Shown here: one piece after another, positions 1-46,785 of the stretch | Layout: each line of letters starts with the position of its first letter | Numbering within the stretch: position 1 is the first letter of the stretch | IMG/VR virus record: IMGVR_UViG_3300005518_000021 | Coordinates: 1 to 46,785 of that record | DNA from: a virus | Reading direction: 5' to 3' (one strand) | DNA length: 46,785 nt | Made by a program: the position numbers and the translations under genes | The notes under the pieces: generated by a model | What the model saw: only the letters and a program-made list of their open reading frames with translations | The model's database searches: none | What the model was told of the DNA's origin: nothing

Positions 1-90
1 TTCTCGTAGCCGGAGACGCCCAGCTCTTGCTCGCCGAGCGTGCCGCCGAGAGAGATGCGCTGGAAATCGTTGCCGCGGCGCAGTATGTCC
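1..90. repeat. Terminal direct repeat, left copy
   Basis: These 90 bases are identical to 46696-46785. A coding frame continues in phase through the joint, so this is most simply the overlap left by assembling a circular or circularly permuted molecule. That gives a unique length of 46,695 bp. A true 90-bp physical terminal repeat cannot be excluded from sequence alone. Confidence 0.95.
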
Positions 91-1691
91 GCTGTCCAGC
101 GTGTGGCGCCGGGGGCCTGGACGTCGTGGACGATCGCGGAGGCGAGCTCCTCGTTGTTTCCGAGAGGCTGCCAGGGGATGGACTGAGTGGCGTCGTGGAT
201 GAAGGGGGAGGCCATGCCGGGGTGGCCGGTGGCGGCGGCTCCTGCGGGGACGGGAGCATTGGCGCCGAGAAGTTCCCTCTCTTGGAGCCCAGGAAGGAAG
301 CGCTGAGCGGCGCGGTTGATATCCTGGCTCGAGAGTCTGAAGGTGCCGGGCTCACCGAGCATGGCCCCAGGAGGGCCGACGTCATGGAAGCCCATCTGGC
401 CGAGGACGCCGCGCAGAGTGCTGTCGCCGGGGACGCCGTGAATTGTGATCGGGCCGGGCACATCGCGCGCTACCTGGCTGAGGGTCTGGCCGAGGCCGCG
501 GTAGGCGCGAAGAGCGGCGCGGGGGTTGTTCTCAACGGAGTAGACGCCGGGAATGTCGAGGCTAAGACTAGAGCGGCCCAGGTCGGGGAGGGACTCAACA
601 TGGTAGCGCAGGGAAGGCAGCTCCACACCAGCCGCCGAGCGCGCCGCAGTCCGTCCCTCCTCGGTGAGCGTACGCGCGCGACTAAGGGGCGCTCCCATCA
701 AGTCGCCGGAGAAGCCCCGAACAGTCCTGCCACCCATCTCCGTCTCCTGCCAAGGGAGAGTGGAGATATTGAGCTGGCGAACGGGGGTCGCGGTTTCTTC
801 TAGAGTTTGCCGGGCCGTGGTCTCGGCAAAGGCGCGCCCCAGCTCACCCAGAGCGTCGAGACGGCCGGCGGCCTGAGCCTCTTCAGCTACCTTGAGGGCG
901 CGAGCGGCCTTGTAAGCTCTCAGGCCCTTGATGACCTCGCCGACAGGCAGAGCCATCGCCGCGTTGGAAGGGACGAGGATCTGCGAGCCTGCCCAGACGA
1001 GAGCCCTTTCGACGTTGTCGGGCAGGATCGGCTTGAGAGGAGTGATAAGGGCTTCGGAAAGCGGCCTCCCGATATGCTCGGACTCCCAATCGAAAGGCGT
1101 GTTGAGGGTGGTTAGAGCTGTCCCGGCGCCGGAGGTGAGGTCGCGGATGACGCTGCCGATGCCGGCGCGGGGGAGGTCAGAGCGGCCAGCGGTAGTCTGG
1201 AGCTCCTTGAGCTTGGCCGTCAGCTCGCGCAGGCGGGCGAGGAGGGCAGGGTCGAGGGGGCCGGCAACCGGCGAGAGGGCTGCTCCGCCGGGTCGCGCAC
1301 CACCGGCTCCCCCGCCGCCCAGTATACGCGAGATGTAGGTCTGAGTTTCGCGGGGGAGATAGGTCTGCCAGTTGGCGCCCTTGCGCAGAGCCACGTCCAC
1401 AGCGCCGGGGCCGGCATTGTAGGCAGCGAGGGCAGCGGCCACGTTGCCGCTGTAGCGCTGGACGAGAGAGCGCATCCAGTTGGCTGAGTAATGAAGGGAC
1501 TCAAGGGGGTTGAAAGGGTCGACGCCGGGGTGATACTTAGGGACGATCTGGGCGATGCCGGCGGCCCCGGCGGAGGAGACGGCGCGGGGGTTGAAGCCAC
1601 TCTCCGCGTTGATTTGCGAGGTGAACCAGGAGCCTAAGCCGTACTGGCGGCCGATCCCCTCTGTGATTGTCCTCCAGTCGGCGGACGCCAT
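1..1691 (-). CDS. Giant virion protein with lytic transglycosylase domain, N-terminal part
   Basis: This is the first part of a protein that runs through the circular joint and ends at 41760 (6627 nt, 2208 aa). The start is the ATG at 1691, just after the LysM gene that ends at 1694... on the same strand. Residues 1-125 form an SLT (lysozyme-like) domain: NAESGFNP with the probable catalytic Glu at residue 30, then SSAGAAGIAQIVP and AAYNAGPGAV. Such domains cleave peptidoglycan. In podoviruses they sit on internal proteins ejected with the DNA (T7 gp16 is the model), and that role is inferred here. Around residues 200-250 lies a segment (FDWESEHIGRP, ALITPLKPILP) that recurs later in the same protein. 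No stop codon interrupts the frame down to base 1. Confidence 0.9.
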   Translation of the reverse strand, partial: MASADWRTITEGIGRQYGLGSWFTSQINAESGFNPRAVSSAGAAGIAQIVPKYHPGVDPFNPLESLHYSANWMRSLVQRYSGNVAAALAAYNAGPGAVDVALRKGANWQTYLPRETQTYISRILGGGGAGGARPGGAALSPVAGPLDPALLARLRELTAKLKELQTTAGRSDLPRAGIGSVIRDLTSGAGTALTTLNTPFDWESEHIGRPLSEALITPLKPILPDNVERALVWAGSQILVPSNAAMALPVGEVIKGLRAYKAARALKVAEEAQAAGRLDALGELGRAFAETTARQTLEETATPVRQLNISTLPWQETEMGGRTVRGFSGDLMGAPLSRARTLTEEGRTAARSAAGVELPSLRYHVESLPDLGRSSLSLDIPGVYSVENNPRAALRAYRGLGQTLSQVARDVPGPITIHGVPGDSTLRGVLGQMGFHDVGPPGAMLGEPGTFRLSSQDINRAAQRFLPGLQERELLGANAPVPAGAAATGHPGMASPFIHDATQSIPWQPLGNNEELASAIVHDVQAPGATRWTADILRRGNDFQRISLGGTLGEQELGVSGYE

Positions 1692-1693
1692 CT

Positions 1694-3892
1694 TTAGGTA
1701 ACGGCTAGACGGGCAGCGCCGGCAGTCTGGCCCAGCGTCGGGCCGCCGAAAGCGACCGAGCGCAGGGCCTGCTGTAGGTCCAGGATATTCTTCGGGATGT
1801 TGACGTCGCCGGAGAGGGAGCCGAGGGTGGCGAGCAGGGCGTTACGGGAGGTTTCGGGGAGCCCAAGGATAGCCATCAGCGGGAAGCGGGTGCCGGGCGC
1901 CTCGACGATATTCCTGACGTAGGGGTCGATGTTGGCGCCAGCCCCATAGAGGGCTTCGTAACCGGCGGTGCCGGGAGCCGGCTTGAGCGTGAGGCCGCGC
2001 AGGATGTCAGAGACATTGCGGCCCTCACGCAGGAGCTGAGAGAGAAGGCCGCCGGGGCCTGCTTCCGTGCGGATGCCTTGCGCTGTTTCTTCCTTGGTCT
2101 TCTCGGCGGGACCTTGGCCGGTCACTTCCGCCGAGGTCGCTGCGGTGGGAGAGCCTATAGCAGCGAGAGGTTGTGCGGCGCCGGCAGGGGCGGCAGAGGT
2201 GGCGGCAGCGGCGTTGCCGGGGATGACGAGCGTGGTGCCGGGCGCGATGCCCGCCGGGTTGAAGTCGGGGGGAAGGCCGGAAGGGCCGAGCAGCTCGGGC
2301 CAGCGCGCGCCGGAGCCGAGGAAGCGCTGAGCGATGCTCCAGAGCGTCTCGCCGGGCTGGACGATGTAGGTCTGGACGCCGCTCTGAGCGCGGGGGACAG
2401 GCGACGACACGCGGGGGCGCTCCGCCTGTCCCCCTGCCGATCGGATGACCGCTTGCAGGGTCTGAACGATCTGGTCGGGGGCGAGGCCGTTTACGAGGTT
2501 GCCGTCGGCGGAAGAGGTGGGTTTTGTTCGGCGGCCACCGTGGACGATCATCTCGGCGACGGCGCGCTGGGCCGTATCCATGTCAGGCTTCTCGCCGGGG
2601 ACCATCGGGGCGATCACGGAGCCTGGCGCGAGGTAGGCGAACTCGGCGGTGCCTGCTTTGACACCCTCGTCACGTTTGCCCTCACCGAGGAGGAAGTAGC
2701 CAGGGGAGGCAATCAGGTCGCCCAGCTTGAGCCTGACGATGGCGCCACGAGAGCGGCCGCGTCGTTTGCGGAAGGAGGCGCGGCTCCGCGCTCGGGCGCG
2801 CGCGCCCAGCTCACCGATCACATCTTCGCCGAGGAGGTTCTGGCCACGGAGCTTACGGTTGATGAGCTCGGAGACGCCGGCGACGGGAGTGTTCTTCATT
2901 ACCTCGTCGTCGGCGGCCAGCGCGTTGAGCTGGGCATCGGAGAGACCCTTCAGGTAGTCGCGCCAGCGGTTGCGTACGGTGACTTCGCCGCTGATCTCGC
3001 GGCCCCCGCTGAATGTCTTTGTGCGACCGGACTGAGAGAGCTCTTGCTGGGCCTGGAGGAACTGCTGCTTTGCTGTTTGCAGGTAAGCGCGCGAGGCCGC
3101 CGAGGACCCGCCGGGGGCGGGGGTCGGCGTGGCCGTCTGACCTTTGGCGGTGCCACCGCCCTTCTTCGGGATGCCGAGCCGCTTTGCCATCTGCTGAAGG
3201 GTCTCGCCGCCGGCGGGAGTGGAAGCGGAAGCGGCGGCATCGGCGGCTGCGGCCGCATCAGGGGTGATGTCCATAACGCCGGGGGCGAACTTCGGCATGA
3301 GCAGATCGAGGAGCTGCTGGAAGGACATGACGGGGAGCTTCTCGAGCTGGCCGGCCAGCGTGCCGCGGGAAGAAAGTTCTTCCTGAGCGAGCTTGGAGGT
3401 GTCGAAGGAGGTGCGGGAGGCCAGGTTGGCGAGGTCGCCTTGAGGTTCTCCCAGGCCCGCGGTGAGCGCGAGCATCCGTATCGTGTTGGCCGGATTTTGC
3501 GCGGCCTCGGCGAGCAGCTTCTTGTAATCGACGGTGGGCTGGATGGCGCCCGTGCGCAGGGCTTCGACGAGGGCGGTCTGAGCGGCCTGGGGGTCGGAGG
3601 CACCGGAGACAGAGGGAGCGACCAGGCCGATCTGGGCGAGCGAGTCCATCATTGACTTGACTATGCTGGAGGCGAGGGTGGCCGCCCCGGCGCGGGCGGA
3701 GGCTTCGGTAGTGTACTGCGTGCGGCCGGTTTCGGCGCTCTGCTGGAGCTCCGCGATCTCGCGGGAATAGTCGGGAGCGCGAGAGGCTTGCGCGTAGGCG
3801 ATCAGGTCCTGGAGGGAGAGGCCCGTGAGGCCGCTGGCGTCGACGGCGGAAGTGGGATTGACGATAGAGCTGAGGGCGCCGGAGAGAGCCAT
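1694..3892 (-). CDS. LysM-containing virion protein
   Basis: This is a 732-aa protein with an ATG start preceded by an AGGAGG site (3903-3908). The clearest domain is a LysM repeat at about residues 505-560 (YIVQPGETLWSIAQRF ... GTTLVIPG), a fold that binds glycan chains of peptidoglycan. The rest is Ala/Gly/Pro-rich with helical stretches and a basic patch (RARARSRASFRKRRGRSR, about residue 365). It is followed after 2 bases by the start of the transglycosylase protein, so the two are probably co-translated and may work together at the host cell wall during DNA entry. The role is inferred from the domain and position. The family of the remaining sequence is not recognised. Confidence 0.8.
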   Translation of the reverse strand: MALSGALSSIVNPTSAVDASGLTGLSLQDLIAYAQASRAPDYSREIAELQQSAETGRTQYTTEASARAGAATLASSIVKSMMDSLAQIGLVAPSVSGASDPQAAQTALVEALRTGAIQPTVDYKKLLAEAAQNPANTIRMLALTAGLGEPQGDLANLASRTSFDTSKLAQEELSSRGTLAGQLEKLPVMSFQQLLDLLMPKFAPGVMDITPDAAAAADAAASASTPAGGETLQQMAKRLGIPKKGGGTAKGQTATPTPAPGGSSAASRAYLQTAKQQFLQAQQELSQSGRTKTFSGGREISGEVTVRNRWRDYLKGLSDAQLNALAADDEVMKNTPVAGVSELINRKLRGQNLLGEDVIGELGARARARSRASFRKRRGRSRGAIVRLKLGDLIASPGYFLLGEGKRDEGVKAGTAEFAYLAPGSVIAPMVPGEKPDMDTAQRAVAEMIVHGGRRTKPTSSADGNLVNGLAPDQIVQTLQAVIRSAGGQAERPRVSSPVPRAQSGVQTYIVQPGETLWSIAQRFLGSGARWPELLGPSGLPPDFNPAGIAPGTTLVIPGNAAAATSAAPAGAAQPLAAIGSPTAATSAEVTGQGPAEKTKEETAQGIRTEAGPGGLLSQLLREGRNVSDILRGLTLKPAPGTAGYEALYGAGANIDPYVRNIVEAPGTRFPLMAILGLPETSRNALLATLGSLSGDVNIPKNILDLQQALRSVAFGGPTLGQTAGAARLAVT

Positions 3893-3895
3893 AGT

Positions 3896-4246
3896 CTAGC
3901 CTCCTAGAGCCTGGTCGGCGGCGTGCAGGTTGGGGTCGAAGGCTTGCTGGGCCATCTCCTGGGGAGGAGTAAGGTAGGGGAGGATCGAGAAGGCGTGCTC
4001 GCCCAGCATGTCGAATAGAGAACGCATAGCGGGCTGGAGGTTGGCGCCGGCGGCGGCGAGCTGGTCGCGCTGGACGGGAGTCATCGCCAGGAAGGCGGCG
4101 ACCTGTTCCTCGCGGGAGAGCTCGCGCGTGCCGACGGGGGGACCCTGCCCCATCGCGTCGCGCACCCAGGCGATACGTTTCTGGAGACCCTCATAGAAGT
4201 CCTGGGCCAAGAGGTCGAGGGCGTGATAGTGGACGTTCTTCGTCAT
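3896..4246 (-). CDS. Small protein between portal and LysM protein
   Basis: This is a 116-aa soluble, helical protein. Its ATG overlaps the stop of the portal gene (ATGA at 4243-4246), so translation is probably coupled to the portal. It ends just before the Shine-Dalgarno site of the LysM gene. No known motif is seen. By position it may be a head-completion or internal virion component, but that is only inference. Confidence 0.75.
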   Translation of the reverse strand: MTKNVHYHALDLLAQDFYEGLQKRIAWVRDAMGQGPPVGTRELSREEQVAAFLAMTPVQRDQLAAAGANLQPAMRSLFDMLGEHAFSILPYLTPPQEMAQQAFDPNLHAADQALGG

Positions 4247-6090
4247 CCCTGGTACTCCGTTCTGCCGCGGCGGCCGCCGGAGGAACTGCGTGTGCCACCG
4301 GGAGCGCGGGGAACTCCCTCTACGGCGCCGGCAGCGGGGCGGGGGTTGGCTCCGTTGGGCGCGCCACCACCAGCTCCGGGTGCTCCGTTAGGGGCAGGGC
4401 CTCCAGGGATGGCCGGAACGCCCCCGATCAGCTTCATCAGGGCTTCGAGCGGGGGCTGCCCCTGGAGGCCCATCTGCATGATGTAGGCTTGCACGGCCGG
4501 CGAGTTGTAGAGACGCTCGAGAGCCTTGCGGCGGCCCTCCTCCTCGGGGTCGTCCACGTCGGACTCGAGCATGGCTCGCTGTTCGGACCAGAGCCCGGAC
4601 TGATGCATCATCACGTTGTGGGAGTGCCAGGCGATCTTGTCCGTGGTGATCTTGAACTGGATCTCACACTGGACGTCGGTGAGCTTCTTGATGTCGGCGG
4701 GGGTGACGACCTCTTCGGCGGCTGTCCCGCGGCGGCCGGGCTTCTCCTGGAAGGACATGCCGGAAACGTAGACGGGCGCCTTGATTACGTTCTGAACGAG
4801 GTGCAGCCAGAGCTTGCCCTGTTCTGACCATGTGACCTGGGCCTGGTCGACGAGGGGGCGCAGGATGGCGAGGACGCGCTCGGCGACCTGGGAGAGGACG
4901 GTGCCCGCGGTGCGTGTGCCGGCGAAGGTGGGGACGGGGGAGAGCGTGAAGCGCTCGGCGAGCTGCACGAGGGTCGAGAAGAGAGCGACGCTTTCTGTGG
5001 CCCGGCCCATGTCGAAGACGCCGGGCTTGACGCCTGGGCCGAACTGGTGCATCCGGCCCGCCTCGAAGTCGACGATCTGGGGCTCGGTAGCGGGCGCGCC
5101 GGGAGGTCCATCGGCGGTCGTGAAGGGGGTCGGCGTGGACTGGAGGTTGGCATAGCCGATGAGAGTCGAGGCCATCTGGTTGATCCAGGGCTCGATGTAG
5201 AGGAGGGGAAAGGCGACGGAGAGGCCCTGGAGCATCGGGTCGGCGAAGGCCACGGCAGAGGCGTAGGTCCACTTGTAGGGGAGCTGCCCCATCTCATTAT
5301 CGTACTCGTAACACTGGCCGTTCACGTTGATTATCATCTTGTCTTTGTCCCAGATCTCGGCCACGTCCAGGCGCGCGGCGCCTCCGGCGGAGAGGCCCGT
5401 CATGAACTCGGGGAGAGGCTCATCGGCGCCGGCGATACGGAACTGCCCGGTGGAGGTCGGGCGAAGGCCGAGAGCAGCCATCACCTGGTCGGCGGGACGG
5501 TAGCCACGCTCGACGACGTAGGGGATGCCCCATTCGGCGAGCGGAGGGAAGACGGTCATCGGGTCGAGGACGCGCGTCATCCAGGGGACGGGGGGACCGG
5601 CGGCGAAGAACTCCTCGGAGCGGTTGCGGTAGGAGCGGTCGGTCTCGTCCTGGTAACGCTGGGGAAAGTCCGTCCAGGGCTGGCGCGCAGTCTTGAGGAC
5701 GGCGAGGCCGTCGGCGACGAGGGCGTCCCAGTAGCGCCAGTACAGGGCGGGCTGAGCGAGACGCTCCATCGCCATCGCGATCAGCTTGAGCCAGCGCTCG
5801 ACGCGGCGGGTGCCTTCCGGGTCGCGACCGATCGCCTGCCAGCGGGGGCGCTCCTCGCCGGCCACAGCGCCCACGACGGTCTGGATGAGACGGAAGGTCA
5901 TCGGGATGCGGGCGCCGGCCCCAAGGAACTGTTGATAGGCTTGCGGCGGGTTGACCTTGGAGCGCATGAAGCGCAGGCGGCGGACGCCCAGGTTGAGTTG
6001 AAGGCGGTCGAAAGAGTCGGCCCGGACGCGCTGAAGGAAGGTCGTAGTCCAGTTGGAGACCTCGCTGGAGCAGGGTCTGGGGATCGGCAT
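4243..6090 (-). CDS. Portal protein
   Basis: This is a 615-aa protein of the length usual for podovirus-type portals, encoded next after the terminase. The portal forms the dodecameric ring at one capsid vertex through which DNA is packaged and ejected. The call rests on length, gene order (terminase large subunit, then portal) and a portal-like layout: an N-terminal helical region, a Trp/Tyr-rich wing around residues 130-330, a long helical region around 370-450, and a Gly/Pro/Ala-rich tail after about residue 560. The ATG at 6090 has no clear Shine-Dalgarno site. A 357-base non-coding gap separates it from the terminase gene. Confidence 0.75.
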   Translation of the reverse strand: MPIPRPCSSEVSNWTTTFLQRVRADSFDRLQLNLGVRRLRFMRSKVNPPQAYQQFLGAGARIPMTFRLIQTVVGAVAGEERPRWQAIGRDPEGTRRVERWLKLIAMAMERLAQPALYWRYWDALVADGLAVLKTARQPWTDFPQRYQDETDRSYRNRSEEFFAAGPPVPWMTRVLDPMTVFPPLAEWGIPYVVERGYRPADQVMAALGLRPTSTGQFRIAGADEPLPEFMTGLSAGGAARLDVAEIWDKDKMIINVNGQCYEYDNEMGQLPYKWTYASAVAFADPMLQGLSVAFPLLYIEPWINQMASTLIGYANLQSTPTPFTTADGPPGAPATEPQIVDFEAGRMHQFGPGVKPGVFDMGRATESVALFSTLVQLAERFTLSPVPTFAGTRTAGTVLSQVAERVLAILRPLVDQAQVTWSEQGKLWLHLVQNVIKAPVYVSGMSFQEKPGRRGTAAEEVVTPADIKKLTDVQCEIQFKITTDKIAWHSHNVMMHQSGLWSEQRAMLESDVDDPEEEGRRKALERLYNSPAVQAYIMQMGLQGQPPLEALMKLIGGVPAIPGGPAPNGAPGAGGGAPNGANPRPAAGAVEGVPRAPGGTRSSSGGRRGRTEYQG

Positions 6091-6174
6091 CTCGGAAGTA
6101 AAGAGTGGGAGAGCCGGGAGATAAAGAGAAAGAAGGCTGTGGCGAAGGGAGCGGGTGGTTTCTGGCGAAGAACG

Positions 6175-6202
6175 AGGGAGCCGGTTGGGGTGCCGGCTCC
6201 CT
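6175..6202 (-). terminator. 10-bp hairpin upstream of portal gene
   Basis: AGGGAGCCGG (6175-6184) pairs perfectly with CCGGCTCCCT (6193-6202) across an 8-base loop. On the minus strand it is followed by CGTTCTTCG, so it has only a weak U-tract. It could be an intrinsic terminator of low efficiency, a processing site, or a barrier protecting the 3' end of an RNA. Confidence 0.5.
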
Positions 6203-6252
6203 GACGGGTAAGGTCATCGCTCCGGGGATGGATGCGACAGGGGAATTATAGC

Positions 6253-6313
6253 TGGTGGAGGCGGCCGGAGTCGAACCGGCGTGACTCTTGCGAGCTAACC
6301 CAGCGCCCCCACC
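6253..6313 (-). ncRNA. tRNA-like minihelix (acceptor + T arm, CCA end)
   Basis: Read on the minus strand, this has a T arm GCCGG-TTCGACT-CCGGC (6280-6264), an acceptor 3' strand CGCCTCC, a discriminator A and an encoded CCA (6255-6253). The 5' strand GGTGGGGGCG (6313-6304) can pair with CGCCTCCACC over 10 bp with one G-U. Only 23 nt lie between acceptor and T arm, holding a CTC-GCAA-GAG tetraloop hairpin. That is too short for D and anticodon arms. It is therefore not a normal tRNA. It could be a decayed tRNA, a tRNA-derived attachment core, or a functional tRNA-like structure. A TATAAT box lies on each side (6346-6341 and 6250-6245). Confidence 0.5.
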
Positions 6314-6340
6314 TGCGACCGTTAGGGACGGGATGGCCTG

Positions 6341-6370
6341 ATTATAGACGAGAGGGCGGGCTAGTGACGA
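6341..6370 (-). promoter_or_regulatory. Possible promoter before tRNA-like element
   Basis: A perfect TATAAT (6346-6341) is preceded after 18 bp by TCGTCA (4 of 6 bases of TTGACA, 6370-6365). The -35 box lies in the loop of the strong hairpin at 6350-6386. Initiation near 6334 would give an RNA containing the tRNA-like element. A second TATAAT at 6250-6245, directly after the CCA, has no good -35. Confidence 0.35.
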
Positions 6371-6386
6371 GCCGGCCCGCCCTCTC
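6350..6386 (-). terminator. 12-bp GC hairpin after terminase gene
   Basis: GAGAGGGCGGGC (6350-6361) pairs perfectly with GCCCGCCCTCTC (6375-6386) across a 13-base loop. It lies 61 bases downstream of the terminase stop on the minus strand. No U-tract follows, so it is weak as a classical intrinsic terminator. It may pause RNA polymerase or stabilise an RNA 3' end. Confidence 0.45.
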
Positions 6387-6447
6387 CAGAAGGGAGTTAC
6401 CCTAACCTTAGCGCGCAGAGCGGGAAGTTGGCAAGTCATTGCTTCCC

Positions 6448-7932
6448 TTATCTGAAGCGCCAGGGGGTGACGACTGGAGCGCCGCGGGAGAGCCCGATGT
6501 TCTTGGCCCAGGCGCGGGCCGCAAAGGCGTCCACAGCGAAGTAGCCGACGGCTTTGAGCGCATCGCAGTCACGCTTGAGTGGGGCCGTGCGGACGGGTTT
6601 GCCGGCCTGATCCTTCATGTACTTCCAGGAACGGTGTTCGTGCAGGAGCAAAGGGCAGCGCTCGGGGTCGAAGAAGAAGCGGCACTCCCCCGTCATTGGG
6701 TGGTGGGTCCAGTAGCGCAGCCGTTCGATGAGCTGCTCGATGGGGGGCTTGACCGGCGCGCGCAGCGGGACGCCCTCGGCCTGCCAGATCTCCAGCGGAG
6801 TGCGCTCGTAGCCCTGGCCGTGAGAGCGCGCCGCGTTGGGGTCCATCACGCCGTCGGCCACGTTCGGCCACCAGGGCCGCTGCTGGCACATGGCGATCAT
6901 TTGTTCGTGAGAGGCGCCGCGGGCAGAGACCTCGTCGATCACCCAGAACTCGTCGCCGTGCCACTGGATCGCCTCTACGACGTAATGCGAGGGGTTGTAG
7001 CCGGGGTCGATGGCCAGGTAGACGGGGTAGAGTGACTTGTCGTCGGCATAGACCTGGAAGGGGCACTCGCGCGCGTTGAGCGGGTAGTTGCCGCGGGGGA
7101 AGAGCTCGCCAAAGACGAGGAGGGAGCTGGGGGCGGGGCGCCCTTCGATCTTCTCGATGAAGAGGTTGCGATTGAGGTTGGCGGAGAGCGAGGCGATCTC
7201 GGGGTTATCGACGCCGCCGGGGAAGTCCTGCGTGTTGAGCCAGAGGGGAACATTGATGGACTGGCCAAGCTCGGCGTTGGGGACCGTCTGCCAGCGGTCG
7301 TAGGCGTCGCGGAACCAGGCGCCGGCGTCCTCCGTGGTGCCTGAGAACCAGGCACGGCCGCGGGCTGTGGCAAGGCGGATGCGGATGCGGTCGAGAGGGT
7401 CCTCGGGAAAGATGCCGGCCTCGCAGACGCAGATCAGGTCGGGGGCCTCGGACTGGAGGGCGCGGACCATGTCGCGCAGGGTCTTCGTGATGACGGTGCA
7501 ATCGAAGGAGGTCTGGATCGTGCAGGGCTGGTTGTCCTTCATGGACATCGAGAGATCGCTGCGGGAGGCGTAGCCGGCCCCGATGATGGCCTCGGCGTAG
7601 TAGTCGAACTCCTTGCGGGTGTGCGCGTAGGAAGGGCCGACGAACCAGATCAGGCGGGAGTAGGGCGTCCAGGCAACGGCTTCCATCGCGGTAGCGACGG
7701 ACTTGCCGACACGGTTGGCGCCGGCGACGAGGACGAAGGAGGCGCCCGAGTTATGGGCGACGGCGAAAGGCTCGTAGGGGACGTAGATCCCGTCGGTGTC
7801 GCGGAGGGCGGCTAGTTTGACCCTACGCCAGATCGCCGTTCGGGCTGCTGCCGTTGGGGCCGGACGGGAGACTTCCTGGCGCCTCTCCCAGATTGTTCGA
7901 GGCCAGCTCGAGGCCGGGGAGGGGGAGGTCAT
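6448..7932 (-). CDS. Terminase large subunit (packaging ATPase/nuclease)
   Basis: This is a 494-aa protein if the ATG at 7932 is used. The ATPase half has a Walker A motif VAGANRVGKS and a Walker B-like strand DLICVCEAG, in which the usual Asp before the catalytic Glu is Cys. The nuclease half has the RNase H-like acidic residues in YLAIDPGYNPSH, GVMDPNAARSHG and RDCDALKAVGYF. The protein drives DNA into the prohead through the portal and cuts concatemers. It overlaps the preceding gene by 110 bases in another frame. The frame stays open above 7932, so the exact start is uncertain. The weak GGAG before 7932 and the overlap make the choice tentative. Confidence 0.88.
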   Translation of the reverse strand: MTSPSPASSWPRTIWERRQEVSRPAPTAAARTAIWRRVKLAALRDTDGIYVPYEPFAVAHNSGASFVLVAGANRVGKSVATAMEAVAWTPYSRLIWFVGPSYAHTRKEFDYYAEAIIGAGYASRSDLSMSMKDNQPCTIQTSFDCTVITKTLRDMVRALQSEAPDLICVCEAGIFPEDPLDRIRIRLATARGRAWFSGTTEDAGAWFRDAYDRWQTVPNAELGQSINVPLWLNTQDFPGGVDNPEIASLSANLNRNLFIEKIEGRPAPSSLLVFGELFPRGNYPLNARECPFQVYADDKSLYPVYLAIDPGYNPSHYVVEAIQWHGDEFWVIDEVSARGASHEQMIAMCQQRPWWPNVADGVMDPNAARSHGQGYERTPLEIWQAEGVPLRAPVKPPIEQLIERLRYWTHHPMTGECRFFFDPERCPLLLHEHRSWKYMKDQAGKPVRTAPLKRDCDALKAVGYFAVDAFAARAWAKNIGLSRGAPVVTPWRFR

Positions 7933-8290
7933 CGTCTCCGGTGTCTGCGAAAGCACCCTGGAGGAGTTCTCCGGCTTCGGCGGTCTGAGCACCAAGGGCG
8001 ACCAGCTCCTTTCGCAGCTCTTCGGCACGGCGTCCCGCGCTGACGTCGGGGAAGCCCTTCTGGATAAGGTCCTGCGCCAGCTTAACAATTACGCGGGCTG
8101 TGGTCACGTCCTGCTCGTCCTGCATCTGTTTGATGATGATGCGGCAGGCGGGCACGACGCCGGGGCGCAGGAGATGACGGATAAGCTGTGAGGTGAGGAT
8201 GTCCTGCTCGTTCTCCTTGAGCGGGGTGCCGTGATAGGTGCCTTTAGTGCGAGGGCCGGTAGAGCGGCCGGGGCCTCGTGCTCGGGAGAT
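7823..8290 (-). CDS. Probable terminase small subunit, apparent AUC start
   Basis: This is a 155-aa reading if initiation is at ATC 8290-8288. The frame has no ATG, GTG or TTG until GTG 8155, which would cut 45 residues including a conserved-looking basic/polar N terminus. ATC sits where an ATG is expected: GGAAGGAG lies 9 bases upstream, and the stop of the preceding gene overlaps it as TAATC, the analogue of the common TAATG junction. The protein is charged and helical with a Pro/Gly/Asn-rich tail. The terminase small-subunit role (DNA recognition for packaging) is inferred from position directly before the large subunit, not from a motif. Confidence 0.6.
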   Translation of the reverse strand: MSRARGPGRSTGPRTKGTYHGTPLKENEQDILTSQLIRHLLRPGVVPACRIIIKQMQDEQDVTTARVIVKLAQDLIQKGFPDVSAGRRAEELRKELVALGAQTAEAGELLQGAFADTGDDDLPLPGLELASNNLGEAPGSLPSGPNGSSPNGDLA

Positions 8291-14709: not shown

Positions 14710-15582
14710 ATGGCTTTGCCCAAATTAGCGGCCGGTGCGCATGGCGTCGGTTGGGGCAACTGGTTTGTCTCCGCCGTCGCCGATTATTACCTGCGCCAGA
14801 TTATGGTACTGGCGACGCCGACGAGCAAGCGGTACGAGAAGACGCAGAAGTGGACGCGAGCGAAGCTGGCGGCGCACACTCAGGAGCTTGCCGATCAGAT
14901 GGCTCACTATCTCATCATCGCCTGCGGTGGCGAACTACGGCATGGCAAGACGGCGAAGTGCCGCAAGATTCTCGGGGCGATTGCCGTCGAGGAGCAGGAC
15001 AGAGCGGCGGCTTGGTCGGAGTGGGAAAAGCACGTACGGCCAGAGGAGCAAGAGGACGAGAAGCTGGCCGAGATCATGCGGATAGCGGCAGAGGCGTTCA
15101 GAAGAGGCGGGTTTCGCGGCTCTTTCGGCGGCCCGCTGTGGGCGCGCGGCGCCGACTACGCTGCGGCTTACTTGGACGGCACAATGCACCCTGATCGCCG
15201 AGCACGGCCAGCAACGCTGATGGTCGAGTTCTGCCTGAACCTGCATCACAATACGGGAATCATCTTCAACAAGATGGGCGGCGATATGGCAACGCTCGGA
15301 GTGCTATTGGGCGCCGGCCACGACTACAACGGCGAGGAGAGCATCGAGCAGATGATGCTGGCGAGCGCGACGCCGCCTTGCGTGATGGACTGGCACGAAT
15401 GGGCGGTGGAGGTCAGGGGGGTTTCCGCCCCTGCCAGCATCGCGCCCGAGCCGAAGCCTGCGGCGGCGGCGAAACCAACGTCCAAGCCGGAGCCGGACGC
15501 GAATCCACTGAAGGTAGCGAAAAAGAAGACGCTTACGATGGAAGGAAACGACTCATGGCAAGACATTCTCAAAAGCCTTTGA
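14710..15582 (+). CDS. Unrecognised protein with conserved-looking Trp and His motifs, 290 aa
   Basis: The start is ATG 14710, 10 bases after AAGGGAG; the TTG at 14701 is too close to that site. The N-terminal 230 residues look like one globular domain with GVGWGNWFV near the start, a helical middle (EQDRAAAWSEWEKHV), and MVEFCLNLHHNTGIIFNK around residue 180, which reads like an active or binding site. A Pro/Ala/Lys-rich linker and a short tail (MEGNDSWQDILKSL) follow. I do not recognise the family. It overlaps the phosphatase gene start by 28 bases, so the two are probably co-translated. Confidence 0.75.
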   Translation: MALPKLAAGAHGVGWGNWFVSAVADYYLRQIMVLATPTSKRYEKTQKWTRAKLAAHTQELADQMAHYLIIACGGELRHGKTAKCRKILGAIAVEEQDRAAAWSEWEKHVRPEEQEDEKLAEIMRIAAEAFRRGGFRGSFGGPLWARGADYAAAYLDGTMHPDRRARPATLMVEFCLNLHHNTGIIFNKMGGDMATLGVLLGAGHDYNGEESIEQMMLASATPPCVMDWHEWAVEVRGVSAPASIAPEPKPAAAAKPTSKPEPDANPLKVAKKKTLTMEGNDSWQDILKSL

Positions 15583-16145
15583 GCCACTATTTCCCGAACC
15601 AGTACGACGACGAGGACGCGCCCAAGCGGGGGACCTTCGAGTACGCGAAGAAGTGGGAGCCGCTCGCGCCGCGCTGCACCGGTCACTACCGCGCGCCGCT
15701 CAGCGTAGGGCCGGGCAAGGTACTGGTGACGAGCTACCGCGCGGCGGTTCCGGAACACTATCTTGGGCCGCAGCCGGACGGGGGAATCTACCTTGCCGAG
15801 CAATGGCTCAAGCGCATCGGCATGATCGGGACGGGAATCATCACGGGGTTGCGGCACCCCACGGTCTACATCGATTGGCCGGACATGACGGCGCCGCATC
15901 TCAGGTACGCGCAACTGGCCGTGGAATGGGCGAGGGAACGGCTTGACAAGGGCGGCGCTGTCGAAATAGCCTGCGTCGGGGGTCATGGCCGCACCGGCAC
16001 GTTGACGGCATGTTTGGCGGTGTCGTACGGCCACAAACCGGCAGAGGCAATCGAGTACGTGAGAAAAGGAGTTTGCGAAAGCTGCATCGAGACTAAGAGC
16101 CAGAAGGAATTCATCCACAACTTCAAGCGCATGAGAAGGGAGTAA
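15555..16145 (+). CDS. Protein tyrosine / dual-specificity phosphatase-like protein
   Basis: This is a 196-aa protein. ACVGGHGRTGT (about residue 139) is the CX5R phosphate-binding loop of Cys-based phosphatases, with catalytic Cys and Arg present. DWPDM about 40 residues earlier fits the WPD loop that carries the general-acid Asp. The family removes phosphate from Tyr or Ser/Thr residues, or from phospholipids or RNA ends. The substrate here is unknown. The start is ATG 15555 after AAGGAA, inside the end of the preceding gene. A longer frame beginning at 15378 is a shadow of that gene. A phosphohistidine domain gene lies 430 bp downstream. Confidence 0.82.
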   Translation: MARHSQKPLSHYFPNQYDDEDAPKRGTFEYAKKWEPLAPRCTGHYRAPLSVGPGKVLVTSYRAAVPEHYLGPQPDGGIYLAEQWLKRIGMIGTGIITGLRHPTVYIDWPDMTAPHLRYAQLAVEWARERLDKGGAVEIACVGGHGRTGTLTACLAVSYGHKPAEAIEYVRKGVCESCIETKSQKEFIHNFKRMRRE

Positions 16146-16150
16146 CGAAC

Positions 16151-16573
16151 ATGAAGGCAATCGCGATCATCCGCAAGATCGACACTGAGACTGAGGGCGG
16201 GCCGGCGAAGGTAGCGGGGGTGCTCTTCCGCACCCAGGACGTACCGGCAAAGCTGAGCATGAAGTCAGTCAGCCTCAGCCGTGCCGACGGGGGCTGTGTG
16301 TTCCCGATCACGGAGCTGAGCGCTCACGACGGTCACGCTCCGCCGTGGTTCGTGAAGGGGGGAACCGAGGAGCAGAAGGACGCGGCGAGACTGCCTGACT
16401 ACGTGGGACGCGTCTTCGGGGCGATTCAGGAACACTGCGGATACGGCGCACCGAAGGTCAGCGTGGTCTTTCCCGACAGCGAGCCGGAGCCAGCGACGGG
16501 GGTCGTTGAGGCGGTACAGGCGGCGCTGGCCAAAGAGACGGACGCAGCGGTCGTTGCGGAGTGGGGGGCGTGA
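16151..16573 (+). CDS. Unrecognised protein, 140 aa
   Basis: An ATG 9 bases after AAGGGAG. It is a mixed alpha/beta protein starting MKAIAIIRKIDTE, with acidic middle and end and no catalytic motif that I recognise. It lies between the phosphatase and the phosphohistidine domain, overlapping the latter as TGATG, so the three are probably made together. Confidence 0.7.
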   Translation: MKAIAIIRKIDTETEGGPAKVAGVLFRTQDVPAKLSMKSVSLSRADGGCVFPITELSAHDGHAPPWFVKGGTEEQKDAARLPDYVGRVFGAIQEHCGYGAPKVSVVFPDSEPEPATGVVEAVQAALAKETDAAVVAEWGA

Positions 16574-16902
16574 TGCCTTCCACTCCCGTTATTCTGAGGG
16601 GACGGACGGCCAGCGGCGGGGCGGCGCGCGGGGCGGCGAAGATCATTCGTAGCGAGGATGATCTCGCCAAGGTGCAAAGGGGCGATGTGCTCGTCGCTGA
16701 GTTCACGCGGCCCGAGTACGTTACGGCGATGGCGCTGGCGTCCGCTATCGTGACGGAGATCGGCGGGTCGATGTGCCACGCGGCGATCATCGCGAGGGAG
16801 TACGGGATTCCCTGCGTCGTAGCTGTCGCGGGAGTGCTGGCGGCGGTCGAGGACGGACAGATGATCGGCGTCAATGCGGACGCGGGGACGGTGCTGCTGT
16901 GA
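16573..16902 (+). CDS. Stand-alone PEP-utilizer mobile (phosphohistidine) domain
   Basis: All 109 residues match the swivelling domain of PEP synthase, pyruvate phosphate dikinase and rifampicin phosphotransferase: an early G-rich segment TASGGAARG, GDVLVAEFTRPEYV, IVTEIGGSMCHAAIIAREYG and GIPCVVAV. The His in CHAAIIARE is the residue phosphorylated in those enzymes. The ATP-grasp and substrate-binding domains that normally accompany it are absent from the gene and its neighbours. It could accept phosphate from a host enzyme, act as a decoy, or work with a phage partner. All three are inference. The start is ATG 16573, overlapping the previous stop. Confidence 0.85.
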   Translation: MPSTPVILRGRTASGGAARGAAKIIRSEDDLAKVQRGDVLVAEFTRPEYVTAMALASAIVTEIGGSMCHAAIIAREYGIPCVVAVAGVLAAVEDGQMIGVNADAGTVLL

Positions 16903-17180
16903 GCGCGACCAGCGGGTTGCTATCGGATGACTGGACGCCGCCCCTGATAGTGGTCGAGGTTCGCGGAGGGGCCGTCCAAGACATTTACACCAATGCGCTG
17001 AACGCAGATGATCCGCCGTTTCATGTGCTGGTCGTTGACTGGGACAGCGTGAGCAGTACGCCGGTCACGGACGAGACATTCGAGGAGGGAGAGCCGCCCG
17101 CCGTATTCAATTGGCAGTCCTGCACGCCGTGGGAACACGCACCGGCAGAGACAAAGGCGGCGGTCGATGCGGAAGTTTAA
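16899..17180 (+). CDS. Acidic unrecognised protein, 93 aa
   Basis: GTG 16899 overlaps the stop of the phosphohistidine gene (GTGA). The protein is strongly acidic, with VVEVRGGAVQDIYTN and VLVVDWDSV as probable strands. Its C-terminal 14 bases overlap the next gene. The pattern resembles small phage proteins that mimic nucleic acid charge, but nothing specific supports that. Confidence 0.65.
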   Translation: MSATSGLLSDDWTPPLIVVEVRGGAVQDIYTNALNADDPPFHVLVVDWDSVSSTPVTDETFEEGEPPAVFNWQSCTPWEHAPAETKAAVDAEV

Positions 17181-17538
17181 GAGAGGCGATCTGGCCGTGC
17201 TCAGGGACGGGACGGCTTGGCCGGTGGTCGACATCGAGACGCATCTGGTGCACGGCCATCCCGAGCACGTCTATTACGGGCTGGCGATCTCACTCGATCA
17301 TGCCGCGAAGATGGAGCGACGGGTCCAGCTATCCAGCTTCGGTGTGCACCGTGGCGGCGACGGCGTGAGCCTGCTGTACTGGGTGAGGAGTGACAAGATC
17401 ACGCCGGCGCCGGCCGCGAACGACGGGGAACAAACAACTACTGACCGCGCGTTCTTGGCGAGCGATGATCCTAACGTGGTCTGTGATTGCTGCTGGCGGA
17501 ACGATTGCGAGTGTCTTCAAAATGACAATGACGCTTGA
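17167..17538 (+). CDS. Unrecognised protein with Cys-rich C terminus, 123 aa
   Basis: The N-terminal part (KFKRGDLAVLRDGTAWPVVDIE) resembles small SH3-like barrel openings. The C terminus has a compact Cys cluster CDCCWRNDCEC, probably metal-binding. It overlaps the next gene by 17 bases. The function is unknown. Confidence 0.65.
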   Translation: MRKFKRGDLAVLRDGTAWPVVDIETHLVHGHPEHVYYGLAISLDHAAKMERRVQLSSFGVHRGGDGVSLLYWVRSDKITPAPAANDGEQTTTDRAFLASDDPNVVCDCCWRNDCECLQNDNDA

Positions 17539-17758
17539 GGACTTGACCTGCCCGTCGTGCGGCGGGTCCTACGAGAACATCGTCCACGAGGAGAAAATCT
17601 ACGTGACGAGGGGGTTGGAGGAGGTTCGCGAGGACGGGACGCTGGTCATCGACGGGCAGATCAGTGAGCACGACTACGAGACCGGCGAGGACGGCCACCT
17701 GCATTGCTCTGAGTGTACTCACGATTGGCCGCTGCCTGCGAAGGTCGACTACATCTAG
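17522..17758 (+). CDS. Zinc-ribbon-like small protein, 78 aa
   Basis: CPSCGG near the N terminus and CSEC near the C terminus form two Cys pairs separated by an acidic strand-rich segment, the layout of a zinc ribbon. The start is ATG 17522 (or 17528) inside the end of the preceding gene, with no clear Shine-Dalgarno site. The function is unknown. Confidence 0.65.
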   Translation: MTMTLEDLTCPSCGGSYENIVHEEKIYVTRGLEEVREDGTLVIDGQISEHDYETGEDGHLHCSECTHDWPLPAKVDYI

Positions 17759-17781
17759 ATCATCAAAGGAGGGAGTTAGAA

Positions 17782-18036
17782 ATGGCGCTTGGACAGCGCT
17801 GCGAACAGCACATGATGAAGGATTGCCCCTCATGCAACGACCTGATCGAGGCGGCGACCAACGCCTACGCCTTTTTGCTCCACAGCTACGGAGCGGCGTG
17901 GTCAGAAGAGCGAGGGACGAAACTACCTTCGCCCGGATACACCAATGGGGACGTGAGGAAGTTTACCGAGGCGCTGGAGGTGGCCATCGTCGCCAAGGGA
18001 GGCAAACTACCGAAAATCTACAGGAAAGGGAGTTAG
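17782..18036 (+). CDS. Small protein, 84 aa
   Basis: An ATG after AAAGGAGGGAG. It has an N-terminal CEQHMMKDCPSC segment (possible metal site) and a helical middle. The 17 bases before and over its start codon are repeated exactly at the start of the next gene. The function is unknown. Confidence 0.65.
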   Translation: MALGQRCEQHMMKDCPSCNDLIEAATNAYAFLLHSYGAAWSEERGTKLPSPGYTNGDVRKFTEALEVAIVAKGGKLPKIYRKGS

Positions 18037-18038
18037 AA

Positions 18039-18788
18039 ATGGCGATCGAGGAACACAGGCCCGAGATGTTGCCCAGCTTTACGCCCGTCGTGCTCAGAAA
18101 ACTCATGCGCAACGGGAACGCAGAGGGCGCCGCGAAGCGCAAGGGCATGACGGTCGAGCGCTACTTAGACACGATCAGCGACCAGCTCAATACCTGGGTC
18201 CGGCATCGGGGGGACTATGAGTGGCTGGTCAAATCGCGAGGAAGAGACGCAGCGCGGGAGATCCTGGACACGGCGTACCTCTGGAAGCACCGTCTCCCAC
18301 GTACGCTCTGGCGGCCACTGTGGGGGCGCACCAGGCGCCACAAGAGGGCGGCGGAGCAGCCCGGACCCGTGAACATATTGCAACCGGCCGTGCCCGCGCT
18401 GACGAGTGAGGAGCCTGCGGTGGTCTATCAGGTTGAGATGAGCGAGCTGGAGAAGGAAGTGGCGAACCAGCTTTCCTACGACGCGGTCACGCCCCTGCCA
18501 CCGGCTACCCCCACCGTGACCGAGCTTCTTTCCCCACGGATTCTTCGCCTTGAGGAGGCGCTGCGGCGCGTGAACGACAGGCTCAACGCTCCTGATCCGC
18601 TGGTCGCCAGCGTGAACAGGCTACAGGAGAGAGTGAGCGCGCTCGAAGCGCAACTGGAGCCGCTGGAAGGGGCGACTCTTCACGTTCGCCGTCACCGTCC
18701 CGTTCGCCTACCCAACCCAACAACGCCGTTTCGCGTCGTCTTCCGCCACATCACGGCAGCACTAAGAGGACTAGCTAAAGGAGAGTAG
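18039..18788 (+). CDS. Unrecognised protein with coiled coil, 249 aa
   Basis: The N-terminal half is basic and helical (KLMRNGNAEGAAKRKGMTV reads like a DNA-binding helix pair). A Pro-rich linker follows, then a coiled coil at about residues 165-215 (RILRLEEALRRVNDRL, VNRLQERVSALEAQL), and a basic tail. It may be an oligomeric DNA-associated protein, but no family is recognised. The next gene begins at the following base. Confidence 0.65.
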   Translation: MAIEEHRPEMLPSFTPVVLRKLMRNGNAEGAAKRKGMTVERYLDTISDQLNTWVRHRGDYEWLVKSRGRDAAREILDTAYLWKHRLPRTLWRPLWGRTRRHKRAAEQPGPVNILQPAVPALTSEEPAVVYQVEMSELEKEVANQLSYDAVTPLPPATPTVTELLSPRILRLEEALRRVNDRLNAPDPLVASVNRLQERVSALEAQLEPLEGATLHVRRHRPVRLPNPTTPFRVVFRHITAALRGLAKGE

Positions 18789-18995
18789 ATGAGAGGCAAA
18801 AGAGAGAGGCTCAGCGTGTACCTGCCACCGGCGCTGGCGGACTGGCTCAAGGAGCGAGCCGATGAGTCCGGCACGCCGATGTCGGCCCTTATCAATCAGC
18901 TCCTCTACGAGCTGAAGAGGGAAGAGGAGAAACTCACCGGGAAACCGCGGCGACGCGCCCCGCAGCAACAGACGCCGGAAGAAGTCTTCGCCTAG
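18789..18995 (+). CDS. Ribbon-helix-helix (CopG/Arc-type) DNA-binding protein
   Basis: This is a 68-aa protein. RLSVYLPPALADWLKERADESGTPMSALINQLLYELKR has the strand-helix-helix layout of the RHH fold: an N-terminal strand with basic residues, then two helices with the G/S-P turn. RHH dimers usually bind tandem repeats spaced by about one helical turn. It is therefore a candidate for the regulator of the 11-bp tandem operators at 12527, 13729 and 14659. That link is inferred. It has a basic Arg-rich linker and a short tail. Confidence 0.75.
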   Translation: MRGKRERLSVYLPPALADWLKERADESGTPMSALINQLLYELKREEEKLTGKPRRRAPQQQTPEEVFA

Positions 18996-18998
18996 CTT

Positions 18999-19427
18999 GT
19001 GCTGCACGTCGCCATCGAGCTTGGCGGAGGGGACGACGCTGTCCTCGTCGCCGCCGCTCTGGAGAGGTCCTACGCCGCCGTTTGTCTGGAGGCGTACAAG
19101 AACGGCAGCGCGCCGCCGCCAACGGCCCTGCCGTCCGTCGTGGCCTCAGCGGTGCGGTTCTGGACGGCGCGGCGGGCGATCCAGGGCAACTTCACGCCGC
19201 TCACCGACGGGCTCGTGCCGGTCTACCACGTCCCCGCCAGGGGCTGGGCGCTGTTCGCTAACGGCGTGTCCTTCGTGGTGGGGCGAGGTGAGGGAAGAGT
19301 GCTCGGCGTCTTTAGCAAAGAACTCCCGGCCGGGTGCGTGAAGGAGAACGGGCAGCTCGTGATCTCGAGACAGGCGAAGGGGTGGCTGGCGAGCTTTGAG
19401 GAGAGAAAGGAAAGCGCCGATGGCTGA
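18999..19427 (+). CDS. Unrecognised protein, 142 aa
   Basis: The start is GTG 18999, 3 bases after the RHH stop. It has a helical N-terminal half with Ala-rich helices, and a beta-rich C-terminal half (LVPVYHVPARGWALFANGVSFVV, GRVLGVFSK). No motif is recognised. It overlaps the next gene by 8 bases. Confidence 0.65.
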   Translation: MLHVAIELGGGDDAVLVAAALERSYAAVCLEAYKNGSAPPPTALPSVVASAVRFWTARRAIQGNFTPLTDGLVPVYHVPARGWALFANGVSFVVGRGEGRVLGVFSKELPAGCVKENGQLVISRQAKGWLASFEERKESADG

Positions 19428-20325
19428 ACGCAAAACGCGACGATTGGCTGCCTGCGACCGGTGCGGGGAAAAGCGACCGCTGTTGGAATATCCGAACACC
19501 GATGCGACAGGCTCCGCGTGGAAATCGTTGGTTTGCTGGCCGTGTGTTCAGGCTGAGCTTGCCGCAGCGCAGGCGCGGGCCGAGGAGGCCGTGCGTCAGG
19601 CAACAGCAGCACAGGATGCGCTGAGTCTCGGATATGAGGGACAGCAGGCGCGGATAGCGGAGCTTGAGAGCGAGTTGACGGAGATACCCGACGCACTACG
19701 CCAGACAATCCGGTTAGGGCGGATGCCACCATTCACAGACGAGAAGTCTGAATCGCTTACTCGCGTCGCTATCACGCAGGAGGCGCTGGCACTTCTGCTC
19801 GAAGCGAGTGCAGAAGTCGTGCGCTGGAACAGAGCCATCGTGGATGACGACAAGGCCGCTAAGTTCGACGGAGATGCAGCATTCGAGGCATTGGAATCAG
19901 CCGCTGCCCGTGCTGCCCTCTCCGACGCCTCTGAATGTCCGCGCTGCAAGGGGAGCGGCCACGAGCCGTCAGTCAGCACGTTTGTCAAGGGTGACTGTGA
20001 GCAGTGTGGCGGCAGCGGGAAGTCTGAGTGCCCGCACAAGGCTGAGGCTGAGCGGCTTCGAGCGGTGCTTGCCTTCTACGCTGATGAGCAGAATTGGGCG
20101 CCAGGGCTAGGTGGGCGCATCATCTATGCCTGCCAGATAACCAATGACAAAGGCCATAAAGCTCGTGCGGCGCTGCTGGCCGAGGCGGGGAGTCGCGCCG
20201 ACGACTTGAGAGAAGAGCGCAAAGCCGAGAAAGCACAGCGTACATACGCAAATGCAATTGGTACAGGCTCATTCGATGCGGCGGAAGAATGGCATGATCG
20301 GAACGAGGCGGAGGAGCGCAAGTGA
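19420..20325 (+). CDS. Coiled-coil protein with DnaJ-type zinc fingers
   Basis: The start is ATG 19420 after a purine-rich site. The 301-aa protein has an N-terminal four-Cys segment (CDRCGEKRP ... CWPC), a coiled coil at about residues 45-85, and two CxxCxGxG repeats (CPRCKGSGHE and CEQCGGSGKSEC, about residues 175-205), the pattern of the DnaJ cysteine-rich domain. No J domain is present in this gene; one is found in the gene at 23450. The nucleotide composition looks less GC-biased at third positions than its neighbours, which may indicate separate acquisition. The function is unknown. Confidence 0.7.
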   Translation: MAERKTRRLAACDRCGEKRPLLEYPNTDATGSAWKSLVCWPCVQAELAAAQARAEEAVRQATAAQDALSLGYEGQQARIAELESELTEIPDALRQTIRLGRMPPFTDEKSESLTRVAITQEALALLLEASAEVVRWNRAIVDDDKAAKFDGDAAFEALESAAARAALSDASECPRCKGSGHEPSVSTFVKGDCEQCGGSGKSECPHKAEAERLRAVLAFYADEQNWAPGLGGRIIYACQITNDKGHKARAALLAEAGSRADDLREERKAEKAQRTYANAIGTGSFDAAEEWHDRNEAEERK

Positions 20326-22625
20326 TGCCTCTCCCCACCCACGCCGAGCTGGCCGCCTGCCAGGCTTGCCCTCTGGCCGGGCCGCGCCCGGTAGCCGCCG
20401 AGGTCCACGGCAGCGGCGCCATCATGCTCATCGGCGAGGCGCCCGGCGGCGTCGAGGAGTCCACGGGCCGCCCCTTTGTCGGCCCCGCCGGGAAGCTGCT
20501 CAGGAAACTGATGACCGAGGCCGGCATCACGAGTGATTTCGCGATCACCAACATGGTCAGACATCGTCCGCCCCAGAACAGGACGCCGACGCCCGAGGAG
20601 ATTACGGGGTGCGCACCCTGGCTCAAGCTGGAAATACAGTTAGTAGCGCCAGATGTCCTCGTATTGTTAGGTGGTCCCGCCTCCCGGCTGGCCTTCCCGA
20701 AGATGGGGCAGCAGATGCTCAAGCATCATGGCCGTTGGGAGTGGGTGCACGGGATGTTAGACGGGTTTGCCATCCCGGCAGTCACCCTCGTCCACCCCGC
20801 CTACATCCTGCGCGTCCCTCAGAACGGCCGCGGCAAGTGGATGGCCTCTACCATTGCCGCCCTGGTGCAGGCAAGAAAGAAGGCCGAGGGCGCTGAGCAA
20901 ATAACTGCCGGCTGGTTCATGACTGCGAGCCCGGCGGCGCCGTCCGTGACCGTCGACGTGGAGTGCGACTCCGTCGACCAGCGTGTGGCCAACCCCATCC
21001 TGGCCGCCAGCACCTGGATCAACGCGCAAACCAAGCTCCCTGCCAAGAACTTCGCTATCTACTCCATGGGCACCATCAACGGTAAGACAAACCTGAACCT
21101 GCTTTCCTCTGCGGAACACATGCTCATGCACCACTCCGCCTACGACGCCACTGTTCTCGCCCGCTACTCGAAGCAGTTCAACCTGCGCAAGCTGGAGCTG
21201 GACGACTCGATGGTCCTCGCCCATACGATGGGGCTCTCCGACGCCACGCTGGGAGGGCTCTCCGCCCGGCTACTGGGCGAGCCGATCCCCGGCTGGAGCG
21301 AGGTCTTCCCCGAGGGCTACGACGGCAGCGACGAGGAGCACTATAAGAAGCTGGCTGGCCGCTGCGCCCTGGACGTCCGTCAGACCACGAGGGTATGGCC
21401 AGCACTACGCGCGCGCGCTTCCGCTCCCGATCTCGAGCTCTACGACCTCGTCGAGAAACCGCTGCTGCCAATCGTCGCCGAGATGACAGCCTTCGGCGGC
21501 TTCGACACCGATCGGGAAGGACTCACGAAAGAGCTGGAGAGCACCGTCCAGATGATGGGGGCTCTGGAGAAGACGTTCAAAGTGCTCGTCTGGAAGGATG
21601 ACATCAAGATTACCTCCGGCGCGCAGGTCGCCGACCGCTTCGAGGAGCTGGGCTGGCTTCACTCCGGCTCCAAGCTGACCCCCCAAGGCACGCGCTACTC
21701 CGTGGACAAGACCGTGCTCAGCCATCTCAAGCACTTGAAAGGACCCGGCGCGGCGGCCGGCGTGCTCCTCGACTACAACTACTATGCCAAGCGTAAGAGC
21801 ACGTACATCGAGAAGTTCGCGAGCACAAAACGACTGACCGCGCTCTGGCACCAGACGGGGACCAGGACGTACCGCTTTGCTTCCTCTGGGCCGAACCTCA
21901 TGAACGTCCCGCCGGATCTCCGCCACTACCTGCGGGCGAGGGATGGGTGCGAGCTGGTCTGTCTGGACCTCTCTCAGGTCGAGTACCGGGTAGCTGCCTA
22001 CCTTTCTGGAGACCCGCGCATGGTGGCGGCGTTCGTCGAGGGCAGGGACATGCACACGGAGACGGCGCGCACGGTACTGGGAATCAAGGGGGAGATCAGT
22101 CCAGAGATGCGCCGGCTGGCGAAGATCTTCAACTTCGGCGGCGTGCTCTTCGGTGGCAGCGTTGAGACGATGCTGGAGCAGGCTGAGCGTAATGGCGTGG
22201 TGCTGACTCCCACTCTGGCGCGGGAAGGGCTCCAGCGGGCCGCTGGAGCGTGGCAGATCTACTACTACTGGTGCGACCAGGTGGCGAGGCAGGCGCTGAC
22301 CTGGGGCCAGGTGAAGGGGCTCTACGGGCGACTGTTCCGGTTCCGAGAAGCGATGACTCACCACGAGCTGAACAAGCTGGGACGGCAGGCCGTGAACTAC
22401 CCGATCCAGGGGGGCGCTGCGGACATCACGAAGAGGCTCATGTACCTGGGCTGGAAGCTGGGCCGGCCGATCCTGGCGCAGGTACACGACGAGATCATCT
22501 GGGAAGTGAAAGAGGGCGAGGGCGAAGACTTCAAGCAGGCTCTCGGCCGGCTCATCAAGGATGCGAGGTTCTTAGACGACGTCCCGGTGACGGCAGAGAT
22601 AAGGGTGGCAAAGACATGGAAATAA
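20325..22625 (+). CDS. DNA polymerase, family A, with N-terminal uracil-DNA glycosylase domain
   Basis: This is a 766-aa fusion of three domains. Residues 1-190 are UDG family 4/5-like: GEAPGGVEESTGRPFVG (37-53), NMVRHRPPQNR and HPAYILR (157-163), with Cys 12, 15 and 96. The third Cys expected for the iron-sulfur cluster is His 80. Residues 205-360 are a 3'-5' exonuclease with DVE (211-213), an HHSAYD second motif and Y340...D350. Residues 370-766 are the polymerase: motif A LDLSQVEYR (Asp 548), motif B around 596-610 with Lys 600 and Phe where Tyr is usual before the last Gly, and motif C VHDE (720-723). It replicates the phage genome. Fusions of this kind are known in SPO1-like phages. Confidence 0.93.
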   Translation: MPLPTHAELAACQACPLAGPRPVAAEVHGSGAIMLIGEAPGGVEESTGRPFVGPAGKLLRKLMTEAGITSDFAITNMVRHRPPQNRTPTPEEITGCAPWLKLEIQLVAPDVLVLLGGPASRLAFPKMGQQMLKHHGRWEWVHGMLDGFAIPAVTLVHPAYILRVPQNGRGKWMASTIAALVQARKKAEGAEQITAGWFMTASPAAPSVTVDVECDSVDQRVANPILAASTWINAQTKLPAKNFAIYSMGTINGKTNLNLLSSAEHMLMHHSAYDATVLARYSKQFNLRKLELDDSMVLAHTMGLSDATLGGLSARLLGEPIPGWSEVFPEGYDGSDEEHYKKLAGRCALDVRQTTRVWPALRARASAPDLELYDLVEKPLLPIVAEMTAFGGFDTDREGLTKELESTVQMMGALEKTFKVLVWKDDIKITSGAQVADRFEELGWLHSGSKLTPQGTRYSVDKTVLSHLKHLKGPGAAAGVLLDYNYYAKRKSTYIEKFASTKRLTALWHQTGTRTYRFASSGPNLMNVPPDLRHYLRARDGCELVCLDLSQVEYRVAAYLSGDPRMVAAFVEGRDMHTETARTVLGIKGEISPEMRRLAKIFNFGGVLFGGSVETMLEQAERNGVVLTPTLAREGLQRAAGAWQIYYYWCDQVARQALTWGQVKGLYGRLFRFREAMTHHELNKLGRQAVNYPIQGGAADITKRLMYLGWKLGRPILAQVHDEIIWEVKEGEGEDFKQALGRLIKDARFLDDVPVTAEIRVAKTWK

Positions 22626-22867
22626 AACTAAAGGGAGGGGCGTCCGTTGGCATCGACGAAGACGGCATCGCGATTGTCGTTTCCGACTTCAAGAAGGTGC
22701 TCGTGTCCGGCTGCGTCGAAGTGGTCGTGTCGGACTGCGGTCCCGGCGTCGACGTGACTCATTGCAAGGAAGTGACCGTCGTCAGCTCTATCTTTGGCGG
22801 TGGGGCGAACGGCACAACGGGGCCGCCTGAAACAGACTCCGAGCAGCATGTGATCGAGGTCACATGA
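22616..22867 (+). CDS. Beta-rich small protein, 83 aa
   Basis: The ATG at 22616 lies within the last bases of the polymerase gene. The sequence alternates short hydrophobic strands (GIAIVVSDFKKVLVSGCVEVVVSDC), resembling a small right-handed helix-like repeat of right-angled strands. It overlaps the next gene (ATGA). The function is unknown. Confidence 0.6.
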   Translation: MEIKLKGGASVGIDEDGIAIVVSDFKKVLVSGCVEVVVSDCGPGVDVTHCKEVTVVSSIFGGGANGTTGPPETDSEQHVIEVT

Positions 22868-23457
22868 GCGCCCACGAGAAAGACCCTCTGGACGACGCTC
22901 TCTCCGCCCTCTTCGACCAGTTCACAATCCTCTCACACGCCGGGTATGGAGGCGGTCCGCTGGCAGGCGAGCAGGGAGTCTACCGGCTGACCGTCCCCTT
23001 CTACGGCAAGGTCATGGAGGGGATCACCACCGTCTCCAACCTGCCCGTCCTGCGCTACAACGCCAACCCGACGAGGGTGATCCAGGACGCCGTCTTCAAG
23101 TGGCTCTACGTGCTGACGTCAGTCCTCTCGCAGAAGGAGAGTGAGCTGGCCTATCTCAGGAACACCTACCGCTGGGAGATGAGGCTGGCGGCCGCCGCCG
23201 AAGAGAGCCGCCAGCTCCAGTTGTTCCGGCAGTTCCTGGCGACGAAGTGCGCCGAGCTGGGAGAGGGCGCCCCGACGATGGACACCCTGCGCGAGATCAA
23301 GACGGCGGCCTGGGACGAGGCCCCCTCGCCTGCTCTACGCCTGAAGTGCACGCACATCGTCGCCCACGACCCCAAGGTAAGGGCCGTTCTCGCCGCCCTG
23401 CCCTATGAAGAAGCAGAAGGATTCACAAGCTGGCTGGAGGCGCACGTTTATGGCTGA
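22864..23457 (+). CDS. Unrecognised protein, 197 aa
   Basis: A mostly helical acidic protein with a possible membrane-free globular fold and no catalytic motif. It overlaps the upstream gene by 4 bases and the J-domain gene by 8 bases. The region is rich in charged helices (EESRQLQLFRQFLATK). The function is unknown. Confidence 0.65.
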   Translation: MSAHEKDPLDDALSALFDQFTILSHAGYGGGPLAGEQGVYRLTVPFYGKVMEGITTVSNLPVLRYNANPTRVIQDAVFKWLYVLTSVLSQKESELAYLRNTYRWEMRLAAAAEESRQLQLFRQFLATKCAELGEGAPTMDTLREIKTAAWDEAPSPALRLKCTHIVAHDPKVRAVLAALPYEEAEGFTSWLEAHVYG

Positions 23458-23941
23458 GTACGGAAACCTGAACACGAACGTCACGGCGGACAAGACCAAG
23501 GTAGAGCTACGCGAGACGTTCAGGAAGTGGGGCATCGGGCGGGATCACTTCGAGATCTTTCCGCCGGAGGACAGATGGAAGCCGGAGGCCGTCGTCGTCT
23601 ACTGGAAGGACGGCAGCAAGCAGACGATGGCCTGCAAACGCTTCGACAACTATTACACCAACCTGCGGGCCGTGTACCTGGCGCTCGAGAGCCTGCGCCT
23701 GGCCGATCAACGGGGCATCCTCCCCGAGCTGGCGGCGGCAGCAGCGGCCCTCTTGCCCCCGCCGAAGACCAAACGGCCGCCGAACGAGGTGCTGGGCATC
23801 TTCCCGGACACGCCTCTGGCCGAGGCTGAGGCCATGTACAGGGCAAAGGCGAAGAGGCTGCACCCCGACCACGGCGGCGACCCCGAAGCGATGAAGGAGC
23901 TGAACGAAGCATGGGAAGAATACAGAAAAGGAGCGAAGTAG
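23450..23941 (+). CDS. J-domain protein
   Basis: This is a 163-aa protein. The C-terminal 55 residues form a J domain: VLGIFPDTPL, a helix with AKAKRLHPDHGG carrying the HPD motif, then MKELNEAWEEYRK. J domains stimulate ATP hydrolysis by Hsp70 (DnaK). Phage versions can recruit the host chaperone to replication or assembly complexes. The N-terminal 100 residues are unrecognised. The start is ATG 23450, inside the end of the preceding gene. It is encoded apart from the DnaJ-type zinc fingers at 19420. Confidence 0.85.
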   Translation: MAEYGNLNTNVTADKTKVELRETFRKWGIGRDHFEIFPPEDRWKPEAVVVYWKDGSKQTMACKRFDNYYTNLRAVYLALESLRLADQRGILPELAAAAAALLPPPKTKRPPNEVLGIFPDTPLAEAEAMYRAKAKRLHPDHGGDPEAMKELNEAWEEYRKGAK

Positions 23942-23943
23942 TC

Positions 23944-24117
23944 GTGATCGAGACCAAAACAATCGAGAGCACCGACCGGGAGAAGTTCGAGGAGACGCTG
24001 GCCACGCACATACGCGAGGGCTGGAACCTCGTCGGCTTCTCAACAGCGACGACCCACGACGACTACCGGACGGACTTCTACTACACCGCCGTCCTCAGCA
24101 GGGGCACGCTGGCATGA
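23944..24117 (+). CDS. Small DUF4177/DUF1737-like protein, 57 aa
   Basis: The start is GTG 23944, 10 bases after AAAAGGAG. The segment VIETKTIESTDREKFEETL then HIREGWNLVGFST and DFYYTAVLSR fits the short alpha/beta proteins with a conserved GW..V turn that are common in phages. The function is unknown. Confidence 0.65.
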   Translation: MIETKTIESTDREKFEETLATHIREGWNLVGFSTATTHDDYRTDFYYTAVLSRGTLA

Positions 24118-24296
24118 CAAAGCGCAACAAGTTCACAGCCAAACAGCGCGCTCAGGCCAAACGGAACGCTCTGAGCGACGGCCAGGGCGCCCGCAAGAAG
24201 AAGTCCGGGGCCTCCCACCGCCATCTCTCCGGCCGCCACAAGCGCTCCTTCCGCGACCTAAGCACCAGAGGGGAGCCCACAGGTGCACCCCGCTGA
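24114..24296 (+). CDS. Very basic small protein, 60 aa
   Basis: This protein is Lys/Arg-rich throughout (KRNKFTAKQRAQAKRNA) with no hydrophobic core. It overlaps both neighbours. It could be a nucleic-acid-binding peptide. The coupling at both ends supports that it is real, but the low complexity lowers confidence. Confidence 0.5.
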   Translation: MTKRNKFTAKQRAQAKRNALSDGQGARKKKSGASHRHLSGRHKRSFRDLSTRGEPTGAPR

Positions 24297-25737
24297 GCTC
24301 GGCCTTCCCTACGACAGCTACCGCCCTGTCCAGGAGCACGCCCTCGCCTGGGCTCAGCAGACCGACAAGCGTATCCTCTTGCTGGAGGCGCCCCCTGGAG
24401 TCGGAAAGTCGCTCATCGGAGCGGCTTGGGGGCGCCTCTTTGCCGGCCAACGCGGAGCCATCCTGACCCGCACCCTCTCCCTCCTCGGCCAGTACGAGCG
24501 CACGATCGGCCTCCCTGCCATCCGCGGCGCGGGCAACTTCACCTGCCAGACCTGGTCCAACCGGCTCGGCCGCCGCATCACCTGCGAGCAGGCAGGCGAC
24601 CGCTGCGCCTTTGATAAGACAAGAGACTGTCCTTACTGGAAGCAGCGGCTGGAAGGCGCTCAGGCGGCTCAGAGCGTCGTCTCCTACGCCTACGCCTTAT
24701 CATCCTGGCAATGGCGTCAGGAGCTGCACTACCTGGTCTGTGACGAGGGTCACAACGTCATCGACCAGCTCACCGAATGGCAGGCCATCCGTCTGCCTCT
24801 GGAGCTCGACCCCCCGGAAGACCTCTCGATCTTGGCCGTCTGGGCGCGTGGCAAGTTCGGCGCATGGAACGCCCAGAAGCCGGCCGACGACCAGCTTGAG
24901 AAGCTCGTAATCTGGAAGAAGGCGATGGGCAACCTGGAGCGCGCCTGCCGCATCAAGGCGGACGACCTCTACGTCATGAGCAGGAGCAAGACCTCGCTCG
25001 TCCTCTCCCCCGTCTGGCCGAAGCCGCAGTACCTCTGGCAGTACCGCAACCTCCTCATGTCCGCCACTCTGTACGGCGGCGGCCTCCTCGCCGATCTCTT
25101 CGACCTGGCCCCCGGCACCTGGGACTATCTAGCCGTCCCTTCCCCCTTCTCCGTCTCTCGCCGCCCTTGCTACATCGCCGCCTTCGTCCCCATGAACAAG
25201 GACGCCGGCGACGACGCCTTCCGCCAGATGGCCTCGAACATCGCCTGGGTGATGGCCAAGTACCCCGGCGAGAAGGGGCTCATCCACGTCTCCTCCTACT
25301 CCCAGGTACAGAGGCTTCAGAAGTACCTCGCCGACGACGGGCTCCCGATCATCTACCACTACAACGCCACGCGAGATAAACGCGCCGCCCTCTTCAACCG
25401 CTTCCGGCACACGCCGGGCGCCTGGCTCCTCTCCCCCTCCGCCGGCGAGGGAGAAGACTTCCCCTACGAAGCCGCCCGCGTCAACGTCATCGCCAAGGTC
25501 CCCTACCCCGACCTCGGGGACCCAATCATGAAGGCACGCCGCGCCGACGGCAAGCTGGGCGCCACCTTCTACTCTGCCCTGGCCTGCGCCCGCGTCGCCC
25601 AAGCCTACGGCCGCTCCATGCGTGCCGAAGACGACTGGGGCCACACCTGGATCCTGGACGCCGCCTTCTGGAATCTTCTGAAGTTCAACCGGGAACTGCT
25701 GCCAAATTACCTCCGGGAAGCGATAATCAGAGTATGA
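24283..25737 (+). CDS. XPD/DinG-like superfamily 2 helicase
   Basis: This is a 484-aa protein with GTG start 24283 after GGGGAG. Walker A is APPGVGKS (36-43) and the Walker B box is DEGH (154-157). Between them are four Cys at 88, 101, 108 and 116, the position and spacing of the iron-sulfur domain of XPD, Rad3 and DinG. The C-terminal half has helicase motifs LIHVSSYSQVQ, a SPSAGEGEDFPYEAARVN segment, and AYGRSMRAEDDWG (motif VI-like QxxGRxxR). Relatives unwind DNA 5' to 3'. Here it probably serves replication or recombination, together with the XPF-type nuclease encoded at 29848. Confidence 0.88.
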   Translation: MHPAELGLPYDSYRPVQEHALAWAQQTDKRILLLEAPPGVGKSLIGAAWGRLFAGQRGAILTRTLSLLGQYERTIGLPAIRGAGNFTCQTWSNRLGRRITCEQAGDRCAFDKTRDCPYWKQRLEGAQAAQSVVSYAYALSSWQWRQELHYLVCDEGHNVIDQLTEWQAIRLPLELDPPEDLSILAVWARGKFGAWNAQKPADDQLEKLVIWKKAMGNLERACRIKADDLYVMSRSKTSLVLSPVWPKPQYLWQYRNLLMSATLYGGGLLADLFDLAPGTWDYLAVPSPFSVSRRPCYIAAFVPMNKDAGDDAFRQMASNIAWVMAKYPGEKGLIHVSSYSQVQRLQKYLADDGLPIIYHYNATRDKRAALFNRFRHTPGAWLLSPSAGEGEDFPYEAARVNVIAKVPYPDLGDPIMKARRADGKLGATFYSALACARVAQAYGRSMRAEDDWGHTWILDAAFWNLLKFNRELLPNYLREAIIRV

Positions 25738-25859
25738 GCATGGACGCTCGCGTGGTCCCTTACGGCCCCCTCCAGCTCTTCTTCTGCCAGGTCTGCCGCC
25801 GCAACCCCACAGTCGCGGCCCGGTGCAAAGAGTGCGCAGAAAAGGCGAAGAGTGAGTGA
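25734..25859 (+). CDS. Zinc-ribbon micro-protein, 41 aa
   Basis: The reading MSMDARVVPYGPLQLF is followed by FCQVCRR and RCKECAEK, two CxxC pairs 15 residues apart. The ATG overlaps the helicase stop (ATGA) and the stop overlaps the next GTG. It probably binds zinc. The function is unknown. Confidence 0.6.
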   Translation: MSMDARVVPYGPLQLFFCQVCRRNPTVAARCKECAEKAKSE

Positions 25860-26071
25860 ACAGCGACGAAGAGAAGCGCGTCTTCGAGATGTGGGGCTGG
25901 ACTTACGACTGCATCGACCGCCAGTGGGTATCCCCCTCCGGCAACGTCTTTGTTCCCATCGAGAGCCTCATGACTCTCGCCTCTTTCGACGACCCCAATC
26001 TAATCGCCAGCGCGGAAGGCGAGCTCATCGGAGTCATCATGACTCACGGCGTACGCAGGAAGGAGAGCTAA
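25856..26071 (+). CDS. Small protein, 71 aa
   Basis: The start is GTG 25856, coupled to the preceding stop. It is an acidic protein with FEMWGWTYDCIDRQWVSPSG near the N terminus, a Trp-rich segment. No family is recognised. Confidence 0.6.
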   Translation: MNSDEEKRVFEMWGWTYDCIDRQWVSPSGNVFVPIESLMTLASFDDPNLIASAEGELIGVIMTHGVRRKES

Positions 26072-26401
26072 GTGGACAGGATAAACAAGATGATCGAAGC
26101 CTTCTCAGAGTTCTCGCCCCCCTCCTGCCCGCACACGGACTGCGGCTGCGAGGGGATCTCCCGCTGCTGCCTGGACTGCCCTCTCCCCCGCTGCATCTAC
26201 GAGAGGACCTACGCCCAGTCCCACCGCTCCCCCTACACGAATGTCAGACCCTCGAAGTACATCACGGCGGCGCGCAAAGCAGACGACGTCGCCGCTCTCG
26301 CTCGCTCCGGTCTCTCTCAGCGTGAGATCAACGCTGTCACCGGCATCCCCTTCCGCACGATCCAGCGCGCTTTCGCCTCTCGTCTGCGTCCTGCCCCCTG
26401 A
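26072..26401 (+). CDS. Cys-cluster plus helix-turn-helix regulator candidate
   Basis: The 109-aa reading starts at GTG 26072, directly after the previous stop. The N-terminal half has six to seven Cys (CPHTDCGCEG, RCCLDCPLPRC), probably a metal site. The C-terminal half holds a helix-turn-helix: DDVAALARSGLSQREINAVTGIPFRTIQRAF. It resembles small DNA-binding regulators. It is the last gene before the control region at 26402, so autoregulation or control of the 26887 operon is possible. Confidence 0.7.
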   Translation: MDRINKMIEAFSEFSPPSCPHTDCGCEGISRCCLDCPLPRCIYERTYAQSHRSPYTNVRPSKYITAARKADDVAALARSGLSQREINAVTGIPFRTIQRAFASRLRPAP

Positions 26402-26538
26402 CTCGCTCGGCCCCTGCCGCTCGCCCCCCCATCACGTTTCGGCAGCATACCTAATTCAGACCCTTGACGCTCCCTCAGACTCTCTTTTTCTTATCCTTTA
26501 GACTCTGGAACCTCCCTTACCCCGCCGACCACCCACGA

Positions 26539-26567
26539 AGTGTAGGTGCTTTTTCTCGCTTTGTCAA
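26539..26567 (-). promoter_or_regulatory. Antisense-facing promoter
   Basis: On the minus strand TTGACA (26567-26562), exactly 17 bp, TACACT (26544-26539). Transcription would run from about 26532 into the 3' end of the helix-turn-helix gene, antisense to it. No convincing gene lies downstream on that strand. Confidence 0.5.
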
Positions 26568-26605
26568 TAGCTTGGAAAACATAATGCTCCTTATGTTCTT
26601 GAAAA

Positions 26606-26644
26606 GGAGAGACAAGCCCTTGAAGGAGAGTCAAGGGAGAGACG
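26606..26644. repeat. GGAGAGTCAAG-type repeats, shared with the late control region
   Basis: GGAGAGACAAG at 26606, GGAGAGTCAAG at 26625 and a partial GGGAGAGACGA at 26636. The central 10-mer equals the unit at 11400-11409. This suggests one factor acting at both control regions. Confidence 0.55.
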
Positions 26645-26673
26645 ATGGGTCTGACTAGGTGTGCTGCCATTGC

Positions 26674-26769
26674 GTGCACCTGACGATGTGTGTACCTGAC
26701 GAAACGTGCACGTAACGAAACGTATGTCATACGAAACGTGATGCCTACGAAATGGGTACGTGCCGAGAG
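26674..26769. repeat. Six 16-bp degenerate tandem repeats (iteron-like)
   Basis: Units start at 26674, 26690, 26706, 26722, 26738 and 26754. Units 2-4 share ACGAAAC at the same phase, units 1 and 2 share CCTGACGA, and unit 6 is weak. The approximate consensus is GTGYACCTGACGAAAC. Such arrays act as replication iterons or operator arrays. The promoter at 26806 follows directly. Confidence 0.65.
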
Positions 26770-26805
26770 GTGCAGACGGGCTCTGTTGGGATGTGGGAAA
26801 AGGGC

Positions 26806-26834
26806 TGGACACGGGGGGCTGCGAGGTTTCTAAT
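26806..26834 (+). promoter_or_regulatory. Promoter of the recombination/repair operon
   Basis: TGGACA (26806-26811), 17 bp, TCTAAT (26829-26834), each 5 of 6 matches. Start expected near 26841. The first gene begins at 26887 after AGGAAGGGAG. Confidence 0.6.
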
Positions 26835-26886
26835 AGGCCCCTATCAACCCAGTTCTAGTTTTCTCAGGAAGGGAGACGTCTTCACA

Positions 26887-27768
26887 ATGCCTGAAGAGTC
26901 TGCAACTACGAGCAATCCCTACGGGCCTCAAGGAGAGGTCGTCAAGGGGATAGGTTTCGATCCGCTCGCTCCGCCCGAGGTGGCGTTCGAGCTGGAGGGC
27001 AAGCTGGTCTATCAAGGTTTCGAGAGGGCCAGCGACGAGTACGCGGCGCGATCGGACGGCAAGAGGCCGACGAAGTGGCGCCAGGTCTTCGAGGCCCAGG
27101 ACGTCGTCCGGTCTGACGGAACGCCGGCCGTGTTCAGTAACTCTCCTTCGGTTACGCAGGGAGACGGAGTGACGCCGCTGGGCGAGGGAAGCGCCATGCA
27201 TTTTCTCGCGACTGCCTGGAAGGGGACCAAGGGCGTCGAGATCTCGATGAATCCTGACGACGTCAGGAGCGAGGCGTTCCTCGGGAGAGTCTTCAAGCTC
27301 AAGAGCAAGCGGCTCAAGGTGGGGACGGACAGGGTCACGAAGGAGCCGTTCTACGTGAGGCTGTACCTGCCCGTCGAGATCATGCCGGTCGGCTATCAGT
27401 ACGTCGGCGAGAAGAGAGTCCTCAAGGACAGGGAGGCTGAGGATGCGGGCGTGGCGCCGGCGGGCGTGGGAGCTACGGCTCAGGTGGACAAGAGCACGAA
27501 CGATGCTGAGGTGGCCGCCAAGCTGGCCGCTCTCCTCGTTCAGTCCGGTGCTGACCGCACGACAGCCCAGGATGCGGTGTTCGCCGACGCCGAGATGAAG
27601 GCGACGCCGGAGCTGTGGGGCATGAGCATCATCTCGAGGCTGGTGCCCCCAAAGGCGCCGCTCATCGATGAGCTTATCCAGCGGGGCTACCTCACCGAGA
27701 ACGGGACGGGGAAGTTCGCGCTGGGGACCACAGAGCTCGCAGAGGCGCCGGCGGCAGCGACGTCTTAA
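26887..27768 (+). CDS. Unrecognised early protein, 293 aa
   Basis: ATG 26887, 11 bases after AGGAAGGGAG; the frame is open upstream, but that region is the repeat array. The N-terminal 190 residues look like an OB- or beta-rich domain (FELEGKLVYQGFERA, GRVFKLKSKRLKVGTDRV, FYVRLYLPVEIMPV). A linker follows, then a helical C-terminal segment with a winged-helix-like end (APLIDELIQRGYLTENGTGKFAL). As first gene of a recombination operon it may be a single-stranded-DNA-associated protein. That is a guess from context. Confidence 0.65.
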   Translation: MPEESATTSNPYGPQGEVVKGIGFDPLAPPEVAFELEGKLVYQGFERASDEYAARSDGKRPTKWRQVFEAQDVVRSDGTPAVFSNSPSVTQGDGVTPLGEGSAMHFLATAWKGTKGVEISMNPDDVRSEAFLGRVFKLKSKRLKVGTDRVTKEPFYVRLYLPVEIMPVGYQYVGEKRVLKDREAEDAGVAPAGVGATAQVDKSTNDAEVAAKLAALLVQSGADRTTAQDAVFADAEMKATPELWGMSIISRLVPPKAPLIDELIQRGYLTENGTGKFALGTTELAEAPAAATS

Positions 27769-27772
27769 GGCG

Positions 27773-28663
27773 GTGGTCCATTACACGAACAAGTACGGCA
27801 TCGACCCTGCCATCGAGCAGGCCGTACGCGCGGACACGTATGAGAGGGTAGGTGACATTTCCGTCACCGCCCTCCTGCGTCCCCCGCAGGTGGCTGCCTT
27901 GGAGCGCCAGCACTCCGATCAGATCGAGGAGGACGTGAGCGACGGGCTCTGGAAGATCCTGGGCCAGGCCGTTCACCATATCCTTTCTGAGCAACGGACG
28001 GCCGGCGACATCGCGGAGATGCGGCTTGGTGTCGACGTGCGGGGCTGGCGAGTGACCGGCCAGTTTGACCGCTGGTATCCCGAGCGCGAGGGCGACCCCT
28101 TCATGATTAAGGACTTCAAGGTGACGTCGGCCTGGCGCTACATCTATGGGGGGATCGAGGACTGGCAGCGGCAGTTGAATCTATACGCTTTGCTGGCCGA
28201 GAAGAACAACCTGCCCGTCGATGAGCTCCGGGCCTGCCTCATTCTCAGGGACTGGGTGGGACGCCTGGCCGCCGAGCAGCCGGACTACCCCAAGATCCCC
28301 TTCGTCGAGATCACGGTGGAGAAGTGGACGCGGGAATTCGCCGAGGCGTTCCTGGACCAGCGCGTGAGGCTGCACCAGGCCGCGCGCAAGGGCGAGTACG
28401 GGCCGTGCTCGGAGGCGGATAGATGGCAGCGGCCGGAGAGCTGGGCCGTCCAGAAGGAAGGGGCGGCGCGGGCCTGGCGGGTGACGGATAACTATGCCGA
28501 CGCCGCTGAGCTGGCAGGCCGGTCGCAAACAGGCATGGTCGTCGTCCACCGGCCGGGCCAGTCAATACGATGCGAGAGCTACTGCGCCGTGATGCCGTGG
28601 TGCGACCAGGCGAAGAAACTAGGAATCATACCGAAGGAGGAACAGAGTGCCTTACCTGCGTAA
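27773..28663 (+). CDS. Cas4/RecB-like PD-(D/E)XK nuclease
   Basis: This is a 296-aa protein with GTG start 27773. LGQAVHHIL supplies the early His, GQFDRWYP the first acidic residue, and MIKDFKVTS the D-x-K catalytic core, in the order of the RecB/Cas4 family. The C terminus has C(S)...CESYCAVMPWC, with an upstream GPC, a likely four-Cys iron-sulfur site as in Cas4 and AddB. Such enzymes resect DNA ends. It is encoded with an annealing-type ATPase and an XPF-like nuclease, so it is probably the exonuclease of the phage recombination set. Confidence 0.85.
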   Translation: MVHYTNKYGIDPAIEQAVRADTYERVGDISVTALLRPPQVAALERQHSDQIEEDVSDGLWKILGQAVHHILSEQRTAGDIAEMRLGVDVRGWRVTGQFDRWYPEREGDPFMIKDFKVTSAWRYIYGGIEDWQRQLNLYALLAEKNNLPVDELRACLILRDWVGRLAAEQPDYPKIPFVEITVEKWTREFAEAFLDQRVRLHQAARKGEYGPCSEADRWQRPESWAVQKEGAARAWRVTDNYADAAELAGRSQTGMVVVHRPGQSIRCESYCAVMPWCDQAKKLGIIPKEEQSALPA

Positions 28664-28850
28664 CGCGAGCAGCAACGAGATCCATCATCGGGTCAGGGAT
28701 GAGCGCTGCAACGCCGACGACATGGAAGAGAGCAATAAGAACTGGATGAGCTTCGACGACCTGCTCAGACTGATCCAGCTCCAGGGAGACCTCAACTTCT
28801 GCAAGTGGTGCTGGAAGGACGAGGAAGGTGGCGAAGGGACTGGTCTTTAG
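28647..28850 (+). CDS. Small acidic protein, 67 aa
   Basis: GTG 28647, after AAGGAGG inside the end of the nuclease gene. It contains DERCNADD and FCKWCWKDEE, with a CxxC pair near the C terminus. It could be metal-binding. The function is unknown. Confidence 0.6.
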   Translation: MPYLRNASSNEIHHRVRDERCNADDMEESNKNWMSFDDLLRLIQLQGDLNFCKWCWKDEEGGEGTGL

Positions 28851-28854
28851 GACG

Positions 28855-29060
28855 ATGCTCACCGAGATCGTCTCTAACCACAAGCTCGACGCTGATGGCA
28901 AGCCGGCCGGCGGGCAGACGACGGGGATAGGCTTCTCGATCGTCTGGCAGGCCGGGAGAACAGCCTGGCGATCACCCACCTCGAGGAGGCGCTCCACTGG
29001 CTCCAGCACAGGACGGCAGAGCGAGAGGCGCGCGGGGTGGAGGGGACGCACGAGGTCTAG
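28855..29060 (+). pseudogene. Frame-disrupted phage protein with Acb2/Tad1-like C-terminal helix pair
   Basis: The first half (ATG 28855: MLTEIVSNHKLDADGKPAGG then GIGFSIVWQ) and the second half (GRENSLAITHLEEALHWL then RTAEREARGVEGTHEV, ending at TAG 29058-29060) lie in different frames, switching near 28947-28955. From memory both halves belong to one family of small phage proteins with about 20-30 more residues in the middle. The second half resembles the Acb2/Tad1-type hairpin (REN..AIT.LEEA..W). The TAG is 2 bases before the next gene start, while the first frame runs on to 29070 with an Arg/Ser-rich nonsense tail. A deletion with frameshift, or a consensus error, is likely. Confidence 0.6.
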
Positions 29061-29062
29061 AC

Positions 29063-29869
29063 GTGAATGACACCCTCTTTACGAATGTGTTCGGGCCGCC
29101 GGACACAGGCAAGACCAGCCTCGCCTTCACGCACCCGCCGCCCTTTCACTATGCCCGCTTCGACCGGCGGGCCGACAAGATCATCCAGAGCGTAGAGGCT
29201 TTCCACGGCGAGGGCTGCGTGCTGGAGGAGACGTATCTCTGGGACCCTTTTAACACGGACAGCAAGGGGCAGAGCTACGTCTTCCTGAAGAAGTTCGAGC
29301 AGCAAGTCGCCAAAGCTCTCGGACTGGGCGAGGGGACTTTCATCATCGACGGGGGCAACAGGCTCTGGGACGCCGTGCAGGACGTCAAGCTGCCCTGGTC
29401 TGACGACCCCAAGGAGCAGGAGGCGATCGAGAAGCGGCGACGGCTGAGCTACGGCATGGCCAACGCCTACCTGAATGACATCCTGCTGGTGCTCGAAGAC
29501 TCCCCCCTCAACCTGGCGATCATCCACCACGTCCGCCCGGTCTTCGATAGCCAGGGCAAGGAGACGGACAAGGTCAAACCGGACTACTTCAAGCGCGTCC
29601 CCTACACAGCGACGGCCGAGATCTTCATGATGAGCACGCGGCCGCTGGAAGTACACGTCCCGACGGTGCGCGCCGGAATGCTGAGCGCCAACGGGGGCGG
29701 CGTGCAGGTCTCTCAGAAGCCGGAGTTCTGGGGGCTCATCACGATCTTCAAGCACGACGCCAGCATGGAAGGGAAGATGCTTCCTAACCTGGACTTCCGT
29801 TACCTGTACGGGCTGGCCTTCGGCAAGAGCTACAAGGGAGGGGAGCTGTGGAGTCCGAACGGGCAATGA
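29063..29869 (+). CDS. Sak4-like RecA-fold ATPase
   Basis: A 268-aa protein with GTG start 29063. Walker A is GPPDTGKTS near residue 11, a Walker B-like strand is GTFIIDGGNRLWD, and a third motif strand is LNLAIIHHVRP. The size and layout are those of the phage nucleotide-binding proteins (Sak4 type) that act with single-stranded DNA annealing and recombination. Its stop overlaps the in-frame ATG of the next gene. The role is inferred from fold and neighbours. Confidence 0.75.
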   Translation: MNDTLFTNVFGPPDTGKTSLAFTHPPPFHYARFDRRADKIIQSVEAFHGEGCVLEETYLWDPFNTDSKGQSYVFLKKFEQQVAKALGLGEGTFIIDGGNRLWDAVQDVKLPWSDDPKEQEAIEKRRRLSYGMANAYLNDILLVLEDSPLNLAIIHHVRPVFDSQGKETDKVKPDYFKRVPYTATAEIFMMSTRPLEVHVPTVRAGMLSANGGGVQVSQKPEFWGLITIFKHDASMEGKMLPNLDFRYLYGLAFGKSYKGGELWSPNGQ

Positions 29870-30549
29870 TCTACGTCGACGACCGCGAGCCTCCCTACAC
29901 GGAGACCATGCTGCGCGGCGCGGGCGTAGAGGCTGAGACGAAGAGGCTCGCCGCCGGCGACTACAAGTGGGGCAGCCCCTTCGGCCCCGTGCTCGTCGAG
30001 CGCAAGGAGGCCGGCGACCTGGTCAGCTCCTTCTACTCCGGCCGGCTGGATGACGAGCTCTATCGCTGCCTCGAGGCGTCGGCCCTTACGTTTCTTCTAA
30101 TCGAGGGAGAGGTGTCCGAGGTCGGCGGCAAGATCGCCCTACCCGGCGTGAAGCGCAAGCGCTGGGTGGAGATGCTCCAGAACAGCGGGGACTTCGACGG
30201 GCTGGACAACCATCTCGTGAGCTGGCAGCTCCGCGGCGTTGTCATCAAGCACTCGCCGAACGCGGCCACCACGATCTACCGGCTGGTCTCTCTTTTTGGA
30301 TGGACGATGAAGGAAGATCACAGCAAGACCGTGAAGAGGCAGCGCAGGCTGCCCAACATGGGGCGTCTGACCGAGCGGGCGGAGCTCTGGGCGGGTGTGC
30401 CCGGTATAGGCCCCAAGAAAGCCGTCACGCTGGCCGCAGCAGGGAGCCTGCGCGAGGTCCTGGCCTGGAATGAGGAGAAGCTGGCGCAGACCCTCGGGCC
30501 GGCGCAGGCGAAGAAGACAGCGCAGTTTTTAGACGAGGAGCCGGAATGA
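29848..30549 (+). CDS. XPF/ERCC4-type structure-specific nuclease
   Basis: A 233-aa protein. VDDREPP near the start, AAGDYKWG and VLVERKEAGDLVSS carry the ERCC4 nuclease signature ERKxxxD. GVPGIGPKKAVTL near residue 190 is a helix-hairpin-helix. XPF and Mus81 relatives cut branched DNA. The GTG at 29848 lies after AAGGGAGGGGAG; the ATG at 29866 (overlapping the upstream stop) is the alternative and removes 6 residues. It probably resolves recombination or replication intermediates. Confidence 0.87.
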   Translation: MESERAMIYVDDREPPYTETMLRGAGVEAETKRLAAGDYKWGSPFGPVLVERKEAGDLVSSFYSGRLDDELYRCLEASALTFLLIEGEVSEVGGKIALPGVKRKRWVEMLQNSGDFDGLDNHLVSWQLRGVVIKHSPNAATTIYRLVSLFGWTMKEDHSKTVKRQRRLPNMGRLTERAELWAGVPGIGPKKAVTLAAAGSLREVLAWNEEKLAQTLGPAQAKKTAQFLDEEPE

Positions 30550-30950
30550 AACTTGAAAACGACGTCAGCCATGCTCTCCTGCCGCTTCAGGGCCGGGGGG
30601 AGCGGCAGCATCTCTATCGCTGGATGGACCGCGAGGAGTATTACGTAGCTGGGAAGTTCGATGATGAGCGCGATGGGCGCGACGAGGGACTCCAGCATTT
30701 CGACATCGACGAGTTCTGGGCGCCCCAGATCATCCAGTACCTGGACCGGGCGAGGGTCTTCCTGACCGGAGCCAGCGTCAATCGCGACCCGGCGGAGACG
30801 CGCGAGCTGGTGCTCAAGGCGCAGCAGGCGCTGGCCAAGGGCATGATGACCTTCAAGGGCTGCGTCGAGTCCTCGATCCGCGTCTACGGGCCGCTGCCGG
30901 CGCCGGGCGTGGCGAGCGGGGAGATCCAGGACTGGGGAGCCAGTGGCTAG
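30546..30950 (+). CDS. Unrecognised protein, 134 aa
   Basis: ATG 30546 overlaps the stop of the nuclease. It is a helical protein with an acidic Asp-rich N-terminal half (KFDDERDGRDEGLQHFDIDEFW) and no known motif. It overlaps the next gene by 8 bases. Confidence 0.65.
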   Translation: MKLENDVSHALLPLQGRGERQHLYRWMDREEYYVAGKFDDERDGRDEGLQHFDIDEFWAPQIIQYLDRARVFLTGASVNRDPAETRELVLKAQQALAKGMMTFKGCVESSIRVYGPLPAPGVASGEIQDWGASG

Positions 30951-31221
30951 AAAGCATGAGTACCGTCTGGGCTCTCTGTCTCCCGTCGAGATGGAGCCGA
31001 AGATCCTGCCGCTCAACTATCGCTACCTGCTCAGCGCCAAGTTCTGCCTGCACGCCTTCGAGCGCTGGGAAGGCCCTCACCGCGCCGTCGCTCTCTGTGG
31101 GAGGAGGTTCGAGTCCTATGTCCAGGTCAGTCCGCAAAGACCCAGGGGAGAGAAGAAGGTCTGCGGAGATTGTCTCTACGTTGCGGGAAAGAATTTTGTC
31201 AGAGCCGGTCACGTACGATAG
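30943..31221 (+). CDS. Small Cys-containing protein, 92 aa
   Basis: It starts MARKHEYRLGSLSPVEMEPK, with FCLHAFERW, ALCGRRF and KVCGDCLYV as Cys-bearing segments, a likely zinc-binding pattern. It overlaps the last plus-strand gene by about 100 bases in another frame. The function is unknown. Confidence 0.6.
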   Translation: MARKHEYRLGSLSPVEMEPKILPLNYRYLLSAKFCLHAFERWEGPHRAVALCGRRFESYVQVSPQRPRGEKKVCGDCLYVAGKNFVRAGHVR

Positions 31222-31384
31222 CGAGGTTATCACCACCAACCATCTCCTCATGTTGAGGCGGGCTGCCGACGCCGTAGTGATTGCGCTGGATGGGCGCGAA
31301 CTGAATCCGGGCGAGCAGGCTCTCTATTACGCCTGCCAGGCCGTGCTCAGGGTGATCGTCAATAAGAAGGACTACGGCGGTTAG
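31118..31384 (+). CDS. Small helical protein, 88 aa
   Basis: ATG 31118, 10 bases after GGGAGGAGG. The frame is open farther upstream, but that part is a shadow of the preceding gene. It is helical, with HLLMLRRAADAVVIALDGREL. It is the last plus-strand gene, and its end overlaps the convergent minus-strand gene by 4 bases (31381-31384). The function is unknown. Confidence 0.6.
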   Translation: MSRSVRKDPGERRRSAEIVSTLRERILSEPVTYDSEVITTNHLLMLRRAADAVVIALDGRELNPGEQALYYACQAVLRVIVNKKDYGG

Positions 31385-31569
31385 TCAGTGACCATCTCCA
31401 CCAGCGCAATAGCGAGCAGGATAGCTCCAAGCACGAAGCCCACCGCAATCGCAACGCCCTTGTAAGTGCCTCGCTGGTCGCCCTCCGGCACATGAGGGAG
31501 GAGGCCGGCGATGAGGACGGCTCCGGCGATCCCAAGCGTGATTAGCTGTTCCGCGGTCAGACTGAACAC
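31381..31569 (-). CDS. Two-helix membrane protein, holin candidate
   Basis: GTG 31569 after AGGAGG. The 62-aa protein has two hydrophobic helices (LITLGIAGAVLIAGLLP and GVAIAVGFVLGAILLAIAL) with a charged turn EGDQRGTYK, the layout of small class II holins. It lies at the end of the tail genes, far from the endolysin along the arc. Another two-helix protein at 38222 is the alternative holin. Confidence 0.55.
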   Translation of the reverse strand: MFSLTAEQLITLGIAGAVLIAGLLPHVPEGDQRGTYKGVAIAVGFVLGAILLAIALVEMVTD

Positions 31570-31580
31570 TACGCACCTCC

Positions 31581-31781
31581 TTAGAGTGTCTGCGCCTCGA
31601 TGTTGTCGATGAAGGTCTGGAGAAAGGCTTTCGCAGCGTTGAGGTTTGTCTTTGGTGCGCCTGCGTTTATCACAGTCCGCCGTTCGTATTTCTGCTGGCC
31701 TGCCGAGTCTAGATAAGAGGCGACCACAACGTAGTCTGCACCCTGAGGAGTAACAGTCCAGTTCTGTAGAGTGTTTGCCAT
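31581..31781 (-). CDS. Small protein, 66 aa
   Basis: ATG after AGGAGGGTAAGA. It has a beta-rich N-terminal half (WTVTPQGADYVVVASYLD) and a helical end (AAKAFLQTFIDNIEAQ). It resembles small tail-accessory proteins in layout only. The function is unknown. Confidence 0.6.
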   Translation of the reverse strand: MANTLQNWTVTPQGADYVVVASYLDSAGQQKYERRTVINAGAPKTNLNAAKAFLQTFIDNIEAQTL

Positions 31782-31783
31782 TC

Positions 31784-32431
31784 TTACCCTCCTATGAAGT
31801 CCACGCCGCCCAACACGGTGTCGCCAACCACCGAGGCATTGGTCGGCCCGTTGCGCAGAGATAGAACCTCGTTTTGCGCTAGCTCAATCGGTGCCGAATC
31901 CGGGAACACCATCTCGAAGAACGGGGAGACTGGTCCAGCATCCGAAGTACTCAGCGCGGCAGCAGGTAGCCAGCGCGGGAAGGTGCAAGTAAAGAAGGCC
32001 GCTCCCTGCGTGATACCCGTTTGGGTAAGGCCCGTATCCAGTACACGGGCATCCACGTCTGGGTTTGTAACTGATGTGCGCTTGAGCAGCGGGGTCACGG
32101 CGACACCTCCAGTCATGGCAGTGCATCCCGTCCCCTTTATCCACTCGTAGCGCATGAAGGTAGCGGCGGCTGTGCCGTCGAAGGCAAGCATCCACCAGAT
32201 ACGAGTGATATAGAGAACCTTGCCCGCCGTCGCGTTGCGGAGCGCCCAGACAGCGGCGCCGGCCCCTGTCGCCGCGGACTGCCGGACGAGGACGTTGAGG
32301 ATGCCCCGGTCGTTGTCGGAGCGCGGAGCCATGAGGTTCCCTTGCGCATCGTAAAGGGTGACGCGGGCTGCCTTGCTCGTCGGGTCTATCGTTAGCTGGT
32401 CGGTGCTGGCCCCTGATTTAATCGTTGCCAT
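31784..32431 (-). CDS. Tail/spike-associated protein, 215 aa
   Basis: ATG 32431 after GAGGTGA. It is strand-rich, starting MATIKSGASTDQLTIDPTSKAARVTLYDAQG, a form common in phage tail-tip or fibre-associated proteins, followed by a jelly-roll-like stretch. It lies directly after the tailspike gene and may be its chaperone or a receptor-binding partner. That role is inferred. Confidence 0.65.
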   Translation of the reverse strand: MATIKSGASTDQLTIDPTSKAARVTLYDAQGNLMAPRSDNDRGILNVLVRQSAATGAGAAVWALRNATAGKVLYITRIWWMLAFDGTAAATFMRYEWIKGTGCTAMTGGVAVTPLLKRTSVTNPDVDARVLDTGLTQTGITQGAAFFTCTFPRWLPAAALSTSDAGPVSPFFEMVFPDSAPIELAQNEVLSLRNGPTNASVVGDTVLGGVDFIGG

Positions 32432-32434
32432 CGC

Positions 32435-35400
32435 TCACCTCGTTGTTTGATAAACGTTGATCTTAAACTTGTCGTGGACGTAGCCTTCCATCCCGCGCGC
32501 GAAGATGTTAAAGCTGCCTGACCCCGGCCCGATCAGCACCTCGAGCTGGTCCATCTCCACCTCATCGAGGTCCTTGCCCGTCTCATTGCTGGTGGGGACT
32601 GCTTCCCCGCCCCCGGCCAATCCCGTGTCGTCAACGGTGACGCCCGCTACCGTGGCGATTATACCCGTCGTGTTGGGGATGCCCCCTGCCGTCGTGCGGT
32701 AAACACGATAGTCCACGGCGCCCGTGACGGCCGACCAGGCTATCCGGTTGAAGTTCGCGCCGGTCAACGTGGCGTTGCCGTTGGTGACGCTCACCGCCGC
32801 AGAGGCCAGAGTCTCACCGCGGGCGTCACGCGCGGTGACACGGTAGGCCCAGGTTGTCGCTCCGAGAGCGCCCATCGGTGTCACGGTCACTCCGCTGGGG
32901 GTGAGGAGCAGTCCTGCTCGCTCGTACGCGACCTTGCCTGTATAGTGCGTCGTTGCTACTGCCCAGGGGTCGGTGATGGTGAACCCGGCGTTATCGACCG
33001 GAGTAGCGCCGAAGTCGACCTCCACTTGTTTGAGGTTGTCGACCCAGGGGGATTCGCCGACGGGCTGGTTGATCGCGAAGGTGGAGACACTGCTGAGATT
33101 GAGATTGGCGAATCGCGTGCGCGCCGCCGCGTTGGCCACGTTCGCGTAATCTGCGAAGCAGGTCAGCGCCGTGAAGACAGTGAGGCCGTCAATAATGATG
33201 AGGGGAGCGGAGAACCAAGTAATGACTTTCACAGCGTTGTAACAGAAGCCGCCCATAATCATTACCTGGTTAGCGCCGTTGATCTGGTAGCAGTTGTCCA
33301 CGTCCTTCATGGAGTTGTTAGCCGCTACACAGAAGGAGCCGAGAAGGATGCCCGGGCCGGTCGAGCCGGCGACTGAGATCTTACAGTTAGCGACGAGCCC
33401 CCGATCTCCGACCATCTCAAAACAGGCGCCAAAGGCGGAAGTCACAGGATCTACGACAACGCAGTCGTACACAACGGCGTCCACAGCGGCAGGATTGGTC
33501 ACAGCCGAGGAGACGAAAGCTGTCCCGCAGGCGATGAACCGGCAGCCGAAGACGACGGGGGCTGTGACAAAGGTAGTCGTCCCCATGTGGATCGGGGTAA
33601 ACGCGCAGTTATTGAAGGTGGACCCGGACACCCCGCACGCCCCGCTCATCTGGATGCCGGGACCGGCGCCGGTGCAGTTGGTGAACGCGCAACCATCGAC
33701 GATCCCATAGGGTCCCGTCATGTTGATGACGGGACCGCCATTGATGCTCCGAAAGGCGACGTTGCTAACGAAACAATTGGCGCCCATCGAGATCGCCGTG
33801 CCGGTGTAGTCGTGCATCGTGCAGTTCGCGAGGATCGAAGGGTCCTGCATGATGACGTTGGAGCCCTGGAAGTCGCAATTGAGAGCGACGCCAAAGCCAA
33901 CAAGGGTAAGCGTAGAGTTAACAAAGAAACAGTCGAAGATCGGCGGACTTGTGCCGTAGATGAAGCGGAAGCTGGTGGTGACGGTGGTGAACTCAAAGGT
34001 GAGGCCCTCAGCGGCTCCCTGGTCGGCCAGGTCCACGGCTGAATTGATGTGTACGAGGTTGGCGCCGGGACCTTTGACGCGGTAGGCGGAGCCGCCGGGT
34101 CCTGTCCAGCCGCCGTAAGTGCCGGGCAGACACCAGATGGAGCGCTTGCCGGCAGCGAGGGCGGCGGTCGGGGAGGCAAAGTGGTTGGGCTTGTTGCCAG
34201 GCGCCGGGTCGACGATGGCGTCGAAGGTCTCCCCACCGACGATGAACTCGGTCTCGAGATCGGCGCCGGAGTCGTCGCGCGCCAGGAAGTAGTAGCCGAT
34301 GGCGTTCAGGAAGGCGCGCTGGGTGAGAGGCGTTCCCTCGTCGCGGATCGTGTGACCGGCTACTCCGCCGGCAGGCAGGTGGCCAACAGGGGAGCCGATG
34401 TCGGCGAAGGCAGCGCCTCCACTTGTACGCTGGTTGTGATAGACCTGGAAGTTGGTGCCGGGCGTGCCGCTGATCGACGTTGTTATCCCGGCATGGAAGA
34501 CGTTGCCGGTGACGTTGCCGGACAGAAAGCGCGATGAGAGCGCGATGCAGGTGGCGGTGATCCCTCCAGCCGTATCGCTTCGCCAGGTATTCCCCTGGAT
34601 AGCCACGTTCTCGTGGCTATGCGTGCCCGCACTCTCACCAATTGACGTCCGGGTGGCGCTGAGGCGGAAGGTGTTGCCCTTGATGATCGCGCCGTAGACG
34701 CCCCCGATGAAGTCAATGTGACGCCCGCTGCCGAAGAACTCATTGGCGACGATGCGCACGTCGCCCAGGTCTAGAGTCGTGTCGGCAAGATCGCCGAGGC
34801 GGATGTCCGCCGTGCTGCATGAGAAATGGTTGCTCGTGATACTGACGTTTGAGTCGTTGCGGAACATAATGCCGATGGCGCAGTTGAAGTAGGAGTTGGT
34901 GATCCTGCCGCCCCCGATGAAGTTCGAGATGCCGGTGCCAGCATCCGCGCCGGGCGCCCCTTCGCCGCCGTCGCCAAAGATGCAGTCCACGACGCTATGC
35001 TCGAAATAGGTGCCGCCGGCTACTCCCCCGCCTCGGGCGACAAGGCCCAGAGCCGAAGCGTTCTGGACCCTGAAGATGACTCCCTGGATGCTGAAGGAGC
35101 CTCCCTGGAAAGAGGTGCCGCTCTCGACTGTCTTGAGCAGCGTGATCGGCTGAGAAGTCGCGAGCGTCATCTCAGTGAAGGCGCAGTGAGCAACGCCGGT
35201 GTGTGTGCCGCCCGTCCCATCGAAGAGCGTGCCGCTGACCATCGTGCCGGTAACGGTGACACGCCCCCGTCCCTCGCCGATGAAGCGATACCAGCCGCCG
35301 TTAGGAGGATCGAAGGCGATTGTGGTCGCTACACTGTAATCGCCGCCGCAGATAAAGAAGGTCGTGTCCTGCCCGGCAGCGTGACGATTGGTGTTGGCGT

Positions 35401-35743
35401 GGTCGACGGCAGACTTGATGTTGTTGTAGAGCCGTATCGTCGCGCCGGCAGAGGTCAGGAACGTCGTGCCGGGCGCTCCCGCCCAGAGCGCGTCGATGAC
35501 GTAGTCCATGTGGAGCATCCCGCCGGCGCCGGTCCCCACGGTGTTGATAGAGCGCCAGATCGTGCCGTCGAAGAAGTAGACATCGGCCGTTGCGCCGGAG
35601 CCCACTTCAGCGAGCTCTCCGCGCTGGGAGAGCACAACGGGCGGGAGGGCTGACACAGTTGCGTAGAGAGGCAGGAAGCGGCCGGTAACGCCCAGCCTGG
35701 GCGTGTCCTCGAAGGCGGTGACTCCCTGGCCTCTCCTGGGCAT
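32435..35743 (-). CDS. Tailspike with two beta-helix domains
   Basis: This is a 1102-aa protein. After a short N-terminal anchor segment, residues about 90-420 and about 500-860 show the repeating short strands and turns of parallel beta-helices (for example GNTFRLSATRTSIGESAG; GCAFTNCTGAGPGIQMSG), with many Asn/Gly turns. Residues about 960-1050 resemble an FN3-like fold (YRVTARDARGE, VDYRVYRTTAGG). Beta-helix tailspikes bind and often cleave surface polysaccharide. Catalytic residues cannot be assigned. It follows the nozzle-like gene by 10 bases and is the main candidate for host recognition. Confidence 0.8.
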   Translation of the reverse strand: MPRRGQGVTAFEDTPRLGVTGRFLPLYATVSALPPVVLSQRGELAEVGSGATADVYFFDGTIWRSINTVGTGAGGMLHMDYVIDALWAGAPGTTFLTSAGATIRLYNNIKSAVDHANTNRHAAGQDTTFFICGGDYSVATTIAFDPPNGGWYRFIGEGRGRVTVTGTMVSGTLFDGTGGTHTGVAHCAFTEMTLATSQPITLLKTVESGTSFQGGSFSIQGVIFRVQNASALGLVARGGGVAGGTYFEHSVVDCIFGDGGEGAPGADAGTGISNFIGGGRITNSYFNCAIGIMFRNDSNVSITSNHFSCSTADIRLGDLADTTLDLGDVRIVANEFFGSGRHIDFIGGVYGAIIKGNTFRLSATRTSIGESAGTHSHENVAIQGNTWRSDTAGGITATCIALSSRFLSGNVTGNVFHAGITTSISGTPGTNFQVYHNQRTSGGAAFADIGSPVGHLPAGGVAGHTIRDEGTPLTQRAFLNAIGYYFLARDDSGADLETEFIVGGETFDAIVDPAPGNKPNHFASPTAALAAGKRSIWCLPGTYGGWTGPGGSAYRVKGPGANLVHINSAVDLADQGAAEGLTFEFTTVTTSFRFIYGTSPPIFDCFFVNSTLTLVGFGVALNCDFQGSNVIMQDPSILANCTMHDYTGTAISMGANCFVSNVAFRSINGGPVINMTGPYGIVDGCAFTNCTGAGPGIQMSGACGVSGSTFNNCAFTPIHMGTTTFVTAPVVFGCRFIACGTAFVSSAVTNPAAVDAVVYDCVVVDPVTSAFGACFEMVGDRGLVANCKISVAGSTGPGILLGSFCVAANNSMKDVDNCYQINGANQVMIMGGFCYNAVKVITWFSAPLIIIDGLTVFTALTCFADYANVANAAARTRFANLNLSSVSTFAINQPVGESPWVDNLKQVEVDFGATPVDNAGFTITDPWAVATTHYTGKVAYERAGLLLTPSGVTVTPMGALGATTWAYRVTARDARGETLASAAVSVTNGNATLTGANFNRIAWSAVTGAVDYRVYRTTAGGIPNTTGIIATVAGVTVDDTGLAGGGEAVPTSNETGKDLDEVEMDQLEVLIGPGSGSFNIFARGMEGYVHDKFKINVYQTTR

Positions 35744-35752
35744 CAGACGGCC

Positions 35753-37723
35753 TCAGACAACCTTGAGAAAGACCTCGGCGACAGCGCCGGGATAATCGCG
35801 GTAAAGGTTGGGGTTGGCGTCTGTGGCCGTTACGCTCTCGATGAGGACGGTGAACGCGGCCGGAGTGCCTGCGGCCCCCAGGAACTCTAAGGTCCGGGTG
35901 GCGCCGTCACGGAGAGCGCGCAGCGCGGCCAGTATCTCCTCCTTGGAGAGGCTTTGCTCGGCCAGCCGGCGCGTCACGGACGACGCCTCGATGAGGAGCT
36001 TGATCCGGTCGCCGGTGCGCGGCAGCTCCATGTAATCCAGGTAGAGCGGGAGGTTGAGCCGCGGCCAGTCGTCGCCGACTCCCCGTGTCGGGAACTCCAC
36101 GCCGAGGCTGAAGCTGGCTCCTACAGGGCGCGCGCCGCTCAGATAGAAGGGGCCGGCCGCGCTCACGCTGCCCGCGGTGGCCGGCGTGTTGCTGAAGTCG
36201 GCGAAGACCTTGAGCGTGTACGAGCCAACGGAGGCAGCAATGGCGGCAGCTCCGCGTACGCCGAGGGCGAGCTTGCGTCCGGGGAACTGGCCGTGAGCAT
36301 CGGCTGTGCGGAGGGCACCGGCCTGGAAGATGCCGCCGAAAGGGAAGCTGGGATCGCGCCCGAGCAGGTCTGCCACTTTCGTTTTGAAGATCTCTGTCGA
36401 GTGAGTCCCATCGGCGACGATCCAGATGATCTCCTTGGAGTTATTGACGAACTCCATCGCCGACACGCGGCCTTCTTGGCTGGCGACAGAGGCCGTTTGC
36501 GCGATCGGGTTGTAGCGCGGGCCGACGTTCTCCGGGTAATTCTTGAGCAGGAGAAGGGCGGGAAACATGTCGGCGATGCCGGTTATCAGACCGCGCGTGC
36601 CGACGACCAGATCGGCGCCGTAGTTGCATGTGGAGTGGGCCGCAAAGGCGGAGCGGCCGGTGGTCCCCTGGATGGGGGCGACGCCGATGTCACGGATGCC
36701 GAGGGAGTCCAGGTTCAGCGCGAAGAGGCGTCCGCTGCTCGAGGGGATGATGAGGTCGGCCCCCCACGGGCGGCAGCCGTGCCCGAAGAGATCGTCGTTC
36801 TCCACGAGCAGTCCCTGCTGGACGAGGCTCTTGATTGGCAGAGCCTCTCCTACCATCTGGACCTCGCCGCGGCGGTTGAAGACCAGGATGAAGCGCCCAA
36901 AGACAGCGAGGCCGGTGGCGCGGGGGCTCAGCACGTCGTTGACAATCGACGAGTAGTTCCCCTCAGCGTAGGCGTCCTTGGACTGCGTGAAGTAGAGCGC
37001 CCAGACGTCCTCGGGGGCGGTGGCATCAGTCGGTGTGACCTTGCCGCGCAGGAGCTTGTAGAGACCTCCATTTGCCGCCAGGAAGAATGAGGCGATTGTG
37101 CGGCCGGCGGCAGTGAACTCAAAGGCCCAGGTATTCGTGACGGTGTTGTAGTTGGCGAAGCCGTCGCTCACGCCGTCGGCGGCCGCTGTCTCGATACCAA
37201 CCTTGATGTACTTGCCAAAGAGAGCCGGCTGCCCTGTGTAGACGCGGCCGCTGCCCAGCGTGCTCCCGGCCATAACCGTCCAGGTGCCCGCCAGGGGCGC
37301 GATTTGCAGGACTCTCGTCTGCATCACGAAGAAGACGTTGTCGTTCCACTGAAAGCTACAGACGACGGGCTCAAAGCCGAGCGCGGGGCCACCTGTGAGC
37401 TGGGTCGTCAGGCCAGGGGCAAGGGCGAGGCCGGGGACGTGAGTCCAGGCCGGGGCGGAGACGGCCATGCCCATCGCGTTCGTGTTGTAGCGACGGCGGT
37501 CGCCATTATCCGCCAGCTCCCCACCGATTCCCTTGAAGAGATCGTCGAAGACAATCGTGCCGACGCGGCCGGGAGTGCCGGGCTCCTCAGGATGGTTGAC
37601 ATAGTCGATGCCGAGAGAGCCGGAGGTGTGCGCGGCGAGCTTGTACGAAGGAGCGGCGTTGGCGGCTAGTTCAGCCGCTGTGTAGAGCAGGATGTCGTAG
37701 GTGCCGGGGATGTTAGGAGGCAT
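35753..37723 (-). CDS. Propeller-like tail protein (nozzle candidate)
   Basis: This 656-aa protein is made of repeated strand pairs with motifs such as LYFTQSKDAYAEGNYSSIV, LVFNRRGEVQMVG and LVVGTRGLITGIADM, consistent with a beta-propeller. In short-tailed phages a propeller protein of this size forms the tail nozzle below the adaptor (T7 gp12 is the model). The assignment rests on size, beta content and position between adaptor and tailspike genes. The ATG at 37723 has no strong Shine-Dalgarno site. Confidence 0.6.
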   Translation of the reverse strand: MPPNIPGTYDILLYTAAELAANAAPSYKLAAHTSGSLGIDYVNHPEEPGTPGRVGTIVFDDLFKGIGGELADNGDRRRYNTNAMGMAVSAPAWTHVPGLALAPGLTTQLTGGPALGFEPVVCSFQWNDNVFFVMQTRVLQIAPLAGTWTVMAGSTLGSGRVYTGQPALFGKYIKVGIETAAADGVSDGFANYNTVTNTWAFEFTAAGRTIASFFLAANGGLYKLLRGKVTPTDATAPEDVWALYFTQSKDAYAEGNYSSIVNDVLSPRATGLAVFGRFILVFNRRGEVQMVGEALPIKSLVQQGLLVENDDLFGHGCRPWGADLIIPSSSGRLFALNLDSLGIRDIGVAPIQGTTGRSAFAAHSTCNYGADLVVGTRGLITGIADMFPALLLLKNYPENVGPRYNPIAQTASVASQEGRVSAMEFVNNSKEIIWIVADGTHSTEIFKTKVADLLGRDPSFPFGGIFQAGALRTADAHGQFPGRKLALGVRGAAAIAASVGSYTLKVFADFSNTPATAGSVSAAGPFYLSGARPVGASFSLGVEFPTRGVGDDWPRLNLPLYLDYMELPRTGDRIKLLIEASSVTRRLAEQSLSKEEILAALRALRDGATRTLEFLGAAGTPAAFTVLIESVTATDANPNLYRDYPGAVAEVFLKVV

Positions 37724-37729
37724 TGGCGA

Positions 37730-38218
37730 TCATTGTGCCAGCGCGATCACGACGGCGGCGAAGGCGATCCCCAAGCCTACTGCTGTCAGTCCCGCGCCGA
37801 GCGCCCACTGATTCTGCTGGCGGGCCTCTACTTTCTGGGACTTCTCCCCTTGCGCGAGGAACTGGTTCTGCTCGATCGCACGGATCTGGTTACCAATGGC
37901 CAAAAAGCCCGAGGTAAACTGCGTCTGGAGGCGCTCGCCCAGGTTGTTCAGCTTGGTGTCCGCCAGCTCGATGCTTTTGGCGTCGATCACCCGGATAGAC
38001 TCCCGCCGCTTCTCAGCCTCCGCCGCCAGCTTCTCCTCATACTCGGAGCGGAGGGCGCCGATCTCGAGGACGTGGCGGTTCTGGGCTTCGTTGTATTTGT
38101 CGGAAGCGATCCGCTCATTTGACAACCCCTCCGCGATCAGGCGGACGTGCTCCAGGACGTTCGCTGTCGGATCCGGCTTGCCCAGTTTTTCAATTAGTTC
38201 ACGAAGTTCGTCGGCCAT
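37730..38218 (-). CDS. Coiled-coil protein with C-terminal membrane helix
   Basis: This is a 162-aa protein. Residues about 20-125 are a charged coiled coil (ALRSEYEEKLAAEAEKRRESI), followed by ALGAGLTAVGLGIAFAAVVI, one membrane helix at the C terminus. It is coupled to the 73-aa membrane protein gene upstream. It may take part in lysis (spanin- or antiholin-like) or in tail-membrane contact. Neither is shown. Confidence 0.65.
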   Translation of the reverse strand: MADELRELIEKLGKPDPTANVLEHVRLIAEGLSNERIASDKYNEAQNRHVLEIGALRSEYEEKLAAEAEKRRESIRVIDAKSIELADTKLNNLGERLQTQFTSGFLAIGNQIRAIEQNQFLAQGEKSQKVEARQQNQWALGAGLTAVGLGIAFAAVVIALAQ

Positions 38219-38221
38219 AGA

Positions 38222-38443
38222 TCAGGGGTTAGGCGGGTTTGGACGCTGGAACAGGTACGTCACGAGGTAGCGGAGCAAAGCGGCACCGATGCCGGAGACG
38301 GTCGCCAGCGCCCACTTCCCAATGTCATCCAGGTTACTCCAGTCACGCGTGGCGAGCGCATTGCCCAGGAGCGGGGCGATTACTGCGACGGCGCCCAGCG
38401 CGAACGTCACGAGGTCCTGACGGGTGAATTTCAGGTTAAACAT
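38222..38443 (-). CDS. Two-helix membrane protein, holin candidate
   Basis: ATG 38443, 8 bases after GGAAGG, overlapping the end region of the adaptor gene; the GTG at 38452 is the alternative. The 73-aa protein has two hydrophobic segments (VTFALGAVAVIAPLLGNAL and WALATVSGIGAALLRYLVTYLF) separated by a short charged loop, as in many small holins. Confidence 0.6.
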   Translation of the reverse strand: MFNLKFTRQDLVTFALGAVAVIAPLLGNALATRDWSNLDDIGKWALATVSGIGAALLRYLVTYLFQRPNPPNP

Positions 38444-38445
38444 CT

Positions 38446-39324
38446 CTACCACCTTCCGTCGTTGTTGCGAAACGCGAACTCAGGGCCGATGAACTGCTGC
38501 GGGAGCGTCAGGGGGACACTGGTAGCGCGGGGGAGGAAGCGCAGCTTCTTCTCGGTGTAGTGCGCGAGCGCGTCCTGGTACTCACTCCCGAACATCTTAC
38601 GGGCCGGCTCCTCGCCCAGCATGTTCCAGATCGCCTGGAGGGCCTCGTACTTGGTGCCGGCCATGATGAGCTGGCGGGGGCAGGTCGTGCGGTCCGTCAT
38701 CAGCTCGAGCGGGTCGTAGTAGCGGCGCAGGACAGCCACATAGGACATGCCGCTGAGCCCGCTGGGGATGGTGTGCAGGAGGAGCGCCGTCTCTCCGTCC
38801 GAGACGTTGACGGTGTAGCCACCGAAGCTGGACTCGCGGATGAAGTTGTCCCCCTGATTGTAGCGGATCAGGATGTCCTGGAGCTGCTCGCGCAGGGAGA
38901 CCCAGGCCGGGAGCGGGTACTCGTTCTGGCCGTCGATGGGCGTGATGAGCTCCCGGTGCATGACGAAAAGGTTAGCCAGCGCCCGGTTAGCCGCCCGCTT
39001 GTAGTCGTCGGGGAGGAGAAGGGAGTACACGTCGAGGGCGTCGCCGTTCGCGAAAGGGTCGTCGGCGCCCACGCCGGGGTCCTGGTAGTACGTGATGACG
39101 CCGGTCGTCGCCAGGTAGTTCGTGATCCGCCGGACACTGGAGCCGTCGACCTTGGAGAGAAAGCTGGAGACCGGCGACTGGGACTGCGGCGTGATGCTCG
39201 CGATCTCCCCGATGATGAGCGTGTTGGCAGTAGTGTCGACGCTGGAGGCGGTCCCTCGCATCCTGAGACGCAGGTCACGGGAGACCGCCTCCACGATTTC
39301 CTGGAGGCTGGTACTGTCAGCCAC
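38446..39324 (-). CDS. Head-tail adaptor-like protein
   Basis: This is a 292-aa protein with GTG start 39324. It has a helical N-terminal segment (LQEIVEAVSRDLRLRM), a long middle with NRALANLFVMHRELITP and a strand-rich C-terminal half. The size and its place between capsid and nozzle genes fit the adaptor ring that joins portal and tail in short-tailed phages. The assignment comes from context rather than a clear motif. Confidence 0.55.
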   Translation of the reverse strand: MADSTSLQEIVEAVSRDLRLRMRGTASSVDTTANTLIIGEIASITPQSQSPVSSFLSKVDGSSVRRITNYLATTGVITYYQDPGVGADDPFANGDALDVYSLLLPDDYKRAANRALANLFVMHRELITPIDGQNEYPLPAWVSLREQLQDILIRYNQGDNFIRESSFGGYTVNVSDGETALLLHTIPSGLSGMSYVAVLRRYYDPLELMTDRTTCPRQLIMAGTKYEALQAIWNMLGEEPARKMFGSEYQDALAHYTEKKLRFLPRATSVPLTLPQQFIGPEFAFRNNDGRW

Positions 39325-39339
39325 GCCAGGCTATTCCGT

Positions 39340-39807
39340 TTAGTTGTAGCTGCCTACTCCGGCAGCGTCGAAGTAGGACGTGACCTGGAGGGACACGACC
39401 GACGCCGTGGTGTGGCCGCTCGTCGAGTAGACCATCTTCACGCGCACGTTGGAGAGCAGAAGCGGGAAGTTCGGGTCGTAGACGTCCACCGTGAACGTGA
39501 TGTCACGGAGGGCGTCCAGGCCGGCGGCCAGGTCAGCGGCCGGCACTTCGACACGGGCCTTCTCGAAGAAGTTGGAGCCGGCGTCCACGCTGACATGCAC
39601 GGCGGCAATGAAGACGCCGGTAGTGAGCGCGTTGGCGCCGACGTTCTTAACCCTGACCGTGATGTGCTGGTCGCCGGAAAGGCTGGAGATCTGGTCAGGG
39701 GCAACGCCTCCTACGGTCTGCGAGGAGTCGGTGGCGGCCAAGTCCGCCGCGGAGCCGACGGAGAGGGCCTGCTGGATGCTGAAGTCTGCGAGGATGTCTC
39801 GTGGCAT
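39340..39807 (-). CDS. Capsid-adjacent beta-rich protein, 155 aa
   Basis: An ATG after AGGAGG. It has Ig-like alternation of strands (HITVRVKNVGANALTTGVFI, ITFTVDVYDPNFPLLLSNVRV). It lies directly after the capsid gene and may be a decoration protein on the capsid. The family is not recognised. Confidence 0.6.
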   Translation of the reverse strand: MPRDILADFSIQQALSVGSAADLAATDSSQTVGGVAPDQISSLSGDQHITVRVKNVGANALTTGVFIAAVHVSVDAGSNFFEKARVEVPAADLAAGLDALRDITFTVDVYDPNFPLLLSNVRVKMVYSTSGHTTASVVSLQVTSYFDAAGVGSYN

Positions 39808-39816
39808 GTCGCCTCC

Positions 39817-40809
39817 TTATGCCGCCCTGCGGATAACGGCGACTGAGAACGGGTTGACCAGGTGGAAGCCATAGGCCCACTCGAACGCCACGGTGTTGAG
39901 CGGGAAGGTGCCGGCGTCCTCGGGGAAGCGGATGGTCTCCATCATCTGCTTCTGGATGCCCGTGAACATGGTCGGTCCCCACTTGAAGAGGTAGATGGCG
40001 TCCGTGACGAGGTCGTCAGTGGTGCCAGTCGGGAGGATCTGGTTGGCTGTCGCCAGGGACAGAGCGCCGACGGGCTTGACTCCCGCGTCAACGATTGGGA
40101 CGCCCTGGAAGGTGGTGAGCGGCCGGTCGTACTGGTCACGGCTCTGCGAGAAGAGCGTGCCGGCGTTACGGGCCGCGCTGGACAGGCCGAGGATGACCTG
40201 CCGGTTTGTCACCATGATGTCAGGAGCGCCCCCATCCATGATCGAGAAAGCCTCGTGGATGGCGTTGAAGAGCTTGTTGCGGTCGGCAGCGGTCGTGAAG
40301 TCGGGGGAGGTGTTGTTGGCGTCCACGACTCGCTTCTGGGTGGCCGGGTTGTTGGACCCGTCGGAAAGGCGGCCGTCGTTCTTGAAACGATAGACAAGGC
40401 CGGCCGGCTCGTCAGTGTTCGTGAAGGGGTCGCCGTTGATGAGCTGGTTTACCAACTCGTAGGCGACGGCCTTGCTGTAGCCCTCGATCGAGGCGGCCAT
40501 CGGGTTGACGTGAGAGCTCCTGTTGTTCAGGAGCTGGCGGTCAACCGTGATCTTGTCCGACATGATCTTGAGGGTTTCCGAACGCTGGCCGAAGGGCACC
40601 TTCTTCTCTGAGATAGAAGTAGGGTTGATGGCGCGGTGCCCTGGTGTCGGCAGTCCCTGGTTTTCGATCATCAGCACGGAGAGGTCCCCGATGTCCTGGA
40701 AGGGAATCGAGCGAGCCAGAGGGCTCTCCCTCACGATGCTGTAGACGACGCCCTTGGTCAGCGGCGTGAGCGTGCTCAGATTGAGCATCTCAGGCAGCGT
40801 CATGGCCAT
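39817..40809 (-). CDS. Major capsid protein, HK97-like
   Basis: This is a 330-aa protein with ATG 40809, 9 bases after AAGGAG. The sequence fits an HK97 fold: an N-terminal helix, a spine-helix region around AASIEGYSKAVAYELVNQLINGD, an A-domain region around residues 200-300 (PDIMVTNRQVILGLSSAARNAG, GVPIVDAGV), and a terminal strand GFHLVNPFSVAVIRRA. It follows a scaffold-type gene, the usual order. It forms the icosahedral shell. Confidence 0.85.
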   Translation of the reverse strand: MAMTLPEMLNLSTLTPLTKGVVYSIVRESPLARSIPFQDIGDLSVLMIENQGLPTPGHRAINPTSISEKKVPFGQRSETLKIMSDKITVDRQLLNNRSSHVNPMAASIEGYSKAVAYELVNQLINGDPFTNTDEPAGLVYRFKNDGRLSDGSNNPATQKRVVDANNTSPDFTTAADRNKLFNAIHEAFSIMDGGAPDIMVTNRQVILGLSSAARNAGTLFSQSRDQYDRPLTTFQGVPIVDAGVKPVGALSLATANQILPTGTTDDLVTDAIYLFKWGPTMFTGIQKQMMETIRFPEDAGTFPLNTVAFEWAYGFHLVNPFSVAVIRRAA

Positions 40810-40834
40810 AGCGTCTTACTCCTTGTGTTGTGTG

Positions 40835-41689
40835 TTACTTGGGGATCTGTGGGACGACGGCGGCTTCCTGGGCTTCCCACTCGAGGATGCGGCTGAACAC
40901 GTCGTAGGGCGCTTCCTTGGTCGTGCCGTCAGGCGTCGGAGCTCCCGTTACAGGAGCCGCCGGGGGCAGGTTAGGCGCCCCCGCCTGCTGATTGGCAGCG
41001 ACACGGCCGTATGCGTCGGCGACCGCGGCGTCATCACCCGCGGCAGCAGGCGCTGCGCCACCGCTCTTGGTGACGAGCACGCCGCTAACGGCGCGGACGA
41101 ATTCGCCGGGACCCTGGCGCATCGCGGTCATCAGGTTGAGCGCTTCCGACGGCGTGAGGTTCTGCATCTCGGGCAGAGCTGCAAGCTCGCCGTAGAACTG
41201 CTTCCGCGCCTCCACCATTGCCGCCTCTCTAGCCGCTGAGACAGCCTTATCGGCCGCTGTCTTCTCAGCCATCGAGGTCGCGAGCGTGCGGATGGCGTTG
41301 GTGTCCCCCTCTTCGGCCAGCTTGGCCAAGTTCGTCCAGTCAACCTCAGCGGCGGGGTCAGCGGCCATCGACGCGATGGCCGAGTGAGGAGCAGCCGGCG
41401 CAGGCGCGGCAGCGGGGGAGCTGCCTATACCGAGCGGCGATTGCTGCGTCCCCGTCACGTAGTCCAGAAGGACTGCCGCGCGCGGGTCCTGGAAGGCGGC
41501 GAAGATCTGCTCATCAGTGAGCCCTTCGACCGCGGGGAGGGAAGCGTCGTCACCCGCAGCGCCGTCACCGGCAGCGGGGGCAGGCGGGTCGGTCCCGTTC
41601 GCAGCGGGCGCGGGAGCATCCAGAGCTGCGAGTGGATCGGGAGCGGCGGGATCGGCAGCCGGAGGGGCCGCCTCTTTCTTGCCTGCCAT
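40835..41689 (-). CDS. Scaffold-like capsid assembly protein
   Basis: This is a 284-aa protein with ATG 41689 after AAAAGGAGG. It is low-complexity Ala/Pro/Asp-rich at the N terminus (PAAPDPLAALDAPAPAANG), with a charged helical middle (AEKTAADKAVSAAREAAMVEARKQFYGEL) and no enzyme motif. This composition and the position directly before the capsid gene are typical of scaffolding proteins, which guide shell assembly and leave before DNA fills the head. Confidence 0.75.
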   Translation of the reverse strand: MAGKKEAAPPAADPAAPDPLAALDAPAPAANGTDPPAPAAGDGAAGDDASLPAVEGLTDEQIFAAFQDPRAAVLLDYVTGTQQSPLGIGSSPAAAPAPAAPHSAIASMAADPAAEVDWTNLAKLAEEGDTNAIRTLATSMAEKTAADKAVSAAREAAMVEARKQFYGELAALPEMQNLTPSEALNLMTAMRQGPGEFVRAVSGVLVTKSGGAAPAAAGDDAAVADAYGRVAANQQAGAPNLPPAAPVTGAPTPDGTTKEAPYDVFSRILEWEAQEAAVVPQIPK

Positions 41690-41759
41690 ACAGATGCCTC
41701 CTTTTCAGTCAGGAGGTTAGAGAGAGTGGAGAAAAAGCGACAAGCTGGCTCTGGCGAGA

Positions 41760-44700
41760 TTACTGGATCTGGCCGGCCGCGATCGCCGCGATCTCCGGGT
41801 CGCCGGAGAGACGGTTGAGAATCTCCGCGCGGGCGAGGAAGGGGGCGAACGTCTTCGGGTCGAACTTAATCATGTCCGGGTTGTTGACCAGGATGGCGTC
41901 GCGGGCGCGGTTACGCAGGATCGGCTTGAGCTTGTCGTTCGACCAGAGTGTCTCGAAGAGGATGGCAGCGCGCCGTTTGGGGTCCGTGGCTTGATTGTAG
42001 AGGCGCAACATGAGCGTGCGGCGGAGGCCCTCCGGCATGTCCACGGCGACGGGGCCTGAGATCTGGCGCTGGACCTGGATCGTAAGGGCCTTGAACTCGC
42101 GCCGGAAATTAAAGACCTCCTGGAGCAGGTCCTTCGGCATCTTCTGGCCGTTGGGCAGAACGTAGGGCGGCTCCTCGAAGAACTGGTTGGCAGCCTCCTG
42201 GGCAGCGACGCGGCGCAGCTCCGTGGCCTGCGCGACGGGGTTGCGGTAGCGCGTGGCCACAAAGTCGCGCAGCACGTAGTCCTTGGTGGCCTGGTCTTCG
42301 CCGGCGAGGACGGCAAGACGGCGAGCGCGAAAGTCAGTCCAGGCGTTGTCCGTGCAGGCCGCCGGGTCGTCGGAGAGCGGGCAGGCTTCGAGTTCGGGGC
42401 GCGTCGTCCAGTATTTGACGGCGACCTCGTCCTGGTGCAGGGCCGGACGGCGGCGGGCCAGGTCGGAGTCGGCCTCTTCCGCGGAGCCCCAGAGGTCCTT
42501 CTTGAGGTTCTCAGCGCGGTCGGCGCGGTTCTTAAGCAGATCAGCAGACGCCTGGGCGAAGGCGGACTCGAAGCCGGGCTTGTTGGCACGGGCGGCGATC
42601 ACCTGGTCCATCGCCACGTTCATCTGCTCGGTGGACTCCTGAATGCCCTGATAGAAACCGTTGATAGGGCCTCCCCGGTCAGAGCGGTACTTCTGCTGTC
42701 TGCGCTTGAGCATCTGGAGATAAGGGTCGGTGTTGTAGTAGCGGCGGATGGTGGCCTGATCGACGTTCTCGAAGGGGACGCCGGCCAGCTCCTCGATGCG
42801 GTCGCGGGCGAGGCGGAAGGGCGTCTTCGGGACGGTGACGCCGCCCAGGAACTCAATCGCCAGGCGCTGCGCCAGCTCGGTCTTCGGAATGTCGCCCTCA
42901 GCCTGGGTCTCCCAGACCTCCTGGCCCATGACGGGTAGCATCTCCTTGATGAGGTACTGGACGTTGTCGTCGATCTTGCGGCCGAGGAAGTCCTCGCCGG
43001 AGGCCAGGTCAACAGCGATGCGAGGAATTTGGCCGGAGCGTCCCTCCGCGAAGTTGAAGAAGTCGCTGAAGCGATTGCGCAGGGAGTCGAAGTCGTCGGG
43101 GTTGCCGGCGAGGAGCTGAGCGGGGAGCCGGTAAACGCGCATGTTGGGGAGGAGGCTGAAGCGGCCCCAGGGCGCCTTGACCTGGAGGAACTCCGGCGAG
43201 CGGGGGTCGAAGGACGGCATCTGGCCGGAGAGCGACATCGAGATCTTGGAAGCGAGCAGGGCGCCCACGGCGAGCTGGTTCATGAGCAGCCAGCGGGCCA
43301 CGATGCCCTGCGGGCCGGCGTGAGCGGCGTTTGTAATCATGCCGATGGAGCCGCGTGTCCAGGAGGGCGTGAGCACGAAGAACTTCTCGAAGAAGGAGGC
43401 AACATTGCGGGCGTTGACGGCGGAGAAGTTGATCGGCCCAATCGCGTTGTTGAGCCCGCCGGCGACGGCCTGAGCGATGTCCTCGTGGGTAGCATCGGCC
43501 AGCCCAGGCTTGATGTCCTTGACGGCTTTGCCGACGAAGGGCAGAGACTTGAGCAGCCCGAAGATGTCGGGGGAGTCCTTGGCGAGCAGCATGGAAGTCT
43601 GCATCGTGTTGGCGAGGCGGATCTTAGCGACCTGGATCGTGTCCATCATCTCGCGGTTGAAGGCGCCGATAAGCGAGATGGGGGTGTGGTAGCCCCCGAT
43701 CTTGCCGATCTTCTCGAGCATGTCGGGGCGCAGGTCGAGGGGGTTGCCGAGAGTGAGGCCGTGAGAAGTCCAGTATTGGATATTCGGGAGGTTGGAGATC
43801 GCCCAGAGGCGTTTGCCGTGGCGGGTGGCCATCCAGTTAGCGCCCTCCCCGATGGCCCCGAAGTAGGCGACGGGGTCGGCGGCGAAGGAGCGCATCCCCT
43901 GGACGAGGCCGAGGGGGGAGAGGTCGGCGGAGAGTAGAAAGCCGCGCATCGTGTCGAGGGCGCCGCCAACGGCCGACTCGATGCCCTCTGAGCGGAACTG
44001 GGACTTGAGCATGGCGTCGAGGGTGGTGGCCAGCTCGCGCTCGGGCTGGGAGACGAAGCGGCTGGGTGGAACGGCGCGTAGCTCGCGGGAGGTGACGTAC
44101 TTGATGAGCGTCTGGTCGCCGAGCTTGGAGAAGTCCTCGGTGAAAGGAGCGCCGCCGGCGTCCAGGGCCTCCACGATCCCCTCGAAGGGTATGCCCGCGG
44201 CGGAAGCGGCCTCGCGCACGGTGGGAGCCGCAGACTTGGGCAGGAGGACAGCGGGCCGATCGACGAGGTTGGCGGTCTCGGGGACACGCTTGAGCACCTG
44301 GAAGAGGTACTGCTCGGTCTTCTTACGGGCCATCGCGCCCAGACGCCACTCGAGCAGGTTGCGCATGTCCGTCTCGACGCCGGGGCCGGTCACTTTGAAG
44401 CCGCGCTGGATGGCTTGGTCGGTGAGTTCGGAGCCGATCTCGACGAACTTCTGCCAGTCGTACTTGCGCCCCTTGAGAGTGGCCGCGTAGCGGGGGGAGT
44501 TACGAGCGGCGGCGAGGAAGTCGTCGAACTCTTTTTGCTTGACGGGCGAGTAGCGGGGGAGAGTGAGGCGGTGGGGCGTACCGTAGAAAGCGGCCTCGCC
44601 GGCGCTGATACCCATCGCCAGTCCTTCGGAGAGGTCGGCGTCGAGGATGTCCTTCTGGACGAAGTTCATGACCTTCTTCTGGTAGGCAGTGAGGCCCTCG

Positions 44701-46785
44701 TAGAGGTTGGGCTGGTTGAAGATGTCGGCGAGGGTGCCGCGGACGCCGGCAGAGATCGGCTTGGCGGCCCAGTCACGAGCGGCGACGGAGCTGCCCAGTT
44801 TGACGCCGTCAACGACAGCGCCCTCGACGGCGTCCTTGCCGAAGGCGGACTCAAGCAGGAACTGGGCTGTTTGAGCCGCCGTGCGGTACTGGAAGTTGAA
44901 GGCTTGGCCGGCGTTGGAGGCGGCGAACCAGGGGCGGCGCAGGACATCGTAGCGGCCCATCGCGATCGGCTGGACGACCTCTGTCCAGGCTTCGAGGGCC
45001 TTGCCTACGACAGGCGCGTTCTTGAGCGGGCTAAAGACGCGGGAGATGAAGTTAACGTGGGAATCGGGGAGGAGCCGCGGGTCGAGCTCGTACTGGCGCA
45101 GGAGGCGCGCCGTCCAGGCGTTGTTCATGAAGTATTGCTTGCCGCGCGCGACGGTAGAGCCGAGGGGCAGGCCCCCGGAGATCGACTCCTTGATGAAGTT
45201 GAAGACGAAGGGTAGGTCGTCGTCGGTGAGCTGGCGCTGGTCGAAGGAGACGCGCCCGGAGGTGAGCTTGCGGAACTTCTTGATCGCGTTGTTTTCGGAC
45301 CAGATGGACTGGGCGAGCTCGGGTTTCGTGAGCATCTCGTCGAGGAGCTGGGGGACTTCCATGCCGAAGCGCTTGGCGACGCGGACTTCGGCGAGCTGGC
45401 GTGAGGAGGTGGCGAAGAGGGAGCCGAGAGAGAGGCGGCCGATGGTGGCGGCCTCGTCCAGGGTGCGCCCTCCCTTGAGGACATCGAAGGAGAGGCGCCC
45501 GAGGAGGGAAGAGGCGGTGGCAGCGCGGCCGAAGGGAACAAGGCCCAGGGCGATTGACGAAGGGGTGAGGAAGGACCCGCCAACCTGGACGATGACGTCC
45601 TGGGCCGACTTGGGGAGGATGGGAGTGAGAGGCGTGATGAGGGCGCGGGTAGCCGGCTGGCCGATGTGTTCGCTCTCCCAGTCCAGGTAGTCGGAGACGC
45701 CGCGCACGACAGGATTCTGGGTGGCCGCCTTGAGTCCTTGCAGGCCGGTGACGCCGATCTTCTCGAGGCCCTGCGTGATGACGCCGAGCTGGGCGCGCCG
45801 GAGCTCTTGAAGGGGCAGGATGATGGCGCCCTCGTCGAGATGACGGAAGGTCTCTTCGGCGGGGAGCCAGAGGTCGTAGCGAGAGGACGGGCGAGGGCGG
45901 AAGCCACCGTACATGTAGAGGGCGGCGCGCCATTCCTGGATGACCTGGCGGCGTCCCTGCTGCACGCGGGAGTAGAACTCGTTGCGGGTGCGGGAGAGCT
46001 CGGGGTCAAAGAGGATCTTGAGGAGCTGGCGGCGCCGTTCGGACTCGGTGGCCAGGCCGGCAAAAGGGTCGACCCCGTACTTGGCGACGATTTCATTGAA
46101 TCCGCCGACGGGGGAGTTGACCAGGTCGAAGCGGCCGGGGTTGGCCTCGCGGAACTTCTTGAGAGAGGCCGCCATCTTCGGCCAGTCGGCGAGGGAGCCG
46201 GCGCCCCCTTCGGAGCCGGAGATAGTGACGTTAAACGCGGGGATGCCCGGACGGATGCCCTCGGCGGCGTCGCCTACCTGATGCATAGCGATCGTGCCTC
46301 TGGCGCCGGGCGGACTGAGGTAGACGCCCGTCTCGTTGCCGTAGGTGTGTGTACGGATACCCAGCTCTTCCGCGTTCTCGGGGACCGTCACACGGACGAA
46401 GTTCGTGGCCGTGCCGCGGATGCGGCGGGTGAGGAGGGGGAGCTCGTCGTGGGCGCGGGCGGCGTCGATCGCATTGCGGGCGGCGAGGTGGATGTCCCGG
46501 TCCGTCCAGTTGGCGGCCTCGTAAGCGGCGCCCATGATGCCACCCTCGGGGGTTGACGCGCCGATTGCACCGAGGAAACGGCGGACGACGGGATCGCGCG
46601 CACCGTGCAGGTCCTCGGGAATGAAGACCATAACGGGACGGGTGGGATCCCCCTGGGCGATGCGCCGGGTCAGCAAGCCGAGGTTCTCGAGAGCGTTCTC
46701 GTAGCCGGAGACGCCCAGCTCTTGCTCGCCGAGCGTGCCGCCGAGAGAGATGCGCTGGAAATCGTTGCCGCGGCGCAGTATGTCC
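41760..46785 (-). CDS. Giant virion protein, C-terminal part
   Basis: This is the continuation of the 2208-aa protein started at 1691 (joined at base 46695). It is about 1640 residues without a recognisable enzyme motif, largely Ala/Leu-rich and predicted helical. It is probably an internal (ejection) virion protein, by position between portal and capsid genes and by size. The segment LDWESEHIGQP...ALITPLTPILP at about 45690-45540 is a diverged copy of the one encoded near 1100-940. The TTG at 46676 should not be taken as a start, because the frame is open upstream through the joint. Downstream, 70 bp separate it from the scaffold-like gene start at 41689, which is transcribed before it is reached only if the late transcript covers the whole arc. 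Confidence 0.85.
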   Translation of the reverse strand, partial: DILRRGNDFQRISLGGTLGEQELGVSGYENALENLGLLTRRIAQGDPTRPVMVFIPEDLHGARDPVVRRFLGAIGASTPEGGIMGAAYEAANWTDRDIHLAARNAIDAARAHDELPLLTRRIRGTATNFVRVTVPENAEELGIRTHTYGNETGVYLSPPGARGTIAMHQVGDAAEGIRPGIPAFNVTISGSEGGAGSLADWPKMAASLKKFREANPGRFDLVNSPVGGFNEIVAKYGVDPFAGLATESERRRQLLKILFDPELSRTRNEFYSRVQQGRRQVIQEWRAALYMYGGFRPRPSSRYDLWLPAEETFRHLDEGAIILPLQELRRAQLGVITQGLEKIGVTGLQGLKAATQNPVVRGVSDYLDWESEHIGQPATRALITPLTPILPKSAQDVIVQVGGSFLTPSSIALGLVPFGRAATASSLLGRLSFDVLKGGRTLDEAATIGRLSLGSLFATSSRQLAEVRVAKRFGMEVPQLLDEMLTKPELAQSIWSENNAIKKFRKLTSGRVSFDQRQLTDDDLPFVFNFIKESISGGLPLGSTVARGKQYFMNNAWTARLLRQYELDPRLLPDSHVNFISRVFSPLKNAPVVGKALEAWTEVVQPIAMGRYDVLRRPWFAASNAGQAFNFQYRTAAQTAQFLLESAFGKDAVEGAVVDGVKLGSSVAARDWAAKPISAGVRGTLADIFNQPNLYEGLTAYQKKVMNFVQKDILDADLSEGLAMGISAGEAAFYGTPHRLTLPRYSPVKQKEFDDFLAAARNSPRYAATLKGRKYDWQKFVEIGSELTDQAIQRGFKVTGPGVETDMRNLLEWRLGAMARKKTEQYLFQVLKRVPETANLVDRPAVLLPKSAAPTVREAASAAGIPFEGIVEALDAGGAPFTEDFSKLGDQTLIKYVTSRELRAVPPSRFVSQPERELATTLDAMLKSQFRSEGIESAVGGALDTMRGFLLSADLSPLGLVQGMRSFAADPVAYFGAIGEGANWMATRHGKRLWAISNLPNIQYWTSHGLTLGNPLDLRPDMLEKIGKIGGYHTPISLIGAFNREMMDTIQVAKIRLANTMQTSMLLAKDSPDIFGLLKSLPFVGKAVKDIKPGLADATHEDIAQAVAGGLNNAIGPINFSAVNARNVASFFEKFFVLTPSWTRGSIGMITNAAHAGPQGIVARWLLMNQLAVGALLASKISMSLSGQMPSFDPRSPEFLQVKAPWGRFSLLPNMRVYRLPAQLLAGNPDDFDSLRNRFSDFFNFAEGRSGQIPRIAVDLASGEDFLGRKIDDNVQYLIKEMLPVMGQEVWETQAEGDIPKTELAQRLAIEFLGGVTVPKTPFRLARDRIEELAGVPFENVDQATIRRYYNTDPYLQMLKRRQQKYRSDRGGPINGFYQGIQESTEQMNVAMDQVIAARANKPGFESAFAQASADLLKNRADRAENLKKDLWGSAEEADSDLARRRPALHQDEVAVKYWTTRPELEACPLSDDPAACTDNAWTDFRARRLAVLAGEDQATKDYVLRDFVATRYRNPVAQATELRRVAAQEAANQFFEEPPYVLPNGQKMPKDLLQEVFNFRREFKALTIQVQRQISGPVAVDMPEGLRRTLMLRLYNQATDPKRRAAILFETLWSNDKLKPILRNRARDAILVNNPDMIKFDPKTFAPFLARAEILNRLSGDPEIAAIAAGQIQ
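46696..46785. repeat. Terminal direct repeat, right copy
   Basis: This is the second copy of bases 1-90. The minus-strand frame of the giant virion protein runs through it, joining the part encoded at 1-1691 to the part encoded below 46695. Confidence 0.95.

Follow-up and report, generated by a model that had tools for sequence, protein, structure and literature searches.

PEP synthase and pyruvate phosphate dikinase (PPDK) share a domain order in which an ATP-grasp domain is followed by a swivel domain and, last, by the pyruvate barrel. Rifampin phosphotransferase (RPH) is a swivel dikinase with a non-pyruvate acceptor domain, in which Arg666, Glu667 and Lys670 lie around the phosphohistidine (pHis) (PMC4844700). 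Its domain order differs, with the His at the C-terminus. HpeHI, CreHI and PpsAB are dikinases distributed over separate polypeptides, with the swivel off the ATP-grasp chain and fused to the acceptor domain, and in the natural two-component HpeHI the swivel-bearing half alone transfers phosphate (PMC12167813). A Vibrio phage homologue has been published as a pyruvate-metabolism gene, with a PEP docking model (PMC12038007). Our literature search, for which subscription papers lay mostly outside coverage, found no description of a stand-alone phage pHis domain or of a phage dikinase-phosphatase module.

The locus described here lies in a viral record of 46,785 nucleotides (IMGVR_UViG_3300005518_000021), the whole of which is referred to as the window. 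The record has an exact terminal repeat of 90 bp, and a 2258-aa reading frame continues uninterrupted through the ends when they are joined at this repeat; the window therefore represents a closed circle of 46,695 bp and a complete genome. This long frame (41760-46676 joined to 1-1841, minus strand) adjoins the capsid genes, and the portion of it inside the record has no PHROG or Pfam match. The genes considered below are:

14710-15582, plus strand, from ATG: X, 290 aa, helical, PHROG 20946 family (phrog_20946, 2e-10), proposed acceptor-side domain
15555-16145, plus strand, from ATG: PTP2-type cysteine phosphatase (PF22785, 4e-8; PF22784, 4e-7; phrog_17568, 1e-23)
16151-16573, plus strand: 140-aa orphan between the phosphatase and pHis genes, not conserved
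16573-16902, plus strand: stand-alone pHis swivel (PEP-utilizers mobile) domain, 109 aa from ATG (PF00391, 9e-23)
16899-17180, plus strand: 93-aa ORF in the same direction, with a GTGA overlap with the pHis gene and no Pfam match

The open reading frame listing begins X at TTG 14701, and ATG 14710 was used here; the pHis gene has an alternative start at GTG 16561. The X and phosphatase genes overlap by 28 nt, 5 nt separate the phosphatase gene from the 140-aa ORF downstream, and the TGA of this ORF overlaps the ATG of the pHis gene (TGATG). A preliminary description had placed a CX5R/WPD phosphatase, a 140-aa frame and a free PEP-utilizer mobile domain side by side, the last two overlapping, with a 290-aa LHHNTGIIFNK protein overlapping the phosphatase gene, and the coordinates and the PF00391 match bear this out. 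Its account of the gene group changes in two respects: the 290-aa protein is part of the core rather than a side player, and the 140-aa ORF, which has no Pfam or PHROG match and no relative in the phage collection, drops out.

In tblastn searches, relatives of the window pHis domain turned up in Rhodobacter RcZahn, Rhizobium RHph_TM16, and Stenotrophomonas Summit, DLP3 and DLP5, where they are annotated as 'pyruvate phosphate dikinase', and each of these phages also holds a relative of the phosphatase a few kb away. In these phages and in Vibrio phages, the kinase gene is followed by small ORFs, a phosphatase gene, the gene of a protein of 326-357 aa, which is X, often another phosphatase gene, and then DNA polymerase. 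When IMG/VR and bacterial genomes were searched with profiles of X and of free pHis domains and each locus was annotated by HMMs, 78 distinct X loci emerged. A single-direction order of kinase (ATP-grasp plus pHis), PTP1, X and PTP2 is found in 39 of the 78, where PTP1 and PTP2 are the phosphatases upstream and downstream of X, and three further loci have kinase-PTP1-X (the Vibrio type). Seven carry pHis, X, PTP2 and ATP-grasp as four separate genes, and in two (L178 and L179) one protein of 810-815 aa comprises PF01326, PF00391 and X and is followed by PTP2. Four rows were labelled pHis-X-PTP2, one of which (L060) is a kinase cut at the contig end; pHis, X and PTP2 without an ATP-grasp are thus found in the window, with the order X-PTP2-pHis, and in three other, possibly incomplete contigs (L008, L076 and L135), those of L076 and L135 lacking a terminal repeat. 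There are seven X-PTP2 loci, one with a second X, and five with X only; the remainder are variants or lie on cut contigs. Most loci were retrieved by way of X, so that selection does not account for the phosphatase beside it.

The genes therefore stay together in related phages, and X and PTP2, whose frames usually overlap or abut, form the most constant pair. Judged from this linkage, they are the core of a widespread and previously undescribed phage module. Earlier, it had been suggested that the window genes form a phosphoryl-transfer module aimed at host metabolism or signalling; the module is supported by a fixed order in dozens of phages and by retained catalytic residues, and the aim is not. 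Scattered phage genes with doubtful names ('pyruvate phosphate dikinase', 'thymidylate synthase' or hypothetical) would thereby fall into a single recurring module of kinase, phosphatase and a new helical partner, present in phages that infect Rhodobacter, Rhizobium, Stenotrophomonas and Vibrio as well as in those of many uncultured hosts. Like HpeHI, CreHI and PpsAB, the module can be spread over separate polypeptides, but in those systems the swivel is fused to the acceptor domain, whereas in the phages each of swivel, X and ATP-grasp can be a chain of its own, and an ATP-grasp is missing altogether from the window.

The kinases themselves vary. In most phages, where X is a separate gene, the kinase has an unexplained C-terminal region of its own of ~200 aa, and the split ATP-grasp genes have PEP-synthase-like motifs on a reading of their sequences. 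The kinase of Vibrio phage vB_VneS_J26 (PMC12038007) is of the class A type, and the J26 record (PP534163) also holds a phosphatase relative; the accessible part of that report makes no mention of an X-PTP2 linkage. At L061:5566-6291 the kinase, of 242 aa, has apparently been shortened in frame: the first half of the ATP-grasp is left, followed by a tail with weak similarity to the last part of the kinase C-terminal region; this 89-kb contig has no pHis domain, yet PTP1-X-PTP2 is intact. A small ORF soon after the class A kinase (L002:6524-6832, with equivalents in L003 and L004) resembles the RNA-binding regulator CsrA, but the match is weak (PF02599; 4e-4, 0.2 and 0.17). At L207, X, ATP-grasp and pHis are separate matches in a further shuffled order, X-ATP-grasp-pHis.

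X of the window has no Pfam match over the cut-off, but matches the phrog_20946 profile with the invariant Y, E, R, GG, W, H, N and K kept. In window numbering the invariant residues include Y67, E75, R77, H180, N181 (the last two encoded from 15247) and K188 (15271), and its LHHNTGIIFNK corresponds to the LxHNxGxxFNK that is invariant in the 326-357-aa phage relatives. E, R, H, N, K, GG and W are retained in all forms of X at a mean identity of ~20%, and the retention of E, R, H, N and K at this identity fits an active or phosphate-binding site. In the L178 and L179 fusions X is C-terminal (residues ~496-632), so that the domain order is that of PEP synthase and PPDK, with ATP-grasp and a pHis swivel bearing the catalytic His, but with X in place of the PF02896 barrel. 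RPH offers a second parallel, as a swivel dikinase whose Arg/Glu/Lys acceptor site resembles the invariant E, R and K of X; we regard this as an analogy of residues and claim no homology, and no sequence or fold link was found between X and the rifampin-binding domain.

A model of X with L054 as the first sequence is nearly all helical (pLDDT 93.9, pTM 0.88). Compared with the PDB it has no match (Foldseek best E 0.37, VIA best Z 4.0), which does not by itself prove a new fold, and the same comparison gave no fold link to a known acceptor domain; against BFVD there are four matches with E below 0.001 and a fifth, weak one. An earlier model with the window sequence first was poor (pLDDT 69), and its 14-3-3-like matches were discarded as noise. 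X also lies in the C-terminal half of a 794-aa ORF (L053:6765-9146); a GGTVVSH stretch before it is possibly a decayed swivel, without statistical support, and hhalign and HMMs did not support the N-terminal half as a decayed kinase fused to X.

The phosphatase of the window is predicted to belong to the PTP/DSP class, with a CX5R P-loop (C140, codon 15972; R146, 15990) and a WPD general-acid Asp (W108-P109-D110; D110, 15882). It passes the Pfam cut-offs of the Tc-R-P and PTP-SAK families given above, with which it shares the DSP-PTPase domain and CX5R, although it is paired with X and a pHis carrier and not with a toxin or Swiss Army Knife protein. CX5R is kept in 131 of 135 phosphatases, the other four being cut or frameshifted ORFs. 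The two types differ at position C+4, which is His (CxGxHGRTG) in 57/57 phosphatases downstream of X and in 0/48 upstream; CVGGHGRTG in the window phosphatase therefore marks it as the X-adjacent PTP2 type, and the upstream type was found only beside a kinase or on cut contigs. The phrog_17568 members examined match cysteine phosphatase families, and the 'thymidylate synthase' label is unsupported.

These observations lead us to favour, with some reserve, the reading that the window holds a reduced phage swivel dikinase: the swivel would be charged, pass its phosphoryl group to an acceptor-side X, and PTP2 would reverse the transfer. In the full forms, the ATP-grasp domain would phosphorylate the His of the mobile swivel, which would then dock on X, where the acceptor is held, and hand the phosphoryl group to it; the X-adjacent PTP2 would take the group off again. 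In the window, the carrier would have to receive its charge from a source that the phage genome does not encode, or else run without ATP, taking phosphate from a phosphorylated molecule. The best reading of X on these grounds is as a putative acceptor-side domain of a new swivel dikinase that PTP2 reverses, and we infer that PTP2 acts on the same product. Against the acceptor role, the ~200-aa C-terminal region of the kinase could be the acceptor domain instead.

An unlikely alternative makes X the protein substrate in a regulatory switch, with the swivel His phosphorylating X, for instance at the invariant Tyr or His, and PTP2 dephosphorylating it. Both Y67 and H180 are available, and this reading accommodates the constancy of the X-PTP2 pair as well as the loci where carrier and ATP-grasp are both missing beside it (L010, L027, L077 and L073). 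One of these belongs to a complete phage genome of 50 kb (L072/L073; 99-bp terminal repeat) that has neither carrier nor ATP-grasp and in which two X paralogues flank one PTP2, so X may work without the relay. However, a fusion at the position of the PEP barrel and the invariant E, R, H, N and K better fit an active site, and the linkage would be identical if the phosphatase acted on a product that X releases. An obligate relay role for X is also opposed by X standing alone in a candidate-phylum bacterium: at L080:6273-8537, on a 368-kb contig of a candidate Uhrbacteria genome, it ends a probably helical-repeat protein, with no phosphatase match nearby, and is possibly a cellular X.

For an acceptor-side X supplied by a swivel, the window poses the question of loading. 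That the loading domains are missing had been noted earlier and proved correct: PF01326 and PF02896 are absent, and a profile of the split phage ATP-grasps, in a search without a positive genome of its own, has no match in the window. This absence carries weight only because the genome is complete. The pHis domain itself has an intact TxxGGxxxHAAIIARE motif, with the catalytic H69 (codon 16777-16779) being the His of CHAAIIARE, and this His is kept in 63/63 cases; the best matches of the domain include the RPH entries 5fbs and 5hv1 of the PDB. When 88 swivel domains were placed in a tree, the free ones from the window, L008 and L076 fell within a bacterial PEP-synthase-type clade (100/96 support), and the pHis domains of the phage kinases grouped with bacterial PPDK. 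A second tree of 38 rows again placed free pHis with the PEP-synthase type (100/99) and rejected its union with the phage-kinase domains (AU p=0.0014), on which ground its origin as a clipped phage kinase is rejected; the alignments have 122-125 columns, the window row is on a long branch (2.2), the group tested was named after the first tree had been viewed, and the three free domains are possibly not a single lineage. On these trees, the free swivel is of PEP-synthase-type ancestry, separate from the phage-kinase pHis. The X-PTP2 core thus occurs with swivels of two lineages, which argues for a functional tie between the swivel carrier and this core. Single-sequence IMG/VR searches with the window's own proteins gave no matches, and a 2-row pHis alignment matched L008 alone; wider alignments were needed. 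A distant pHis match in MT835728 was set aside, as the domain ends a 520-aa ORF and no module is nearby.

Given its ancestry, host PEP synthase is the first loading candidate, and we infer that a host ATP-grasp protein loads the free swivel in trans, PEP synthase or one of its relatives being most likely. A fuller version, in which an HPr-like swivel charged by a host ATP-grasp is redirected by X, as a new acceptor class used with PPDK and PEP-synthase swivels, to an acceptor of the phage's choosing, with PTP2 as the off-switch, is tentative and to our minds still rather doubtful. The natural split, fused and carrier-only versions make trans-loading of the swivel directly testable. The host enzyme would not be needed if the window encoded a diverged, unrecognised ATP-grasp or other loader, which would alter the loading step alone. 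Many window genes have no assignment and phage proteins diverge fast, but PF01326 was detected in 8/9 sister contigs and the split phage ATP-grasp profile matches nothing here, and we consider such a loader improbable. That the free domain acts as a decoy or inhibitor by occupying host PEP synthase or PPDK at the ATP-grasp domain, a possibility raised in the preliminary description, would suit a PEP-synthase-type domain with its full catalytic motif in a genome that has no loader; it is nevertheless very unlikely, since sister phages bring their own ATP-grasp beside the same three genes, which a decoy would not need, and co-inheritance with X and PTP2 would be left unexplained.

A further view takes the kinase as an auxiliary metabolic gene, a PPDK boosting host carbon metabolism of which the window would hold a remnant; it draws on the published reading of the Vibrio phage homologue with its docking model and on the PPDK-like ATP-grasp and pHis parts, on which the published name also rests. 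PF02896 is absent from 14/14 records (the window and 13 relatives, including RcZahn, Summit, TM16, Ares1 and SIO-2) and was found in 14/14 control genomes, which makes 'pyruvate phosphate dikinase' an apparent misnomer. For the Vibrio phage homologue, the supposed barrel spans residues 524-691 and has four strands (PMC12038007). The phage systems also differ from PEP synthase and PPDK in encoding a cysteine phosphatase, and the window pHis is not derived from the phage kinase; we therefore give this view very little credence, and the basis for counting such phage genes as carbon-metabolism genes is weakened. Just as hard to credit is a free pHis gene that has lost its function and persists as a relic: lone swivel domains are unusual, and no PF00391 frame below 390 aa is among the matches listed for 100 Pseudomonadota genomes, but the motif is intact, the start of the gene overlaps the stop of the one before it, and free carriers are arranged in the same way in L008, L076 and L135.

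From its sequences, the module looks like a pyruvate-dikinase-type kinase acting on a non-pyruvate target. X and PTP2 carry Cys-rich, probably zinc-binding segments in L008, L010 and L076, and DnaJ-type repeats lie within X of L027 and L077, both by sequence reading with weak Pfam support. The appended zinc-type segments suggest a macromolecular setting for X and PTP2, and because they occur in several relatives our guess is that the substrate would be a hydroxyl on a macromolecule or one specific to the phage, and not pyruvate. In the window, a 309-aa protein immediately upstream of DNA polymerase (19396-20325) has a weak (0.004) DnaJ-type CXXCXGXG zinc motif, the same kind as is found inserted in X at L027 and L077.
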